DNA of 64,000 nucleotides, taken from Gammaproteobacteria bacterium (GTDB taxonomy: Bacteria > Pseudomonadota > Gammaproteobacteria > Steroidobacterales > Steroidobacteraceae). This document shows positions 1 through 64,000 of the stretch, in pieces; the stretch's first letter is position 1; each line of letters starts with the position of its first letter. The stretch spans positions 1 through 64,000 of the forward strand of contig JAQGOF010000091.1 in assembly GCA_028293745.1 (NCBI GenBank), written 5' to 3'. Both the position numbers and the translations under genes were made by a program. The notes beneath the pieces were generated by a model. That model had not been told where the DNA came from and did no database searches. It worked only from the letters and a program-made list of their open reading frames with translations.

Positions 1-416
1 GTCCTGAAACTCACGTCGGTCTGCACCTCGTCGGTATGGCTCAGCGCCAGATCGAGCTGCTCCCCACGCTCCTGCTCGTGTGCAAGCGATCCATTCAGCT
101 CAGTGACGTTCTGCGCAAGCCGCGTACGGTCACTTTCGCTCTTGTCGAGGCCGGCCGCGAGCTCGTGTCGAGCAACGGCCTGCTTGTGATAGCGATCGCC
201 GAGCCAGGCGCCGGCAGCCGCGCCGACGATGGCGCCGACCGGGCCACCGGCCGCAGCGCCCACGGCCAATCCCGTCACGACACCGATGTTTTCCTGTTTG
301 GATGCGGGCTGCCGAACCGTCACGGTCTCCTCCGCATGCACCGGCAGTGCCGTCACGCAGGCGGCCGCGACGGCCAGGGCAATTGAACGGTTGCGCATCT
401 GGGTCATCGTCTTCAT
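1..416 (-). CDS. PdsO-like Gly-zipper/OmpA protein, N-terminal part (cut by window edge)
   Basis: An open frame runs leftward from an ATG at 416 to the window edge with no stop, so about 138 N-terminal residues are visible. It begins with basic residues and a hydrophobic signal peptide ending VHA. A Gly/Ala-rich zipper follows (GLAVGAAAGGPVGAIVGAAA), then a hydrophilic, probably helical stretch ending TDVSFRT. That order matches the sortase-associated OmpA-like PdsO proteins, where the zipper and helix precede a C-terminal OmpA peptidoglycan-binding domain. The OmpA domain would lie outside the window, so the family call is an inference. Expected location is the cell envelope. Confidence 0.6.
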   Translation of the reverse strand, partial: MKTMTQMRNRSIALAVAAACVTALPVHAEETVTVRQPASKQENIGVVTGLAVGAAAGGPVGAIVGAAAGAWLGDRYHKQAVARHELAAGLDKSESDRTRLAQNVTELNGSLAHEQERGEQLDLALSHTDEVQTDVSFR

Positions 417-557
417 AAAAGGGTCCTCTCTTAGCTGTTGAGGCGAAACAATTCGTTTCGCCTGGACACAGTTCAGCTCACGGGACAGTGGCCGCCGTGA
501 CGGAAATACGGCAGGCTGACGATGAACGGTGACGAATTGTGGCAAAGGACCCCTCGG

Positions 558-971
558 ATGAAGACCCTTAGTCTGTGGAGACTCGGCTGGCTGGCACCGG
601 CCGCATTGGCTGCCTGTGCAGCCAATCATCCGCAAGTGCCTGCCACGGCTGGGAAAGTGACGCCGCAGATGCGCTCCGGGAGCCCTGAGTTGCGCACCTA
701 CCAGCTCGCCGACTGGATCGCTCCCGATGACCGGACCCTGATCGTGAACTCCGTGGATCGGTCTCTGTTCAGAGCACGATTCAAGCACCAGTGCACCGGC
801 CTCAGGCTGGTTGATACCATCGCCTTCATCGTTGAGACACCGCCGCAGGTCGAGAAGTACCAAGGTGTCGTACTGCCGAATGGAACACGCTGTGCATTCA
901 CGTCAGTCACCCGGCTCGAGACGGCGGCGCCCGCGCGCAGCAAGGACGGCGCTGCCACCGAAAATCCCTGA
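558..971 (+). CDS. DUF6491-type lipoprotein
   Basis: A 137-residue lipoprotein of unknown function. The N-terminus is a short signal ending in a lipobox-like LAAC, so the mature protein should be lipidated at that Cys. The body contains a WIAPDDRTLIVNS segment followed by a paired-Cys region (HQCTGLRL and TRCAF), the pattern of DUF6491 proteins common in gammaproteobacteria. I chose the ATG at 558 over the upstream ATG at 522 because AAAGGA lies about 9 bases before it and it gives a normal signal peptide. It ends 12 bases before the ECF sigma gene, so the two may be co-transcribed. Confidence 0.65.
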   Translation: MKTLSLWRLGWLAPAALAACAANHPQVPATAGKVTPQMRSGSPELRTYQLADWIAPDDRTLIVNSVDRSLFRARFKHQCTGLRLVDTIAFIVETPPQVEKYQGVVLPNGTRCAFTSVTRLETAAPARSKDGAATENP

Positions 972-983
972 CAGGCACGCGTA

Positions 984-1580
984 ATGAGCCGGCACAGCGG
1001 CCACTTCGAAGCAGGAGGCGCGGTCGGGGCCGTAAAGGCACCGCTCGCGAGCCGCACGGCCTCGCCCGAAGCCCGCCTCATTGCCGCCGAGCTGCTCCCC
1101 GCTTTTTACGATCAACTCAAACACATCGCGCAACGGGCGCGTTCGCGCCTCGGCGGCAATCAAACACTTCAGACCACCGCCCTGGTTCACGAGGCGTATC
1201 TGCGCCTGCGGCATTCCGGCAAGTTCACTGACGAAACTCACTTCCTGCGCGCGGCAGCACTCGCCATGCGCCACGCCCTGATCAACTATGCGGCCGCACG
1301 CGTCGCTGAAAAGCGCGGCGGTGGTCAGATTCACCTGACACTCTCGAGTGCAGAGACCGTTGGTGTTGATTCCGACGAGGGGCTGCTTGCGCTGAATGAG
1401 GCTCTGGAGCGCCTGTCGGCGCAGATCCCGCGGCTGGCTGATGTGATCGAATGCCGTTTCTTCGGTGGCTATGGCGAGGAAGACACGGCGCGCGCGTTGG
1501 GTCTGTCCCTGCGCACCGTGCAACGCGATTGGCTCAAGGCGCGGGCGTGGCTTTATCGAGAGCTCGGAGGACCGACTTAG
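984..1580 (+). CDS. ECF-family RNA polymerase sigma factor (TIGR02999 type)
   Basis: A 198-residue sigma-70-like factor. Region 2 is recognisable around residues 30-90 (LLPAFYDQLKHIAQRARSRL, then TTALVHEAYLRL). Region 4 is a C-terminal HTH (ARALGLSLRTVQRDWLKARA). The TTALVHEAYLRL signature is typical of the TIGR02999 group, which is often encoded beside serine/threonine kinases with TPR tails. Such a kinase is here, convergent, and the 3' ends overlap by 47 bases. The usual model is kinase-mediated rather than anti-sigma control. No anti-sigma gene adjoins it. Confidence 0.85.
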   Translation: MSRHSGHFEAGGAVGAVKAPLASRTASPEARLIAAELLPAFYDQLKHIAQRARSRLGGNQTLQTTALVHEAYLRLRHSGKFTDETHFLRAAALAMRHALINYAAARVAEKRGGGQIHLTLSSAETVGVDSDEGLLALNEALERLSAQIPRLADVIECRFFGGYGEEDTARALGLSLRTVQRDWLKARAWLYRELGGPT

Positions 1581-4239
1581 CACGAACTGTTTCCGTGTGT
1601 TCGTCACCAACCTCGGCGCTCAGTACCTTCACAGCCTGATTCAATGCCTCGACAGCACCGAGCTGCCCGGCAGCACTCAGTGCCTCACCGAGCCGCTCGC
1701 GGGCTATGGCAATATTCCAACCCGAGGCTGCAAAACGGCTGCGGATGGATATCGACTCGTGCAATGATTCAACCGCCTCGGCCGGCCTCCCAGCCGACAA
1801 ATCAATTTCGCCGAGGTACTGCAGGGCTTCAGCGAGGAACGCATCGGCGCGCGGACCGAGGGCGCGCAATTGGGCGACAGTCGCGAGCAACTGCGCCCGC
1901 CCCCCCGTGGAATCACCCTGCCGATAGGTGAGATTGCCGAGTGCCATCTGAGCGCGCAGCGTAACAAGATGCTTCGGGCCGTACTGAGCGAGCGCGGCGT
2001 CGCGATCTGCAATCAAAGTCGCGCGCGCCGCCTTCGCATCTGCAGTGGCAGATTGCGCATCGGACAGAAACAGCATGTTCTGCAACACCACAGGACTGGA
2101 AGCACCGGCGTAGCGCGTGGCTATGTCTACGGCCTCCCGAGTGATGGGAAGACCCTGTGCACTACGGCCGGTCAGGGTGAGGATCTCCCCGTACAATCCC
2201 ATAACAGCCGCGACTGCAGCCGAATCACCCGCAAGGGCGCGCTCGTGCTCGAATGCATTTCGCAGCAGACCCTCTGCCTCGCGAAGGTGGCCCGTTCGAT
2301 ACTCGAGGACGCCCATGTTGCCCAGGATGATCTGGGCATCCAACTCTCCCTCCAGCCCCAATTGCTTGTAAATGTCGATCGTCTCCCGATAGGCGGCGAG
2401 CGCGTCATCGAGGCGGTTGGCAACTGTCAGAGTGATCCCATGCGTGTTGTAAAGAACGGCTGTCTCGCGGTGAACGCGGCCGGAAAGTGCGATCCGCTGC
2501 GAAATGGCCGCAGTCTCAGTCGCAATGGCGGCCTCGAGATCGCCGGCTGAGCGTTGTACACGCGCCTTGATCGCCATGCCCTCCAGTCGCTCCTCCGCAT
2601 AGCGTTGCGGCGGCTGATGGTCCCAGAAGGCTTCCGCCTGGGAGATCAGCAGCGCCGCGCGCTCAGTGTGTCCGTGCAACACTTCGATGTTGGCGAGCTT
2701 CTGGCGCGCATCCGCCAATGCCGCAGGATCCGTATCCGGCCCGGCCTGCTTGACGAAGCTTTCGAGGAGGGCCGAGCCCCCTTCGGCATCCTGCAATGCG
2801 CCGTAGAGATCGGCCAGAGTCAGAACAATCTCGCCCTGAAGCTGGGGCTGCGAGCGATATTCACGCAAGACCCGCAAAGCGCTGTTGTCGATCATTGCCT
2901 TGGCAGTCGCAGGCTGCGCGCCGCGGTCTTCGATCGCAGCATGGAACAACCGCGTCAATTGATAGCGGACTGCCTCTTCTCGCGCCGCGTCGCGGCGCGC
3001 CGCATCGCGTTCGATTTCGGCCCGCCGCGCCTGCCAGGCGGCAGCCCCCAGCCCCACCGCCAGCGAAACCAACACAGCCGCAACAGCAACAGTCACCCAG
3101 CGGTAACGGCGCAGCGTGCGGCCGAAGACATACCATCGCGCGCCCGACCGCGCAGCCACAGGCTCGCCGCTCGAGGCATGATCGATATCCCCCTTGAGAG
3201 CCTCGACCGTTGCGTACCGATGTTGCGGCTCCTTGCGAACCGCCTTCGCCACGATTGCATCGAAATCCCCACGCAGCAGCCGTGGAGGAAACGGGGCCGC
3301 GCTGGTCTTCGCCGCCCGGCCGCTCGGAACCGGTGCAGGCTCATCGAGAATAACTCTTACCGCCTGCGCGATCGGACCGCCTGCGCGCAACCACGGCTGT
3401 GTATCGGTCAGCAGCTCGAACAACAACAGGCCGAGCGCATAGATGTCGGTGGCCGTCGTTATCGGCAGTCCCAACAATTGCTCGGGCGCTGCCGTCAGTG
3501 GCGTCAACGGCGCCGCAGCGGTCTGCGTCAGGTCCGGGCGATCGAGGTCGATCAGCTTTGCGATGCCGAAGTCGAGCAGCTTGACCTGGCCTTGCGCCGT
3601 CACGAGGATGTTGGCCGGCTTGAGGTCGCGATGAACTACCAGGTTGCGGTGAGCGTAGGCCACAGCCTCGCAAACCTGCACGAACAGCCGCATACGCTCG
3701 GCAAGCGGAGCGTGCGTGAAAGCACAGTACTCGGTGATCGGCCGACCCTCGACAAACTCCATGACCATGTATGGACGCCCGCCGGATGTCAGGCCGCCAT
3801 CGTAGAGGCGCGCGACGCCTGGGTGCTCCAGCCGCGCGAGGATCTGGCGCTCGCTGTGAAAGCGAGGCAACTCGGCTATGGCTTCCTGCCTGAGCACCTT
3901 GACCGCAACGCGCTGATGGAAGTCGCCTTCCACCCTTTCAGCTTCATAGACGACACCCATGCCGCCGCGGCCGATCTGGTTGGCAATGCGCCAGGGGCCG
4001 ATGCGGGTGCCCGGCGGGATATCTTCGATTTGCGACTCTGCGGCCAGCGTCGCCGGGGCGGAGAGGAATTCACCCACCGACCCGGCTGCATTCAGCAGGC
4101 TGCTGACCTCCGCACGCACGGCCGGATCGTCCGGACACTTGCAGTCGAGTACGGACGGGCGCGACTCGGCCGGCAAATCCAACAGCTCATCGAGCAATGC
4201 ATCTACGCGGGCGAGTTGGTTGCTGGAAAGTGCCGTCAC
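1534..4239 (-). CDS. Transmembrane Ser/Thr protein kinase with C-terminal TPR repeats
   Basis: A 901-residue protein. The cytoplasmic kinase domain spans about residues 80-350. It has the glycine loop IGRGGMGVVYEAE, Lys114, the catalytic loop HRDLKPAN at 203-210 and DFG at 223-225, so it should be active. A single membrane helix follows near 380-400. The rest is helical repeat typical of TPR sensor domains, probably extracytoplasmic. Translation starts at GTG (4239), whose G is shared with the TAG stop of the upstream methyltransferase gene, so the two genes are translationally coupled. The 3' end overlaps the convergent ECF sigma gene, its probable regulatory partner. Confidence 0.9.
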   Translation of the reverse strand: MTALSSNQLARVDALLDELLDLPAESRPSVLDCKCPDDPAVRAEVSSLLNAAGSVGEFLSAPATLAAESQIEDIPPGTRIGPWRIANQIGRGGMGVVYEAERVEGDFHQRVAVKVLRQEAIAELPRFHSERQILARLEHPGVARLYDGGLTSGGRPYMVMEFVEGRPITEYCAFTHAPLAERMRLFVQVCEAVAYAHRNLVVHRDLKPANILVTAQGQVKLLDFGIAKLIDLDRPDLTQTAAAPLTPLTAAPEQLLGLPITTATDIYALGLLLFELLTDTQPWLRAGGPIAQAVRVILDEPAPVPSGRAAKTSAAPFPPRLLRGDFDAIVAKAVRKEPQHRYATVEALKGDIDHASSGEPVAARSGARWYVFGRTLRRYRWVTVAVAAVLVSLAVGLGAAAWQARRAEIERDAARRDAAREEAVRYQLTRLFHAAIEDRGAQPATAKAMIDNSALRVLREYRSQPQLQGEIVLTLADLYGALQDAEGGSALLESFVKQAGPDTDPAALADARQKLANIEVLHGHTERAALLISQAEAFWDHQPPQRYAEERLEGMAIKARVQRSAGDLEAAIATETAAISQRIALSGRVHRETAVLYNTHGITLTVANRLDDALAAYRETIDIYKQLGLEGELDAQIILGNMGVLEYRTGHLREAEGLLRNAFEHERALAGDSAAVAAVMGLYGEILTLTGRSAQGLPITREAVDIATRYAGASSPVVLQNMLFLSDAQSATADAKAARATLIADRDAALAQYGPKHLVTLRAQMALGNLTYRQGDSTGGRAQLLATVAQLRALGPRADAFLAEALQYLGEIDLSAGRPAEAVESLHESISIRSRFAASGWNIAIARERLGEALSAAGQLGAVEALNQAVKVLSAEVGDEHTETVRAKSVLRALDKATPAP

Positions 4240-5012
4240 TACACCTTGGCTTTGACGAATTTGAGGATGAACTGGTCGGTCTTGCCACGGATAGACGGAT
4301 CGAACACGGCCGCCGTGTGTGCATCCTGCGGGTTCGCCAACACCTTACTCTGCCCGGCGAACACGAATCCTGCGGCAAGCGCTTCCGCCTTCACCGTTTC
4401 GGGGTCAATCCGATGCAGCGTCGAAGTGTCACGGCCGCCGGAGCCCGGCGCCGCGGCGTGATCCAGCACTATGTAGATGCCACCAGGCTTGAGCGCATTG
4501 AAAATGGACTTGTTGAAAGCGGCCATATCGATGTTGGGTACGTTATGTACGTCGTGGTAATTCCGTGACGTGAAGACGACGTCGACGGGCTCAGCTACGA
4601 CAATCGTCGCCAGGGGGCCAACCTGCACGCTGACATTCGAGTAGGCCGGATCGGCCGCAATCGCCGTAGTGGCAGCTACTGGATCCGGCGAGTCGGGCGC
4701 GGCGTTAGGACGCCGCGGCGGCGACAGTGCGTACACATGCCCCTTTGGTCCGACCACCTTGCTGAAGATGCGGGTGAAGTAACCGCGGCTGGGAACCAGT
4801 TCCACAACCTTCTCACCGGGCTTGATCCCGGCGAACTGCACTGTCTCGGCCGGCTTTCGATTCAGATCGTCCTGCTTGTCTTCAGCGGGCCGGCCCGGAT
4901 CGGCCACAGCGGCGCTGATGTAGGCCGGGACCTTCTCTGCCGCTTCACTCCGGATCCATCCGAGCACGGTAGCGGCGGTACAACAAGCGACCAGGACGGC
5001 ATTACGAAGCAT
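4239..5012 (-). CDS. Exported class I SAM-dependent methyltransferase-like protein (COG4798)
   Basis: A 257-residue protein with a signal peptide of about 22 residues (MLRNAVLVACCTAATVLGWI). A Rossmann methyltransferase fold follows. Motif I is VVELVPSRGYFTRIF, with Ser where the usual loop has Gly. The later strand LKPGGIYIVLDH is the post-motif III region. The family is described as predicted methyltransferases with export signals and no proven substrate. I chose the ATG at 5012 because AAGGGA lies upstream and the signal peptide follows directly. The stop TAG overlaps the kinase GTG start. It is divergent from the ferritin-like gene. Confidence 0.75.
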   Translation of the reverse strand: MLRNAVLVACCTAATVLGWIRSEAAEKVPAYISAAVADPGRPAEDKQDDLNRKPAETVQFAGIKPGEKVVELVPSRGYFTRIFSKVVGPKGHVYALSPPRRPNAAPDSPDPVAATTAIAADPAYSNVSVQVGPLATIVVAEPVDVVFTSRNYHDVHNVPNIDMAAFNKSIFNALKPGGIYIVLDHAAAPGSGGRDTSTLHRIDPETVKAEALAAGFVFAGQSKVLANPQDAHTAAVFDPSIRGKTDQFILKFVKAKV

Positions 5013-5134
5013 GGTTTTCTTCCCTTTGGTGCATGCGGCGGGGGTGTGCAGTGTGCCCGAATTCGCCCGAATTGCTCCATCTCGCCACCCCAATCGGCGC
5101 CCACAGTGGAAACATCCACCACGAGGGCGGCCCC

Positions 5135-5872
5135 ATGCTCCCCAATCTGAAGATCTGGCTCAATCATTTCGAGTACCACGCCGAACACCCACGCCGCATT
5201 GCGGATGGCATTTCCAACGTTCTGACTGTCACCGAGCGGCGTCTCGTCGCCTCTTCGATCGCAACTTTTCAGCTGGGAGAGCAGTCCTCCGGAGGCAATC
5301 TGCTGCGCGCCGCCTACCGCTTCGCACAGGAGCACGACGCCGGCGAGGTCGCACGGATTACCGAGCTTCTGATCCGCGAGGAACAGCAGCATGCGGCCCT
5401 TCTGGGTAGCTTCATGGCGGCACATGGCATCCCAACCCGGCAACATCATTGGACGGACCGCACGTTCCGCTGGCTCCGCAGACTTGCCGAGCTCGAGCTC
5501 GCTCTTGGGATACTCCTGAGTGCCGAGCTGATCGGGAACGTGTACTACCGGGCTCTGGAGGCAGCCACGCAATGCCAGCGGCTGCGATTACTATGCCGGA
5601 TGCTGGTGGCAGACGAGCTGGCGCACGTCGGGTTTGAGTCGGATCTGGTGCTGTCGATGCGTGCCAAAAAGGCTGCGCCGGTGCGCTTTGCCGTCGATTT
5701 GACGCACCGCGCATTCTTCATGGGCACGGCGCTGGTGGTGTGGGCCACTCATCGCGCCCTACTCAACGCGGCAGGCTATGGGATGTTCGGGTTCTTGAAG
5801 GCGTGCCGGGCGCAATACGCCTTCTACTTACAGCCGCCGAAGCGGTTAGGCCTTGTCGGTACCCGCACGTGA
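5135..5872 (+). CDS. Ferritin-like di-iron protein
   Basis: A 245-residue helical protein with a ferritin-like arrangement of carboxylate and His ligands: an early Glu in the first helix, IREEQQH as the first ExxH, a Glu in the third helix (SAELIGNVYY), and VADELAH as the second ExxH. This predicts a di-iron centre used for oxidation or oxygenation, but the substrate cannot be read from sequence. Start chosen at ATG 5135 behind GAGGG. The longer frame upstream has no protein-like features. The 3' end overlaps the convergent PBP7-type gene by 27 bases. Confidence 0.7.
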   Translation: MLPNLKIWLNHFEYHAEHPRRIADGISNVLTVTERRLVASSIATFQLGEQSSGGNLLRAAYRFAQEHDAGEVARITELLIREEQQHAALLGSFMAAHGIPTRQHHWTDRTFRWLRRLAELELALGILLSAELIGNVYYRALEAATQCQRLRLLCRMLVADELAHVGFESDLVLSMRAKKAAPVRFAVDLTHRAFFMGTALVVWATHRALLNAAGYGMFGFLKACRAQYAFYLQPPKRLGLVGTRT

Positions 5873-6727
5873 ATCCGTCAGCAGCTTGGCTTCCATCCAC
5901 CTGCGGATACGTACAGCGTCGGCAACCCGGGTGTTTTTGCCCACCGAGTTCAGGAGGACGATGACGACGGTGCGGCCCTGAATGACAGCCTGCATCACGA
6001 GGCACCGTCCAGCTTCCGAGATGTAGCCCGTCTTCTGAACGATGATGTTCCAGGCCGGGTTCGACACGAGTGCATTGGTATTGCGGAACTCGAGCATGCG
6101 CCGCCCTACGCGGACTGCATAACCACGGTCGGTCGAATATTCGCGAATGACGGGATTCTCGGATGCCGCCATCACCAGCTTGGAGAGATCTTCCGCACTG
6201 GCCACATTGTCACAAGACAACCCGGCCGGATCGACGAAGTGGGCGCTGGTCATGCCCAGCTTGTGGGCCTTGGCATTCATTGCGGCCACGAAGGCCGGGA
6301 GTCCGCCCGGGTAGTTGCGCCCGAGGGCATGGGCCGCGCGGTTCTCGGAAGACATGAGTGCCAAGTGAATCAGGTCACCCCGGGTCAGAGTCGTGCCCAG
6401 CACGAGCCGCGAAGAAGCACCCTTCCCCACGATCCGGTCTTCAGTGGTGAGCTGGATGGGCTCATCCAGCGGAAGGCCCGCATCGGCGACCACCAGGACC
6501 GTCATCAGCTTGGTAATGGAGGCGATCGGCGCCGAAACGTCCGCCTTGCGTGAATACAGCACACTGGAATGAGTCGAGTCGAGAACCAGTGCCGAGCTGG
6601 AACGCAGGTCCGGCTCGTCCGAGCGCACTCGAACAGTGTGATGGGATCGATGATGTGCCTGGGCGACCGAAGCGAGGCAGGCCAGGCAGGCCAAGGTGAT
6701 CGTTCGTAGTTGTTTTCTGCGCAGCAT
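5846..6727 (-). CDS. pbpG: D-alanyl-D-alanine endopeptidase / penicillin-binding protein 7 family
   Basis: A 293-residue periplasmic serine peptidase with a signal peptide ending near AQA (residue 24). All three active-site motifs of S11 penicillin-binding proteins are present: SITK at 70-73, SEN at 127-129 and KTG at 232-234. Length and motif spacing match PbpG/PBP7, which cleaves DD-crosslinks in peptidoglycan. A His-rich segment follows the signal peptide. The gene is monocistronic, and its 3' end overlaps the ferritin-like gene. Confidence 0.9.
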   Translation of the reverse strand: MLRRKQLRTITLACLACLASVAQAHHRSHHTVRVRSDEPDLRSSSALVLDSTHSSVLYSRKADVSAPIASITKLMTVLVVADAGLPLDEPIQLTTEDRIVGKGASSRLVLGTTLTRGDLIHLALMSSENRAAHALGRNYPGGLPAFVAAMNAKAHKLGMTSAHFVDPAGLSCDNVASAEDLSKLVMAASENPVIREYSTDRGYAVRVGRRMLEFRNTNALVSNPAWNIIVQKTGYISEAGRCLVMQAVIQGRTVVIVLLNSVGKNTRVADAVRIRRWMEAKLLTDSRAGTDKA

Positions 6728-7040
6728 CCGACGTGTTGCCTTCTCACCGGGGCGCGTAGCCTCGACCCGTATGTATTAAGTGTAGCAGACCATATCAAAA
6801 ACAGGTGCGGCGTGATCCAACCTGTAGTTCCACCGCGCCGCTGCGCGCCACGGACATGCCGAAAAGCCTTCAAAACAGGGGCTTCAGCCTACAGCCTCAG
6901 GCGAAACGTGCCGGGCGTCACCTTTCGCCCGCGGGTGCCGCCCCACCCGCCGCGGGGACTGGCAGCGACATATGTAACGGCCCCGGGGGCGTTCCCTTTA
7001 ATTAATGCGGCTCCAGGCCGTCCTGTGGTACAGAATCAGC
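6728..7040. other. Intergenic region between pbpG and ModE-like gene
   Basis: About 310 bases with no convincing gene. It holds the divergent promoters of pbpG and the regulator gene. Near 6966-6980 there is ACATATGTAACG, which contains the palindrome ACATATGT and resembles one half of the ModE operator consensus (TATATAACG). That is suggestive only, because the second half-site is not clear. Confidence 0.3.
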
Positions 7041-7484
7041 ATGGTAGAAGTCTCGGTGAGCTTTCGAGTTGATTTCAGCCCGAAGTGCGCGGTCGGGCCG
7101 GGCAAGATCGCCCTGCTCGAGAATATCGGCAGCACCGGATCGCTATCGGAAGCAGCCCGCAGGCTGAAGATGAGCTACCGGCGCGCATGGCTGCTGCTCG
7201 AGGATCTCAACACGTCGTTTCAACAGCCCGTGGCGCAGATGAGTGTCGGTGGCCGGGGTGGCGGGGGCGCCTCACTGACGGCATTCGGGATGGACCTCGT
7301 GACCGCCTACCGCTCCCTGGAGGCTCATATTCGAAAACGAGCCCAGACCGCATTTCCGCCAACAGCATTACCCGCTGCTGAGGATGCGTACAGGGATAAA
7401 GCGCACAGCCGCGGTACGGTTGCGCCCAAGCGGAGGATCAATCGACCTACCGCCTCGGCATCACGTCCACGTACAAAGCGCTAG
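7041..7484 (+). CDS. ModE-type winged-helix regulator (DNA-binding domain only)
   Basis: A 147-residue protein. Residues 10-110 form the ModE N-terminal winged helix: GPGKIALLENIGSTGSLSEA, then AARRLKMSYRRAWLLLEDLN and a Gly-rich wing (GGRGGGG), then LTAFGMDLVTAYRSLE. There is no molybdate-binding MOP domain; the last 40 residues are a basic tail. Short ModE-like proteins of this type occur near molybdoenzyme or transporter genes, but none is present here, so the effector is unknown. The start at 7041 gives the usual family N-terminus. The ATG at 7005 is an alternative, and neither has a strong Shine-Dalgarno. Confidence 0.7.
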   Translation: MVEVSVSFRVDFSPKCAVGPGKIALLENIGSTGSLSEAARRLKMSYRRAWLLLEDLNTSFQQPVAQMSVGGRGGGGASLTAFGMDLVTAYRSLEAHIRKRAQTAFPPTALPAAEDAYRDKAHSRGTVAPKRRINRPTASASRPRTKR

Positions 7485-7497
7485 TTCTCCCGGCTAC

Positions 7498-7983
7498 TCA
7501 TCTTCCAGGGATTGGTCTTCCGGGAATTGGCGGCTGACGCGCCAACCACCGGCTGATGGGCGCGTCGAGCGAGACCGCCCCCGGTCCCGCGATGGCCAGC
7601 CAGAGGAACAGCGCCAGGTACTCGAATTCGTCGAACCCCAGCAGGGTTTCCAGGGAGTCGACATCGCCCCACTTCGCGGCCTTGATCGCGACGATCATCG
7701 TCACGCCCAAAGCCCCTGCCGAAATACGCGTAAACAGACCTAGCAGTAGAAAGAGGCCGCCAAAGAACTCGATGCCCGAGGTGAGTGGCGTTAGCACCTG
7801 GGGAAATGGAATCCCCCAGCCAACGAAGTTCTCGGTGACCTGCGGGAGATTGTTGAGCTTGCCCCAGCCGCTCCAAAGAAACACCCAGCCCACAGTGATC
7901 CGCGCAAGCAGCGGACCCAGCCACGTGAGATGCCGCGATACCCGTTCGGGCCAGCCAATCAGCCAATCCAGCAGCAGCCGCAT
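7498..7983 (-). CDS. DoxX family membrane protein
   Basis: A 161-residue protein with four membrane helices. It has the family pattern LLARITVGWVFLWSGWGKLN near residue 30, then FFGGLFLLLGLFTRISA and a final hydrophobic segment ending in a short polar tail with a repeated IPGRP. DoxX-family proteins are small inner-membrane proteins linked to redox or oxidative-stress functions, but most, including this type, have no assigned substrate. No operon partner is evident. It is divergent from the sigma/anti-sigma pair. Confidence 0.8.
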   Translation of the reverse strand: MRLLLDWLIGWPERVSRHLTWLGPLLARITVGWVFLWSGWGKLNNLPQVTENFVGWGIPFPQVLTPLTSGIEFFGGLFLLLGLFTRISAGALGVTMIVAIKAAKWGDVDSLETLLGFDEFEYLALFLWLAIAGPGAVSLDAPISRWLARQPPIPGRPIPGR

Positions 7984-8217
7984 AGCATTCTCCTGACGAG
8001 GCCTAGCCTCAGCGCCATAGTAGACCGTTGCCCCACTGGCGTTATTGCATGAAATGAAACACGCCGGGCGCCGGTCTCATTGAATGTGAGCCTTAACCGT
8101 GCTGCCAAATCTGCCGGCGCCGGGTTCCGGTGCCAGGTCATTCCCTTTCGACCCCGTTCGACCGTTCCGCTAGAGTGTGCGGCTCACGCATCGCGATACG
8201 GCCGAGCGCATTTAGTA

Positions 8218-8751
8218 ATGATCGAATCAGGGCGGGGGGAGGCAACCGAGGAGCAGCTTGCGCGTCTGCTCGAATCCTTCCGACCCGACCTCATGCGATT
8301 CGCGTTCTGGCTGGCGCGCGACCGGGCGGTGGCCGAGGACGTTGTACAGGAGACGATGTTGCGTGCCTGGCGCGCACGCGACGAGCTGCGCAATGCGGCT
8401 GCCCTTCGGCCTTGGCTGCTCACCATCGTCCGTCGTGAAAACGCGCGCCTGCACGAACGCAAGCGCCTGCCCACCGTGGATCTGGATGAAGCCGTAGCGA
8501 GCCAGGACATCGGGCTCGCGCTCAACGACGCCGGTCCGGAAATTGCGGATCTACGCCGCGCCATCCTGGCGCTCCCCGATGAATATAGAGAACCCATCGT
8601 CTTGCAGGTGCTTGGAGGATTTTCGACCGGCGAAATTGCCAAGGAGCTGGGCCTGACTGTGCCGGCAGTGTTGACCCGCCTCTTTCGCGCGCGCAACAAG
8701 CTCAAGGAGATGTACGGGGTGGGCGCAGTGTCGGCCGGAGAAGCGCCATGA
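8218..8751 (+). CDS. ECF RNA polymerase sigma factor
   Basis: A 177-residue sigma factor. Region 2 is at about 15-85 (FRPDLMRFAFWLARDRAVAE, DVVQETMLRAWRARDEL) and region 4 is at about 115-165 (LPDEYREPIVLQVLGGFSTG, EIAKELGLTVPAVLTRLFRA). The start at 8218 gives normal family length; the frame extends upstream without protein-like sequence. It overlaps the next gene by ATGA, the usual coupling of an ECF sigma factor with its cognate anti-sigma factor, here a zinc-type DUF3379 protein. Target promoters are unknown. Confidence 0.92.
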   Translation: MIESGRGEATEEQLARLLESFRPDLMRFAFWLARDRAVAEDVVQETMLRAWRARDELRNAAALRPWLLTIVRRENARLHERKRLPTVDLDEAVASQDIGLALNDAGPEIADLRRAILALPDEYREPIVLQVLGGFSTGEIAKELGLTVPAVLTRLFRARNKLKEMYGVGAVSAGEAP

Positions 8752-9698
8752 CCTGCGACGAGGCGCGCGAGCTCATTGGTGCCGACCCGGAAGGGACCTC
8801 TCCAGAGCTGCTGTCACATCTGGCAAAGTGTCCGGAGTGCCAGGCGTACCGCGAGCAGTTGCTCGCATTCAATACGAAGATCCGGCAGGCGTTGGAGTTG
8901 GATTGGCAGAAGGTGCAGCCGACGGCCCCGCCGGGTGTGCCACCAATTGCGGCATCAGGCGTTACGGCTGAGCACGGCACGGCGGCGGCAATCAGACCGA
9001 CGGCAGGCAGATCAGGAGCGGCCGCGTCAGCGCCGATCGCGCCAGCATCGGCTACGCCAACAGCAGTCTCGCCAGTACCAGCCTCGCCAGTAGCAGCCTC
9101 GCCAGCCGCAGTCTCGCCAGCCGCAACCCAAGCTGCCGGCCGACCCGCCGTCCTGCCCCCCGCCGTTCGCTCGAACGTCACCCCATTTCGGCGCAGCCGT
9201 CGGCCCGCCGTGGCAAAGCACCGGCGGCCGCGGCTGTTCGCTTTCGGGGTAAGCGTAGCGGCGGCGCTGGTTGTTGCATTCACTCTTTGGCTGAGCCGCC
9301 CCCCCGAGAGCCTGGCAGCCGAGATCGTCACCCACGTCAAAGGTGAGCCCAACAGCTGGCAAAAGACCCAGCCTGTCGGAGCCGAAAAGGTGGGCGCCGT
9401 GCTGCGCAAAAGCGGCGTCAAGCTCGGCCAGGGCATGCAGCCGGTCGTTTACGCCAGCAGCTGCTGGTTTCGCGGTCACTTCGTGCCGCACTTCGTCGTA
9501 ATGACGAAGGACGGTCCGGTCACGGTCATGATTCTGCTGAACGAAAAAGTTCAAGCTGCACAGCAGTTCAACGAAGAAGGCTACTCCGGCCTGTTGGTAC
9601 CTGTACGCACTGGCAGCGTCGCGGTACTGAGCCGCACCCCGATGTCACTCGAGCAACCCGCCAGCGATGTAACGAAAGCACTGCAGTCGGCCAACTGA
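8748..9698 (+). CDS. Zinc-motif anti-sigma factor, DUF3379 type
   Basis: A 316-residue membrane protein. The cytoplasmic N-terminus carries Cys3 and the HxxxCxxC motif HLAKCPEC, typical of zinc-binding anti-sigma domains that clamp ECF sigma factors. A long Ala/Pro/Ser linker (about 85-130) contains degenerate repeats such as PVAASPAAVSPAAT. A membrane helix lies at about 163-183, followed by a periplasmic DUF3379-like domain with a Cys in SSCWFRG. Translational coupling to the sigma gene (ATGA) makes it the cognate regulator. The periplasmic domain presumably senses the envelope signal. Confidence 0.85.
   Translation: MTCDEARELIGADPEGTSPELLSHLAKCPECQAYREQLLAFNTKIRQALELDWQKVQPTAPPGVPPIAASGVTAEHGTAAAIRPTAGRSGAAASAPIAPASATPTAVSPVPASPVAASPAAVSPAATQAAGRPAVLPPAVRSNVTPFRRSRRPAVAKHRRPRLFAFGVSVAAALVVAFTLWLSRPPESLAAEIVTHVKGEPNSWQKTQPVGAEKVGAVLRKSGVKLGQGMQPVVYASSCWFRGHFVPHFVVMTKDGPVTVMILLNEKVQAAQQFNEEGYSGLLVPVRTGSVAVLSRTPMSLEQPASDVTKALQSAN
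9040..9128 (+). repeat. Degenerate 12-base tandem repeat inside the anti-sigma linker
   Basis: Repeats of the form CTCGCCAGNANC, interspersed with CAG triplets, run through this segment and encode the Ala-Ser-Pro linker between the zinc domain and the membrane helix. The unit length is a multiple of three, so copy-number change would alter linker length without a frameshift. Confidence 0.6.
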
Positions 9699-9713
9699 CC
9701 TTAAGAGATGCGT

Positions 9714-12374
9714 ATGAAGATGAGAGGTTTGATTGCGCTGGTGCTGCTCACGATAGTCGGCGTCGCGCACGGTGATACAGATAGTCAATCGATCGTCCGC
9801 GCCACACTCGCGAATGGGCTTCGCGTGATCATCGTGCGCAATACGCTGGCGCCTGTGGTCGCGACCTCGGTCAACTATCTGACCGGTTCCAACGAGACAC
9901 CTCCGGGCTTCCCGGGGACCGCACACGCCCAGGAACACATGATGTTCCGCGGCAGCCCGGGCCTTTCAGCCGATCAGCTTGCCGATATCGGCAGCGTCAT
10001 GGGCGGAAATTTCAACGCAAACACGCGCGAGAGCCTGACCCAATACCTCTTCACGGTGCCCGCTGAGGATCTCGATGTCGCGCTGCACGTCGAGGCCGTG
10101 AGAATGCAGGATGTCCTCGACTCGGCGGCCGACTGGAAGCAGGAACGCGGGGCCATCGAGCAGGAGGTTGCCCAGGACCTCTCGAACCCGAGCTACATAC
10201 TCTTTTCGAAAGTCCGATCTGCCATGTTTGCGGGGACGCCCTACGCATACGATGCCCTGGGAACCCGGCCGTCTTTCGAGAAGACGACGGCCGCCATGCT
10301 GAAGAAGTTTCATGACACGTGGTATGCGCCGAACAACGCGATACTCGTTGTGGTCGGGGACGTCGATCCACAGACGACGCTGGTGGAGGTCAAGCAGCTT
10401 TTCGGCAACATCAAGCCCAAGAAGTTGCCTCCGCGTCCGCAGATCCGGCTGCAGCCACCGCAGCCGGCTTCGTTCACCGTGGATACGGACCGTCCGAATG
10501 GAACGCTGATGATTGCCATGCGCGTACCGGGCTTGGACAGCGCCGACTTTCCCGCGCTCGAGGTGCTTTCCGACGTCCTGAGCAATCACCGCTTTGATCT
10601 GTATGGGCTCGTTCCCCAGGGCAAGGCTCTCGATGCTGAATTTATGCTCGATCCTCTGCCGCAAGCGGGAATTGCCTACGCCAGTGTTGCGTTTCTCGCC
10701 GGCGAAGATCCGAAGGGGATTGAGTCAGAGGTGCGCTCCATTCTCACCAAAGTCGCCAAGGAAGGTGTGCCTGCCGATCTGGTCGACGCGGCGAAGGTCC
10801 AGGAGCGCAGTGCCGCGCAGTTCCAGAAGAATTCCATCAGCGAGCTGGCCTCGATCTGGTCGGATGCCGTAGCGCTGTATGGGTTGAATTCGCCCGAGGA
10901 AGACTTGCAGCGCATCGAGAAAGTAACTGTCGATGATGTCAATCGCGTCGCGCGCAAGTACCTGGACCTGGACCACGCGGTTACGGCAGTGATGTTACCT
11001 CGCGGTTCAGGCAAGCCCGTGACCGCCAGCGCCGCGGGCTTTGGGGGCCGCGAATCGATTTCGCTGGGCGAAGCGCGACCGACGAAACTGCCACCGTGGG
11101 CGGAAAGGGCCCTGCGGCGTGTAACCGTGCCGCCCTCCACACTTCATCCTGTCGTGAGCACGCTTCCCAATGGCCTCACGCTGATCGTCCAGTCGGAGGA
11201 TGTGAGCGACACCATCAGCGTCTACGGACACATCCGCAACCGGCCAGAGACAGAAGAACCGCCTGGACGAGAAGGGGTCAGCCAGGTACTCGAGGCGTTA
11301 CTGTCTTACGGCAGCGAAAAGCTCGACCGTGTTGCCTTTGAGCGCGCGTTGGATGCGATTGGTGCGCGAGAGCGGGCGGGAGCCGATTTCACGGTGCAAG
11401 CGCTTGCGGAGAATTTCGAACAGGGCGTCGCGCTGCTGGCGGATAACCAGTTGCATCCGGCTCTTCCGCAGCCCGCAATGACCATCATCCAGGGTCAGAT
11501 TGCGCAAAATGTGGAAGCAAGAAGCCACAGCCCGGGTTTCCTGACGCAGCGCTCATTGCGGCAGGCGATCTTCCCCAAGGATGATCCCAGCCTGCGCACA
11601 CCAACAGCGCAGACGGTGCACTCGCTGACACTCGATCACGTCAAGGAATACTACCAGTACGCTTTCCGGCCCGACCTGACCACGATTGTCGTGATCGGCA
11701 AGGTGACTCCGGCTCAGGCGCGTGCCACGATCGAGCAATATTTCGGGTCGTGGACGGCCACAGGCCCGAAGCCCCAGACAGATCTGCCACCGGCACCGCC
11801 GAACGGTCCGGGGGTCATAGCAGTGCCCGACGACAGCCGTGTACAGGATGTCGTGGTCCTTGCACAAAACCTCGGCTTGACCCGTACGGACCCTGACTAC
11901 TACGCACTCGAGCTCGGAAGCGCATTGTTGGGCGGCGGCTTCTACTCGACGCGTCTGAGCATCGATCTGCGCAAGAATGCCGGGTTGGTTTACTCCGTGA
12001 GCTCGATGCTGCAGGCCGGCCGGACTCGTGGGGCCTACCTGATCGAGTATGCGTGCGACCCGGCCAATGTGTCGAAGGCGGCAGACATCGCCGTGCACGA
12101 CGTCAAGGCAATGCAGACGGCGCCTGCCACTGCGGACGAGTTGTTACGCATCAAGGCTATGCTCATACGCCAGATCCCCCTAGGGGAGTCGAGCGTTGAT
12201 GAGATTGCGCATGGGCTCGTTGGACGCGCCGATGTCGGGTTGCCGCTCGATGAGCCTACTGTCGCGGCGCGTCGCTACGTGGAGCTGGGCGGGAATGATG
12301 TCCAGGCGGCGTTTGCCAAGTGGATGCGCCCGGATGAGTTGGTGCGTGTGACGCAGGGACCACCACCCAAGTAG
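9714..12374 (+). CDS. M16 family zinc metallopeptidase (two-domain, exported)
   Basis: An 886-residue protein with a signal peptide (MKMRGLIALVLLTIVGVAHG). The N-terminal half has the inverted zinc motif HAQEH near residue 71 and the distal acidic region ERGAIEQEVAQDL. The C-terminal half is a second M16 domain without a metal site, as in bacterial pitrilysin-like proteases with both halves on one chain. It should be periplasmic. I prefer ATG 9714 to 9708 because TAAGAG is better spaced from it. It starts 15 bases after the anti-sigma gene and may belong to the same transcript. Confidence 0.9.
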   Translation: MKMRGLIALVLLTIVGVAHGDTDSQSIVRATLANGLRVIIVRNTLAPVVATSVNYLTGSNETPPGFPGTAHAQEHMMFRGSPGLSADQLADIGSVMGGNFNANTRESLTQYLFTVPAEDLDVALHVEAVRMQDVLDSAADWKQERGAIEQEVAQDLSNPSYILFSKVRSAMFAGTPYAYDALGTRPSFEKTTAAMLKKFHDTWYAPNNAILVVVGDVDPQTTLVEVKQLFGNIKPKKLPPRPQIRLQPPQPASFTVDTDRPNGTLMIAMRVPGLDSADFPALEVLSDVLSNHRFDLYGLVPQGKALDAEFMLDPLPQAGIAYASVAFLAGEDPKGIESEVRSILTKVAKEGVPADLVDAAKVQERSAAQFQKNSISELASIWSDAVALYGLNSPEEDLQRIEKVTVDDVNRVARKYLDLDHAVTAVMLPRGSGKPVTASAAGFGGRESISLGEARPTKLPPWAERALRRVTVPPSTLHPVVSTLPNGLTLIVQSEDVSDTISVYGHIRNRPETEEPPGREGVSQVLEALLSYGSEKLDRVAFERALDAIGARERAGADFTVQALAENFEQGVALLADNQLHPALPQPAMTIIQGQIAQNVEARSHSPGFLTQRSLRQAIFPKDDPSLRTPTAQTVHSLTLDHVKEYYQYAFRPDLTTIVVIGKVTPAQARATIEQYFGSWTATGPKPQTDLPPAPPNGPGVIAVPDDSRVQDVVVLAQNLGLTRTDPDYYALELGSALLGGGFYSTRLSIDLRKNAGLVYSVSSMLQAGRTRGAYLIEYACDPANVSKAADIAVHDVKAMQTAPATADELLRIKAMLIRQIPLGESSVDEIAHGLVGRADVGLPLDEPTVAARRYVELGGNDVQAAFAKWMRPDELVRVTQGPPPK

Positions 12375-12397
12375 GGGCGGGGCGGCTGCCTCGCCCG

Positions 12398-12766
12398 CTA
12401 CGGCCCCTCGATCGCCCGCTTCAACTGCATGAGCGCGTGATTCCACTGCTGCGCAATCATCTCCAGAGACTGCCGCGCCTCCTCCAGTTTCGCGAGCTCG
12501 AACTCCCACAGTCGCTCGCGCCCGCTCTTGACGCCACGTACCAGACCTGCATCGGCGAGCACGTGCAGATGTTTGGTCACCGCTTGCCGCGTGATCTGCG
12601 TTCCGGATGTCAGTTGCGCGATCGACATTGCACCGCCCGCACACAGCACGGCGATGAGACGCAGCCGGGTCTCATCGCCGAGAGCTGCAAATACCGGCGC
12701 GCTAGTGCGCAGCGCCGGGATTTTCAACGGCGAGCTCTTCGCGCCGTTGCTAGGACGTGCTGACAT
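12398..12766 (-). CDS. ArsR-family winged-helix repressor
   Basis: A 122-residue regulator. It has an ArsR fold with FAALGDETRLRLIAVLCAGG, then LTSGTQITRQAVTKHLHVLA as the recognition helix and a beta-wing (VRGVKSGRERLWEFE). There are no metal-binding Cys motifs, so it is not a classic arsenic sensor. The ATG at 12766 overlaps the upstream SRPBCC gene by 17 bases, so they form one operon. Such ArsR-SRPBCC pairs usually autoregulate through a palindromic operator, and one is present upstream at 13253-13270. Confidence 0.85.
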   Translation of the reverse strand: MSARPSNGAKSSPLKIPALRTSAPVFAALGDETRLRLIAVLCAGGAMSIAQLTSGTQITRQAVTKHLHVLADAGLVRGVKSGRERLWEFELAKLEEARQSLEMIAQQWNHALMQLKRAIEGP

Positions 12767-13211
12767 GCTTCTCGATGTTCTGTATTTGCCCGTCCCACCC
12801 CTCACTGTTCATTCGAAACACCTCGAGGCGGCGCGGCACCGGTATCTTGTCAATACCCGTTTCGACAACAGTCAGCAACGTACCGCCCACGGCGTCCTGC
12901 AGGTGGAACTCGACGAGCGTGGTGGGCTCGCTGGAATAGTCCACCTTGGGGTCGATGGCTGCCGGATGCCAGCGCCAGGACAACAGCTTCTGCGGCTCGG
13001 CCTTCTCGATCGTGACCTCGAATACGATGTGCTCGTATCCGGGATAGGCCACCTGGCCGGAATACTTCTGGCCGGCCGTGAACTTTTTGCCGGGAACCTT
13101 CACCCGGAACCAGCTGTTGAATTCCTCGATGTTCGTGAGTGCCTGCCACACGCGGGCGCGAGTGGCCTTGAGCACGACTTTACGTTCGATTCGATCGGTA
13201 GATGAGTTCAT
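12750..13211 (-). CDS. SRPBCC (AHSA1-like) domain protein
   Basis: A 153-residue protein of the START/Bet v1 fold. It begins with the family pattern VVLKATRARVWQALTNIEEF and NSWFRVKVPG, and ends with a long helix (EVFRMNSEGWDGQIQNIEKH). Members bind hydrophobic ligands or act as AHSA1-like cofactors, but the ligand is unknown. The ATG at 13211 has a perfect GGAGG six bases upstream; an in-frame TTG at 13217 is rejected. It is the first gene of the two-gene operon with the ArsR repressor. Confidence 0.88.
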   Translation of the reverse strand: MNSSTDRIERKVVLKATRARVWQALTNIEEFNSWFRVKVPGKKFTAGQKYSGQVAYPGYEHIVFEVTIEKAEPQKLLSWRWHPAAIDPKVDYSSEPTTLVEFHLQDAVGGTLLTVVETGIDKIPVPRRLEVFRMNSEGWDGQIQNIEKHVSTS

Positions 13212-13252
13212 GTGCAACCTCCGGGCTGCATATTACCTCACGCCGCGCGAGA

Positions 13253-13270
13253 TGCAACTAATTGGTTGCG
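13253..13270. promoter_or_regulatory. Candidate operator for the ArsR-SRPBCC operon
   Basis: TGCAACTAATTGGTTGCG contains GCAAC/GTTGC arms around an AT-rich centre, a near-perfect palindrome. It lies 42 bases upstream of the SRPBCC start, and its form matches the operators of this ArsR subgroup. I infer autoregulation by the ArsR protein. Confidence 0.6.
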
Positions 13271-13274
13271 TTTT

Positions 13275-13742
13275 TTACTGGTATTGACGCCCGCCGTAGC
13301 GAATCCAGCCGGCCGGGTGACGTCCAGCAGGATCCCGGTGGGTCCAGTGCACCACGCCACCCTGGGGGTTCCACTCATATTCACCGGCAAACTCGATTGG
13401 CGCGCCAGCCCGCAGACCTTCGATCCGCGGCGCAAGGTCGAAGTTATACGCGATGAGCACCGTCTGCCCGGATGGCAGGCGACCGATGAACCGCTGATGC
13501 CGGGAGCCCTGCGTATCGTCTTTCAGCACCTTGGCGATGATCCCGTAACCGCAGACTTCTACGTGGCTCTCATGATTGCGGTAGGCCGAGGCGAGTGTAT
13601 TTTCGTCGCAGCGCGGCGTCGAATGCTGACTGGCCTGCGCCTCTGACTGGGTTGGCGCGGCGGCCCGCTCGAATACTCCGTGTTGCAGGGCCAGCGCGTA
13701 GATGACGCCCAGCAGGCCCACAAAGGCGATCAGTTTTCTCAT
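13275..13742 (-). CDS. DUF3465 family protein, membrane-anchored
   Basis: A 155-residue protein with one N-terminal hydrophobic segment (MRKLIAFVGLLGVIYALAL), either a signal anchor or a signal peptide. The body is hydrophilic and carries EVCGYGIIAKVLKDDTQGSR, RHQRFIGRLPSGQTVLIAYN and a C-terminal GGVVHWTHRDPAGRH motif. This matches DUF3465 proteins, small secreted proteins of unknown function. The ATG at 13742 is chosen because the signal starts there. It precedes the ArsR operator on the same strand but lies outside the regulated unit. Confidence 0.75.
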   Translation of the reverse strand: MRKLIAFVGLLGVIYALALQHGVFERAAAPTQSEAQASQHSTPRCDENTLASAYRNHESHVEVCGYGIIAKVLKDDTQGSRHQRFIGRLPSGQTVLIAYNFDLAPRIEGLRAGAPIEFAGEYEWNPQGGVVHWTHRDPAGRHPAGWIRYGGRQYQ

Positions 13743-13887
13743 TGAGGACGCCAGTTTACGCAACTCCTGCCCTGAAAGCCCCGGTGATCGTTCCTCCAGC
13801 GTAGCTTTCTGCCGACGCCGGGGACGGCACAGTGATTGCTCCCCGTTCCTCCGTTCGCACCTCAATGCGTTGCAACGGAGTACGACG

Positions 13888-14127
13888 ATGGGATCCAAGA
13901 TACAAGGCGAAGGCGACTACGAATCCGCGCGCCACTATAACGACGAGACCAAGAAGTTCGTCGATGAGCAAATCAAGAGCGGCAAAGAGCTCAAGGGATC
14001 GGCGGCAGAGGCGTCGGACAAGCTGACGCCGGAAGAGCAGCGAGCACTGGCCCGCGCCAAGCACGGTGAGCAGGACGAGCGCGATGCGAAGATGCTGAGC
14101 GATCTGGAGAAGAAGCACCAGCGCTGA
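13888..14127 (+). CDS. Small hydrophilic conserved protein
   Basis: A 79-residue, highly charged, predicted helical protein without Cys or membrane segments. It begins MGSKIQGEGDYESARHYNDE and ends in a Lys/Glu-rich tail. Similar short proteins are annotated in many beta- and gammaproteobacteria without function. The composition resembles stress-associated, intrinsically disordered proteins. GGAG about nine bases before ATG 13888 supports the start. The frame extends upstream, but that portion is antisense to the DUF3465 gene. Confidence 0.6.
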   Translation: MGSKIQGEGDYESARHYNDETKKFVDEQIKSGKELKGSAAEASDKLTPEEQRALARAKHGEQDERDAKMLSDLEKKHQR

Positions 14128-14134
14128 GGCTACG

Positions 14135-14152
14135 GGCGGCGCCCGCGCCGCC
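14135..14152. terminator. GC-rich hairpin between convergent genes
   Basis: GGCGGCG-CCCG-CGCCGCC forms a perfect 7-bp stem with a 4-base loop between the stops of two convergent genes. No T-tract follows on either strand, so it may stabilise 3' ends or stall polymerase rather than act as a full intrinsic terminator. Confidence 0.4.
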
Positions 14153-14176
14153 GCCCTGCCGCCCAGCCGCCGCGCG

Positions 14177-14962
14177 TCAATGGTGGCCGGGAAACGCGTA
14201 GACCAGATTCAACGTCGTTAACGTATCGGTTCGCTTCAAACCCGCTGGCGGCTTCGTGTTCTCGACCACACTGAAACCGGCCGCCAGTGACAGCCTGCTG
14301 TTCATTTTGACCTCGAGCGACAGGTCGTTCCTGATCGAGGTGTTGCTCGAGCCGCTTTCGGCAATCAGCTTGTTGAGCAGCCGCGTGCTCGCGTTGAACT
14401 GGTGCGAGAAGTCGACCCCCGCCGTACCAACGACCTCCGTCTGTGTCTGCAGAGGAATACGGTCGATGACCGCTCCCGTGGCGTCCTTGATCAGCAACTC
14501 CGGGCGCAGGCTGCGATAACCAACACCGAGCTGCGCCGACAGCTTCGTCGTATCCGAATCGAAGAACTTGTACCCGAGACCGCCGGACGCGCTCGCCTGG
14601 TATTGAAAGCCGCTGAAGCGGTCGTCCTGATAGCTCAGGGCCGCGAACGAAAACATGTGCAGGCTGTACTGGTAGTTGGACTGCAAACGCGCGTCCCAGC
14701 GCTCGGCGGATGTGATGCCCGCGCTCCTGCCAAACAGGCCATCGAGCGAGAGATTGTGTTTCCAGTCATTGCGGAGCAGGTTCAAATCGAGCTTCACGTT
14801 GGCGGAATCCGTCTTGCTGTTGCCGCGGGACATGACGTATCCCGCCTGCCCCTTGCCGCTCCATCCCGGCGGGATCTCATCGGCGTGCGCGACGATCGGG
14901 GCTGCAACCAGCGCGCAAATAAGACTGCCCAACAAAAGCCGGAAATGGGCTGCAAGGCTCAT
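14177..14962 (-). CDS. DUF481 outer-membrane beta-barrel protein
   Basis: A 261-residue protein with a signal peptide ending AHA (residue 27). Alternating amphipathic strands follow, starting with GWSGKGQAGYVMSRGNSKTD, the DUF481 signature, and ending in an aromatic beta-signal region (LNLVYAFPGHH). DUF481 proteins (YdiY-like) are small barrels reported as salt-inducible; the transported substrate, if any, is unknown. ATG 14962 is preceded by GAGAGAG. It is divergent from the HutD gene. Confidence 0.82.
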   Translation of the reverse strand: MSLAAHFRLLLGSLICALVAAPIVAHADEIPPGWSGKGQAGYVMSRGNSKTDSANVKLDLNLLRNDWKHNLSLDGLFGRSAGITSAERWDARLQSNYQYSLHMFSFAALSYQDDRFSGFQYQASASGGLGYKFFDSDTTKLSAQLGVGYRSLRPELLIKDATGAVIDRIPLQTQTEVVGTAGVDFSHQFNASTRLLNKLIAESGSSNTSIRNDLSLEVKMNSRLSLAAGFSVVENTKPPAGLKRTDTLTTLNLVYAFPGHH

Positions 14963-15099
14963 GCTTGTACTCTCTCTTTGTTCCAAAAAAACGCGCGGCA
15001 GAGGATAGTGAAACAGGCCAGGCATCGCCACCCCGTGAGATGGCAGCGGGCCTGATGCGACTCGTCGCATCCTCCACAGCGCCGTGCGACAATCCTCGA

Positions 15100-15690
15100 A
15101 TGATCATCCGGCGCGAATCGAGCTACCTCGCCGTACCCTGGAAAAATGGCGGCGGCGTGACGCGTGAGATCTTGCGCGTGCCGCCGGAACCAACCGCATT
15201 TGACTGGCGATTGAGCCTCGCGAGCATCGATACACCGGGGCCTTTTTCATCCTTCGCCGGCTATCACCGGACCCTGGTGCTGGTCCGTGGGCCGGGAGTG
15301 GAGTTGGATTTCGGCCAACACGGGCAGACGAAGTTGACACTGGCGGGGCAGATGGTGTCATTCGACGGTGCGTGGGAAACCAATTGCACTCTTTTGGACG
15401 GGCCCAGCACCGACCTGAATCTGATTGTCTCCAAAGAGCGCACCCGCTCGACAAGCCGCGTGGTGCAACTCGCCGTAGCTGAGGCCGTTCAAACAGCCGA
15501 ATGGCCCGAGACTCTCGTGTGCTGCATCTCGGGAGTGGTGCGACTCACCAACACTACAGGCGAAGTAAAGGAATTGAACGGAGTTGACGTCGCGCGGTGC
15601 TCGCCGAGTGACGGGACGATCACCTGCACCCCGCGAGGTTCCACACCGGCGCATGTATTTGTGGCCAGCCTCGGACCCCGGCGAGACTAG
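15100..15690 (+). CDS. HutD/Ves family protein
   Basis: A 196-residue cupin-like protein. The family N-terminus is clear (IIRRESSYLAVPWKNGGGVT), followed by DWRLSLASIDTPGPFSSFAG and YHRTLVLVRGPGVELDFG. HutD is found with histidine-utilisation genes in other bacteria and Ves with cold responses; no enzymatic activity is established. No hut genes are present here, so it is an isolated copy. The start at 15100 places the conserved MIIRRESS at the N-terminus. Confidence 0.88.
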   Translation: MIIRRESSYLAVPWKNGGGVTREILRVPPEPTAFDWRLSLASIDTPGPFSSFAGYHRTLVLVRGPGVELDFGQHGQTKLTLAGQMVSFDGAWETNCTLLDGPSTDLNLIVSKERTRSTSRVVQLAVAEAVQTAEWPETLVCCISGVVRLTNTTGEVKELNGVDVARCSPSDGTITCTPRGSTPAHVFVASLGPRRD

Positions 15691-15723
15691 ACACCAAACC
15701 AAGCCAGACTGGCCTACTCTGAC

Positions 15724-16110
15724 CTACCCTGGCCGCACTCCCGCAATCGTCCGATCCAAAACCGCAAATTCCACTGGCTTCGTGAGATGGTCGTCGAAAC
15801 CAGCCTCACGCGCACGCAAGCGATCATCAGATCGACCGTAGCCAGTAACAGCCACGAGGCGGATGTCTCTAAGTCCTGGCAGCTCGCGAATCTTTTGCGC
15901 GACCTCGTAGCCATCCATCCCCGGCAAACCGATATCCAGGAGCACCACGTCCGGCCTGAACGCCGCCACGCGCTCCAGAGCATCCGCCGCTGTGTACACC
16001 GAGGCAGTCTCGTGCCCGCTCAGCTTGAGAATCATCGCAAGGGAATTTGCTGCGTCTTCGTTATCGTCGACGATGAGTACGCGACGGTGAGGAGTCTGGG
16101 ACTGCGTCAT
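15724..16110 (-). CDS. Stand-alone receiver-domain response regulator
   Basis: A 128-residue single-domain CheY-like protein. The acidic pair is D15/D16 (LIVDDNED), the phosphorylatable Asp is D59 (LLDIGLPGMDG), then T89 and K111 (LTKPVEF). There is no output domain, so it probably passes phosphate to another protein or acts by binding. The IGLPGMDGYEVA form is typical of receivers detached from hybrid kinases. No kinase gene is adjacent. Confidence 0.9.
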   Translation of the reverse strand: MTQSQTPHRRVLIVDDNEDAANSLAMILKLSGHETASVYTAADALERVAAFRPDVVLLDIGLPGMDGYEVAQKIRELPGLRDIRLVAVTGYGRSDDRLRAREAGFDDHLTKPVEFAVLDRTIAGVRPG

Positions 16111-16235
16111 ACATGAATGTTAATCGGTGCTCCCGGACGTTACCACACCGATGCTCGCGCAAGCGGCGTCTTGGCAACGACCTCATGCAAACTGCGGTAT
16201 ATTTCATCGAGTACACCGTCTGATGCGAGCCTTTC

Positions 16236-17945
16236 ATGAATGGATACCCAGCGCACCTGATAGGAATCTACGGCGCACTGCTGATGCTCGGTGCTCCGGT
16301 GCTGTCCACACCGGTGGTCGCTGCCGATGCAGACGCGGGCAGGACCCTATTTCGGCAACAGTGCGCGGTCTGCCATACGGCAGAACCGAACGACAATGGT
16401 GGTGCGCAAGGGCCCTCTCTGATGGGCGTCTATGGCCGTCACGCCGCAGGCGACTCGTCGTTCGATTACACCAAGGCACTTCACGATTCGAAACTGACGT
16501 GGAATGCGCGGACCCTGAACCGCTTCCTCGCATCACCGACGAAGGTGGTGCCTGGCACGGCCATGGTCGTAGCCGTGGAGGACAAGGCCAAGCGGGCAGA
16601 TCTGGTCGAATATTTCCGGAGCGTGAAGACTGCCGCGGCGAACGTATCGCCCGGGGCATCGCCGGCAGGATCCGCCCCATCGGCATCCGAGGCCGAGTGG
16701 AAACAAGACGCCCCCGGCCGTACGCACAAAATCGATCTCGCGAATCTACCCGCCCCCTACAGCTCCTCTTCAGCTCGTAATCCTCCCAAGCTGATTCCGC
16801 GGCCTGCGTACGCGCATCCGAAGGTGCCGCCAGGCTTCGGAATAGGGTTGTTCGCCTCAGATCTTTTGGGTCCACGCCGAATGATCGTCGCGCCCAATGG
16901 CGACATCTTCGTGACCGAAACGCGCGGTGGACGAATATCGGTCCTGCACCCTGCGCCGGACGGGCGCAGCTCAGCCGGTGCAGATGTGTTCGCGGAAGGG
17001 TTGGACCGGCCATTCGGCATGGCCTTCTACCCGAGCACAGATCCAACGTGGCTGTACGTTGCCGAGACCAATCGCGTCGTGCGTTTTGCGTTCAAGAACG
17101 GTGATGTGAAAGCGCGTAGCGCTCCGGAAGTAGTCGTTCCGGAATTGCCCTCTGGAGGCGGTCACTTCACTCGCGACCTCGTGTTCTCGCCGGATGGCCG
17201 GAGCATGTTCATATCGGTGGGCTCTGCCACCAACTACGCCGGCGAAATGTCAAAAAAGACACCGGCGCAAGCCAAGGAGTGGGAAGCGACGCATGCGCTG
17301 GGCGCAACGTGGGATATGGAAGAAAACCGCGCCGACGTGTTGGTATTCGACGTAGACGCGAAACGCCCTGGGAAGATCTTCGCCACTGGAATCCGCAATT
17401 GCGTAGGTCTCACATTACAGCCCAAGAGCGGCGACCTGTGGTGCACGACGAACGAGCGCGACGCGCTCGGCGATGACCTCGTACCTGACTATTCGACACG
17501 GGTCAGGCAGGGCAGCTTCTACGGATGGCCGTGGTACTACATGGGATCCAACGAGGAACCGAGACTGAAGGGCGATCGACCCGATCTCAAGGACAAGGTC
17601 CTCGTGCCCGACGTGCCCTATCAAGCCCACTCGGCAGCACTCGGTCTCGTGTTCTACACCGCGACAGCCGGAAAGTTCGCCTTTCCGGCCGAGTACGTTG
17701 GCGATGGGTTTGCGATGCTCCATGGTTCCTGGAACCGCGGATTTCGCACCGGTCACAAGGTGGTCCGCGTGCGTATGAAGAATGGAGTTCCAACAGGCGA
17801 ATACCAGGACTTCGTAACCGGCTTCATCGTCGATGATGGCGACGCCTGGGGACGACCGGTCTCGGCGGTCGTTCTGAATGATGGTTCGCTGCTGTTCAGT
17901 GACGACGGGGCCAACGTGATCTATCGAGTCTCCTACGAGAAGTAA
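16236..17945 (+). CDS. Cytochrome c - sorbosone dehydrogenase-like fusion
   Basis: A 569-residue exported protein. After a signal peptide (cleavage near residue 30) comes a class I cytochrome c domain with the haem motif CAVCH at 43-47, to about residue 135. A Ser/Pro-rich linker follows, then a beta-propeller of the glucose/sorbosone dehydrogenase family (from about 190: PKVPPGFGIGLFASDLLGPR, later NRVVRFAFKNGD and SAALGLVFYTATAGKF). Such propellers oxidise sugars or aldehydes, often with PQQ. The fused cytochrome would take the electrons directly. The substrate is unknown, and the order cytochrome-then-propeller is less usual than the reverse. Confidence 0.85.
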   Translation: MNGYPAHLIGIYGALLMLGAPVLSTPVVAADADAGRTLFRQQCAVCHTAEPNDNGGAQGPSLMGVYGRHAAGDSSFDYTKALHDSKLTWNARTLNRFLASPTKVVPGTAMVVAVEDKAKRADLVEYFRSVKTAAANVSPGASPAGSAPSASEAEWKQDAPGRTHKIDLANLPAPYSSSSARNPPKLIPRPAYAHPKVPPGFGIGLFASDLLGPRRMIVAPNGDIFVTETRGGRISVLHPAPDGRSSAGADVFAEGLDRPFGMAFYPSTDPTWLYVAETNRVVRFAFKNGDVKARSAPEVVVPELPSGGGHFTRDLVFSPDGRSMFISVGSATNYAGEMSKKTPAQAKEWEATHALGATWDMEENRADVLVFDVDAKRPGKIFATGIRNCVGLTLQPKSGDLWCTTNERDALGDDLVPDYSTRVRQGSFYGWPWYYMGSNEEPRLKGDRPDLKDKVLVPDVPYQAHSAALGLVFYTATAGKFAFPAEYVGDGFAMLHGSWNRGFRTGHKVVRVRMKNGVPTGEYQDFVTGFIVDDGDAWGRPVSAVVLNDGSLLFSDDGANVIYRVSYEK

Positions 17946-18048
17946 CCCGCGGGACGGCCCTGCACTACATTCTCAAGAAGCCTTAAGATAGGCGGGAAGC
18001 AGAGCCTCGCCCTGCAATCAAATGGCAGCCAGGACGGTCTACTGAGCC

Positions 18049-18675
18049 ATGAAACCCGCATCTTCAGGCTTTCCCCCCTCGGCGGAGCCGAACAAGGGCC
18101 GGCGCGCGGTACTGGCCTGCGCAATTGCCGCTGCACTGGCCGGAGTGCTGGTGCGGCGGACCTGGTCCGCTGACCCGGCAGCACCAGCAGCGGCTCCCGG
18201 TATGGCCGCTGGGAGTGCGGCTGCCCAGGTGCCGATCGAAGAGTTCTCCGCGGCGGGCAAGAGCCTGGGAACGGCCAAAGTCAACAAGGTTGTAAGGACC
18301 GAAGCGCAATGGCGCGCCCAGCTTTCCCCCGCGGCCTATTACGTTACCCGCCAAGCGGGAACGGAATCGGCGTTCTCCGGCGAGTATGATCACAACAAGG
18401 CCGACGGGTTGTACCGTTGCATCTGTTGTAACACCGCGCTGTACGATTCCAGGACCAAGTTTGACTCCGGGACCGGTTGGCCGAGCTTCTGGCAGCCCAT
18501 CTCCAGGTTGAACATCGTAAAGACGTCGGATCGCAGCTTCGGCATGCAACGCGATGCGATCTCATGCCTGCTGTGCGATGCGCACCTGGGGCATGTGTTC
18601 AATGATGGCCCGCGGCCTACCGGCCTGCGCTACTGCATGAACTCCGTCGCGCTGCATTTCGTCCCGCGCGCGTGA
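18049..18675 (+). CDS. msrB: Exported peptide-methionine (R)-S-oxide reductase
   Basis: A 208-residue protein. The N-terminus has paired Arg followed by a hydrophobic segment ([19 protein letters not shown]), an export signal or anchor that may be Tat-like. The MsrB domain spans about 75-207, with zinc-binding Cys pairs at 124/127 and 173/176 and the catalytic Cys at 196 in RYCMNS. It reduces methionine-R-sulfoxide, here probably in periplasmic proteins. Its stop lies 15 bases before the msrA start, giving an msrB-msrA operon. Confidence 0.93.
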
Positions 18676-18689
18676 GTTGGGAGATTCAA

Positions 18690-19385
18690 ATGAAACATTC
18701 GGTACTCCTGACACTCGTGGCGATCGTTGGAATCGGGTGGCAATTGACATCCTGCGCGGCCGAGGAGCCCGTCAACGCTCCCCCTCCCGCTGTGGACAAC
18801 CCGAAACAACAGGGCGCCCTGCAAACCGCGGTGCTCTCGGGCGGCTGCTTCTGGGGAGTGCAAGGCGTGTACGAACACGTCAAGGGCGTGGAGAAAGTCG
18901 TTTCCGGTTACGCTGGCGGCGATAGATCCACTGCACAGTACGAGACAGTGAGTCGGGGTACCACGGGTCACGCGGAATCTGTGCAGATCACTTTTGATCC
19001 CGCAAAGGTGTCGTACGGCGAGCTGCTGCAGATTTTCTTCTCAGTGGTCCACGATCCAACCCAATTGAACCGACAGGGACCCGACACGGGGACCCAGTAT
19101 CGTTCAGCCATCGTCTACAGCGACGATTCACAGAAGAATATCGCCACCGCATACATCGCCCAATTGAACGAGGCACGCGTATTCCACCGGCCCATCGTCA
19201 CCCGCGTAGACCACTTGAAGGGGTTTTACCCGGCCGAGAGCTACCATCAGGACTACCTGGTGCACAACCCATCGAGCTCCTACATCGTCTACAACGATCT
19301 GCCGAAGATCGAAAGCTTGAAGCGAGTGTTCCCCGGCTACTATAGTGATCGCCCGGTGCTGCTGGCCCAAGCGTCTTCGCATTAG
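18690..19385 (+). CDS. msrA: Exported peptide-methionine (S)-S-oxide reductase
   Basis: A 231-residue protein. The signal peptide ends with a lipobox-like LTSC (Cys22), suggesting a lipoprotein. The MsrA domain has GGCFWG with catalytic Cys53, then SGYAGG and the C-terminal YHQDYL. It reduces methionine-S-sulfoxide. GGGAG precedes the ATG at 18690. The gene follows msrB closely, so both stereoisomers can be repaired outside the cytoplasm. Confidence 0.93.
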   Translation: MKHSVLLTLVAIVGIGWQLTSCAAEEPVNAPPPAVDNPKQQGALQTAVLSGGCFWGVQGVYEHVKGVEKVVSGYAGGDRSTAQYETVSRGTTGHAESVQITFDPAKVSYGELLQIFFSVVHDPTQLNRQGPDTGTQYRSAIVYSDDSQKNIATAYIAQLNEARVFHRPIVTRVDHLKGFYPAESYHQDYLVHNPSSSYIVYNDLPKIESLKRVFPGYYSDRPVLLAQASSH

Positions 19386-19434
19386 GTCGGTTCCATACCC
19401 GTGTGGCGAGTGGGAGCGCGAATCAAAAGTGACG

Positions 19435-20106
19435 ATGGTGGAGGAGGCGCTCGCAGACGCGCAACGCAAGGCTGAAGCTCTTTTTGCTGAAGTAGTCGAC
19501 TCCGGCCTCATCCGGGCAGGCGTTCTGGAGAGCGAGCTCAGCGCCGAAATCCACGAGCTCGCACGGCGCCGATTCGGTGTACGCCGTCATTGGCACAAGC
19601 GCGTAGTTCGCTGTGGTCCCAACACCGTTCTCACCTACCACGCCGAGCCGCCCGATCGGCGCACCGCGGATGACGACGTCGTGTACCTGGATTTCGGGCC
19701 GCTGTTCGAGGAGTGGGAAGCGGATTTTGGCCGCACCTACGTGATCGGACAGGATCCACTCAAGCACAAACTGGTCGCCGACATCGATGCCGCTTTCGCC
19801 CGCGGCAAGCAGCGGTACCGGGAGGATCCAGAGCTGACCGCGGGCGGTCTGTACGACTTCGTGTGCGAGCTCGCGAAAGACGCCGGGTGGGAGTTTGTAG
19901 CACCGACTGCCGGGCACCTGATCGGCCACTTCCCTCATGAGACAGCGCCCGGTAACGCGAAGCGCTTCTCGATCCGTCACGGCAACCCGATCAACCTGCG
20001 CGAGCCGGATGCCAACGGTGCCCGCCGCCATTGGATTCTGGAGATCCACTTCGCCGACGCGGCGCGGACATTCGGCGGATTCTGCGAAGAGCTGCTGACG
20101 ATTTGA
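19435..20106 (+). CDS. M24 family metallopeptidase-like protein
   Basis: A 223-residue protein with the pita-bread fold. Metal-ligand candidates appear in order: Asp in VYLDFGP, Asp in EADFGRT, His in HLIGHFPHE, Glu in WILEIHFAD and Glu near the end (GFCEELL). It is a short M24 member lacking the N-terminal creatinase domain. Such proteins are annotated as Xaa-Pro aminopeptidase-like, but activity is not proven. The start is ATG 19435; a GTG six bases upstream is possible. It lies 49 bases after msrA and may be in the same transcript. Confidence 0.8.
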   Translation: MVEEALADAQRKAEALFAEVVDSGLIRAGVLESELSAEIHELARRRFGVRRHWHKRVVRCGPNTVLTYHAEPPDRRTADDDVVYLDFGPLFEEWEADFGRTYVIGQDPLKHKLVADIDAAFARGKQRYREDPELTAGGLYDFVCELAKDAGWEFVAPTAGHLIGHFPHETAPGNAKRFSIRHGNPINLREPDANGARRHWILEIHFADAARTFGGFCEELLTI

Positions 20107-20164
20107 ACAACGTCTCGGGCTCGACTCTTGCGAGGGACACTCATCACCCCGCGGAAGAGTTGAC

Positions 20165-21238
20165 ATGGCGAACCCGACCGAACCGCGCAAGGGAATGCCG
20201 AGCCCCAGTCTCTCCGAGACCGAGTTCAAACGTCGTTTCCTCGCCCAGTACCAGGACCCTGCATTTGATTCCCTGGCGGTCGAGCTCGATCGTATTGCAG
20301 CGGCTGCATGGGATGGCTATTCCAATGGCCGCAAGAGTCCGCGCACGCGCAAAGCCGGTCCTGAGTTTGCGGACCCCAGCTATGATCTTGCGGTGGAATG
20401 GATCGGCACACGCACCGCCCTCCAGCGGGCGCAGTCGCAACACGAAGACCCGCAAGCGCCCCACCGCTTCCTGCTGATCAACAGCTCCAGCCGCAGCGAG
20501 CACACCTGTCCAGGCGAGATGTCCAAGTCGTTCCGGCTCGTGGAGCTCGCCCGCCAGGTGCTCGAAGCCGCCAGGAATACGAGTGTCGAAGTACTCGATC
20601 TGAGCCGTCTCGCCTCCGAATACGGGCGCAAAATCCATCCGTGCAAGGCGTGCTTCTCCACCGCGTCCGCCCTGTGCCACTGGCCCTGCTCCTGTTATCC
20701 GAATTATTCGTTGGGACAGACCGGGGACTGGATGAACGAGATCTACCCACTGTGGGTGGCTGCGCACGCCATCATGATCATTACGCCGGTGAACTGGTAC
20801 CAGGTTTCGTCGCCGTTGAAGTTGATGATGGATCGGCTTGTCTGTGCCGACGGCGGTAACACCGATCCGACCCAAACGCATGGCAAGGACGCAAAGGCAG
20901 CCAAAGAAATCGAACTCGCAGGCTGGGAATATACGCGCCACTTGAAAGGCCGGCTGTTCGCCTGCGTCGTACACGGAGATACCGAGGGCGCGGAAGGAGT
21001 TCGGCGCAGCATTACAGACTGGCTGACGTCGATGGAGTTGTCGGCTGTCGCCGGGCTCGATCGCTACATCGGTTATTGGAAGCCGTACGCGACGAGCCAT
21101 GCGGAGTTGGATGCCGACGAGGCAGTTCAGGAAGAGGTGCGGAACACCGCACGCGCGTTGCTCGAAGGAGTGCAAGCCCTCCGCAGTGGCAAACTGGTCG
21201 AGCCGGGTAGTGAGTTGGAAGCGCCGCGCAAGAAATGA
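20165..21238 (+). CDS. Flavodoxin-fold NAD(P)H-dependent reductase with N-terminal extension
   Basis: A 357-residue protein. Residues 1-95 are a helical extension without a recognised domain. From about 98 a flavodoxin fold begins (RFLLINSSSRSEHTCPGEMS), with a Cys-rich loop (CKACFSTASALCHWPCSCYP) typical of iron-sulfur flavoprotein-like reductases. ITPVNWYQVSSPLKLMMDRL then forms the dimer/flavin region. It should bind FMN; the electron acceptor is unknown. GGAAGAG precedes the ATG. Confidence 0.8.
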   Translation: MANPTEPRKGMPSPSLSETEFKRRFLAQYQDPAFDSLAVELDRIAAAAWDGYSNGRKSPRTRKAGPEFADPSYDLAVEWIGTRTALQRAQSQHEDPQAPHRFLLINSSSRSEHTCPGEMSKSFRLVELARQVLEAARNTSVEVLDLSRLASEYGRKIHPCKACFSTASALCHWPCSCYPNYSLGQTGDWMNEIYPLWVAAHAIMIITPVNWYQVSSPLKLMMDRLVCADGGNTDPTQTHGKDAKAAKEIELAGWEYTRHLKGRLFACVVHGDTEGAEGVRRSITDWLTSMELSAVAGLDRYIGYWKPYATSHAELDADEAVQEEVRNTARALLEGVQALRSGKLVEPGSELEAPRKK

Positions 21239-21327
21239 AGCGCGCTTGCGATGCGCACGGCACTGTATCGCACCAACCGCCGTCGCGAGGCCGGCCGATC
21301 GCGCACGCCGCGACCCGCACAACCCGC

Positions 21328-21486
21328 TCACGGCCTGGACGTCTCCCGCTTGATCAGCCCGAACACCAGCATCGCAAGGCCAATCAACAGCAACAGGTGA
21401 ATGGCCGCAAAGGTGATCTTTACGAACAACCACAACACCAGCCACAACACGATGAGCGCAGCTCCAAGACTTCTCAAAATACCCAT
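21328..21486 (-). CDS. Small two-helix membrane protein (lmo0937/DUF5670-like)
   Basis: A 52-residue protein read from ATG 21486 with GAGGAG just upstream. It contains two hydrophobic segments separated by a short turn (ALIVLWLVLWLFVKITF, then HLLLLIGLAMLVFGLIK) and a basic tail. This matches the lmo0937/DUF5670 family of tiny membrane proteins found across bacteria, often stress-induced and of unknown function. The strong Shine-Dalgarno and hydrophobic pattern support it as a real gene despite its size. Confidence 0.72.
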   Translation of the reverse strand: MGILRSLGAALIVLWLVLWLFVKITFAAIHLLLLIGLAMLVFGLIKRETSRP

Positions 21487-21526
21487 AACTCCTCATGCGC
21501 TTCGCGCAGGGTTCAAGGGGGTCGAA

Positions 21527-21548
21527 GGTGGGACGCATGCGTCCCACC
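21527..21548. repeat. Perfect 22-base palindrome
   Basis: GGTGGGACGCA is followed immediately by its exact reverse complement, with no loop. It lies 40 bases upstream of the small membrane protein gene and downstream of the DedA-rhodanese gene, so it could be an operator, a dispersed palindromic repeat or a cruciform site. Confidence 0.7.
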
Positions 21549-21648
21549 CGGAAGACTGGTATTTGAATGCACGAGGATGGAGGCTGGCTGTAGGACAGCG
21601 CCGCAAGAGGAATGAGGTTCTATCCGGCGCGGCCCAAGGCCAAGCCCG

Positions 21649-22611
21649 TCAGACTTTAGTGGCCAGTACGGTTGCGGTGTGCGGATCGCGGCTCACCGCT
21701 ATCGCATCCACGGCATACCCGGCCGCAATCCATGCATCGAGCCCGCCATACAGAGGCCTGACTCTCCTGAAGCCATTATTCATCAACAGCTTTGCCACCT
21801 GGGCCGCGGAGGCCTCGTTCGGACAAGTGCAATAGGCAACGATCTCGCGATCGCGGGGCAGGTCCGTGAGGTGTTGTTGCGCTTCGTGCAACGGTACATG
21901 CAACGCACCCGGAATCCGCCGGGGATCGAGTGTCAGGGCTGTTGGCGAACGAACGTCGACTATCAACGGCGCCCGGCCGGCGCCCATCAACGCGTAGAGC
22001 TCCTCCACATCGATCCGCGCCATCCGCAGTACGGAATAGAAGCGCCTCCGTTCCCACCACTTGTACCCGATGTAGGCTGCGAGCAACACGCCGATCGTGC
22101 TCGCTGCGGCCACACCAAAGTCGGCGAGATGCGGCATTACTTGCTCGATCTGGTGCCGGAACAGCATACCGCCCCCGACGGCCACGCCCACCCACGCGGC
22201 GGAACCTAACGTGCTGAAGGCAAGAAAGCGCAGCCAGGCCATCTTCGTTGCGCCCGCGAGCGGCGGAGCAATGAGCGCCAATCCCGGCACGAACTTGGCG
22301 ACCAGCAGCGCATTCGCGCCCCAGCGCTCGAAACGAGACTGCGTATCGCTGACACACGAGTCGGGCGTCAGTGATATCCGGCACAACAATTTCATGACGC
22401 CGCTGCCGTAGACCCTTCCCGCCAGGAACCAGACACTGTCCGCGGCGACGCAAGCGAAGATGGCAGCGGCGAACAATGCCGCAGGCGATATCGTGCCCTG
22501 CGCGGCCCAGGCACCGGCTACGATCAGGGTCGGGATCACGGGTACGGGAAGTCCCAGCTGATTTGCCAGGACGTTGATCGTGATCATCAGTATGCGGTAG
22601 TCGACCGGCAC
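21649..22611 (-). CDS. DedA/VTT membrane protein fused to a rhodanese domain
   Basis: A 320-residue protein. The N-terminal 185 residues are a DedA/VTT membrane domain (LGLPVPVIPTLIVAGAWAAQ, then VAKFVPGLALIAPPLAGATK). A linker leads to a C-terminal rhodanese domain (about 203-305) with the catalytic-site Cys261 in VAYCTCPNEASA and an intact loop. DedA proteins are implicated in lipid flipping and proton-motive-force maintenance. The rhodanese would lie in the cytoplasm and carry persulfide sulfur. The apparent start is GTG 22611, and an in-frame ATG follows eight codons later. The fusion recurs in proteobacteria, but its job is unknown. Confidence 0.88.
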   Translation of the reverse strand: MPVDYRILMITINVLANQLGLPVPVIPTLIVAGAWAAQGTISPAALFAAAIFACVAADSVWFLAGRVYGSGVMKLLCRISLTPDSCVSDTQSRFERWGANALLVAKFVPGLALIAPPLAGATKMAWLRFLAFSTLGSAAWVGVAVGGGMLFRHQIEQVMPHLADFGVAAASTIGVLLAAYIGYKWWERRRFYSVLRMARIDVEELYALMGAGRAPLIVDVRSPTALTLDPRRIPGALHVPLHEAQQHLTDLPRDREIVAYCTCPNEASAAQVAKLLMNNGFRRVRPLYGGLDAWIAAGYAVDAIAVSRDPHTATVLATKV

Positions 22612-22838
22612 GTCACTTTCACTTCGTTTTGGTCAGCATCCCTGCTCAGGTCTGGAGCTTGCCTTCACTGGCGGGCTTCCCCTGCAAGCTTTGCAGGTGC
22701 TGCACAATGTAGCCATTCTTTGGGCGGCCGCAACAGGATCCATTCATCTGCCGGGGTAGGCACCGGGGCTCTTTCGATAGACCGCGGGCAGGACGCTCGC
22801 TCGATTCGTTACGATAGCGCCGAATCAGGAGGCCGGAC
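22612..22838. other. Intergenic region
   Basis: This region separates the divergent DedA-rhodanese and reductase genes. It contains the short inverted repeat CCTGCAA-GCT-TTGCAGG at 22681-22697. A 33-codon frame on the minus strand (22747 to 22646) starts MNGSCCGRPKNGYIVQHLQS but lacks a good Shine-Dalgarno, so I do not call it a gene. Confidence 0.3.
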
Positions 22839-23771
22839 ATGCGAATTCTCGTCGTAGGCGCGGGGGCGATCGGAGGTTACTTCGGGGGCCGCTTGCTGCA
22901 AGCGAACCGCGCTGTGACATTCCTCGTCCGCGAGCGCCGCGCCGCTCAATTGAGTGAGACAGGCTTGGTGATCAGAAGTCCCGCGGGCGATCTGCACGTG
23001 CCAGCTCCCCCGGTCGTCCTCGCGGCAGACCTACGGCACCCCTACGATCTGATCCTCCTGAGCTGCAAGGCATACGACCTCGAGAGCGCAATCGAATCTT
23101 TCGCGCCAGCGGTCGGACCCGGCACCGTGATTCTGCCTGTATTGAACGGAATGAGACACCTCGACGTTCTGGACGCCCGATTTGGCGCGGCAGCGGTGCT
23201 TGGCGGTCAATGCGTGATTTCCGCTGCGCTCGATGCGGAAGGCCGGATTCTCCATCTCAACGACATGCACGGTCTGACGTTCGGCGAACGAAGCGGGCGG
23301 CCTTCGGAACGCGCGCAAGCCATCCAGGCGCAACTGGCTGCGGCGCCCTTCACCGTGCGTCTGAGCGACAACATCCTTCAGTCTATGTGGGAGAAGTGGA
23401 CGTTCATTGCAGCCGCTGCCGCAGTTACCTGCCTGATGCGAGCGGCCCTGGGAGACATACATGCAGCAGGTGGAGCGGATTTGTCGGCGCAGGTTTATGA
23501 AGAGTGCGCGCAGATTGCGACCGAAGCGGGCTATGCGCCGAGTGCGCCAATGCGGGAGCGCAGCCTGGCTATGATGACTGCTGCGGGATCCTCGCTGACG
23601 GCCTCCATGCTCCGTGACATCGAGAGCGGCGGTCGGACCGAAGCCGACCAGATCCTGGGCGATCTGCTGCAACGTCGCAAATCAAAACCAGCGGGCCAGT
23701 CGATCCTGGCAATGGCCCATCTGCATGTGAAGGCCTACGACGCGCGGCGGAAGCGGGAGCTGAGCGGCTGA
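22839..23771 (+). CDS. 2-dehydropantoate 2-reductase (ketopantoate reductase) family protein
   Basis: A 310-residue cytosolic dehydrogenase. The N-terminal Rossmann motif is GAGAIGGYFGGRL. The central strand is DLILLSCKAYDLESAI, with the catalytic-region Lys, and the C-terminal helical domain has NILQSMWEKWTFIAAAAAVT with the second conserved Lys. It probably reduces a 2-keto acid with NADPH. PanE function in pantothenate synthesis is possible, but the family has many non-PanE members and no pan genes are nearby. A strong AGGAGG precedes the ATG. Confidence 0.88.
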   Translation: MRILVVGAGAIGGYFGGRLLQANRAVTFLVRERRAAQLSETGLVIRSPAGDLHVPAPPVVLAADLRHPYDLILLSCKAYDLESAIESFAPAVGPGTVILPVLNGMRHLDVLDARFGAAAVLGGQCVISAALDAEGRILHLNDMHGLTFGERSGRPSERAQAIQAQLAAAPFTVRLSDNILQSMWEKWTFIAAAAAVTCLMRAALGDIHAAGGADLSAQVYEECAQIATEAGYAPSAPMRERSLAMMTAAGSSLTASMLRDIESGGRTEADQILGDLLQRRKSKPAGQSILAMAHLHVKAYDARRKRELSG

Positions 23772-23793
23772 GCGAGTGGTTTCGCGAAGCGGC

Positions 23794-23835
23794 CATCTGC
23801 GGCGGTCACCCTCGTAGGATCACCGCGCGCAGATG
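23794..23835 (+). terminator. Stem-loop after the ketopantoate reductase-like gene
   Basis: CATCTGCGGCGGT pairs with ACCGC-g-CGCAGATG, giving a 13-bp stem with one bulged base, 22 bases past the stop codon. There is no T-tract, so it is a candidate terminator or 3'-end stabiliser. Confidence 0.4.
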
Positions 23836-24134
23836 CCCGCCCCGCGAAGTTCGAAAGCTGGCGTTGGAACCTGGCCGCCAGGGATGCCGCGACACTCGAG
23901 TAACTTGCGGTGTTAGATCCCGCGCTTGCATCTGTTCCTCATCATCACCGCAAGCACCTGCGAACACGCCTGGCCACCAAGAACGAACCGCGAGACTAGA
24001 TCACATATTCCGCGCGGTCACTCTGTCCCCCTCTCGCGACGCGCTGAGTTGGTTCGACGACACTGGGCTTGCTATCAGGGAACTTCGCGATGTGCGAGCC
24101 GTTAGTTGCGTAGAAACATCGTGAGGAGAGTCTT
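23836..24134. other. Intergenic region
   Basis: About 300 bases with no supported gene. Short frames here lack ribosome-binding sites and protein-like composition. It should hold the promoter of the small membrane protein at 24135. Confidence 0.3.
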
Positions 24135-24215
24135 ATGGGTCGTGGAATTCTGTTGTGGCTGCTCGGCGTGCCCATCCCCGTCATCCTGCTGCTGGCGATG
24201 TGCTCGCATCACTGA
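24135..24215 (+). CDS. 26-residue single-helix membrane protein
   Basis: A tiny frame with an excellent GAGGAGA about seven bases before the ATG. It encodes MGRGILLWLLGVPIPVILLL, then a short His-ending tail. This is one transmembrane helix with an internal Pro-Ile-Pro kink, closely resembling short hypothetical proteins of the form RGILLWLLGIPIPIIIL in many proteobacteria. Function is unknown. Its 3' end overlaps the convergent GH13 gene by seven bases. Confidence 0.65.
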   Translation: MGRGILLWLLGVPIPVILLLAMCSHH

Positions 24216-25921
24216 CGGCTTGCCTTCCGCGCCCGCCCGCCTTTGGCCGGGCGGGCCGTCTCGACCTCGCTTCGATCGAGCAGGTATTCCAGGCCGCCCA
24301 CACGGTACCAGCGGTAGCCGTAGCCTTCCATGACGAGGCGATGCTTACCGGCCTCGTCAGCGCGGCTGTGATCGCTCGACAGCAGGTTGACCAGCAACCG
24401 GCCCGCATCGCCCACACCTGCCGAAAACACAATCTCCCGCGGCCTGGCGTCCAGGTTGTGGACGAACAACACTGAGTTGTTTCGCCAGTCGTACCGCATC
24501 ACCAGTATGGCGTGATCCCGGGTTGGGATGACCTCGTAGTCACCCCAGCCGATTTCCGGGACTTCCTTTCTCATCCGGATGATGCGCTCGGTCCAGTTGA
24601 GCATCGAGTTGGGATCGCGGCGTTGCTGCGCCACATTGACGTGTTCGTAACCAAACGCGCCTTTGCTGATGACGGGAACCACTGGACGCGGGTTCTTCGT
24701 GAATCCGGCATTGGGTTCATCGGACCATTGCATGGGTGTCCGGGCGGCCGTGCGCTCGGGCAGCGACAGATCGTCGCCCATTCCCAACTCATCGCCGTAA
24801 CGGATCACCGGCGTACCGGGCAGAGTGAACATCAGGCTGTAGGCAAGCTCGATGCGGCGCCGGTCACCTTCCAGCATCGGCGCGAGGCGGCGTCGGATCC
24901 CCCTGCCGTACAACTGCATCCGCGGTTCCGGGCCGAACGCTTTGAAGACTGTCTTCCCCTGCTCCGGGGTGAGTCTGCCGAGATCCAGCTCGTCATGATT
25001 GCGCAGGAACAAGCCCCACTGCGCCGTGGCGGGCCGCGGCTTGGTCGCCTCGAGCGCCTTCGCCAGGGGCCGCGAATCACTGGCGGCGAGTGCATAGAAC
25101 AGGTTCTGGTTCACCTGGAAGTTGAACATCATGTGCATCCGGTCGCCGTCCGTGCCGAAATACTCCATGTCGGTATCAGGCAGTACGTTGGCTTCGGCCA
25201 GGATGATGGAGTCGCCCTCCCGCCATTGGAGGAATTCGCGAATGGTCCGCAACATGTCGTATTGCTCCATCGGTTTCCTGATCCCGGGCCCTTTCTTCGA
25301 GATGACGAACGGCACTGCATCCATGCGAAAGCCCGAGACACCGAGCTGAATCCAGAATCCCATGATTTTCAGGATTTCAGCCTGCACGTGCGGATTGGAG
25401 GTGTTCAGGTCCGGTTGGAAGTCATAGAAGCGGTGGAAGTACCATGCGCGCGCAACCGGGTCGTACGTCCAGGTTGATTTCTGGACGCCCGGAAACACCA
25501 TCCCGCGGTTGGCATCGGGCGGCTTTTTCTTCGACCACACGTACCAGTCGCGATATCTGGAGTGTGGGTCCCGCCGCGCTTCCTTGAACCAGGGATGCTG
25601 GTTCGAAGTATGGTTCACGACGAGGTCGATGATTACCCGGATACCGCGCTGCTTCGCTGCATGCGTGAATTCAACGAAATCACCCAGCGTCCCGTAGCGG
25701 GAGTCCGAATTGTAATAGTCGGAGACATCGTAGCCGTCGTCCTTCCCCGGCGAGGACTGGATGGGCATGAGCCAGATTGCGGTGACGCCCAGTCCGTGCA
25801 GGTAGTCCAGACGGCGCATCAGGCCGTCGAAGTCTCCAATCCCATCGCCGTTGGCATCCATGAAGGTTGCCACCGACAGGCAATAGATGACCGCGTTCTT
25901 GTACCAGAGATCATTAATCAT
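24209..25921 (-). CDS. GH13 alpha-amylase family enzyme, trehalose synthase-like
   Basis: A 570-residue cytosolic protein without a signal peptide. The catalytic triad is visible: nucleophile D201 (GFRMDAVPF), acid/base E243 (ILAEANV) and D310 (RNHDELDL). It begins LWYKNAVIYCLSVATFMDAN and has the GH13 calcium-site DANGDGIGD and VVNHTS. The closest pattern is the GH13_16 trehalose synthase group, but single-domain amylosucrase- or glucosidase-like specificity cannot be excluded. I chose ATG 25921 over the in-frame TTG at 25957. It follows the TonB receptor gene on the same strand after 113 bases and may be its operon partner. Confidence 0.82.
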   Translation of the reverse strand: MINDLWYKNAVIYCLSVATFMDANGDGIGDFDGLMRRLDYLHGLGVTAIWLMPIQSSPGKDDGYDVSDYYNSDSRYGTLGDFVEFTHAAKQRGIRVIIDLVVNHTSNQHPWFKEARRDPHSRYRDWYVWSKKKPPDANRGMVFPGVQKSTWTYDPVARAWYFHRFYDFQPDLNTSNPHVQAEILKIMGFWIQLGVSGFRMDAVPFVISKKGPGIRKPMEQYDMLRTIREFLQWREGDSIILAEANVLPDTDMEYFGTDGDRMHMMFNFQVNQNLFYALAASDSRPLAKALEATKPRPATAQWGLFLRNHDELDLGRLTPEQGKTVFKAFGPEPRMQLYGRGIRRRLAPMLEGDRRRIELAYSLMFTLPGTPVIRYGDELGMGDDLSLPERTAARTPMQWSDEPNAGFTKNPRPVVPVISKGAFGYEHVNVAQQRRDPNSMLNWTERIIRMRKEVPEIGWGDYEVIPTRDHAILVMRYDWRNNSVLFVHNLDARPREIVFSAGVGDAGRLLVNLLSSDHSRADEAGKHRLVMEGYGYRWYRVGGLEYLLDRSEVETARPAKGGRARKASRQ

Positions 25922-26034
25922 GCGCGCCGTGGGAGCTGTGGAGGAGCGGTATATCAATCGCTCCGCAGGCCATCGGTTCCCAGTGGAACACGGTTTCCCT
26001 CAGCTCGAGCTCCAGGTCGCCCGATTGCCGCGGC

Positions 26035-28464
26035 TCATTGCTCCTTTAGCGAATAGCTCAGAGTGAGCCCGACCGTTCGCGGCGTCGACACGATGGCCTG
26101 GTAATTCGGACCGTAGTTGAACGGGTCCGAGTACGAGTTGATTCCGAGCTGGTTGGTAAGATTGTTGACGTAAACGGTGCTCAGCCAATGGGACCGGGTG
26201 AAGCTCAGCCTCGTGTCGACAATGGTGTACCCGCCCACCTTCGGTATGGTCGCCGAAAGCGCGGGAATGATGGAGCTTTGATAGTGAGCACTGGCTGCGA
26301 GGCGCAACTCGCCACCCGCCAGGGCAACGTGACCATACTCGACCGTGAGAGCCACGCTGGATTTGGGAGTTCCGGGCAGCGGCGTGCCCACATCTGGAAG
26401 AGGCACTGACACCCCGGCCCGCGCCAGGTCCGTTATTGATGTCAGCGCAGTCTTGTCGTACGTGTAGTCCAGCTGCCCTGTGAAGTGGTCGGTGATGGCG
26501 GCGAAAAGCTCCGTCTCGAAGCCCCGGCTGTACGCCGAACCGACGTTGACTGCTCCCGGCAGCACGAGCGGGGTGAGCTGGGCGCCCTCCTGTACGTTAT
26601 GCCACTCTATGTCGAAGACCGCCGCCGAGTACCGAAAGCGATTGAGCAAGGTTCCCTTGATGCCCACCTCATAGTTGTCAGCCTTGTCGGGCGCGAGCTT
26701 GTAGAGCTCCGGCGGGGTAGTGTAGGACACCGCCGGCTCGCTAGCGGGCAGCGCATTGACGCCGCCGCGGCGGAAGCCCTGCGACCAGGTCGCGTAGACG
26801 AGGTTCGTCCTGTTCAGCTGGTACGCGGTGTTGACCTTCCACAGTGCGCGCCGCCACGAGTCGCTCAACGATACGTTCGCAATCGAACCCGCGCCGTCAA
26901 ACAGCAGGCCGGTCTGCTGGGCCTGGGAGACGGTTTGTTTGAAGACGCGGGCGCCCCCAGTGACGCTCCAGGCTGTCGTCAGGTGATAGGTGGCCTCGCC
27001 GAACACGGCGAAATCCTTGAAGCTCGTCTCAAAGTCACCGATGTAGGCCTGGTCCTTGACGATCGGGATGCCATCGATGTAGGTCGGTGGAGAGCCGGGC
27101 GTGAAAGCTGTCTCTCCGATTCCACACTGCGATGGAGTGACACCGTCGCCTGCGCTGATCCCATAGATCGGAGCGCATGCGTTGAAGTAGTCCAGGTAAC
27201 CATTATAGAACTCGTGCTCCTGGATGTTCGTCGTCTGGTGTTTGAAAAACAGGCCTCCCACCCAGTCGAATGCGCCACCCGTCTTGGAGGCGAGACGGAT
27301 CTCCTGCGACCAGGGCTTGTCATCGAGCACATCATGTCCGGTCACCAGGATACGGGGATTGGCGCCGTACAGTGACGGATAAAAAGGAAAGTACGAGTAC
27401 AGGTGCGTGAGGTCGCTGCTCGTGTGGTTGACATGATGCGCCCACGACGTGTTCGAAGTCAGGGTAGCGAAGCCGAGCTCGTATTCTGCAGTCAGGGCCA
27501 CGAGATCCACCGTGTCCTGCGTTGACGCCCGGGTATTGTCGGTGGACTGCAATGTATCCACGCCATACAAGGGGGCAGCGTACGGGAATCCCGAAGCGGT
27601 CGAGCGCTGATGGTAGTAGGTAAGTTGCGCATGAAACGCATCGTTCGGTTTCCACAGGGCCGCAACTCGCGCCGTGCGGTATCCGTAGGCATTGACCCCC
27701 TTTTGAGAGTACGTCGCCGGCGGACTCAGCAGGTTCGTTGGATCGGCTGCAATCGGTGCGCCGGCGGAATCGAGCCGATACAGGTTCGGCTGGTTTATGA
27801 AGCCGGCCTCGTTGGTCAGACTGGCATTGAGACGCACGGCGAAGGTATCTGACAAAGGAAGATTCAGCATTCCACTGACGTCTTCATTTGGTGCGTGAGT
27901 ATGCGATGTATCGCTGATCCCAACCTCGACTTTGGCATCAAAGGCCCTGGGGTCAGGTGCGTTTTGCACGAATCGGATCGTGCCGCCCAGCGAGCCCGAG
28001 CCATACAGGGTCCCTTGCGGACCGCGCAGTATCTCCACGTGATCCAGATCCTGGAGACGCAGGTTGACGAACAACGGCGTGTCGTCGACATAGGTCGCCA
28101 CCGGCGGAACCACCGGGGTGGCCAGCGCCAGCTGACCTGCTGTTGCCTCGCTGTTCAATCCTCGAATGATCAGCGTCGCGCCGTTCACACCCCCAAAGGG
28201 TCCCTTGTCGGTAACGTTCACTCCGGCCATCGAGTGCGCAAGTGACGAGATATCCTGAATGCCGGCTTGTTCCAGTGACGCGCCAGTAACTGCCGTAATA
28301 CTGATCGGAAGATCCTGGGCCGAAACCGCCCTGCGCGTGGCCGTCACGAGGACTTCCTGCAAGCCGGCTTCCTGTACTCCGGCATCATCGGCATAGACAG
28401 CCGTGCCGTAGAGGGCAGTCAGGACCGCCGCCGTTATGGACGCAGGGGTGTTTGTTGTTTTCAT
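26035..28464 (-). CDS. TonB-dependent outer-membrane receptor (riboswitch-controlled)
   Basis: An 809-residue protein. It has a signal peptide, a TonB-box-like LQEVLVTATRR, a plug domain (about 45-165: DLPISITAVTGASLEQAGIQ, VEILRGPQGTLYGSGSLGGT) and a 22-strand barrel ending in a beta-signal (VGLTLSYSLKEQ). It imports a substrate across the outer membrane using TonB energy. The plug is of the common iron-complex/vitamin/carbohydrate type, so substrate is not readable from it. The ATG at 28464 is preceded by GGAGA. The long leader holds a ykkC-class riboswitch, pointing to guanidine-related control. Confidence 0.92.
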   Translation of the reverse strand: MKTTNTPASITAAVLTALYGTAVYADDAGVQEAGLQEVLVTATRRAVSAQDLPISITAVTGASLEQAGIQDISSLAHSMAGVNVTDKGPFGGVNGATLIIRGLNSEATAGQLALATPVVPPVATYVDDTPLFVNLRLQDLDHVEILRGPQGTLYGSGSLGGTIRFVQNAPDPRAFDAKVEVGISDTSHTHAPNEDVSGMLNLPLSDTFAVRLNASLTNEAGFINQPNLYRLDSAGAPIAADPTNLLSPPATYSQKGVNAYGYRTARVAALWKPNDAFHAQLTYYHQRSTASGFPYAAPLYGVDTLQSTDNTRASTQDTVDLVALTAEYELGFATLTSNTSWAHHVNHTSSDLTHLYSYFPFYPSLYGANPRILVTGHDVLDDKPWSQEIRLASKTGGAFDWVGGLFFKHQTTNIQEHEFYNGYLDYFNACAPIYGISAGDGVTPSQCGIGETAFTPGSPPTYIDGIPIVKDQAYIGDFETSFKDFAVFGEATYHLTTAWSVTGGARVFKQTVSQAQQTGLLFDGAGSIANVSLSDSWRRALWKVNTAYQLNRTNLVYATWSQGFRRGGVNALPASEPAVSYTTPPELYKLAPDKADNYEVGIKGTLLNRFRYSAAVFDIEWHNVQEGAQLTPLVLPGAVNVGSAYSRGFETELFAAITDHFTGQLDYTYDKTALTSITDLARAGVSVPLPDVGTPLPGTPKSSVALTVEYGHVALAGGELRLAASAHYQSSIIPALSATIPKVGGYTIVDTRLSFTRSHWLSTVYVNNLTNQLGINSYSDPFNYGPNYQAIVSTPRTVGLTLSYSLKEQ

Positions 28465-28510
28465 TGGGTCTCCGCCGGCAAGTTGACGCACTCGCGGAAG
28501 AGACCTGAAC

Positions 28511-28566
28511 GCATCGCCCGGGAAGTTCCCTGGGGGGAGATCGTCCCGGAGACACAACAGCTCTCC
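28511..28566 (-). promoter_or_regulatory. Candidate expression platform of the riboswitch
   Basis: Between the aptamer and the receptor start, the minus-strand RNA can form mutually exclusive helices. GGGAGATC of the aptamer 3' end (28574-28581) pairs perfectly with GATCTCCC at 28535-28542, and GCCCGGGA (28578-28585) pairs with TCCCGGGC at 28516-28523. A further segment, GTCTCCG (28547-28553), is the exact complement of the receptor Shine-Dalgarno region CGGAGAC (28468-28474). There is no T-tract, so translational control is more likely than termination. This is inference from base pairing. Confidence 0.45.
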
Positions 28567-28571
28567 GCAAC

Positions 28572-28682
28572 CAGATCTCCCGGGCTTTTATCCCGCCGTG
28601 TATCCGCAGGGCACGAGCGCTTGCGGACTGCCTCTCTCGGACCAGTCACCCACCCGCAGGCGGGCCGGAACCCTAGACGCAC
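28572..28682 (-). ncRNA. ykkC-class riboswitch aptamer, probably guanidine-I
   Basis: Read on the minus strand, the conserved blocks of the ykkC aptamer occur in order and spacing: CTAGGGTTCCGG (28676-28665), a short hairpin CCCG-CCTG-CGGG, GACTGGTCCGAGAG (28647-28634), a variable stem, then ACACGGC (28601-28595) and GGGATAAAAGCCCGGGAGA (28594-28576). These are the near-invariant elements of Rfam RF00442. The form fits subtype 1 (guanidine). Subtype-2 relatives bind ppGpp, PRPP or nucleotides and share parts of the core, so ligand identity needs a test. It lies about 110 bases upstream of the TonB receptor ATG. Confidence 0.88.
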
Positions 28683-28937
28683 ATTTATGCAAGTCGCTGC
28701 AAACTGCGTGCCGGATCAGGTATCGCCACCGGGAACGTGGCATTAGCCTTTGAAAATGCAAACTTACGGGTGGGTTGCGGGTTGGGTGCAAGCAGGAGCC
28801 GCCAGACACCAGGTGGCCTGACCGCACCAGCACAGAGCAGTCTGCCGGGTGTTGCCCTAACACTGCACGGTGGCAGACACTGGTCGCTCGCAGATGTCGG
28901 AAATAACTGAGCAGAAAGAAGGTACTTTACTGGCCCC

Positions 28938-30335
28938 ATGAATACCCAAAGCCCCGCGCGCCTGGAAAGCAGCACCATTCGGCCCATTCCGCTGACCGAA
29001 CGGCACGGCACGGCGGGCGACTTGTTCACCGTGTGGTTCGGCACGAACTTCATGCTGTTGACCATTGTCACCGGCGGTCTCGCGGTAACCGTCTTCGCGC
29101 TGCCGTTCGGGTGGGCATTGGTCGGCCTGAGCGTGGGCAACCTGGTCGGTGCGATCTTCATGGCGCTCCATTCGGCACAGGGTCCCAGGCTCGGCGTTCC
29201 ACAGATGGTCCAGACACGTGGCCAGTTCGGCTCCCTTGGATCCGTTCTGGTCGTTGCCATCGTGCTCGTCATGTATGTGGGATTCCTGGCGTCCAACCTG
29301 GTCCTCGGTGGCGAGGCGCTGGTCAGTATTGCCCCGGGCATGCCGGATACACCGGGCATTGCGGTGGTTGCGGTATTGAGTGTCATCGCCGCGGTCTTCG
29401 GATACGACGTGATTCATACCTATGCGCGGGTCACGACCTACATTGCGTGCGCCGCCCTGGCCGTCACTTTTGCGTGGATCATCTGGGTGCATGGCCTGCC
29501 CGCGGATTTTCTGTCACGCAACACCCTGAACCTCTCAGGGTTCCTGAGCACCGTTTCGACGGCGGCGCTCTGGCAGATCGCTTACGCGCCCTACGTGTCC
29601 GATTATTCGCGCTACATGCCGGCCGACACGGGCGCACGATCCGCCTTCTGGGCGAGTTTCTGGGGCTGTTCTCTGGGTTCCATGCTGCCCATGGCCCTGG
29701 GAGCGATGGTGGGCATCGCAGCTCCCAAGGGAGCAAGTCTCGTCGCGGGGCTTGCGGCATTGACCCATGGCATAGCTCCGTTGATCCTCATAGTTCTATC
29801 CGTTGGCGTAGCGACGGCCAATGCCATGAATCTCTACTGCGGCGCTCTATCCACCATGACGCTCGGCCAGACTCTGGTTCCGAGCTGGTCGCCCGGAGCG
29901 ACCGCCCGAACCGTCATCTCACTGGCTATTTTCGCGCTGTCACTGACGGGAGCATTGCTCGGAAAGAACTCCTTCATGGTCAATTACGAGAATTTCATAC
30001 TGCTCCTGCTATACGTACTCGTGCCGTGGACGGCGATCAACCTGGTTGACTACTACCTGCTGAGGCATGGCCAGTACGATGTCGATTCCTTCTTTCGGCA
30101 TGATGGCGGCATCTACGGCCGGATCAACGGCGTGGCGGTCGGCTGTTATCTGTTGGGAATTCTCGTGCAACTGCCATTCATCAACACGCCGCTGTACCGG
30201 GGTTTCATCGCCCGCGCACTGGGCGGGGTCGATCTGTCCTGGATCGCCGGCCTTGCCATCACGGGCCCTGCCTACTATTGGCTCGCCAAACGGTTAACAT
30301 CCGAGTCGGAAGCCGTTGTCGCTGGAGCAAAGTAG
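28938..30335 (+). CDS. NCS1-family permease (cytosine/purine/allantoin type)
   Basis: A 465-residue inner-membrane protein with about 12 membrane helices. The N-terminus has the NCS1 entry region (ERHGTAGDLFTVWFGTNFML), then QMVQTRGQFGSLGSVLVV and APYVSDYSRYMPADTG, typical of the CodB/purine-cytosine permease branch. It imports nucleobases or related nitrogen-rich compounds with protons or sodium. It is divergent from the riboswitch-controlled TonB receptor and is immediately followed by an SDR gene. Together these suggest an uptake and catabolic unit for a nitrogen compound. Confidence 0.88.
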   Translation: MNTQSPARLESSTIRPIPLTERHGTAGDLFTVWFGTNFMLLTIVTGGLAVTVFALPFGWALVGLSVGNLVGAIFMALHSAQGPRLGVPQMVQTRGQFGSLGSVLVVAIVLVMYVGFLASNLVLGGEALVSIAPGMPDTPGIAVVAVLSVIAAVFGYDVIHTYARVTTYIACAALAVTFAWIIWVHGLPADFLSRNTLNLSGFLSTVSTAALWQIAYAPYVSDYSRYMPADTGARSAFWASFWGCSLGSMLPMALGAMVGIAAPKGASLVAGLAALTHGIAPLILIVLSVGVATANAMNLYCGALSTMTLGQTLVPSWSPGATARTVISLAIFALSLTGALLGKNSFMVNYENFILLLLYVLVPWTAINLVDYYLLRHGQYDVDSFFRHDGGIYGRINGVAVGCYLLGILVQLPFINTPLYRGFIARALGGVDLSWIAGLAITGPAYYWLAKRLTSESEAVVAGAK

Positions 30336-31148
30336 GTGGACCTCGAACTGCAACGACGCCGCGCCGTGGTGACTGGCGCGTCGCGTGGAATAGGCCGCGC
30401 CATTGCCCTCGCACTCGCCGCTGAAGGCGCGGATGTTGTGGCAGTCGCGCGCGACCGGGGGAAACTGGAGGAGCTCGCAGCAACAGCGGCTGGGGTTGGG
30501 GCCGGGCCCGAGGGCAACGCCGGGGCCAGCGCCGGAGCCGGGACGATCACCGTCCGCGCGGCCGATCTCTCGCAGGCTACGGCCGTTCAAGGCCTCACTG
30601 CGGAGCTGGAGACAGCCGACATCCTTGTATTCAACACCGGCGGTCCTCCTTTCGGCACAGCCGCGGAAACTACCGACGCGGTTTGGACCGCGCAGTTCGA
30701 GGCAATGTTTTTGAGCGCGATCCGGCTGACGCGGCTTGCGCTCCCGGGCATGCGCCGGCGCGGCTTCGGTCGCATCATGCTCGTGGTCTCCTCGGGTGTG
30801 ATTCAGCCGATTCCCAACCTGGCCATTTCAAATGCCATCCGCTCAGCCCTCGTCGGGTGGGCAAAGACCCTTGCCGGCGAGGTCGCAGGCGACGGTGTCA
30901 CGGTGAATTGCCTGGCTCCCGGACGGATCGCCACAGACCGCGTTGTAGAGTTCGACCAGAACCGTGCCCGTCGCGAAGGAATCAGCGTCGAAGAAGTCCA
31001 GAAGCAGTCGCGTTCGGCTATTCCCGTTGGCCGTTACGGCGCAGCAGATGAGTTTGCAGCCTTGGCGGCTTTCCTGGCGAGCCCGCGTTCTTCGTACATG
31101 ACTGGAAGTGTCATCCGAATCGACGGGGGCATGATTCGCAGCGTGTGA
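30336..31148 (+). CDS. Short-chain dehydrogenase/reductase with altered active site
   Basis: A 270-residue Rossmann protein. The cofactor motif is TGASRGIG (13-20), the core Asn is in VFNTGG, and a C-terminal GSVIRIDGG closes the fold. The catalytic YxxxK is absent: the aligned positions read SNAIR (165-169), with Ser for Tyr and Arg for Lys, while Ser152/153 is kept. This occurs in a divergent SDR branch annotated as 3-oxoacyl-ACP reductase-like. The start is GTG directly after the permease TAG, so the two are one operon. An Ala/Gly-rich insert lies at about 52-70. Confidence 0.85.
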   Translation: MDLELQRRRAVVTGASRGIGRAIALALAAEGADVVAVARDRGKLEELAATAAGVGAGPEGNAGASAGAGTITVRAADLSQATAVQGLTAELETADILVFNTGGPPFGTAAETTDAVWTAQFEAMFLSAIRLTRLALPGMRRRGFGRIMLVVSSGVIQPIPNLAISNAIRSALVGWAKTLAGEVAGDGVTVNCLAPGRIATDRVVEFDQNRARREGISVEEVQKQSRSAIPVGRYGAADEFAALAAFLASPRSSYMTGSVIRIDGGMIRSV

Positions 31149-31486
31149 TGATCCGCTGTTGGCGGGCGCGTTTGTTGACAGGGGCCATTGCCGGAGCGGC
31201 AGTTACTGGGCCGCCATCGGCGGCGCCCCGTTGCTGGCCCGTCAGTTGTTGCTAATCGCGTAAACCTTCCCGTGCGGCAGCTGCCCAGACCAACAGCGCC
31301 CCCGCCCGCGCCCGTGCGGGACTGCTGCACCACGACGTGAGTTACTGCGCGTTAACTGCCGGGCTACCGCATAAGCTGCTTACCCGGGCCACCCAGGTCA
31401 ACACATAACGTGGGGCTGTCGGGCGCATGAGCTGCCGCGGCCCCCTGCTAGACCGACGCATGGTTTAGGACCGACGCTCCCGCTCG
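31149..31486. other. Intergenic region
   Basis: About 340 bases without a supported gene. A small hairpin GCCGCC-ATC-GGCGGC lies near 31210-31225 after the SDR stop and could end that transcript. CCGACGC recurs three times near 31450-31500. Confidence 0.3.
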
Positions 31487-31996
31487 CTACGCCGACGCAT
31501 GAGCCTCGCGAGTCCGCGCAGCCTTTCTCGCTGCCGTGGACCTCTGCGTAGGCCCCTTGGTCCTCACAGCCTTCCGTGCCGCCGCAGAACGCTCGCCGCG
31601 AGTTCTTCGTCGCGCAGCTCCACTCGCCTGTTTGGCCAAGGCGCGATGCGATGCAGCGCTCGTTCCCTCACGTTTCAAAGCTCGAGTCGAGGCTCGCGAA
31701 CGCTTGGCTGTGGACTTGCGACGCGCTGGCGCGCCGTGCCCTCGTTCATAGTCCCGCGAGGCGCTCTGGCGAGTTTTCTCCGAGGACTTCCCCTTGCGGG
31801 GCGGCGGCAGTTCCACACCTGAGCGGCGCGCCTTCGACAAACCGATCGCAATTGCCTGCTTTGCAGACCGCGCGCCGTGTTTACCCTCGCGGATGTGGTC
31901 CATCTCCTCCTTGACGAATTCACCCGCCTGCGTGCTGGCAGCCTTGCCCTGCCGCTTGTCCCGCCGAGCCCGCTCCACTGTCTGTTTCTCTGGCAT
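31487..31996 (-). CDS. DUF6496 protein with histone-like basic tail
   Basis: A 169-residue protein. The N-terminal 65 residues carry the DUF6496 pattern (KQTVERARRDKRQGKAASTQ, AGEFVKEEMDHIREGKHGAR, AKQAIAIGLSKARRSG). The C-terminal 100 residues are Ala/Arg/Lys/Ser-rich and probably disordered, resembling histone H1-like or nucleic-acid-binding tails. DNA binding is likely but unproven. A clear AAGGAGAT precedes ATG 31996. The gene stands alone on its strand. Confidence 0.82.
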   Translation of the reverse strand: MPEKQTVERARRDKRQGKAASTQAGEFVKEEMDHIREGKHGARSAKQAIAIGLSKARRSGVELPPPRKGKSSEKTRQSASRDYERGHGAPARRKSTAKRSRASTRALKREGTSAASHRALAKQASGAARRRTRGERSAAARKAVRTKGPTQRSTAARKAARTREAHASA

Positions 31997-32122
31997 GCCT
32001 ATCTCCTTATGAACGATCACTCCCTGAAGATAGACACCAGCTGCCGCGGATCGCTATCGCCGGAGAACTCACCCGCGCGTCAGCTGTGTCCTACGCCCGA
32101 GCGCACCAGGCGGGCCATCGAA

Positions 32123-34108
32123 CTATTTCGAAACGACCTTTGCGGAATAGGACGTCAGTTGCAGCGGGGACTGAAACGAAGCCAAGGACAACAACCCTCG
32201 CGGCGCCAGCGCATTGACTATCTGCAGCGTCGATGTTGTCGGCGGCGTCCCGGACGTTGGTCCCTGGCCGATGATTGCGACAGCACGGTCGAATCCCGAG
32301 ACATCGGTGTAGTCCACCGCAAGCGATGTCGTGCCTACAGGCTGTGTGGTTCCGAAACTGCCGCGTGATGTGGATGCGAGCACTTGATAAGGCACGTGTT
32401 GCTGTAGAAGCACGATACTCCCCGTGGAGTCATACCACCCGCCATAGCCTCCGCCGACCGCTTGGGACCCCGCAACGTCAATGACCGCTTCGGATACCTG
32501 GGCGCCGGCCGTATATAAAATTGCCCCATCATCCGGCCGGAGGCCGATTATCTGCGCACCGGAATTCTGGATGGCCAAGCGCGGATTCGGGGGGGCAGTG
32601 TTGGAGACTTCCGCCACGTAGATACCCGGTGGATGCGTCGCGGACACCCCTTGAACCTCATAGGCAACGCGCGAAACCGTGATGCTGCCCCCACGCCCCC
32701 CAGGAAGGCCAACGGTCGTGCCTCCGATGGACTGCCCGAAGTCCATCGGTTGATTGACCGGAGTCTCGATCCCCGGATTTGCGGCATTGACCAGGAACAG
32801 CCCTACACCCCCGTTTCGATTACCCTGAAATAGGAGTTTCGTCTGATCCGGCGAGACAGAATACGCAGAGACTTCGTCGCTCTTCGCAGGATCGCTCGCG
32901 GCCGACATCAGCGTCGTCTGCCCCGGACTGCTCAGCGACGAATAGTACAACGACTTGTGCGTGCCACCGGTAACGCCGGTTGCCAGGAAATAGATGTTCT
33001 TCGAATCCAGCGAGAAGGTAGGCAGCGTGGCGTATGCGGCGCCGCCGGGCTGGATCTGGCTGACGACCGTGGGCGTCGCAATGTTGACTACGTAGAGGGA
33101 GTCCGAATTGCCCTGCCCCGCAATGACTGCGATCCATTGCCCATCCGGACTGATTATGAATTGATCCCTGCCGGCTCCATCCAACACGGGCACGGTTCCA
33201 GTGGGTAACGGAATGCTGGTCGATTGAGTGGGTGTGGCCGTCTTTACGAACGAGAGACTCGTTGTCGCAGGCGACGTTGTATCCTCCGTCCTATAGACGA
33301 TGGAGGCGCCGTTATCGGAAACGGCGAAGCCCCTGATACGCAGATTCCCCTTGGTGGCGGCCGTCATGACCACGGGGTCGGCGGCAAAATCGGTCAGATA
33401 GACCTCGTTTGAACCATTCCCCGCCGCGTCACCAACAAAGGCGGCGCGGAAGGGATCCGTGCCAACGAAGACAACAGCCGCCCCTTTGGCTGTCGCACCG
33501 CTGGGATCCTTTACCTGGTAGGTGAAATGTGTCAGTCCCTTGAATCCGGACAATCCGGAAAGACTCACACTGCCGTCGGTATTGACACTCGCGGTCCCTG
33601 CACCTGCCGGGGGCTGATCCAATATCGTGACAGTCAACGAGTCCTTGTCTGGATCATTCGCATTCTGAAGCACATTGATCTTCGCGAGACCCGCGCCATC
33701 GGCGCGCAAAATCGTGTTGGTGGCAGTCGGAGGTTGATTGACCGTAATGGTAATCGTCACAGTGCCCGCAGTCTTGTTGCCCGCCGCATCCGTGGCCTGA
33801 ATAGCAAACGAGTCGCTCCCCGTGAAGTTTGCATTCGGGGTATACGTAAACGTGCCAGCTGGAGTGAAGGCGCTAACTGTCCCAGACGTCGGATTGCCCG
33901 TCTGCGCGAGAGTGACCTGACCCCCGCCCGGATCCGTCGCGGTCACACTGGTAGTGAGCGCAACGTTCTCGTTCGTCGTGAAACTCAGCGTGCCCAGCAC
34001 CGGATTGGGGGAACCCCCACCACCGCCACCTCCACAGGCGGAAACGAAAACCACCAAACCAACGGCAAAACCCTTCCGAAAGAACGCCCCGATTTCTGAT
34101 AGCCCCAC
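32123..34108 (-). CDS. Ig-like/cadherin-like domain lipoprotein with beta-propeller
   Basis: About 661 residues. The N-terminus is a lipoprotein signal ending VSAC followed by a poly-Gly spacer (GGGGGGG). One or two bacterial Ig/cadherin-like repeats follow (FTYTPNANFTGSDSFAIQAT, ITITVNQPP). Repeats reminiscent of a TolB/WD40-like propeller come next (QFIISPDGQWIAVIAG, PTFSLDSKNIYFLATG, YSVSPDQTKLLFQGN). It is probably surface-exposed or periplasmic, binding protein or glycan; no catalytic motif is seen. The start is uncertain: GTG 34108 has a Shine-Dalgarno-like sequence and gives a sensible signal, while a TTG at 34183 is the longest option. Confidence 0.7.
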   Translation of the reverse strand: MGLSEIGAFFRKGFAVGLVVFVSACGGGGGGGSPNPVLGTLSFTTNENVALTTSVTATDPGGGQVTLAQTGNPTSGTVSAFTPAGTFTYTPNANFTGSDSFAIQATDAAGNKTAGTVTITITVNQPPTATNTILRADGAGLAKINVLQNANDPDKDSLTVTILDQPPAGAGTASVNTDGSVSLSGLSGFKGLTHFTYQVKDPSGATAKGAAVVFVGTDPFRAAFVGDAAGNGSNEVYLTDFAADPVVMTAATKGNLRIRGFAVSDNGASIVYRTEDTTSPATTSLSFVKTATPTQSTSIPLPTGTVPVLDGAGRDQFIISPDGQWIAVIAGQGNSDSLYVVNIATPTVVSQIQPGGAAYATLPTFSLDSKNIYFLATGVTGGTHKSLYYSSLSSPGQTTLMSAASDPAKSDEVSAYSVSPDQTKLLFQGNRNGGVGLFLVNAANPGIETPVNQPMDFGQSIGGTTVGLPGGRGGSITVSRVAYEVQGVSATHPPGIYVAEVSNTAPPNPRLAIQNSGAQIIGLRPDDGAILYTAGAQVSEAVIDVAGSQAVGGGYGGWYDSTGSIVLLQQHVPYQVLASTSRGSFGTTQPVGTTSLAVDYTDVSGFDRAVAIIGQGPTSGTPPTTSTLQIVNALAPRGLLSLASFQSPLQLTSYSAKVVSK

Positions 34109-34505
34109 TTCCCCGCTCCGTTCTCGGTCTATGGAGCGGGATACTGCCACAGCTTCGGTCGTTTGATCCCATACGTTGCACAACTACAACACGGACTCCT
34201 GAGCTGCCAAGCTCACGCCAACCGTGCGTCGCGCCCGATTCTCCGGATGCAGGGCTTACATGTCAGGGTGCCCGGGGGCGCCCTGTTTGGGCCAACAGTC
34301 TCTAACCAACAATACACCGCGGCGGGAGCGGGAACGCGGATGGATCCGGATACCACCGATGCAAACACGCTGCTTGCATGGCGACAGGGGAGAGAGTTTT
34401 TCGATGTTGGACTCGCTTGCGCGAATCAGTGGTGATTGGTCAAACGATCCAGTAACGGCAGGACGCCGGGTACGGACTCGAGCGGTTTGCCGCAGGTGTT
34501 GGGCT
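34109..34505. other. Intergenic region
   Basis: About 400 bases between the lipoprotein start and the dps terminator. A 31-codon plus-strand frame at 34340-34435 (MDPDTTDANTLLAWRQGREF) has a weak upstream GGGAG, but I cannot support it as a gene. Confidence 0.3.
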
Positions 34506-34534
34506 TTCCCTCACGCGATTGCCGCGTGAGGGAA
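34506..34534 (-). terminator. Terminator hairpin of dps
   Basis: TTCCCTCACGCG and CGCGTGAGGGAA form a perfect 12-bp stem around a 5-base loop, 38 bases beyond the dps stop. The strength and position fit a terminator, although no clear T-tract follows on the minus strand. Confidence 0.65.
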
Positions 34535-34572
34535 GTTACCCGGCGCGGCAACCGCGCTGGCGGATTGAGCGG

Positions 34573-35106
34573 TTACTTTTCCTGGCGGCTCGCCTCGAAC
34601 AGGAACCAGGTGCGCCGCTCGGTCTCGTCGATCCAGTTCTCGATGAGGCTTGCGGTCGCAATGTCACGCGCTTCGTCCACGACGTCGTGCACCTCGCGCA
34701 GGCGCGCGGCGAGCGACTGATTATCCTCGCGGAGCTCGGCCAACATGTCGAGCGGATCGACGTAGTCGGCGTCGTTGTCCTTGACGCGCTGCAGGCGAGC
34801 AACGTGACCGATTGAACGCAGCGTGGGGCCACCCACCTTGCGGATACGCTCGGCGATCGGATCGCTCATCCCATAGAGCTGGTCAGCCTGCTCATCGAGC
34901 AGCAGGTGGTAATCGCGGAAGTGCGGGCCACTCATGTGCCAGTGAAAATTCTTGGTCTTGAAATAAAGGGCCCAGACATCGGCGAGGATGGCATTCATGC
35001 CTCCAGCGATGTTCGCTGATGCCTTTGGACCAAGATCACTGGGCGTGACCAGCGGCGCCTGGCGCCGTCCCTTCAACTCCTTCTTCTTCGCTTCGCTCAT
35101 TGCCAT
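34573..35106 (-). CDS. dps: DNA starvation/stationary-phase protection protein Dps
   Basis: A 177-residue miniferritin. The ferroxidase motif is complete: the first His in FHWHMSGPHF, the second in RDYHLLLDEQADQLYGMSD with Asp and Glu ligands. The basic N-terminal tail (MSEAKKKELKGRRQ) is of the kind used for DNA binding. It stores iron, consumes peroxide and compacts DNA as a dodecamer. The ATG at 35106 follows GAGGAAC; the frame upstream is noncoding. Confidence 0.93.
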   Translation of the reverse strand: MAMSEAKKKELKGRRQAPLVTPSDLGPKASANIAGGMNAILADVWALYFKTKNFHWHMSGPHFRDYHLLLDEQADQLYGMSDPIAERIRKVGGPTLRSIGHVARLQRVKDNDADYVDPLDMLAELREDNQSLAARLREVHDVVDEARDIATASLIENWIDETERRTWFLFEASRQEK

Positions 35107-35270
35107 GACAGTTCCTCGATGTGCCAGATTAAAGATGCAGCGCCGGACACCCATTGTCGCACTGATCGAAAGCGGAGCACCAGCGAGCCGGAGCAGTGAA
35201 CGGGGCGGCTGCCACTCAATCGGCACAGGAATCGGCAAATAGGCGCAAACTTGAGCAAGGATCGGCCGCA

Positions 35271-35711
35271 CGTGAGGTACGGTCGGCGGCGTTCATTGCG
35301 CTCGCGAGCCGACCCTGCGCGTCGCATATCGCCCAAGTTCTCGCGGCTCTCGGCATAGTTGGACAGTTGGTCTTCGGTGTTTATCGCACCGGTCAACTTC
35401 CGGATGGGCAACCGCGATCCGACAACGACCACTCCCGTGCTCTACCTGCCCACCGTCGCGGGCAGTTTGTCAGCACGATCGTGCTCGGCGCTTTTGGTCA
35501 CCCGGACTGGGGCGCACCGTTCTTTGGCGTCGGCGTTCCCTCATGGCTCGCAATCGAGTCCGGGCTCGTCCAAAGGCTGTACACCGCCAGCGAGCTGCCG
35601 CCACCCCTACGCCCGGCAACCCTTCGGACCCTCCTTTTGGGCTTTCACGCGATCGGGGGCATTGCAGCGGGCACGGTGTGGCTGCTGCTCAGGGGACGAT
35701 TGCTCCCGCCT
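35271..35711 (+). pseudogene. tehA: Remnant of a TehA/SLAC1-type (TDT family) transporter
   Basis: Two reading frames together resemble the middle of E. coli TehA. Frame A gives AALGIVGQLVFGVYRTGQ. Frame B then gives NRDPTTTTPVLYLPTVAG (TehA has EEATTPGLYLPTVAN). Frame A resumes with QFVSTIVLGAFGHPDWGAPF, WLAIESGLVQRLYTASELPP and PLRP. Two compensating shifts, near 35413-35426 and 35461-35466, are needed. The N-terminal half and the C-terminal helices are missing, so the gene is dead, not just mis-sequenced. It lies between dps and ybiT with no start or Shine-Dalgarno. Confidence 0.7.
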
Positions 35712-35937
35712 CCGCTTCAGCCGCCACCAGAAAGCTCCACCCGGCGCCGCGGGTTATATAGAATACCGGCCGCCGGAGTGGCGTTCGGCGGGTCCCGGAG
35801 CACTGAGTCCATGGATTGAGCCCCCATGGATTGAGTCCTGCGGATCACGCCCCCACCTTCCACGGCATTCCAACGGGATGACCCTTATACCTGGCTGCGG
35901 CCGGCCCCGGCTGCGTGCCCTCGATGTCTGGACATAA

Positions 35938-37539
35938 ATGCTTACTACCTCGAACGTCGCGATTCAGTTTGGTGCAAAGCCCCTCTTTGAAGGCGTTACC
36001 GTCAAGTTCTCGGACGGCAACCGCTATGGCCTGATCGGTGCCAATGGATGTGGCAAATCGACGCTGATGAAGATCCTCGGCGGCGAGCTGGAACAGAGCG
36101 TCGGCGAGATCAGCCTGCAGGCCGGCATGCGCCTGGGTAAGTTGAACCAGAACCAGTTCGGCTATGAAGACCAACGTGTGCTCGATGTAGTGATGCAGGG
36201 GCACCGTGAAATGTGGCAGGCAATGACAGAGCGTGACCGGATCTATGCAGATCCGGAAGCCACGGATGCCGAATACATGAAGGCCGCTGAGCTCGAGGGC
36301 AAGTTTGCCGAGTACGGCGGCTACACGGCCGAGGCCCGCGCGGCCGCGATTCTGCTCGATGCAGGCCTGGCCGAATCGCTGCACAACGGACCGATGCGCG
36401 AAGTGGCTCCAGGATTGAAGCTGCGCGTGCTGTTGGCGCAGGCGCTGTTCTCCAAGCCCGACGTGTTGCTGCTGGATGAGCCCACCAACAACCTCGACAT
36501 CCACTCGATCCGCTGGCTCGAACGTATTCTCAACGAGTACGACGCCACGATGATCATCATCAGCCACGACCGGCATTTCCTGAACCAGGTGTGCACTCAC
36601 GTCGCGGACCTCGATTTCCAGCAGCTGAAGGTATATCCGGGCAACTACGACGATTTCATGTTGGCCTCCACCCAGGCGCGCGCGCGCGTTGAAGCCGCGA
36701 ACGCCAAGGCCAAGGACCGCATCTCGGATCTGCAGGAATTCGTGCGCCGTTTCTCGGCCAACGCATCCAAGGCGCGCCAGGCGACCTCGCGGCGCAAGGC
36801 GATCGACAAGATCAAGATCGAGGAGATCAGGCCGTCGTCGCGGCAGAACCCGTACATCCGCTTCGAACAGGCCAAGAAGCTGTACCGCTCCGCCGTGACG
36901 GTCGAGAAGCTCAACTTCACCTACCCGGGCACGAATGTCCCGGTACTCACCGATGTCAGCTTCAACATCGAGGCGGGCGAGCGGGTCGCCATCATCGGCC
37001 CCAATGGTATCGGCAAGACCACGCTGATGCGCTGCCTCGCCGGCGAGTTGACTCCCAGCTCGGGCCGCATCAGCTGGGTGGAGAACGCGCAGCCCGGCTA
37101 CATGCCGCAGGATCCCCAGGCTGAGTTCGCCGACAAGACCGACCTCTTCAGCTGGATGTCCGTGTGGACCGGCAAGGCCGATGATGAGCAGATCATCCGC
37201 GCAACCTTGGGCCGCCTGCTGTTCTCCGGCGATGAAACCAAGAAGTCGGTGACGGTGCTGTCAGGCGGCGAGAAGGGCCGGATGATCTACGGCAAGCTGA
37301 TGCTGATCAAGCCCAACGTGTTGTTGATGGACGAGCCCACCAACCACATGGACATGGAAACCATCGAATCGCTGCAGATTGGCCTGGAAAAATATCCGGG
37401 CACGCTGATGTTCGTGTCCCACGACCGCCAGTTCGTGGACGGCCTTGCGACGCGCATCATCGAGTTGAAGTCCGGTGGCACCATCGCAGATTTCACGGGC
37501 AGCTACGACGAGTACCTGAAATCCCAGGGAATGACCTAG
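35938..37539 (+). CDS. ybiT: ABC-F family ATPase, YbiT-type
   Basis: A 533-residue cytosolic protein with two ABC ATPase domains and no membrane segments. Walker A motifs are GANGCGKST and GPNGIGKTT. Domain 1 has the degenerate signature PGLKLR, as in YbiT, and domain 2 has LSGGEKGR; both Walker B/DEPTN motifs are present. The inter-domain linker (about 240-300) is basic. Sequence tracks E. coli YbiT throughout ([20 protein letters not shown]). ABC-F factors act on the ribosome E site; YbiT's precise role is not settled. It is convergent with the hydrolase-MlaA gene, with a 4-base gap. Confidence 0.93.
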
Positions 37540-37543
37540 CGGC

Positions 37544-39715
37544 CTACTCCCCCGCCGGGGCATGGACATCGCGCTGCCGCGGCTTACCTTTGCCGTGCAG
37601 CGCTTCGTCCTCTATCAAACGTTTGCGCACGTACAGGAAGCGGATTACTTCGTATTCGAACGGCGAGCCTGTCGAATAGTAACGGAAGTCAGTGTTGGCG
37701 CGGGTATCGACGGCATTCACAGTGCTCAGCCCGTATGACTGGTAGCCACGATACAAGTCGGCCACGTTGACGCCGTAGTAGATACCATAGTCCCCAAGAT
37801 ATCCAACACCGTCACGTAGCGTTGAGGGACCAAGGATAGGCATGACGAGATAGGGGCCGGGATGTAAGCCCCAGGTTGAAAGCGTGGCGCTGAACCCTGT
37901 TGGCGCGTTCTGCAGCTTGAACCGGGTTGCGACGTCGAACAGTCCGCCAATACCGACCGTGCTGTTGATGACAAAGCGGCCGATGCTGCGAGCTCCTCCG
38001 GGGATGCGCGCCTGCAAGCCGTAGTTCACCACGCTGTCCACTTCGGACAGGTTTGAAAAGAAATTGTGAATCCCGGAGCGAATGGGAGATGGCACGCGCC
38101 GATAGCCGTTCGCCACCGGCAGAAAGATCGCCTCGTCGAACCGCGCGTTGAAGCGGTACGTGAAGCGATTGAGCCTCTCCCAGGGATCGTACGTGTACAT
38201 GGACGGGGCGTCGGCCGTGGTCAGTGGCACCAGCGGTTCAATGTCTTCCTGTTCGCTTGCGCCGGACACCGAGGTCGCGGATGCCGGCGACGCCGCGGGT
38301 GCTGCCGGGGTGCCAGGTGGTGCCGGGGTCTCGGCCGCCGAGCTCTCGTGGCGCGATCTCTCAGGTGGCAAGGCGCCGCCCGGCCCCTTCCACCGCCCGG
38401 CCAACATATCGAGCATGTCGGCAATCTGCCGCGGCTCGCCGAGATTGCCGAGGTGGCCGCCGTGATCATACACGGCAATGCGCTCACCCAGCGTCGATTG
38501 CAGCCAGGCCAGCTCGGGCCTGTCGAGGATCACATCATCACTGTTGGTTTGCGCGTAGTAGTCCGGATTGTTGTGCAGACTGTCACCAACAATGTCCAGC
38601 CGGCTGTCCGCCAGCAGGGACCCGGGTGTTGCATCGGGCCGGCGAGCCAGGTAGTAAGGGGCGAAAACGTTCCAGAAATATTCCGAGAAAGGTTTATCGC
38701 GCAGCGTACGTGCGATCCCTTCCAGCGAGTCGCCGACGCGTGGCGGATGTTCTGGATCGACCACGACACCGGTGCGAGCGTATATATCACCTGCGAAGAA
38801 CACGTTGATCAACGCAATGCGGAACGTCAGCGCAATGGCCGCCGAGAAATCCGCATCAGTATTGAGCACACTCCCCGCAGCTGCGAGCACTTCGGTGCCG
38901 ATCTGAACTTTCTCCGATGCCCGGTAGTAGTCGGCAAGCCCCGCGTACAGCCTGCGATAAAGCTTCTCGATACCCGCATCTCCGGGGCCGATGCTCGCCG
39001 CAAACAACTTGTCCAGCCGGTCCATGGATGCAAACAGGCTGACCGGCGGATTGATCATCACCGCCCGGTGGATGTTCAACTTGCCTTCGGTGGCATCGAT
39101 CGACTTGATGACGGCCGCATTGGCCGCTCCGAGGCTGTAACCCAGCACGTCTATGTCAGTGATGCGGATTCGATGCGGCAGATGCGCAATGATCTGTTGC
39201 ATCGCCGCGTATAGATCCCGGCTGTCCTGGCGCAGATCGCCGGCCACGCCGGTACTCGAAGCCGCCACGATAAATCCCGGGAACGTAGGCGACGGCAGAG
39301 TCAGTACGTGGTATCCGGCGCCATAGAGCGCAGCGCGCAAGATCGAGATCTTCGCAGTGTTGCCGTCGCTTCCCGTGCCCGATATAACAACCGCCAGCGG
39401 CGCGGGGTGGTCCTGCGCGGAAAACCATACGCGCAACTTTCGATCGAACCAGAATACCTCCGGCACTGGCCGTGCCCAGGGCACCGCGATATTGATCTCC
39501 CGCAGCGGCACGGTCTGTGGCAGCGGTGCGAGATCCTGGGGCGGCGTCCCGAAGACAGTCGCGCGCAGCGCCGCAGAGTCTGCAAGACCGGTTGGAGGCC
39601 CGGGATCGGAAAATTCTACGGCGGGTTGAGCGGCGGCAGCGAGGCCGGTCAGGCAAAGCGTGAGCAGGCTCAATCCGTGCGCGAGCCCAGCGGCTATTTC
39701 GAGGCCTCCCAGCAC
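37544..39715 (-). CDS. Alpha/beta-hydrolase fused to MlaA (VacJ) lipid-transport domain
   Basis: A 723-residue exported protein. After a signal peptide (to about residue 30), residues 70-440 form an alpha/beta-hydrolase with nucleophile elbow GYSLG (Ser194) and a likely catalytic His in YDHGGHLGN (about 418-421). A Pro/Ala/Ser linker (445-500) joins it to an MlaA domain at 505-710 (DPWERLNRFTYRFNARFDEA, NSTVGIGGLFDVATRF, TLSTWGLHPGPYLVMPILGP). MlaA removes misplaced phospholipids from the outer-membrane outer leaflet. The fused hydrolase could act on lipids in the same place. There is no lipobox, unlike E. coli MlaA. The start is GTG 39715, overlapping the upstream gene by 22 bases. Confidence 0.88.
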   Translation of the reverse strand: MLGGLEIAAGLAHGLSLLTLCLTGLAAAAQPAVEFSDPGPPTGLADSAALRATVFGTPPQDLAPLPQTVPLREINIAVPWARPVPEVFWFDRKLRVWFSAQDHPAPLAVVISGTGSDGNTAKISILRAALYGAGYHVLTLPSPTFPGFIVAASSTGVAGDLRQDSRDLYAAMQQIIAHLPHRIRITDIDVLGYSLGAANAAVIKSIDATEGKLNIHRAVMINPPVSLFASMDRLDKLFAASIGPGDAGIEKLYRRLYAGLADYYRASEKVQIGTEVLAAAGSVLNTDADFSAAIALTFRIALINVFFAGDIYARTGVVVDPEHPPRVGDSLEGIARTLRDKPFSEYFWNVFAPYYLARRPDATPGSLLADSRLDIVGDSLHNNPDYYAQTNSDDVILDRPELAWLQSTLGERIAVYDHGGHLGNLGEPRQIADMLDMLAGRWKGPGGALPPERSRHESSAAETPAPPGTPAAPAASPASATSVSGASEQEDIEPLVPLTTADAPSMYTYDPWERLNRFTYRFNARFDEAIFLPVANGYRRVPSPIRSGIHNFFSNLSEVDSVVNYGLQARIPGGARSIGRFVINSTVGIGGLFDVATRFKLQNAPTGFSATLSTWGLHPGPYLVMPILGPSTLRDGVGYLGDYGIYYGVNVADLYRGYQSYGLSTVNAVDTRANTDFRYYSTGSPFEYEVIRFLYVRKRLIEDEALHGKGKPRQRDVHAPAGE

Positions 39716-40110
39716 TTGAACAGCTCGATCGAGGTCGACGTACCGTCGGCGATTCGATACACCGTCAGAAAGTCGCTCCCCTTCGTGAGCTTGATCCCTG
39801 TGAGCCTGAAGTAGCTCCCATAGATCGAATCCTGGTTGACGTCACTTTCCACGGCACCCGGCACCGCCTTGCGATACCACGCTTCCACGATCTCGAGAGG
39901 ATCCCCGGAATCGGCTGCGAAGTGAGTGCATTGATGCCCAAGAGTGTTGCGGGACACCGAATCCATCATCGCCCGGCGCAGATGAGGATAGGTGGGCAGA
40001 CCGGTTGTGTTCTGGTCGACGTCCGCGGCTGGGCTAGACATTGGAAGCACGATAAAGCAAAGAGTGAGCACTCCGGCGATGGCTGGGACCTTGATTCGCA
40101 TCGCAAGCAT
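39694..40110 (-). CDS. Exported hypothetical protein coupled to the hydrolase-MlaA gene
   Basis: A 138-residue protein with a signal peptide (MLAMRIKVPAIAGVLTLCFI, ending near PAADVDQ). The mature part has two Cys (HQCTHF and LFKCWE) that may form a disulfide. It also has a conserved-looking core, GDPLEIVEAWYRKAVPGAVE and YFRLTGIKLTKGSDFLTVYR. I do not recognise a family. The ATG at 40110 follows AAGGGA. Its 3' end overlaps the start of the hydrolase-MlaA gene, so translational coupling and a shared role in envelope lipid handling are likely. Confidence 0.6.
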   Translation of the reverse strand: MLAMRIKVPAIAGVLTLCFIVLPMSSPAADVDQNTTGLPTYPHLRRAMMDSVSRNTLGHQCTHFAADSGDPLEIVEAWYRKAVPGAVESDVNQDSIYGSYFRLTGIKLTKGSDFLTVYRIADGTSTSIELFKCWEASK

Positions 40111-40232
40111 TGCGGCATCCCTTCGCTGTGTCCAGAGGAATAGAACCGCAAGCACCTGTGAAATCCGCCATAAGCGTGCGGACGCGTGCGTTAAGCTTGC
40201 TGTCCCGTCTTTGACCTGCCGGCAACTCCTCG

Positions 40233-41678
40233 ATGAAAAGAGCTTTCTTGACGAATCTTCTGATCGCCATCGGCCTCCTCTCGGTCATTCCCGATACGCA
40301 CGCGGCGCCACCCGACGTTGGGTCGGCCGCAACCGAAGCAGCATTCCGCGACCTCTATAAAGAGCTCGTCGAAACGAATACGACGCTCTCCTCTGGAAGC
40401 TGCACACTGGCCGCCGAACGGATGGCCGCCCGCCTCAAGGCGGCGGGCTTTGCTGACGCTGATTTGCATCCGTTCGCAGCGCCCGACCATCCGAAGGAAG
40501 GTGGTCTCGTCGCCGTCTATCTGGGCCGTGACAAGAAGCTCAAGTCGATTCTTCTGCTAGCTCACATCGATGTCGTGGAGGCGAAGCGGGAGGACTGGAC
40601 CCGCGATCCGTTCAAGCTCGTCGAAGAGAACGGCTCGTTCTATGCGCGCGGCGCGTTCGACGACAAGGCCGAAGCGGCCATTTGGGTGGACACGCTCATC
40701 CGCTACCGCCACGAGAACTTCAAACCCCGCAGGACATTGAAGCTCGCGCTCACGTGCGGCGAAGAAACCGCTGGCGCGTTCAACGGCGCTCAATGGCTCT
40801 CGCAGAATCAAAAGGACTTGATCGATTCGGAATTTGCCATCAACGAAGGCGCCTTTGGCGAGCTCGATGCACAGGGCAATCGCGTCGCCCTGCAAGTCGA
40901 GGCCGGCGAGAAGTTTCCGCAGAACTACCGGCTGGATGTGGTCAACCGAGGCGGCCACAGCTCGCGACCCGTCAAGGACAACGCGATCTACCGGCTCGCC
41001 GGCGCCCTCAAGAAGATCGAGGGCTACGACTTCCCGGCTCAATTCACGGACGGCAGCCGCGCCTACTTCACAGGGATGGCGAAGATCCAGGCCACCCGAG
41101 GGAACTCTGATGTCGCCACAGCAATGAATGCGCTCGTAAAGGATCCGAACGACGCGCAGTCGATTGCGCTCGTGTCATCGAAGGACCCCAGTTGGAACGC
41201 GACGCTGCGCACGACATGTGTGGCAACGATGCTCGACGGTGGCCATGCAACGAATGCCCTTCCACAGCGTGCGCGGGCCAACATCAACTGTCGTATTTTC
41301 CCGGGTGTCTCGGCAGAAACCGTGCGCCAGAAACTCGAGGAGCTCGTCGCCGACCCGGCTGTCAAGGTGACCACGCTCGAGACTCGCGGCCCGAGCTCAC
41401 CGCCACCGCCGCTGACACCGCGAGTGCTGGGCCCGGTGCAGAAACTGACCGCGCAATTCTGGCCCGGCCTGCCGGTTCTGCCGGTGCTGCAACCGGGCGC
41501 GACCGATGGTGAATTCCTCAATGCCGTCGGCATTCCCACCTACGGCATCGAGCCCGTGTTCGCCGGACCCGACCTGGGCAACATCCATGGTCTCAACGAG
41601 TACGTCGGCGTCAAAGCCCTGCTGGAAGGGCGCGATTTCCTCTACCGCCTCGTCAAGATCTACGCGGACGGGAAATGA
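40233..41678 (+). CDS. Exported M20 family zinc metallopeptidase
   Basis: A 481-residue protein with a signal peptide (cleavage near THA, residue 24). M20 metal ligands are visible: H111 and D113 (LLLAHIDVVE), the Asp in GAFDDKA, the Glu pair in CGEETAG and a late His (GNIHGLNEY). A dimerisation domain sits between (NRGGHSSRPVKDNAIYRLAG). It probably cleaves peptides or amides in the periplasm. The gene is convergent with a Rieske oxygenase gene across a strong terminator. Confidence 0.9.
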   Translation: MKRAFLTNLLIAIGLLSVIPDTHAAPPDVGSAATEAAFRDLYKELVETNTTLSSGSCTLAAERMAARLKAAGFADADLHPFAAPDHPKEGGLVAVYLGRDKKLKSILLLAHIDVVEAKREDWTRDPFKLVEENGSFYARGAFDDKAEAAIWVDTLIRYRHENFKPRRTLKLALTCGEETAGAFNGAQWLSQNQKDLIDSEFAINEGAFGELDAQGNRVALQVEAGEKFPQNYRLDVVNRGGHSSRPVKDNAIYRLAGALKKIEGYDFPAQFTDGSRAYFTGMAKIQATRGNSDVATAMNALVKDPNDAQSIALVSSKDPSWNATLRTTCVATMLDGGHATNALPQRARANINCRIFPGVSAETVRQKLEELVADPAVKVTTLETRGPSSPPPPLTPRVLGPVQKLTAQFWPGLPVLPVLQPGATDGEFLNAVGIPTYGIEPVFAGPDLGNIHGLNEYVGVKALLEGRDFLYRLVKIYADGK

Positions 41679-41684
41679 CCGTGA

Positions 41685-41718
41685 TGCGCGGCCTGCCGTA
41701 ACAGCGGCAGGCCGCGCA
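41685..41718. terminator. Bidirectional terminator hairpin
   Basis: TGCGCGGCCTGCCG and CGGCAGGCCGCGCA form a perfect 14-bp stem with loop TAACAG. It lies 7 bases after the M20 stop and 20 bases beyond the convergent Rieske stop, so it can serve both genes. Confidence 0.75.
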
Positions 41719-41737
41719 CGCAATACGTCAGGTTGAG

Positions 41738-42838
41738 TCAGTCCTTTGGGGGCTTGCCGCAGAGCGCCAACACGGTGCGCAGGTCGCGAATCGCCGGAAA
41801 GACCTCGTTGTTCCAGTCCGTGCCCTGCGAGTCGTAGGCGGCCTGCTCGTATTCGACGATTTCCTTGTCCTCCGCGAAAATCCGCTCCGTGAACCAGGTG
41901 ACGAACGGCCAAACCAGGTGTATGAGCCCCGGAATCGGCGGTTTCTTCACGGACAGGTAACCATATGTGCGGTTGGTTTTCTGTTCGGCATCCAGCGGGG
42001 TGTAGTTCAACCAAACTTGCAACACAGGATCCTGCGACTCGTCGATGTCCCGTCCCACCCAGACCCGCAGGCTTTGAGTGGGATAGTCCGTGCGGATACA
42101 CATGTGGTCGGAGAAATCCTTTTTCGCTTCACCGCGCTTGCGCACCAGATCCACGATGACCTGCTCGCCCATCGACGCCTTGCCACCGGTGCGGCTGAAG
42201 GTGTACTCGACTTGCGCCCAGTCCTCGCCGTGCTTGCGGCCGATGCAGCGCGCCTTGATGGAGCCCATGTTCTTGCGATGCATGAACTGGTGGTTCATGT
42301 CGAAAAGGTTTTCGTGCATGAACGTGTAATGGCAAGCCACCTCACGGTTCAGCCGCCGCGTCTTGTAGTCCTTGCGTTGAGACAGCCCGAGCGTCCCGGG
42401 CACGCGGCTTTCTGCCAACGAAGGGTCGCCAGGGAAGATGAATATGAGGCCGTCAATCTCGCGCGCCGGATAGCTCTTAACACCGTTCGGCAGGCGCTCC
42501 TTGCCGAGATAGGGCACGTCCACACACTTGCCGGTCTGGTCGTACGACCATCCATGGTAGTGGCACTTGAGCTCATCCCCGTTGACCACGCCCAGGTGCA
42601 GCGGGACCTGGCGATGCGCGCACCGGTCCTCGAGGGCAAACACTCGCCCGGCCTTACCCCGATATAAGACTATGCGCTCGCCGGCAAAGCGGCGCCCGAG
42701 TGTCTTTCCCTGTTTCAGCTCGTCCGACCACGCGACCGCGTACCAATGGTCCGGGTGTGCCCCTACGCGACGCAGGTCGAATGCGTTCGGCGAATTGGCC
42801 GGACGCACAGTGATCAGGTTCAAGCTTTCTTCCTGCAC
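41738..42838 (-). CDS. Rieske non-haem iron oxygenase, alpha-subunit type
   Basis: A 366-residue cytosolic protein. The Rieske [2Fe-2S] ligands are C73, H75, C92 and H95 (DRCAHRQ and CHYHGW). The mononuclear iron site has D178, H181 and H185 in NLFDMNHQFMHR. The C-terminal part has no obvious membrane segment. It resembles the vanillate/phthalate-type oxygenase branch. No reductase or ferredoxin gene is adjacent, so electrons must come from elsewhere. The substrate is unknown. Confidence 0.88.
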   Translation of the reverse strand: MQEESLNLITVRPANSPNAFDLRRVGAHPDHWYAVAWSDELKQGKTLGRRFAGERIVLYRGKAGRVFALEDRCAHRQVPLHLGVVNGDELKCHYHGWSYDQTGKCVDVPYLGKERLPNGVKSYPAREIDGLIFIFPGDPSLAESRVPGTLGLSQRKDYKTRRLNREVACHYTFMHENLFDMNHQFMHRKNMGSIKARCIGRKHGEDWAQVEYTFSRTGGKASMGEQVIVDLVRKRGEAKKDFSDHMCIRTDYPTQSLRVWVGRDIDESQDPVLQVWLNYTPLDAEQKTNRTYGYLSVKKPPIPGLIHLVWPFVTWFTERIFAEDKEIVEYEQAAYDSQGTDWNNEVFPAIRDLRTVLALCGKPPKD

Positions 42839-43064
42839 GGTTCCCCCACAGACGGCATACCAAGCACCTGAGCTTAGCGCTTCGGAACGGTCAAGGAAAA
42901 CGGAAGGCCTGAGCGGGGCGCGGGCACGCCCAGATCGCGTGCCGGTCCCGGTCCCGACGGCGACGCCGACCCCATGCCTGGCGACCCGGATCCCGTATCC
43001 CGGTCACGCCGACGGCCAACCCCGACCCATCGCCGATCCACGACGTCGGCGGCCCGCCGCTCGT

Positions 43065-43572
43065 CTACGCCCTCGCTTGACTCGTCTCGCGAGTGTTCTT
43101 ATCCAAGAACACCTGCAGCGCGTCGGCCCCCCGATCAGGTGCCCGTCAATGAAGATCTGGGGGACTTTCGCGGCACCCGCGAAGGCCCGCACCGAGCTCA
43201 TCGTGACCCCCTCGCCGAGGTATACGGCTTCGAATGGAATGCCGCGCTCACTCAGCATTGTCTTGGCGCGCTCGCAGAACGGACAGCCGTGTCGCGCAAA
43301 CATCGCGACGGCGCCCATGCTACGAGCCGGATCGAGATAGGCCAACGCGGTGTCGGCATCTGACACTTCGAACGGGTCTCCCGGACTCCAGTATTTCGAA
43401 GAAAACGAACGAGCGCAATTATTGCGCCCAATGGCGCCCAGCTTGGGCTGGTATCCGCTCCTTGCAAGCTCGGCGGCAACAACACCGCCGCTACAGCGGT
43501 GAGCGCTATGCCAATACCCGAAACGGCTAGCGCTATGCTGCACGGATGCCAACCCTGTATGTAGTTCGCCAT
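43065..43572 (-). pseudogene. Frameshifted glutaredoxin-domain gene
   Basis: The core is a clear glutaredoxin: MFARHGCPFCERAKTMLSER with the CPFC active site, then AAKVPQIFIDGHLIGG. After GG the frame goes wrong at a C6 run (43127-43132 on the plus strand). One extra base restores a normal end, ADALQVFLDKNTRETSQARA, with stop at 43065. A second missing base near the T3 run at 43394-43396 would join an upstream membrane-anchor-like start (MANYIQGWHPCS, from 43572, with hydrophobic VSGIGIALTAVAAVLL) to KYWSPGDPFEVSDAD. The start is therefore uncertain. It is either a real broken gene or two homopolymer sequencing errors. Confidence 0.65.
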
Positions 43573-44133
43573 GGGCGCGTAGCCGCGAGCCCTGCGGATA
43601 CGGATGATCCCGAGCTGAGTCTCGAAGGGCAGTCGCAGGCCGTGAGGGTTGCAGACGAGTTGCGCACGCGCCTGCCTGGCCCACTGCCAATTCTGACCAG
43701 CCCGATGCGCCGTTGCCGCGAGACCGCAGCGCCGCTCAGTGCAATCTGGGGAGTCGAACCGATTGTCGAGCCCCGAATTGCCGAAGTGCCGGGACCCCCT
43801 GCATCCGCACTGTCGCGGGAGGAGTGGTTGCGCCGGGCGCTGATCGCCGAGTGGCCAGAATTGATAGCACTCGGGAAGACGTTGCAGGATCGCTATGACT
43901 GCACGCTAACGAGTTGGCGAGCGGGTGTCCTGGAGGCAGTCCTGGCCTGTCCGCACGACGCTGTGATCTTTTCGCACTTCGTGCCTGTCAATGTCCTGAC
44001 CGGACATGCCACCAGCTCGGAGCGGGTGGCATGTTTTCTGCCTGATCACACGTCAGTTACCGTGTTCGAAACGGCCGGAGACGAGATCCGCCTGGTCGAG
44101 CGCGGCCGCGAATCGAAGTCGAAGGTCAATTAG
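43546..44133 (+). CDS. Histidine phosphatase family protein
   Basis: A 195-residue protein. The catalytic RHG is at residues 8-10 (LYVVRHGRV), then SPMRRCRETAAPL with the phosphate-binding Arg, and the second catalytic His in VIFSHFVPVN. This is the phosphoglycerate-mutase-like superfamily; the substrate is unknown. The first 27 bases overlap the possible start of the divergent glutaredoxin gene. A 10-base direct repeat AGCGCTATGC lies just upstream (43502 and 43529). Confidence 0.88.
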   Translation: MPTLYVVRHGRVAASPADTDDPELSLEGQSQAVRVADELRTRLPGPLPILTSPMRRCRETAAPLSAIWGVEPIVEPRIAEVPGPPASALSREEWLRRALIAEWPELIALGKTLQDRYDCTLTSWRAGVLEAVLACPHDAVIFSHFVPVNVLTGHATSSERVACFLPDHTSVTVFETAGDEIRLVERGRESKSKVN

Positions 44134-44420
44134 CGCCGCGTCGCGCCGTCACGAATGCTCGGACCGTGTGAAAGCACCACGCCGTCGAACTCATAATCAT
44201 TTTCAGGTGGTGAGCAGATCGGGTCGGACCCGCCGTCGGATCGGGCACGTGCGTTAAATAGCGCGTTTTCCAATTGTGGCGTGGTGGCAGCGCCGGCGCA
44301 CGCCTTTGCAAGTGCCCCGCCGACATCGTCGTAGCGATCATTGCCGATGGCGATAGCACCGACCGCAACTATCAACGTAACGCCAATTTCTAGAATCAAT
44401 CTAGTGATTGAGCCGATCAT
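44130..44420 (-). CDS. Small hypothetical membrane-anchored protein
   Basis: A 96-residue protein with one N-terminal hydrophobic helix (TRLILEIGVTLIVAVGAIAI), then a polar domain with two Cys (KACAGAA and PICSPPEN). I recognise no family. AAAGGAAAAGG upstream of ATG 44420 gives modest support. The 3' end overlaps the phosphatase gene by four bases. It could also be a chance frame. Confidence 0.4.
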   Translation of the reverse strand: MIGSITRLILEIGVTLIVAVGAIAIGNDRYDDVGGALAKACAGAATTPQLENALFNARARSDGGSDPICSPPENDYEFDGVVLSHGPSIRDGATRR

Positions 44421-44474
44421 CGCATACCTTTTCCTTTACTACCTATGACGTAAAGAAAGCGGCGATGTGGACAT

Positions 44475-45501
44475 TTACTCCCGGCGTCTTAAAAGAAGCC
44501 AGTACGCAAGCACCCCCGTGACAAATGTCAGGGAGCCTACGACCAACATGAATCCCTGGTGATGCTGCGAGAGTGGAATTCCACCGACGTTCATCCCGAG
44601 CAGGCCGGCCACGAGGTTGATGGGTAGCGCCAGTACGGTGACCGCTGTGAGGATGAACAGCGTCCGGTTGCTGTGCTCACTGACCAGGGCTGACAACTCT
44701 TCCTGCAGCAGCTTCAGGCGCTCGGTCAGCGCGCCGGCGTCGACCACTGCGGTGGAAAATTCTTCAGCGGCCTGACGCAGGTCGCCGAGATCATCTTCGC
44801 TCAGCCAGGCCGGTGGCCGGTTGAGCAGGCGAAACAAACGCCGCGGGTTCCGGCGCCAGCAATCGTTGCAGACGAACCAGTGACCTGCGCAATGTGCTCA
44901 ATTCATTACGGCTGACACCGATACGGTTTGCGAGCAGATTGTCTTCGACGGCGTCCACTCGGGCAGTGGACTGGCGGATGATGTCGACCAACACGTCCGC
45001 CTGGTCGTGCAACAGGTGGGCAAGGAGCTCGGCGGAGGACCGGATACTCTGGCCTGCCTTGACGGACGCGCGCAGCCGATCGACCGAACGCAGCGGCCTC
45101 AGCCGTGCGGTGACCACCAGGCGCGGATCCATGCACAACGAAACAGTCGAGATATTTGCCGCATCGAAGCTGAGGTTGAACAAGACGTCGTGCATCACAG
45201 CAACGAGCGCATCGCCCTCCACCTCCAGGCGCGTGGATCCGACTCCTTCGTGCAGCGACTCGTAAAAGGCGTCGGCCAATTGCAGCGACTGGCGCATCCA
45301 ACGCTCGGCGGCGGCATTGGACAGGGACAGGTGCAGCCACACGAACTCAGAGGAATCGGCCCGGGCTGGCGTTGCGAGCCATTGCAGAGCGGCGTCACAC
45401 TCGATCTGCCGCGGTGGTTGCCCGGGCTTGAACGAATACCCCCAGACGAGCCCGGTTTTATCGGACCCGTAAGCAAGTTCGGCCGGATTTACCGGTGCCA
45501 T
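44475..45501 (-). pseudogene. zntB: ZntB/CorA-type metal transporter gene with one frameshift
   Basis: Two overlapping frames encode one CorA-superfamily protein. The N-terminal cytoplasmic domain runs from MAPVNPAELAYGSDKTGLVW to RLQRLLAPEPAA. The C-terminal part continues LFRLLNRPPAWLSEDDLGDL, then two membrane helices with the selectivity motif GMNVGGIPL. Removing one base from the AAA at 44836-44838 fuses them into a 341-residue protein, the normal ZntB length. No other damage is visible, so this is a very recent mutation or a sequencing error. ZntB transports zinc through a homopentamer. Confidence 0.8.
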
Positions 45502-45710
45502 GGGTGACTCAACGATCCTGCGACCACGAGGGGCGATGATGCCAGAGAGTGCACCGGGAGCGCGCTACGTCATCTGATCGCCTCATTCGCCCGCTACGCT
45601 TGCTCGCGAGGACACCGGCCCCTGCACCGCGCTTTTGGCCCCGGCACTCCGCTCTCAGCCCGCGCCCCGGCGCCGTCGGGCGCCCGCCCGCCTCGCGGCG
45701 CCGCGCAGCT

Positions 45711-46859
45711 TCAACCGGTTGTGCGCTGAAACCCCGGCTCCGTAGACAGCTCACTGGTGGGCTGACGGGTGGAGTTGAGTTTGATGTTCAGGCGCAGCTC
45801 GTTGGCCGAGTCCGCGTTGCGTATCGCTTCGTCGTACGTGATCGTGCCCTCGTTGTAGAGCTCGAACAACGACCAGTCGAAGGTCTTCATACCCAGTTCC
45901 CGCGACTTGGACATGATGGCCTTGATCTCGTGGAACTCGCCCTTCACGAGCTTGTCGGCAATGATGGGCGTGTTGATCAGAATCTCGATGGCCGCCTTGC
46001 GGCCTTTGCCATCGGCAGTGCGCACCAGCCGCTGCGAGACAATGGCGCGCAGGTTGCTGGACAGGTCCATGAGCAGCTGCTTGCGGCGCTCTTCGGAAAA
46101 GAAATTGATGATGCGGTCGATCGTCTGATTCGCACTGTTGGAGTGCAGCGTGCCCAGGCACAGGTGCCCCGTCTCGGCAAACGCGATCGCGTGCTCCATG
46201 GTCTCGGTGTCGCGGATTTCCCCGATCAGAATGACGTCCGGTGCCTGGCGCAGGGTGTTCTTCAGCGCGTTGTGCCACGAGCGCGTGTCGATTCCCACCT
46301 CGCGGTGAGTGATGAGCGACTGCTGCGACTGATGCACGAATTCGACGGGATCCTCCACCGTCACGATGTGGCCGGCGGAGTTGCGATTGCGGTGGTCGAC
46401 CATCGCGGCAAGCGATGTGGACTTGCCCGAGCCGGTGGCGCCCACCACCAGCACGAGGCCGCGCTTGGTCATCACGATGTCTTTCAGAGTGTCCGGCAGT
46501 CCGAGCTTGGCGAAATCCGGAATCTCGTTGGCAATGGTGCGGATCACCATGCCCACGTTCTGCTGTTGCAGGAAGACATTCACCCGGAAGCGCGCCACGC
46601 CGGGCAGCGAGATGGCGAAGTTGCATTCCAGATCGCGCGCAAAGTCCTCGCGCTGCCGCTCGTTCATCAGCGAGCTCGCCAGGTCCCGCGTCACCTCGCC
46701 GGTCAGCTTCTGGTTGGTCATGGGCTGCATGGCGCCCTGCATCTTCATGGCCGGCGGGAAATCCTTGGACACGAACAGATCCGAGCCACCCGCCTTGCTC
46801 ATCGCCGTCAGCAACTTGGTGATGTAGCCCCTGGCCTGCTCCTCGGTAAGGCTCGGCAT
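45711..46859 (-). CDS. pilU: Type IV pilus retraction ATPase PilU
   Basis: A 382-residue hexameric ATPase. Walker A is GATGSGKS, followed by the Asp box (VTVEDPVEFVHQ), Walker B (LRQAPDVILIGEIRD) and the His box (GHLCLGTLHSNSANQTIDRI). The C-terminal extension past the core and the NFFSEERRKQLL region match PilU more than PilT. It assists PilT in pilus retraction and twitching motility. ATG 46859 follows AAGGA; an in-frame GTG at 46874 is less likely. No pilT is adjacent here, although pilT-pilU pairs are usual. Confidence 0.88.
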   Translation of the reverse strand: MPSLTEEQARGYITKLLTAMSKAGGSDLFVSKDFPPAMKMQGAMQPMTNQKLTGEVTRDLASSLMNERQREDFARDLECNFAISLPGVARFRVNVFLQQQNVGMVIRTIANEIPDFAKLGLPDTLKDIVMTKRGLVLVVGATGSGKSTSLAAMVDHRNRNSAGHIVTVEDPVEFVHQSQQSLITHREVGIDTRSWHNALKNTLRQAPDVILIGEIRDTETMEHAIAFAETGHLCLGTLHSNSANQTIDRIINFFSEERRKQLLMDLSSNLRAIVSQRLVRTADGKGRKAAIEILINTPIIADKLVKGEFHEIKAIMSKSRELGMKTFDWSLFELYNEGTITYDEAIRNADSANELRLNIKLNSTRQPTSELSTEPGFQRTTG

Positions 46860-47106
46860 TGCGTTCCTTTGCACATCAATTCAGCCGTGATGCTAGCCGA
46901 ACGCCGTCTTTGCGCGACGGTATTGCTTCTCACTGCGCTACTGAACGCGCACCTCCGGATATTTCGCAAGATCCTCGGCGAGGGTCGTGCAACCCGTCGT
47001 GGGGGCAACCCCCAATCCGAGAGATTCAGTTCACGGCTGGCGCCCCGTAAGATGATGCGGCGCCAACCCACCGGCGCCCCCACAGTTTTTTTGCAAGGAT
47101 AGAGCC
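46860..47106. other. Divergent leader region of pilU and the MFS gene
   Basis: About 250 bases without a gene. It holds the divergent promoters. Near its end GGCGCC (47059-47064) can pair with GGCGCC (47073-47078) and is followed within eight bases by a T7 run (47086-47092), directly before the MFS Shine-Dalgarno. This looks like a terminator or attenuator in the MFS leader. Confidence 0.45.
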
Positions 47107-48318
47107 ATCCCGCGGACTTCCCACCCCGCCTTGGTGCATTTCGCCCTGAGCATCGGCGGTTTTGCCATCGGTACGACCGAGTTCGCGACGATGAGTCTGT
47201 TGCGCTACTTCGCGCATGACTTGCGTATCGACGAGCCCACGGCCGGACACGTGATCAGCGCGTATGCCTTGGGCGTTGTCGTCGGGGCACCAATCATTGC
47301 CGTGCTGTCGGCCCGCATCGCGCGCCGCACGCTGCTGATCGGACTGATGGCTCTGTTCGCGCTCGCGAATGGACTGTCCGCGCTTGCGCCGACCTATGAA
47401 TGGATGCTCGCCTTTCGGTTCCTGAGCGGCCTTCCGCATGGAGCCTACTTCGGTATTGCCGCGCTCGTGGCCGCCTCCCTGGTCCCGCCCGAACGGCGCA
47501 CACAAGCGGTGGCACGGGTGCTACTTGGTCTGACTGTCGCGACGATCGTCGGCGTGCCGCTCGCCAACTGGCTGGGCCAGGCAGTTGGCTGGCGATGGGG
47601 ATTTGTAATCGTGATGGTGTTGGCCCTCTCGTGCGCGGCCATGGTGGCGATCTTCGCTCCGGCAGATCGTCCGGCCGCAACAGCCAGTCCGTTGCGTGAG
47701 CTGCGCGCTCTGGGCAGCTTGCAGGTCTGGCTGACATTGGGAATCGGTGCAATCGGGTTCGGCGGACTGTTCTCGGTGTACACCTATCTGGGATCAACAC
47801 TGGTCGACGTAACGCACGTCTCGCCAGGCGTGGTACCGCTGGTGCTCGCAGCATTTGGCGTAGGTATGACCGCTGGCAACTTGTTCATCCCGCGGTTTGC
47901 AGATCGCGCCCTGATGGCGACTGCCGGGTATCTGCTCCTCTGGTCGGCGGTGGTGCTGGCCCTGTACACCGTCGCTGCTCACAGTTTGTGGGCGGTCACA
48001 CTCGATGTCGTTGCCATTGGCTTGGGCGGAGCTCTGGGAACCGTGCTGCAGACCCGCCTCATGGACGTCGCCGGCGAGGCGCAGAGCCTCGCGGCTGCGC
48101 TCAATCACTCAGCCTTCAACATGGCCAACGCACTCGGTCCCTGGCTCGGCGGGATGGCCATCGCAGCGGGCTTCGGCTGGACATCGACAGGCTGGGTGGG
48201 CAGTGCGTTGGCACTCGGTGGGCTCGCCGTGTGGGCTATCTCGAAAGCGTTGCAAGAGAAAGCTCGAGCTACGGATCAACATCGCAGGATCGCAACCCCA
48301 AGCCAGGCAAGCAGCTGA
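47107..48318 (+). CDS. MFS transporter, DHA1/AraJ-like, apparent AUC start
   Basis: About 403 residues with 12 membrane helices. Family patterns are clear: HFALSIGGFAIGTTEFATMS, then SARIARRTLLIGLMALF and FRFLSGLPHGAYFGIAALVA. It is a DHA1-type exporter of drugs or sugars; the substrate is unknown. The conserved N-terminus (PRTSHPALVHFAL) extends upstream of the first usable TTG/GTG (47131/47134). It begins with ATC at 47107, correctly spaced from AAGGAT. So either AUC is the start codon or an original ATG has mutated. Confidence 0.82.
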   Translation: MPRTSHPALVHFALSIGGFAIGTTEFATMSLLRYFAHDLRIDEPTAGHVISAYALGVVVGAPIIAVLSARIARRTLLIGLMALFALANGLSALAPTYEWMLAFRFLSGLPHGAYFGIAALVAASLVPPERRTQAVARVLLGLTVATIVGVPLANWLGQAVGWRWGFVIVMVLALSCAAMVAIFAPADRPAATASPLRELRALGSLQVWLTLGIGAIGFGGLFSVYTYLGSTLVDVTHVSPGVVPLVLAAFGVGMTAGNLFIPRFADRALMATAGYLLLWSAVVLALYTVAAHSLWAVTLDVVAIGLGGALGTVLQTRLMDVAGEAQSLAAALNHSAFNMANALGPWLGGMAIAAGFGWTSTGWVGSALALGGLAVWAISKALQEKARATDQHRRIATPSQASS

Positions 48319-48332
48319 CCGGTCGGGCACGA

Positions 48333-49343
48333 TTAATCGGCCTTGCGCCCGCCTGATTTCATGCGGAACACCGGCGCGCCTGTCGACTGCAGTCGATCGG
48401 TACTGGGAAGGACACCAAACACCCGCCGATAGACCTTGGAGAAGTACTCGACGGAGCTGAAGCCCGTCAACGCGGCTACCTCCGTGACGCTGAGGTCGGT
48501 TTGCTGAAGGTACTGATGCGCTTTTTCGACCCGCACCAGCATGTACTCGCCGTGAACCGTGTGTCCCCGCATCTGCTTGAAATGCCGCTCGAGCTGGCGC
48601 AGGGAAATATCCAGCTGCTGGGCCACCGCCTCGCACGATAGAGGATCGTCAACGTGCGTCTGCATGATGCCGCGAGCCTGGCTGATGAGCCGATCCGGGT
48701 TGGATGAAGATCGCCTGCCCGCGTGAGTGGCCCCAGGCTCGGAGCTACGGCCGCTCACCAACAAATGCCGGGATACTTCCGATGCAATCCCAGCATCCTG
48801 ATGCTGCCCGATCCAGGCGACCATCATGTCCAGGATGGCAGCGGCACCTGCGCACGTGACGCGATTCTTCGAGAACGAATAGCGCGACTGGGCTACCCTG
48901 ATCCTGGGAAACAACTCCTGGAATCCCGCCAGGTTGTCCCAGTGGACCGCGGCCGGATGGTGATCGAGCAGTCCCGCCTCCGCGAGGGCGAGACTGCCGT
49001 TCTCGATTCCGACCAACTCGACTCCCGAGCGCGCCACGCGCTTCAGCCAGCGAACGACCGCCCGGCTCCGGGCGATTCTTGCAGGCTCAAAACTCGCCAG
49101 CACAAACACTGACGCGCATTCCTGCGCGAGGGCGAGGTCGCCATCAACCGTAACCAGGGACCCATTGCTGGCACGAACGGGCTTGCCATCCACCGAAACG
49201 GAACGCCACTCAAACAGCGCCCGCTGAGCCAGCCAGTTGGCGACGAACAACGGCTCCGTCACGGCCGCGAGGCCGAAATTCGAAAACTCGGGCAACAACA
49301 GCATGGCCAGCTTGCGCACCGCAATCCCCCGCAGGAGCCCCAT
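48333..49343 (-). CDS. GlxA-type AraC family regulator with DJ-1/PfpI-like domain
   Basis: A 336-residue regulator. Residues 8-185 form a class I glutamine amidotransferase-like (DJ-1/PfpI) domain without a catalytic Cys at the nucleophile elbow (ELVGIENGSLALAEAGL). The C-terminal AraC DNA-binding domain (about 225-325) has two HTHs: SCEAVAQQLDISLRQLERHF and VTEVAALTGFSSVEYFSKVY. GlxA-like regulators often control carnitine, betaine or arginine catabolism. It is divergent from a Rieske-GMC-aldolase operon of matching type, so it is probably its activator. Confidence 0.9.
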   Translation of the reverse strand: MGLLRGIAVRKLAMLLLPEFSNFGLAAVTEPLFVANWLAQRALFEWRSVSVDGKPVRASNGSLVTVDGDLALAQECASVFVLASFEPARIARSRAVVRWLKRVARSGVELVGIENGSLALAEAGLLDHHPAAVHWDNLAGFQELFPRIRVAQSRYSFSKNRVTCAGAAAILDMMVAWIGQHQDAGIASEVSRHLLVSGRSSEPGATHAGRRSSSNPDRLISQARGIMQTHVDDPLSCEAVAQQLDISLRQLERHFKQMRGHTVHGEYMLVRVEKAHQYLQQTDLSVTEVAALTGFSSVEYFSKVYRRVFGVLPSTDRLQSTGAPVFRMKSGGRKAD

Positions 49344-49374
49344 TCACCGAAATTCCCCGGGGCAGGACCGCATG

Positions 49375-49446
49375 CCCTGCACGACACCGCGTGCCCGCAT
49401 GACGCGGCGTGCCCGCAAGACACCTGTGCCCCGCAGGACACCGCGT
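49375..49446. repeat. 18-base tandem repeat, about four copies
   Basis: Four consecutive degenerate units of the form CCCGCANGACACCGCGT lie in the divergent region between the GlxA-type regulator and the Rieske oxygenase. A partial fifth unit follows, and a further related copy lies near 49475-49495. This is a minisatellite in a promoter region; it could affect spacing or be a multi-site operator. Confidence 0.65.
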
Positions 49447-49610
49447 GCCCGCCGAGACGGGCATGTCCCGCCCGCCCCCGCATGACACCGCACTCCACGG
49501 GCGACCGCTAGCACGAATTCGACATCCCAATGTCGCAAATTTACAGGTCGCGCCGCGCCGCCAGTCCTAGTCTTGGCTGCCGTAGCCGATCTGCGGCGGA
49601 AGAGGTAGCA

Positions 49611-50735
49611 ATGTCCATCGAGTGGAGCGAGACCGACCAGGCCGCCGGAGTGTCCCTCCCGGCAGCGTTTTTCTACGATCAATCCGTCTTCGAACGGGAG
49701 CGGCTGCGGATTTTCTTCCGCAGCTGGCACCTGGTGGCGCACGTCAACGAGCTGCGCAACCCCGGTGACTTCGTGACCCACGCAATCCTGGAGCAAAGCG
49801 TCATAGTGACGAGGATCCAGGGTGGCGAGCTGCGGGCATTCCACAATGCCTGTCAACATCGCGGCAACCGGCTGATTGATGCGCCACGCGGGCACACGCC
49901 TGCCATTACCTGTGCCTACCATGCATGGACGTATGCGCTAGATGGACGCCTTCGAGGTGCTCCGCGCACCGAATGCCTGAAGAACTTCGACAAGAGCCGC
50001 CACGGCCTCAAGCCGGTGCGAGTCGAGGTGTTGGCGTCTTTCGTGTTCGTCAACCTGGATCCCGAGGCGCAGTCCCTGGCCGAGATGGCCCCGGGAGCCG
50101 AAGCGCAGATGCGCAAATACCTCCCGGACCTGGATCGCCTGACATTGATCGAGCAGGTCGATGTCCCGGTCGCCGCCAATTGGAAGGTGATCCAGGAAAA
50201 CTCCATCGAGGGCTACCACTTCGACTATTCCGGCCCCGTGCACAAGCAACTCGTCAAGCTCATCGACTTCGAGGGTTACAAGCTCGAGGAACACGACAAG
50301 TACTGGACGTACATCGGCCCACCGCGCAAGGATGTGACGCACGCCTACGGACTTCCGCTCGACAACGCACGCTGGCAGACCGACTGGTTTTTCAACATCG
50401 GGCTGTGGCCGAACGCGACCATCTATGCGTTCCCCTACTCCGACGTCGTCGGCACGTTCATCATGAACCCAACCGGTCCGGAAACCTCGTCGCTGCGCTT
50501 TGCATACTACGGTGTCGAAGGCCGCGGCCTTCCGGAGGTCACGAAGGCCTGCATCCGTTGGATGAACGAGGAGCTGGGCCCGGAAGACATCCGGCTGAAT
50601 ATCTCCAACCAGAAAGGTCTGCGCTCGATGGGCTTCGAGAAGGGCCGCTACATCATCGGCGATTCGCTGGATAACCGCAGCGAGCACCTGGTCCGGCACT
50701 TTCACCGGTTGTGCCATGAAGCGATCCGCTCGTAA
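49611..50735 (+). CDS. Rieske oxygenase, carnitine/betaine-monooxygenase-like
   Basis: A 374-residue protein. The Rieske cluster ligands are C81, H83, C101 and H104 (CQHRGN and CAYHAW). The catalytic iron region is ENSIEGYHFDYSGPVHKQL. Overall layout fits the GbcA/CntA-like group that oxidises quaternary amines, though related members act on aromatics. GGAAGAGG precedes ATG 49611. It is the first gene of a run with GMC oxidoreductase (15 bases on) and aldolase, regulated from the divergent GlxA-type gene. Confidence 0.88.
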   Translation: MSIEWSETDQAAGVSLPAAFFYDQSVFERERLRIFFRSWHLVAHVNELRNPGDFVTHAILEQSVIVTRIQGGELRAFHNACQHRGNRLIDAPRGHTPAITCAYHAWTYALDGRLRGAPRTECLKNFDKSRHGLKPVRVEVLASFVFVNLDPEAQSLAEMAPGAEAQMRKYLPDLDRLTLIEQVDVPVAANWKVIQENSIEGYHFDYSGPVHKQLVKLIDFEGYKLEEHDKYWTYIGPPRKDVTHAYGLPLDNARWQTDWFFNIGLWPNATIYAFPYSDVVGTFIMNPTGPETSSLRFAYYGVEGRGLPEVTKACIRWMNEELGPEDIRLNISNQKGLRSMGFEKGRYIIGDSLDNRSEHLVRHFHRLCHEAIRS

Positions 50736-50750
50736 GGAGCGCCAGCCACC

Positions 50751-52433
50751 GTGAGCAGCCTGCCCAGATCAACGCCGCGCCAGGACCGATACGACTACAT
50801 CATCGTAGGCGCCGGTTCTGCCGGGTGTGTACTGGCAGCACGCCTCACAGAGACTCCAGGGGTCCGCGTTCTCTTGTTGGAAGCCGGGCGGCGGGACAAT
50901 AGTTGGCAGATCGACATGCCGGCAGCGGTCGGCAGCCTGCTGTCCTCCGACCGATTCAACTGGAACTACCTCTCCGAGCCGGAACCCTTTCTCGAAGGCC
51001 GCCGGCTGGCTCACCCGCGTGGCAGGGTCCTCGGCGGATCTTCTTCCATCAATGGGATGGTCTACATTCGAGGGCACGCTCTCGACTACGACGGTTGGGC
51101 GCGGGGCGGCGCTCCGGGATGGAGCTACGCCGATGTGCTCCCCTACTTCAAACGGGCCGAGCAACATCTGCACGGAAGCGACCCGTACCACGGCTCCGAG
51201 GGCCCGCTTTCGGTCTTCGCGCCGGACTTCGAAAGATCTCCGCTCGCCGCAGCCTTTGTCCGTGCCGCCGCGGAAGCCGGCTACCCGCTCACACCGGACG
51301 TGAACGGCGAACAACAGGAAGGATTCGGGCGGATCGACCGCACGACGAAGAATGGACGCCGATGGAGCGCGGCGCGCGCCTACCTCAGGCCTGCAATGAC
51401 CCGGCCCGGCCTCACCATCCAAACCGAGGCTCTCGTGCATCGCATCCTGCTCGACAAGGGCCGGGCCATCGGCGTGGAATATTCGGTGCGCGGCCAGCGC
51501 CAGCAAGTCCACGCCGATGCCGAAGTCATCGTGTCGGGAGGTGCGATCAACTCCCCTCAGATCCTGCTCCTGTCAGGCATCGGTGCATCGGACGACCTGC
51601 GCGCAGCCGGTGTCCAGCCGATACATGAGCTCCCAGGCGTGGGCGCCCATTTGAACGACCATCCTGACATCGTCGTGCAGCACCGATGCCTCCAACCTGT
51701 CTCCTTGTATGGGATCAACCGGGGCGCCGGGAAACTTCTGACCGGGTTGCGCTGGTTCATCAGGCATGATGGTCTCGCCGCCTCCAATCACTTCGAAGCC
51801 GGCGGGTTCATCAGGAGCCGCCCCGGCGTCGACTTTCCCGACCTGCAACTGACATTCATGCCATTGGCGATCCAGCCCGGCACGGTCAACGATGCCGGTA
51901 CACACTCCTACCAGGTGCACATCGATCTGCTGCGGCCGAAGAGCCTCGGCCGCATCAAGATCCGTTCGGCCGATCCGGCCGCCCCGCCGTCTCTGCTGTT
52001 CAACTACCTGATGGATCCGCAGGACAGGCAGGACCTGCGCACCTCCGTACGCCTGACCCGCGAGATTCTGGCGCAACGCGCGCTCGCACCCTTCCGAGGA
52101 GAAGAGCTCTCCCCCGGCCCAAGCGTCGAGGCGGATGCCGAGATCGATGCGTTTGTCCGGAAAGGAGTGGAGACGTGCTATCACCCAGTTGGAACGTGTC
52201 GGATGGGTACCGGAACTGACTGCGTGGTCGATGAGCAATGTCGCGTGCGGGGCCTCGAGGGATTGCGCGTGGTGGATGCCTCCGTCATGCCCGCAATCGT
52301 CAGTGGCAACACCAATGCACCGACCATCATGATCGCTGAGAAAGCCAGCGATCTGATCCGCGGCAAGACACCTCTCGAGCGATCAGACGCGCGCGTCTGG
52401 ATTCATCCGCAATGGCAAATCGCACAACGCTGA
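50751..52433 (+). CDS. GMC family FAD oxidoreductase (choline dehydrogenase-like)
   Basis: A 560-residue flavoprotein. The FAD motif is YIIVGAGSAGCVLAAR near residue 17. The GMC signature is HPRGRVLGGSSSINGMVYIR. The C-terminal catalytic His is in TCYHPVGTCRMG, and NTNAPTIMIAEKASDLI follows. It oxidises an alcohol to an aldehyde. Its place after a Rieske oxygenase and before an aldolase suggests consecutive steps. The start is GTG 50751 with AAGGAG upstream. The end overlaps no gene; the aldolase ATG is 15 bases on. Confidence 0.92.
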   Translation: MSSLPRSTPRQDRYDYIIVGAGSAGCVLAARLTETPGVRVLLLEAGRRDNSWQIDMPAAVGSLLSSDRFNWNYLSEPEPFLEGRRLAHPRGRVLGGSSSINGMVYIRGHALDYDGWARGGAPGWSYADVLPYFKRAEQHLHGSDPYHGSEGPLSVFAPDFERSPLAAAFVRAAAEAGYPLTPDVNGEQQEGFGRIDRTTKNGRRWSAARAYLRPAMTRPGLTIQTEALVHRILLDKGRAIGVEYSVRGQRQQVHADAEVIVSGGAINSPQILLLSGIGASDDLRAAGVQPIHELPGVGAHLNDHPDIVVQHRCLQPVSLYGINRGAGKLLTGLRWFIRHDGLAASNHFEAGGFIRSRPGVDFPDLQLTFMPLAIQPGTVNDAGTHSYQVHIDLLRPKSLGRIKIRSADPAAPPSLLFNYLMDPQDRQDLRTSVRLTREILAQRALAPFRGEELSPGPSVEADAEIDAFVRKGVETCYHPVGTCRMGTGTDCVVDEQCRVRGLEGLRVVDASVMPAIVSGNTNAPTIMIAEKASDLIRGKTPLERSDARVWIHPQWQIAQR

Positions 52434-52447
52434 CCGAGGAGCCTCGT

Positions 52448-53185
52448 ATGTCGCCACCCCGCTTCGAGTCCGAACGCCGCGACCTCGCCGCCGCATTCCG
52501 CTGGTTCGCGCGGTTAGGTCTGGCCGAGTCCGTAGCCAACCATTTCAGCGTGGCCGTCTCGCAAGACGGCACCCAGTTCCTGATCAATCCCTGCCGCCGA
52601 CACTTCTCACAGATCAAGGCCAGCGAGCTTCTGCTGCTGAACGCCAACGACCCCACGACGCTCGAGCAGCCGAATGCCCCGGATCCAACTGCCTGGTACC
52701 TGCATGCCGGGCTGCATGCTCGCGTACCGCATGCCCGGTGCATCATGCACCTGCATTCCAGATATGCCACGGCTCTCGCCTGCCTGCAGGACAGCACTCT
52801 GTACCCACTCGATATCAACGCAGCCCGATTCTTCGGCCGGGTCGCCGTTGATCCGCAGTTTGCGGGAATGGCCCTGTCGCATGACGAAGCAGAGCGGCAG
52901 GCGCGCCTGTTGGTCGAGGGCAAGAGCGTTCTTCTCATGGCAAACCACGGCGTCATGGTCGTGGGCAAGACGGTAGCGGAAGTCTTCGACGAGCTGTACT
53001 ACTTCGAGCGGGCTGCCGAGCTGCTGCTCACCTGCTATGCCTCGGGCAAGCCGCTTCGATTCATGTCGGATGCCGTGGCAGAGCTGACGAAGCGCCAGTG
53101 GCTCGAATACACCGGCTTTGCGGCCGACCATCTGAACGCCGTCAAGGAAATACTGGACGCCCAAGAGCCGGACTATCGGCGCTGA
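52448..53185 (+). CDS. Class II aldolase/adducin family protein
   Basis: A 245-residue protein. The metal site pattern HLHSRY (His pair) and a distal His in LLMANHGVMVVG are present, with NHFSVAV in the phosphate/backbone region near residue 35. Members cleave or epimerise sugar phosphates or decarboxylate keto acids; no particular substrate can be read. GAGGAG six bases before ATG 52448 decides the start. It is the third gene of the Rieske-GMC run and may process the oxidised product. Confidence 0.88.
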   Translation: MSPPRFESERRDLAAAFRWFARLGLAESVANHFSVAVSQDGTQFLINPCRRHFSQIKASELLLLNANDPTTLEQPNAPDPTAWYLHAGLHARVPHARCIMHLHSRYATALACLQDSTLYPLDINAARFFGRVAVDPQFAGMALSHDEAERQARLLVEGKSVLLMANHGVMVVGKTVAEVFDELYYFERAAELLLTCYASGKPLRFMSDAVAELTKRQWLEYTGFAADHLNAVKEILDAQEPDYRR

Positions 53186-53218
53186 GCCCGCCTCGAAGAA
53201 CCAAGGGAGGTCCCTCGA

Positions 53219-54103
53219 ATGTCTGACTCATTCAGACGTGCCTGCCTCGTTACGGCAGTCATCCTCGGCTGCGCGTTCTCTGCATTCCAGATTCTTCATG
53301 ACATCCGCGTTCCCATTCGGCTTCTCCCGGGCACCGCCGCCCGCGTCAACGGCAGATCGATAGACGCCGACAGCGTGAACCGCACGGTGGCTGGAATGGA
53401 TGCCCGTGACCGCCGCTCCGAATCAGCGACCCGGCACGATGTGCTCTCCAGGATGATCGACGAGGAGTTGCTCGTCCAACACGCACTGGACAGTGGAGCT
53501 GCAGAAACCAGCCCGGAGGTCCGTGCCGCGCTGGTCAGGAGTGCGATCACCCGCGTCAATGCCGAAGCGGCTGCCGAGCCGATCCCCGATCGCGAGCTCG
53601 AAGAGTATTTCAAGGCACACAGCTCACTGTATGGGACATCAGCCCGCTTCGAGGTCACGCCGCTTTATTTCGAGTCGAAGACGTTTCCGGACCTCACCGT
53701 CGCGCAATCTCGCGCCACGGAGGCGGGCGCCCAACTTCGCGGGGGCGTCCCGATCAGTCAGGTCATCAACCAGGCTGACCCCCTGCCATTCGTGCCTCCA
53801 GGCAAACTCGTCACCGAACGCACGCTTGTCAGTTACTTCGGTCCCGAGAATATCCATCTGTTGGAACAACTGACCCCAGGCCAGACTACGACAACCACGC
53901 CACTGGGGCATGGGGTTCTGTTCATCTACCTGAACCAGAAGGTGCCCGCCGCAATGGCGAGCCTGGCCAGCGTGCACGAGCTCGTTGTGGCCGATGCGAT
54001 GCGCGAGCGCCAGGAGCACGCCCTGGAAACCCTTCTGGCCTCGCTGCACAAATCGGCGCGCATCGAGTTTGCCGACTCGCCCCCCGCTACCGCTGCGCGC
54101 TGA
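53219..54103 (+). CDS. Membrane-anchored parvulin-like peptidyl-prolyl isomerase
   Basis: A 294-residue protein. One N-terminal hydrophobic helix (ACLVTAVILGCAFSAFQIL) anchors it. A SurA-like chaperone part follows (residues 38-130: RVNGRSIDADSVNRTVAGMD, SRMIDEELLVQHALDSGAAE), then a divergent PpiC domain (about 145-255). It probably assists folding of exported proteins, perhaps the DUF3604 protein next door. GGGAGG precedes the ATG. PPIase, DUF3604 and HupE/UreJ genes occur together in other proteobacteria, which suggests a conserved module. Confidence 0.82.
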   Translation: MSDSFRRACLVTAVILGCAFSAFQILHDIRVPIRLLPGTAARVNGRSIDADSVNRTVAGMDARDRRSESATRHDVLSRMIDEELLVQHALDSGAAETSPEVRAALVRSAITRVNAEAAAEPIPDRELEEYFKAHSSLYGTSARFEVTPLYFESKTFPDLTVAQSRATEAGAQLRGGVPISQVINQADPLPFVPPGKLVTERTLVSYFGPENIHLLEQLTPGQTTTTTPLGHGVLFIYLNQKVPAAMASLASVHELVVADAMRERQEHALETLLASLHKSARIEFADSPPATAAR

Positions 54104-54155
54104 TCGTCCGGACCCGCCGCCCAACTCGCATACCACCACAGGTTGCCATCCACCC

Positions 54156-56387
54156 ATGAATAGATTGTTGGTTGCTCTGGTGTTGACGGCTGCAGCCGCG
54201 GCCGCAGCGGCGGGCCCGCACAAATCAACAGGTACACTCGCAGACCAGGGCACGCAATACCAGGATGCCCCCGTCGATTCTCCCGGCACGATCACTGCCA
54301 CTGCCCGCCCGGCCGATCTGTTGAAAACACTGGATACAACCGCCGCTGGCGGCGAGCAGATCCTGTTCGGTGACCTGCACGTCCACAGCACCGTCTCCTG
54401 GGACGCGTTCGTTTTCTCACTGCCCGTATTCGGTGGCACTGGCGCCCATCCACCGGCCGAGGCATGTGATTTCGCACGGTATTGCTCGTCTCTTGATTTC
54501 TTCGCGCTGACCGATCACGCCGAAACCCTCACACCCAGGCAGTGGCGCGAATCCAAACAGACTCTGCGCCAATGCTCGGCAGTCGGGCGCAGCAGCCGCA
54601 ACGAGGATGACTCAGACCTGATCACATTCACCGGCTTTGAATGGACGCAGGCCGGAACCACCGCCGAAAATCACTACGGCCATCGCAACGTGATCTTCCG
54701 CGATCAGGACGAGGCGCATCTGCCGCGCCGGGCGATCTCTCCCATGCCACCCTACTTCGATCCCGACCTGCCGGTTCTCAAAACCATGCACGAGCCGCGG
54801 GTGGGCTCCTACGTCGCCATGATGCAGGAGCTGTCGAAAGTCCCCGTGTGTGCGCCCAACGTCAACAGCAAGTCTCTGCCCGAGAACTGTTTCGAAGTAG
54901 CGCTCACGCCGCAGGAGCTGTCGCGTAAGCTCGATGAATGGGGTTACGACGCCCTCGTGATCCCGCACGGTACCGCCTGGGGCCTCTCCAATCCGCCCAG
55001 CGCCGACTGGGCGCACGAGCTGACTCCCGGCATCGCCAATGACCCACGGCAGTCTTTGGTGGAGGTGTATTCCGGACATGGCAACTCGGAGGAATACCGC
55101 TCCTGGCGTGAATATGTTGTCGGGCCCGACGGGAAGAAACAGTGTCCGCAGCCCACGCGCGACTATCTCCCCATGTGCTGGCAGGCAGGCCATCTCATCC
55201 GCGTCCGCTGCGATGCAGCCCATCTGCCGAGCCAGGAATGCGAGCGGCGCGAGGTCGAAGCGCGGCAGCGCGAGTTGGACGCTCCGGTTGGATTTGCAGC
55301 CGCCGGATTTCTCGCGGTCCCGGGCGCGCGCACCGAAGAATGGCTCGATGCCGGGGAATGCCGCGACTGCTTCCTGCCCACGTGGCACCACAACCCGCTG
55401 GGGTCGGTCCAGTACATCCTCGCGCTGGGTCAGGATCGCGACGGCCAGGATCCGCTGCGTTTCCGGTTCGGAATGATCGGGTCCACCGACAACCACAACG
55501 CCATGCCCGGAGAAGGCTACAAGGAAGTGGCGCGATGGAACTCCATTCTCCTGCTGCGTCTCAACAACTCCGACGCGAAACGCATGTTCCTGCCGCCCCC
55601 GGCTGAGCGCACCCCGGAGAGTCGTCCCGTGACACCCGACCTGTACTCCTCATCGTGGGCCACATGGGACGTGGAGCGAACCAACAGCATGTCAATCACC
55701 GGTGGACTGGTCGCCGTGCATGCCGCCAACCGCTCGCGAGATGCCATCTGGAATGCGTTGAAGTCCCGCGACGTCTACGCGACCAGCGGCGAGCGCATGC
55801 TGCTGTGGATGAACCTGGTTAACGGCCCTGGGTCCGCGCAACCGATGGGCTCCGCCGTTCGCATGAATCGCAATCCGGAATTCGAGGTCAAGGCCGTGGG
55901 CGCCTTTGTCCAAAATCCCGGCTGCCCGGATTTTCAACGCCGCCTGCTGGGCGCCAGGAAGCTCGAGACCCTGTGTCACAACGAGTGTTTCAATCCCTCC
56001 AACCGCAGGCGACAGATCACACGTATCGAGGTCGTGCGGATCCATCCGCAACACAACCCATCCGAGCCCGTGCGCCCGCTGATCGAAGATCCGTGGAAGA
56101 CACTCAAATGCGCGCCGAATGAAGCCGGCTGTACGGTACGGTTTTCCGATCCGGAGTTCCTGAAGAGAGGGCGCGATACCTTGTACTATGTGCGGGCGAT
56201 CCAGGAGCCTTCGCCCGCCATCAACGGAGGGCAGCTGCGCTGCAAGTTCGACTCTGCGGGCCGCTGCACGCAGGTCAACTTGTGCTCCGGGGATCCGGCC
56301 AGGACATCGCCTGCCGACAATTGCCTCGAAGCGATCGAGGAGCGCGCCTGGTCCTCTCCCATCTTCGTTGATATTCAACAGCAGTGA
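54156..56387 (+). CDS. Exported DUF3604 (PHP-like) protein
   Basis: A 743-residue secreted protein. After a signal peptide of 19-20 residues, a PHP-like metal-hydrolase pattern appears: ILFGDLHVHSTVSWDAFVFS, FALTDHAETL, MHEPRVGSY, GSTDNHNAMPG. These His/Asp clusters suggest a multinuclear metal site and phosphoesterase-like chemistry, but DUF3604 has no proven reaction. Several Cys pairs (CRDCFLP and CHNECF) may form disulfides. ATG 54156 starts the signal peptide. The stop overlaps the GTG start of the HupE/UreJ gene (GTGA), so the two are coupled. Confidence 0.9.
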   Translation: MNRLLVALVLTAAAAAAAAGPHKSTGTLADQGTQYQDAPVDSPGTITATARPADLLKTLDTTAAGGEQILFGDLHVHSTVSWDAFVFSLPVFGGTGAHPPAEACDFARYCSSLDFFALTDHAETLTPRQWRESKQTLRQCSAVGRSSRNEDDSDLITFTGFEWTQAGTTAENHYGHRNVIFRDQDEAHLPRRAISPMPPYFDPDLPVLKTMHEPRVGSYVAMMQELSKVPVCAPNVNSKSLPENCFEVALTPQELSRKLDEWGYDALVIPHGTAWGLSNPPSADWAHELTPGIANDPRQSLVEVYSGHGNSEEYRSWREYVVGPDGKKQCPQPTRDYLPMCWQAGHLIRVRCDAAHLPSQECERREVEARQRELDAPVGFAAAGFLAVPGARTEEWLDAGECRDCFLPTWHHNPLGSVQYILALGQDRDGQDPLRFRFGMIGSTDNHNAMPGEGYKEVARWNSILLLRLNNSDAKRMFLPPPAERTPESRPVTPDLYSSSWATWDVERTNSMSITGGLVAVHAANRSRDAIWNALKSRDVYATSGERMLLWMNLVNGPGSAQPMGSAVRMNRNPEFEVKAVGAFVQNPGCPDFQRRLLGARKLETLCHNECFNPSNRRRQITRIEVVRIHPQHNPSEPVRPLIEDPWKTLKCAPNEAGCTVRFSDPEFLKRGRDTLYYVRAIQEPSPAINGGQLRCKFDSAGRCTQVNLCSGDPARTSPADNCLEAIEERAWSSPIFVDIQQQ

Positions 56388-57598
56388 AGTACGCCGCACT
56401 CATATGGCTCGCGACGTTGTGCTGGACGGCAACCGCGCTGGCACACGAGCGGAGCGAGTCCACATCTCACTGGACTTTCGATAACGGCGAGCTCCATGGG
56501 ATCATCACGGCTCGCACCCGGGAAGTCACTCGCCTCACGGTGCCCGGTGACAGCTATGCATCGCTGGCGCAGATCTTCTCGGCTCATGTTCAGAGAAGCA
56601 GCGCTGCCTCAATCGACGGCGCGCCCTGCACCCTACCGCGATCGCCCTCCAGCCTCGAGTCGGAGCCCGGCTACCTGCGCGTCGATGTGCGGATGCGCTG
56701 CAACACAGGCGATCGACTCACCCTGAAGCTCGACCTGTTTTTCACAGTCGCGCCCTCCCATCATCACTTTTTGTATGTCGAATCCGCCGGCAACAGCCGC
56801 GAAGCCATCCTGACGGCGTCCGCCCCAACAACACAACTTGATCTGCGCCCAACGACTGTGAACGACACGCGCTTCCTGCAGTTTGTCGGAATGGGGATAG
56901 AGCACATCGCAACTGGATTCGATCACCTGGCATTTCTGCTCGCGTTACTGATCAGCGCCCGCGCCGCGCGCGAGGTGCTCGCAATCGTCACCGGCTTTAC
57001 CGTCGGTCATTCGCTGACCCTCAGTCTTGCGGTGCTCGGAATCGTCCAGGCCAACCGTGGCGCTGTGGAGTGCCTGATTGGACTCACCATCGCACTGGCC
57101 GCCGCCCGGAACCTCATCCGCGGTGAACGCGAGGGCCGCATTGCAGGCCTGGCAACGGTCGCAATCATGGCTTCACTGCTACTCATACCCGCCGATCTGC
57201 GACCGAGCCTGGCGGCGACATTGATCATCGGGATAGCAGTCACCGCCGGCAGTGCCGTGTGGCTGGCGGGCGCCCGCGAGGGCGAATTCTCGATTCCATC
57301 CCGTGCCATCCTGGCCATGGGTTTCGGATGGGTTCACGGACTCGGATTCGCCAGCGCGCTGCAGGACCTGCATCTGCCCCGATCCAAGCTGCTCCCGACA
57401 TTGCTGGGATTCAATGTCGGGGTGGAGATCGGTCAGCTATTGGCCGTGTTTGCCGTCGTCGCGCTGATCAAGATAGTCGTCACGATCGCACCCGCGGCAC
57501 GACAGCGTCCGGACGTGCCGGCAGCCGTGGCCAGCGCGGCGTTGCTGGCCGCCGGCCTGGCGTGGTTTTTGACACGCGCAGTCGCTCAGAACGAATAG
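56384..57598 (+). CDS. HupE/UreJ-2 family membrane protein
   Basis: A 404-residue protein. A signal peptide and a periplasmic domain (about 20-155) are followed by seven or so helices with family motifs: GIEHIATGFDHLAFLLALLI, GFTVGHSLTLSLAVLGI, MGFGWVHGLGFASALQD, GFNVGVEIGQLLAVFAV. The conserved His/Asp positions resemble nickel/cobalt-type HupE/UreJ permeases. This longer subfamily has no proven metal. GTG 56384 overlaps the DUF3604 stop, so it may supply or remove a metal for that enzyme. The end overlaps the convergent ompW by 13 bases. Confidence 0.9.
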   Translation: MKYAALIWLATLCWTATALAHERSESTSHWTFDNGELHGIITARTREVTRLTVPGDSYASLAQIFSAHVQRSSAASIDGAPCTLPRSPSSLESEPGYLRVDVRMRCNTGDRLTLKLDLFFTVAPSHHHFLYVESAGNSREAILTASAPTTQLDLRPTTVNDTRFLQFVGMGIEHIATGFDHLAFLLALLISARAAREVLAIVTGFTVGHSLTLSLAVLGIVQANRGAVECLIGLTIALAAARNLIRGEREGRIAGLATVAIMASLLLIPADLRPSLAATLIIGIAVTAGSAVWLAGAREGEFSIPSRAILAMGFGWVHGLGFASALQDLHLPRSKLLPTLLGFNVGVEIGQLLAVFAVVALIKIVVTIAPAARQRPDVPAAVASAALLAAGLAWFLTRAVAQNE

Positions 57599-58281
57599 CC
57601 CGCCGCAAGCACAGCGGAGCGCGGTCCGAAGGAAATGTGGCTCGTCCGCTGGACACCAGCCGTGGTGGCCGTCAGGCGCGAGTCAACCTCCGCCGCCGAT
57701 AGCGAGCCATACAGGCTGAAATGCCGGGTCAGCCGGTAACTGAGGCCGATGGTGGCAGCCGGCCCGACCGAGACCGGCAGATCGATCGAAGTGGGGCCTC
57801 CGCTGGCTGCGTTGCCCGCGGCTGTGGATTGCCGCGAATAGAACCGCGTGTAGTTGATGCCCGCGCCGATATAGGGACGCAGCTTGGCCGACTCATCGAA
57901 GAAACTGTATGTGAGGAGGAGCGTCGGCGCCAGCCAGCGCGCGGTGGTGATGACCTGTCCGTTGTAAGGCACCGATCCCAGCTTTGCCGGTCCCTTGCCC
58001 TCAGTCTTGGTCAGCGGTGGCGCGCCCACCGCAAGCTCCACACTGAAATGGTTTGTGAGCCTGCGAACGTACGCGAAATAAGGCGTGATCACGTCCTTGA
58101 TTTTCAGGTTGACGCCGGCGGGTACAAAGGGCCCCCTGATGTCCTCCGCTTGCGTGTCATACATGACATAGTAGGCCCCGAGCCGCACGGAGTTGGACAG
58201 GACGTCTTCATCCGCCCGTGCGCCCGCCGCTACCGAGGCTGCCAGCATCCCAAAGGCAATCGTCAAAATGCGTGCATTCAT
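57586..58281 (-). CDS. ompW: OmpW family outer-membrane protein
   Basis: A 231-residue eight-stranded barrel. A signal peptide ends near ARA (residue 23). The mature part has NSVRLGAYYVMYDTQAEDIR, then ITPYFAYVRRLTNHFSVELA, KLRPYIGAGINYTRF and a terminal Phe (VLAAGYSF), the usual barrel signal. OmpW forms a narrow hydrophobic channel that lets small nonpolar molecules cross. It lies 17 bases after the lipase-like gene, likely one operon, so it may admit or release hydrolase products. Confidence 0.92.
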   Translation of the reverse strand: MNARILTIAFGMLAASVAAGARADEDVLSNSVRLGAYYVMYDTQAEDIRGPFVPAGVNLKIKDVITPYFAYVRRLTNHFSVELAVGAPPLTKTEGKGPAKLGSVPYNGQVITTARWLAPTLLLTYSFFDESAKLRPYIGAGINYTRFYSRQSTAAGNAASGGPTSIDLPVSVGPAATIGLSYRLTRHFSLYGSLSAAEVDSRLTATTAGVQRTSHISFGPRSAVLAAGYSF

Positions 58282-58298
58282 GTTTGGCTCCCCCTGAC

Positions 58299-59825
58299 TT
58301 AGAACTGACCGAAGAAGCCGCGTGCCGCCACCGTGCAGAACGGCGCGACCGTAACGTGGTAGTTCTGGACCACGGCCGTCTGTCCGCCGCTGGCGAGCAG
58401 CCCCGCCAGGGCAGTCTGGAATCCGACCTGCACCGGCGCAAACGGACTGGCGGGATTGACGGTGCCGTTGACATCCAGCACGGTCACGAGTCCGGCCGGC
58501 AATGCGCTCCAGAATGCCTGCATGGTTCCGGTGTTGACATTGAAGAACACCGTCGGGTCCTGGTCACCTCCGCACAGTAACAGGGGACTTTTCGGTATCC
58601 AACTGCGCAGGTCGTTGGTTTTCAGATCCTGCCGCAGCGCATTTTGAGGCGCCGCAGAGACCGGAACACCGGCCTTGGGTGTCGGCACGGCGCCATCGGG
58701 ATTGGCCAGCGCATCCAGCGCGTAGCTCACGCGATAGTTATTCGTGATCAGATTCGACGGGCCGAACCCGAGCGCAAACAGGGGATTCGCCGGCACTGCC
58801 AACGCAGCATCGAGGTTGGGATTTCCAGTCACCGGTGTGGTGCTGTTGAACAAGGCGGTCTGCGGCAGCTTGCCAGTCGCGAAGAGCGTGTTCAGCGGTG
58901 TCGCACTGGGCAGAAGCCCCTCGGCGCTGCTGGCATATGCGGGCTCAAAGACCTGGCCTGGAGAACTGTAAAGATTTGAATAGGAGCGTTGGTAGCTCGT
59001 CGCAACCATATCGGCAAAAACCGTGGAGCCGAGGTTCACATTGCCGAAGAATATGGCATCGCCGAATGCCTCCAGTGCATAGGGACCTGACATTGGAGCC
59101 GCAGCGGTGACCGGCATACCGGCTGCCTGGAGCGCCTTGTGTGTCGCCATGGCTACATAACCGCCCTGAGAGTAGCCCGTGACGAACAACTTGCCGCCGT
59201 CGGACGTTGCCGCAGAGCTGACCTGCGGCAGGGCGGTGCGCGCGGCGGCCAGGGCATCGATCATGTCCTTCGACTGCTGATCGCCGTTGAGAAAGGGATG
59301 GTACGGGAGCGACGACGTGTCATAGCCGGCGTAGTTGGGGGCGACCACGATGTACCCATGGGCCGCGAACACTGCCGCGATCAGGGCGCCTTCCCGGTTG
59401 CTCGTGTTCGTTATATCGGCAAGATTCGCCGTTTTGTCGGTTTGGATGGCGTGAGCGTACAGCACTATGGGCCTGGGCCCCGAACAGCCGGTCGCCGCGC
59501 CGGTCGGCACCAGGAGCGCCCCGGAGGCGGTCGTCTTCTCGCCCGCTCCCCCGACGGTGTTGTATTCGACATGGTAGAAGTCCACACCGCACGCCGGTGC
59601 ACCTGCCACGGCCAGCAGGCTCTTCCCGGCCGCAGTTGCCCCCAGCTGACTGCCAAAGTCAGCCGCATTCAATGATGCGATTCTGAAAGGTGGGTCATAT
59701 ACGAGCGTGCCGCGATCAGTGCTCGTCCCCATCATCGCCGAGCCGGAGTCGGAGCCGCAGCTCGCGAGCCCAGTACACCCGATCGCAATCCCTAAAGCGA
59801 AAATTCCAGCCGCCAGACGAGACAT
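58299..59825 (-). CDS. Secreted alpha/beta-hydrolase lipoprotein (lipase/esterase-like)
   Basis: A 508-residue protein with a lipoprotein signal ending LASC (Cys23). The hydrolase core has PIVLYAHAIQTDKTANLADI, GYIVVAPNYAGYD and the nucleophile elbow GYSQGG. A later LLLCGGDQDPTVFF holds the acid, and QNYHVTVAPF is a candidate catalytic His. This pattern matches secretory lipases/esterases of Steroidobacter-type bacteria. The substrate is probably a lipid or polyester; unproven. ATG 59825 is the start of the signal. It is followed by ompW. Confidence 0.85.
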   Translation of the reverse strand: MSRLAAGIFALGIAIGCTGLASCGSDSGSAMMGTSTDRGTLVYDPPFRIASLNAADFGSQLGATAAGKSLLAVAGAPACGVDFYHVEYNTVGGAGEKTTASGALLVPTGAATGCSGPRPIVLYAHAIQTDKTANLADITNTSNREGALIAAVFAAHGYIVVAPNYAGYDTSSLPYHPFLNGDQQSKDMIDALAAARTALPQVSSAATSDGGKLFVTGYSQGGYVAMATHKALQAAGMPVTAAAPMSGPYALEAFGDAIFFGNVNLGSTVFADMVATSYQRSYSNLYSSPGQVFEPAYASSAEGLLPSATPLNTLFATGKLPQTALFNSTTPVTGNPNLDAALAVPANPLFALGFGPSNLITNNYRVSYALDALANPDGAVPTPKAGVPVSAAPQNALRQDLKTNDLRSWIPKSPLLLCGGDQDPTVFFNVNTGTMQAFWSALPAGLVTVLDVNGTVNPASPFAPVQVGFQTALAGLLASGGQTAVVQNYHVTVAPFCTVAARGFFGQF

Positions 59826-59980
59826 AGCCACCCCCCTTCCATCCAACCTGTCGTCAGTGCGCGCAATCCTAGCAAGTTGTGAGCCTGTTGTGCGCAATGA
59901 AGGGCATTCACGCCACACTCTTTCAGACGGCCTGCTAAGCTGGAATTACCCTCGAGTTGCTGAAAATCGACGCGTGGACG

Positions 59981-60811
59981 ATGAAGAATAGACGTTTCCT
60001 CCGGTGCCAGACGTTGGTCTGTGCTGCCATATGGGCGCTGGTGTCAGCGCAGCTCGGCGCTCAAGACCTGAGCACGTTTGTCAATAACCAGCTTCCGAGC
60101 CTGGTCTCCACTTACAAGACGATCCACTCCCATCCGGAGTTGTCAACATCCATTAGATGTGGTGTTGCGGGGCATTGGAGGACATGGGGCCAGGCCGCAG
60201 GAGGGCAAGGATCCAATCGTCATGGCAGGTGAATTCATCGTTCAGCTGCAGACGATTGTCAGCCGCCAGCAGAGTCCGCTGGATCCGGCAGTCGTCACGG
60301 TTGGCGACATACACGGGGGCACCAGGAGAAACATCATCCCCAACGAAGTGAAGATGGAGATCACCGCCCGCGCCTTCAGTGAACGTGCACAGCAGATCAT
60401 CCTGGACGGGGTGCGTCGGACGGCACAGTGTCCGCGGGTATCCCGGACAACCTCGCGCCCATCGTCACCGTTCTGGATGCGGAATCAGCACCAGTGACCT
60501 ACAACGATCCGAAACTCACCGCACGGGTGAAGTCGGCGTTGGTCGGCGCTCTCGGAACCGAGAACGTAGTTGACGATGAGCCCATCATGGCCAGCGAGGA
60601 CTTTGGTAACTTCGGACTCGAGCATCATGCCATTCCGACTGTCATGTTCTGGGTGGGTGCCATGGACCGCGGCAAGTTCGCGCGCGCCCAGGCGGAGGGT
60701 ACAACTCTGCCGGGGCTGCACACGAGTCGCTTCGAGCCGGCGCCGGAAGCGACTCTGCGGACGAGCGTGACCGCGATGACTTCGGTAGCGATCGCGCTGT
60801 TGCAGCCGTAG
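59981..60811 (+). pseudogene. M20D amidohydrolase pseudogene
   Basis: A signal peptide and first helix remain (MKNRRFLRCQTLVCAAIWAL, then QLPSLVSTYKTIHSHPELS). The sequence then jumps, in another frame, to the dimerisation domain (VVLRGIGGHGARPQEGKDPI, VTVGDIHGGTRRNIIPNEVK). About 150 residues with the main metal ligands are deleted. A second shift near 60420-60440 leads to a third frame carrying VSAGIPDNLAPIVTVLDAES and ASEDFGNFGL to the natural end. With the metal site gone, it cannot be active. Nearby MBL and lipase genes are intact. Confidence 0.88.
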
Positions 60812-60818
60812 GCTTCGT

Positions 60819-61757
60819 TTATGGGTCAGTCGGCCACAGGGTGAAATCCCTGAACGCCACGCGCTGCGGCTTGCCGTGCATGGCCGCCAGGCCCGCCTGT
60901 ATTTCGAACAGAGTCCCGCGGGACAGCGCCAATTCATGCTCGTCGGGCTGATATTCGGTTCTGACCGGATAGTCCGTGTACGGCGTGCGCTGCTCTTCGA
61001 TGTGGTTTCCCAACAAGTGAGCCACAGGCTTGCCTTCGGTGAAGTGCAGCATTCGCTCATTGCTTTTTTCGAACGCCGCCAGATCGCGGATGTACAAACG
61101 CCCTGGATAAACACTGTCCCCGGTAAAGAGTATGGCCGTTTGCCGGTCATAGACGGCGATGGAGACTATGTCGTGCCCGGGGATTGCGAGGACGTCCAAT
61201 GTGCGATTGCCAAGATCGATCGTGCCGACATCCTCAGGCCAGTTTGCAATCCCGTAGAATTTTTTCGTCGCATCTACCGTAGGCGCGACGTAGGTAACCG
61301 GAATGTCGGGGTCGCCGAGCACCTGCAGCTGCGCATCGCCAGCTACGTGGTCTGAGTGCGAATGCGTGTGCGCGACAATGAGCGGCATGTGGTCCCGGTG
61401 ATTGGCGGACAACCACCGATGCATTACGAGCTGGAGGGTGGGCGCCAGATTTCCCCGGCGAGACCCCGTGTCCAGCAATAGAGCCCGCTCGCCCCCAAAC
61501 AGCAGGAAGACGAACGGCTTCTCAAAATCGGTGCATCCGGACTGCCTCAGGATATACAGGTCGGGGTTGTATTCGTGGATCTGCCATTCCGGCATTTCGG
61601 CGCACCGGGGCCCCGCGGTGTCCCACCGCGGAGGCAGCGTACCGGCCCTGATGGCCCCTTGCGCAGGCTGCGCCTGCAGCGCCCGGGGAACCACTCCCAG
61701 CAGACCCAGACCCGTGGCCGCCAGTGCCACCCACAATCGCCATGCATTTTTTTTCAT
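60819..61757 (-). CDS. Exported MBL-fold metallo-hydrolase
   Basis: A 312-residue protein with a signal peptide (ending near LQAQ, residue 30). The zinc motif HTHSHSDH is followed by the His in AIPGHDIVSIAVYD, the bridging Asp in LFTGDSVYPG and a late His (HLLGNHIEEQ). These are complete for a binuclear metallo-beta-lactamase-fold enzyme. Glyoxalase-, lactonase- or beta-lactamase-type activity is possible; sequence alone does not decide. The gene stands alone, convergent with the M20D pseudogene. Confidence 0.88.
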   Translation of the reverse strand: MKKNAWRLWVALAATGLGLLGVVPRALQAQPAQGAIRAGTLPPRWDTAGPRCAEMPEWQIHEYNPDLYILRQSGCTDFEKPFVFLLFGGERALLLDTGSRRGNLAPTLQLVMHRWLSANHRDHMPLIVAHTHSHSDHVAGDAQLQVLGDPDIPVTYVAPTVDATKKFYGIANWPEDVGTIDLGNRTLDVLAIPGHDIVSIAVYDRQTAILFTGDSVYPGRLYIRDLAAFEKSNERMLHFTEGKPVAHLLGNHIEEQRTPYTDYPVRTEYQPDEHELALSRGTLFEIQAGLAAMHGKPQRVAFRDFTLWPTDP

Positions 61758-62113
61758 TTATGGCCTGAAAACGCCCCTGTCGACCCCAGTATAGGTGCAG
61801 TGCGTCCAGGCAGGGCCCGTTCGGACTGCCGCCAGGCCCCCGGATTTGCCAACTGAGTCTCGCTAGTCACCCCTCCCGAGGGCTCGTGAACTTGGCGGGT
61901 TATGGTATTATGGGCAGCTGCCCTCCTACGCCCCTTCGATCCCGGACTCGGTACCAGGGCTGCCATCAAAATGGCATGCGCGCGGGATTGCGAGGGCGCG
62001 ACCCACTAAAAGTAGGACGAACGAATTCACGGCAGCCGCGCACTTTTGAGCTCGGCGGCAACGGCTCGTATGGGCCGGTCTGGTGCAACCCGAAACTGTC
62101 ATGGAAATCTGCT
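61758..62113. other. Intergenic region upstream of the EF-G paralogue
   Basis: About 355 bases without a gene. It contains the 12-base palindrome GGGCAGCTGCCC (61912-61923) just after an AT-rich TATGGTATTAT (61901-61911) that could be a -10 region. I cannot place a -35 with confidence. Confidence 0.35.
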
Positions 62114-64000
62114 ATGCCTCGTACAACTGCTCTATCTGATATCCGCAACATCGGCATCATCGCCCACGTCGATGCCGGCAAGACGACTACGACCGAGCGG
62201 ATCCTGTATTACACGGGGCGCAAGCATACGATCATCGATATCCATGACACGAAAGATCTGAAGACGTCGACGACGACTGACTACCTCGAGCAGGAACAAA
62301 AGCGCGGCATCACCATTCAGAGCGCCGCGGTGTCCGCCTTCTGGCGCGACAAGAAGATCAACCTGATCGACACCCCGGGCCACGTGGACTTCACGATCGA
62401 GGTCAACCGCTCGCTGCGCGTGCTCGACGGCGCCGTCGTCGTATTCGACGGTGTTGCCGGCGTGGAGCCCCAGTCCGAAACGAACTGGCGCCTCGCCGAC
62501 AATTACAACGTTCCGCGCATTTGCTACGTCAACAAGATGGACCGCAGCGGCGCGAATTTCCTGCGTTGCGTCGAGATGATCAAGACTCGCCTCAATGCCC
62601 GGCCGCTGCCCGTGCAGCTTCCGATCGGCTCCGAGGACAACTTCAAGGGCATGATCGACCTGGTCGAGATGAAGGCTCTCGTGTGGGATTCGGACGACAA
62701 GGATGCCGAGTGGCAGATCCTGGACGTCACCCCTGACCTCGCCGACAAGTTGCACATCACCATGCCTTCGGATCGGAAGATCCTGGCGGACGTCAACAAG
62801 TACCGAACCGAGCTGATTGACACGTGCCTCGAGCAGGACGATGAGGCCATGGAGGCCTACCTGAATGACGGCACCGTCCCATCGGCCGATGTGCTGCGCA
62901 AGGCCCTGCGCAAAGGCACCGTCACCTCCGCATTCAATCCCGTGCTGTGCGGCTCCTCGTACAAGAACAAGGGCGTGCAGCAGGTACTCGATGCTGTTGT
63001 CGATTACCTGCCGGCACCAACGGACGTTGCGGCCATCAAGACCGTGGATGCCGACGGCAACCCGGTCGGCGAACGCAATACCGCCGATGACGAACCCTTC
63101 TCTGCACTCGCCTTCAAGGTCATCAACGATGCCTACGGCGCGTTGACCTTCGTCCGCGTGTACTCGGGTGTGCTGACCAAGGGCGCCTCAGTGCAGAACT
63201 CGACGCGCGGCAAGCGCGAGAAGATCGGCCGCATGGTCGAAATGTTCGCCAAGGAAGCCAACCCGATTGAGGAAGCCCGCGCGGGCGACATCATCGCTCT
63301 GGTCTCGCTTGCCGAGACCGAGACGGGTGACACGCTGTGCGACTCTGCCAATCCGGTGGTTCTGGAGCGCATGCGCTTCCCGGACCCGGTCATCAGTGTG
63401 TCGGTCAAATCGAAGGTCAAGGCCGAGCAGGAGAAATTCAACGCCGCGCTGGGCAAGATGGTTCGTGCCGATCCCTCGCTGCACCTCGAAACCGATCGTG
63501 AGACGGGCCAGACCATTCTGCGCGGCATGGGCGAGCTGCACCTGGAGGTTACCCTCGACCGCATGCGCACCGAGTTCGGTGTCGAAGGCACGATGGGCGA
63601 GCCGCAGGTGGCGTACCGCGAGACCATCACGAAGAAGATCCAGGAAAACTACACCCACAAGAAGCAGACGGGTGGCTCGGGTCAGTTCGCCGAAGTCTGG
63701 ATCATCTTCGAGCCTCTGGCGCGTAGTTCCGGCTTCGTGTTCGAAGACGAGACCGTGGGCGGCTCCGTACCCCGGGAATTCGTGCCGGCCGTGGAGAAGG
63801 GTCTGAAGATACAGAAGGAAGACGGCGTGCTGGCGCACTTCCCGACAGTGGACTTCAAGGCGACGCTCATCGATGGCAGCTACCACGATGTTGACTCCAA
63901 CGCGCTGACCTTCGAAATCGCGGCGAAGGCTGCTTTCCGCGAAGGTCTCAGGAAGGCCGGCCCCATCCTGCTCGAGCCCGTCATGAAGGTCGAGACGGTG
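62114..64000 (+). CDS. fusA: Translation elongation factor G paralogue (cut by window edge)
   Basis: The first 629 of about 700 residues. GTPase motifs are AHVDAGKTT (G1), DTPGHVDF (G3) and NKMD (G4). Domains II-IV follow, ending in [12 protein letters not shown] of domain V. The switch I region reads [20 protein letters not shown], unlike the usual GEVHDGAATMDWMEQEQ of the canonical EF-G. No rpsL/rpsG precede it, so it is not in the str operon. It is probably a second EF-G (EF-G2-like) used in translocation or ribosome recycling. Symbol is provisional. Confidence 0.85.

Follow-up and report, generated by a model that had tools for sequence, protein, structure and literature searches.

A guanidine-I riboswitch precedes a TonB-dependent receptor gene: a possible guanidine-responsive outer-membrane gate

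Why would a guanidine-sensing RNA stand before the gene of an outer-membrane receptor, and what would such a receptor import? The question is raised by a stretch of DNA of 64,000 nucleotides that was analyzed at full length and is referred to here as the window. The targets of guanidine riboswitches named in the available text of the sources are exporters, ABC and APC permeases, carboxylase, deiminase, hydrolases and guanidinase (PMC12186494, PMC11410670, PMC12508155, PMC7266159), and the guanidine-I class is described as an ON switch in the accessible part of PMC6031431. In contrast to these targets, the gene preceded by the window riboswitch encodes an outer-membrane receptor. The initial annotation had taken TonB-dependent receptors (TBDTs) not to be an established target of the guanidine-I class, and the literature searched, as far as its text was available, agrees with this. 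Our search, which covered few subscription papers, returned no report, within the accessible text, of a guanidine riboswitch with a TBDT, sigma-54 or NtrC; the available portions of PMC10119275, PMC9549626, PMC9723704, PMC12593503, PMC11277574, PMC10949472 and PMC6235884 tie a guanidine riboswitch to neither a TBDT nor sigma-54. Relative to the literature searched, the RNA class in the window is known and its target is of a new kind, with induction rather than repression to be expected.

When the complete window was searched with cmscan (Rfam 15), the Guanidine-I family (RF00442) was placed at 28687-28575 on the minus strand, with 89.6 bits against a cut-off of 63 and an E value of 9e-15. The alignment covers the model from end to end (positions 1-107 of 107), and RF00442 was the sole Rfam family in the window to reach its gathering threshold; in a scan of the 521-base leader at E <= 10, no family besides RF00442 came near its cut-off. 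The ykkC/guanidine-I aptamer initially annotated on the minus strand at 28572-28682 was thus confirmed as an element by a full-length covariance-model match above cut-off, with its limits corrected by a few bases. It is the same as guanidine-I (ykkC subtype 1) in sequence and fold over its full length, and it is the one RF00442 match found in the host genome (6.9 Mb, 91% complete). We aligned 15 aptamers from the host's bacterial family, 10 of receptor loci and 5 of ABC loci (G1110 and the ABC loci L023 and L026 were omitted). The alignment has 63 invariant columns, and two stems show compensatory variation. In these stems both sides changed in 35 cells, a number equalled in 0 of 500 shuffles, and slid controls gave 5 to 22.

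The ykkC fold family also includes subtype 2 RNAs (ppGpp, PRPP or nucleoside diphosphate), and the shared fold is the point in favor of assigning the window aptamer to them. According to the accessible text of PMC6031431, a P0 helix that joins the aptamer ends marks the PRPP/ppGpp types, and base A46 (adenosine) separates subtype 1 from subtypes 2a/2b. Among 11 loci, no covariation of the flanks indicative of a P0 helix was detected (9656 of 20000 permutations), and single loci can pair here by chance, the value for the window being -16.6 kcal/mol. Furthermore, the core letters of the receptor-locus aptamers are those of the aptamers preceding guanidine ABC genes. The RF00442 score, the core letters and the absent P0 covariation support the initial view that the window RNA behaves as a guanidine-I aptamer and not as subtype 2, and guanidine is its expected ligand. 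The subtype 2 reading, disfavored by core identity, by the lack of a covarying P0 helix and by a guanidine gene context, is in our estimate highly improbable.

The next gene on the strand of the aptamer encodes a TBDT of 809 amino acids (26035-28464, minus strand), with a Plug domain (PF07715, 57.7 bits) and a TonB_dep_Rec_b-barrel domain (PF00593, 123.7 bits), both above cut-off. Its ATG at 28464 lies 110 nt past the aptamer, which matches the distance of about 110 bases first proposed. The protein resembles models of siderophore, haem, B12 and similar receptors, all below cut-off, and is distantly similar to solved siderophore-type receptors, with only 53 bits for its best solved relative. 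Transcribed divergently is an NCS1 permease gene of the nucleobase/allantoin type (28938-30335, plus strand; PF02133, 175.5 bits), the product of which is a possible inner-membrane partner of the receptor; directly after it, a domain search identified an SDR dehydrogenase (30336-31148, plus strand). The window receptor shares no operon with degradation genes. Directly after the receptor, at 24209-25957, lies a trehalose-synthase-like enzyme (TIGR02456, 582 bits, below the cut-off of 678). Elsewhere in the window, at 37544-39715, an open frame of 723 amino acids appears by eye to be a fusion of an alpha/beta-hydrolase-like and an MlaA-like lipoprotein portion.

The order of riboswitch and receptor recurs. 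The host's family yielded 30 RF00442 matches, distributed over 26 of 217 genomes, one of them below cut-off. For 10 of the 30, the window included, a TBDT is the first recognizable gene downstream (window, G027, G013, G314, G258, G1075, G1070, G1104, G1103 and G1110); in G314 a frame of 35 codons lies between riboswitch and receptor. Nine of these ten receptors belong to the lineage of the window receptor, the eight besides the window being 59-80% identical over the parts compared, and that of G027, only 25% identical, belongs to another. The remaining 20 matches comprise 14 before an ABC substrate-binding protein, 3 before a DUF1989 pair, G1074 and G1076, in which other genes come first, and L138, the match below cut-off, which shows no recognizable motif, has no placement and was scored as not preceding a TBDT. 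In G1076 the riboswitch is followed by a frame of 88 codons, a fatty-acid-hydroxylase-type gene and then a relative of the G027 receptor. The first codons of this second-type receptor resemble the start of the hydroxylase (L144, 5726-9735), and G1074 carries a shortened leader followed by the hydroxylase alone (L143, 8900-9937). The riboswitch-linked receptor gene of G1070 lacks its middle (L145, 8597-9502), and no guanidine carboxylase was found in that genome.

Outside the family, a TBDT followed RF00442 in none of 90 sampled matches (37 at class level and 53 at phylum level, three of the latter below cut-off; about 1.5 kb downstream), as judged with a plug profile for which 22 plug stretches of these bacteria were used; very distant TBDTs could escape such a profile. 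The difference between 10 of 30 and 0 of 90 corresponds to a Fisher value of 2.6e-7, with related loci not being independent. In the samples searched, the arrangement recurs only in the bacterial family of the host, within a group of uncultured gammaproteobacteria. The patchy presence of the riboswitch in the receptor lineage, detailed below, and the broken receptor of G1070 would fit a riboswitch that has decayed or lies idle and does not affect expression of the receptor. Against this stand the invariant core and the covarying stems, maintained across receptors that are 59-80% identical, and we give this explanation very little credence.

The genes around these riboswitches connect the receptor to guanidine catabolism. 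Guanidine-carboxylase genes adjoin the riboswitch and the TBDT gene in three loci. In G013 a single strand carries, in this order, the gene of a DUF1989-type protein, those of carboxylase and allophanate hydrolase, the ABC genes, and then riboswitch and receptor; G1103 has carboxylase, allophanate hydrolase and ABC genes, followed on the same strand by riboswitch and receptor, and the two groups are separated by an unassigned frame on the opposite strand; and G027 has the order riboswitch, receptor, small frame, DUF1989-type pair and carboxyltransferase part of the carboxylase. The host genome contains a guanidine carboxylase, split over two contig ends, as well as allophanate hydrolase, a DUF1989 pair and ABC-type genes, the last assigned by similarity to those of G258. 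A guanidine-II riboswitch stands just before the host carboxylase (L037 13155-13203, contig C153; 47.3 bits, cut-off 32), and this locus has no guanidine-I copy. Nor was there a guanidine-I match between the ABC and DUF1989 genes of the host, unlike in G258. The DUF1989 family is PF09347, from which carboxyguanidine deiminases are drawn, and one Asp distinguishes guanidine carboxylase from urea carboxylase, both according to the accessible text of PMC11410670. All six carboxylases compared, that of the host included, have an Asp in the diagnostic segment, its position being matched by eye from neighboring residues.

A carboxylase was found in 10 of the 11 genomes with a riboswitch-TBDT locus, the exception being G1070 with its broken receptor, and in 1 of 7 genomes that have a lineage receptor and are devoid of any RF00442 match (Fisher 0.0025; draft genomes may miss genes). 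G1070 was kept in this count, and G1074, in which the riboswitch precedes another gene and a carboxylase is present, was omitted. As most loci are metagenome-assembled, missing genes may be gaps. Gene context and co-occurrence with guanidine carboxylase back a link to guanidine catabolism, in line with the uptake of guanidine or a guanidino compound suggested in the initial annotation; the substrate transported is our own deduction. The other suggestion of that annotation, relief from a guanidine-linked signal, gained no support.

What the receptor carries may be approached through its relatives. An alignment of four receptors, used as query against named genomes, retrieved 15 loci with 56-77% identity and one partial locus. 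The titles of these 16 loci refer to Gammaproteobacteria or Proteobacteria MAGs, and for six of them the isolate is named bog or palsa. Of the 16 loci found by sequence, five have RF00442 upstream (G258, G314, G013, G1104 and G1075) and 11 do not. The riboswitch as a fixed trait of the lineage receptor was consequently rejected, and the receptor tree needs two changes of riboswitch label. Since 11 of 16 lineage loci have no riboswitch, the receptor substrate need not be guanidine.

We compiled the neighboring genes over 20 lineage loci, which vary in length and of which some come from one genome (Pfam was run on representatives). An NCS1 permease gene is near the receptor in 11 of the 20; an arginase-family enzyme, a carbon-nitrogen hydrolase and an ArgE-type deacylase each occur in 4, an HpaB-type monooxygenase occurs in 5, as do RidA and DUF1028 proteins, and a TetR-type regulator occurs in 5 loci, none of which has the riboswitch. 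Compared with solved proteins, the arginase-family enzyme of G314 scored 375 bits with 3-guanidinopropionase, 293 with guanidinobutyrase and 166 with guanidinase. The set of ArgE-type deacylase, HpaB monooxygenase, flavin reductase, RidA and DUF1028 recurs near the receptor (L019 13268-18368, and similarly L142, L146 and L148) and resembles a pathway for degrading a nitrogen compound. Group II intron matches were observed near a riboswitch-less lineage receptor (L049 18383-20750). Because of its neighbor genes, and because the G314 enzyme is closest to 3-guanidinopropionase, we take the lineage to serve, by all appearances, in the uptake of a guanidino compound or a related nitrogen compound. 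Some hosts may turn its substrate into urea and others into guanidine, and the guanidine-using hosts would have placed the receptor under a guanidine riboswitch.

Alternatively, the receptor might import free guanidinium itself, in hosts whose porins are too narrow or too scarce for micromolar guanidine. The adjoining carboxylase genes in G013, G1103 and G027 and the co-occurrence of carboxylase with the riboswitch-TBDT pair would suit this explanation. It is difficult to reconcile with lineage receptors in genomes in which neither carboxylase (6 of 7) nor an RF00442 match (7 of 7) was found, with the absence of a TBDT at 90 of 90 riboswitch loci outside the family, and with the amide and guanidino-acid hydrolases and the monooxygenase that neighbor several loci. 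We therefore regard it as unlikely. Free guanidine would be neither the only nor the likeliest substrate, because close riboswitch-less orthologues occur in genomes where no carboxylase was found.

Regarding transcription, a sigma-54-type -24/-12 promoter, CGGCACGCAGTTTGCA, is predicted at 28698-28713 on the minus strand, ending 10 nt before the aptamer. It agrees at 11 of 12 positions with what we take to be the -24/-12 consensus and is the only match of at least 11/12 on that strand of the 64-kb window; under the spacing rule that we assume, the start would be at about 28687, that is, at about the first aptamer base. With a threshold of at least 10/12 positions within 45 nt of the aptamer, 26 of the 29 loci of the family carried a sigma-54-like site, whether of the receptor or the ABC type, against 0.07 expected from shuffles. 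Outside the family, such a site was seen at 3 of the 29 loci tested at class level and at 5 of the 27 tested at phylum level. Among 10 riboswitch-less loci, 9 had no such promoter above chance and L051 was borderline. No sigma-70-like promoter was seen in window 28300-28960.

Further upstream, at 28823-28839 (minus strand), an NtrC-like inverted repeat agrees at 9 of 12 positions with TGCACC-N5-GGTGCA, presumably the NtrC consensus. Such repeats are located 120-180 nt upstream of the aptamer in 17 of 28 family loci, as compared with 1.0 expected from shuffles; the distance range was set once 10 loci had been inspected, and one family locus with too little upstream sequence was omitted. The 11 loci devoid of the repeat include G1074, G1076, G1070 and G1104. 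The host genome has two sigma-54 genes. Judged from these motifs, nitrogen control of receptor transcription is probable, and the sigma-54-like promoter is presumably the one in use.

Such control is general for nitrogen starvation, and would therefore also be compatible with a receptor for an unrelated nutrient, such as a metal chelate, with guanidine as a mere cue for a nitrogen-scavenging state. The likeness of the window receptor solely to siderophore, haem, B12 and similar models, below cut-off, and its distant likeness to solved siderophore-type receptors point in the same direction. We nevertheless consider an unrelated nutrient quite improbable: two distant TBDT types stand behind the same riboswitch, and the neighbor genes handle guanidino or amide compounds.

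Between aptamer and receptor, all on the minus strand, the leader contains a series of segments that can pair in alternative ways. Segment A (GGGAGATC, 28574-28581) lies at the aptamer's 3' end and has a complement, segment C (GATCTCCC, 28535-28542), with which it can pair, as seen in sequence and folds. Segment B5 (28561-28570), which resembles the Shine-Dalgarno region, has two possible partners, B3 and E; B3 and C5 overlap (28544-28552), and C5 pairs with segment D (TCCCGG, 28518-28523). Segment E (28494-28505) is a possible anti-Shine-Dalgarno element that pairs in the unconstrained fold with segment F, the Shine-Dalgarno region (GCGGAGACC, 28467-28475). This layout is common to eleven leaders and, by eye, is not present in seven ABC leaders.

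Swap tests, in which partners were exchanged between loci and counts are given out of 20000, were carried out on 10 leaders, the broken G1070 leader being omitted, and on the 8 leaders in which the first start codon is that of an intact receptor (G314 and G1076, with another frame first, omitted). The counts for 10 and 8 leaders, respectively, were 1 and 1 for B5:B3, 7 and 36 for C5:D, 182 and 756 for B5:E, and 225 and 917 for E:F. Control pairs gave 5117 and 10830 (A:E), 13783 and 14362 (C:F), and 7532 and 6842 (B3:F). The A:C pair, with 1580 and 1061, is uninformative, because A belongs to the invariant aptamer and the pair cannot covary. These data support the mutually exclusive helices B5:B3 and C5:D, and are suggestive, more weakly, of B5:E and E:F, which would carry the signal to the ribosome site. 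A two-state platform shared by the leaders is accordingly possible and in part supported.

The unconstrained fold of the window leader corresponds to the masked set (-65.7 kcal/mol). Equilibrium folding failed as proof of a switch: with A held unpaired, the ribosome site opened in only 3 of 11 leaders, with a clear margin in G1103 alone, so the switch, if real, would be kinetic or would need the folded aptamer. Intrinsic termination was rejected as the platform, with no terminator-like site at 28300-28960 and no T-run of at least 4 in 9 of 11 leaders.

Considering all of the above, we favor as reasonably probable the explanation that the window receptor is a substrate-inducible outer-membrane uptake gene, with a nitrogen-limited sigma-54 start, a guanidine switch, import by the receptor and a carboxylase as its parts. 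Under nitrogen limitation, an NtrC-type activator and sigma-54 would start the transcript at about the first aptamer base. Without guanidine, the 3' end of the aptamer would pair with C, hairpin B5:B3 would form, and the free segment E would mask the receptor's ribosome site. Binding of guanidine would keep the 3' end in the aptamer, C5:D and B5:E would form instead, and the freed ribosome site would allow the receptor to be made. The receptor would import either guanidine or, as we think more likely, a larger guanidino compound that yields guanidine when it is degraded. The inner membrane would be crossed by way of the NCS1 permease, the guanidine ABC importer or both, and guanidine carboxylase would lead from guanidine to ammonia. 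That guanidinium is small enough for porins counts against this model. Its computational basis consists of the class of the aptamer, the recurrent gene order, the sites resembling a promoter and an NtrC target, the covariation of B5:B3 and C5:D, and the host carboxylase; the direction of switching and the transported substrate we infer. More tentatively, at somewhat less than even chances, we propose a guanidino-compound outer-membrane gate in which two distant TBDT lineages stand behind an AND gate for nitrogen hunger and guanidine, made up of NtrC-like site, sigma-54, guanidine-I aptamer and two-state platform, and feed an NCS1 permease and a guanidine-freeing pathway.

There are cases of thiamin riboswitches before TonB-dependent transporters. 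Cobalamin riboswitches before such transporters are likewise known from the available text of PMC9723704 and PMC10949472, and share with the window the riboswitch leader on a TBDT gene. The cobalamin systems exert negative feedback, as described in the accessible part of PMC10949472, whereas the window switch should raise uptake with ligand; unlike theirs, the transcription of the window receptor looks nitrogen-controlled. Operons of Raoultella, Klebsiella and Vreelandella combine guanidine-I and -II riboswitches, an ABC importer, a deiminase pair (PF09347), carboxylase and allophanate hydrolase (PMC12186494, PMC12508155, available text). The same kinds of genes occur in the host or its kin, and no outer-membrane component is described for these operons in the accessible text of both papers. 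New here are the sigma-54-like promoter, the NtrC-like site and the shared, possible two-state leader platform.

Where guanidine comes from in nature is an unsettled matter according to the available text of PMC12186494. The present data suggest that some bacteria harvest an external guanidine-type compound at a level worth an energized outer-membrane transporter, and they offer a receptor, a permease and candidate hydrolases, with a ligand that is directly testable. If the model is true, the guanidine regulon would extend to the outer membrane, and nitrogen-starvation transcription and a ligand-sensing RNA would be stacked on one gene. This suggests that a guanidine-type nitrogen source has an outer-membrane gate of its own in these cells, opened only when nitrogen is needed and guanidine is sensed.
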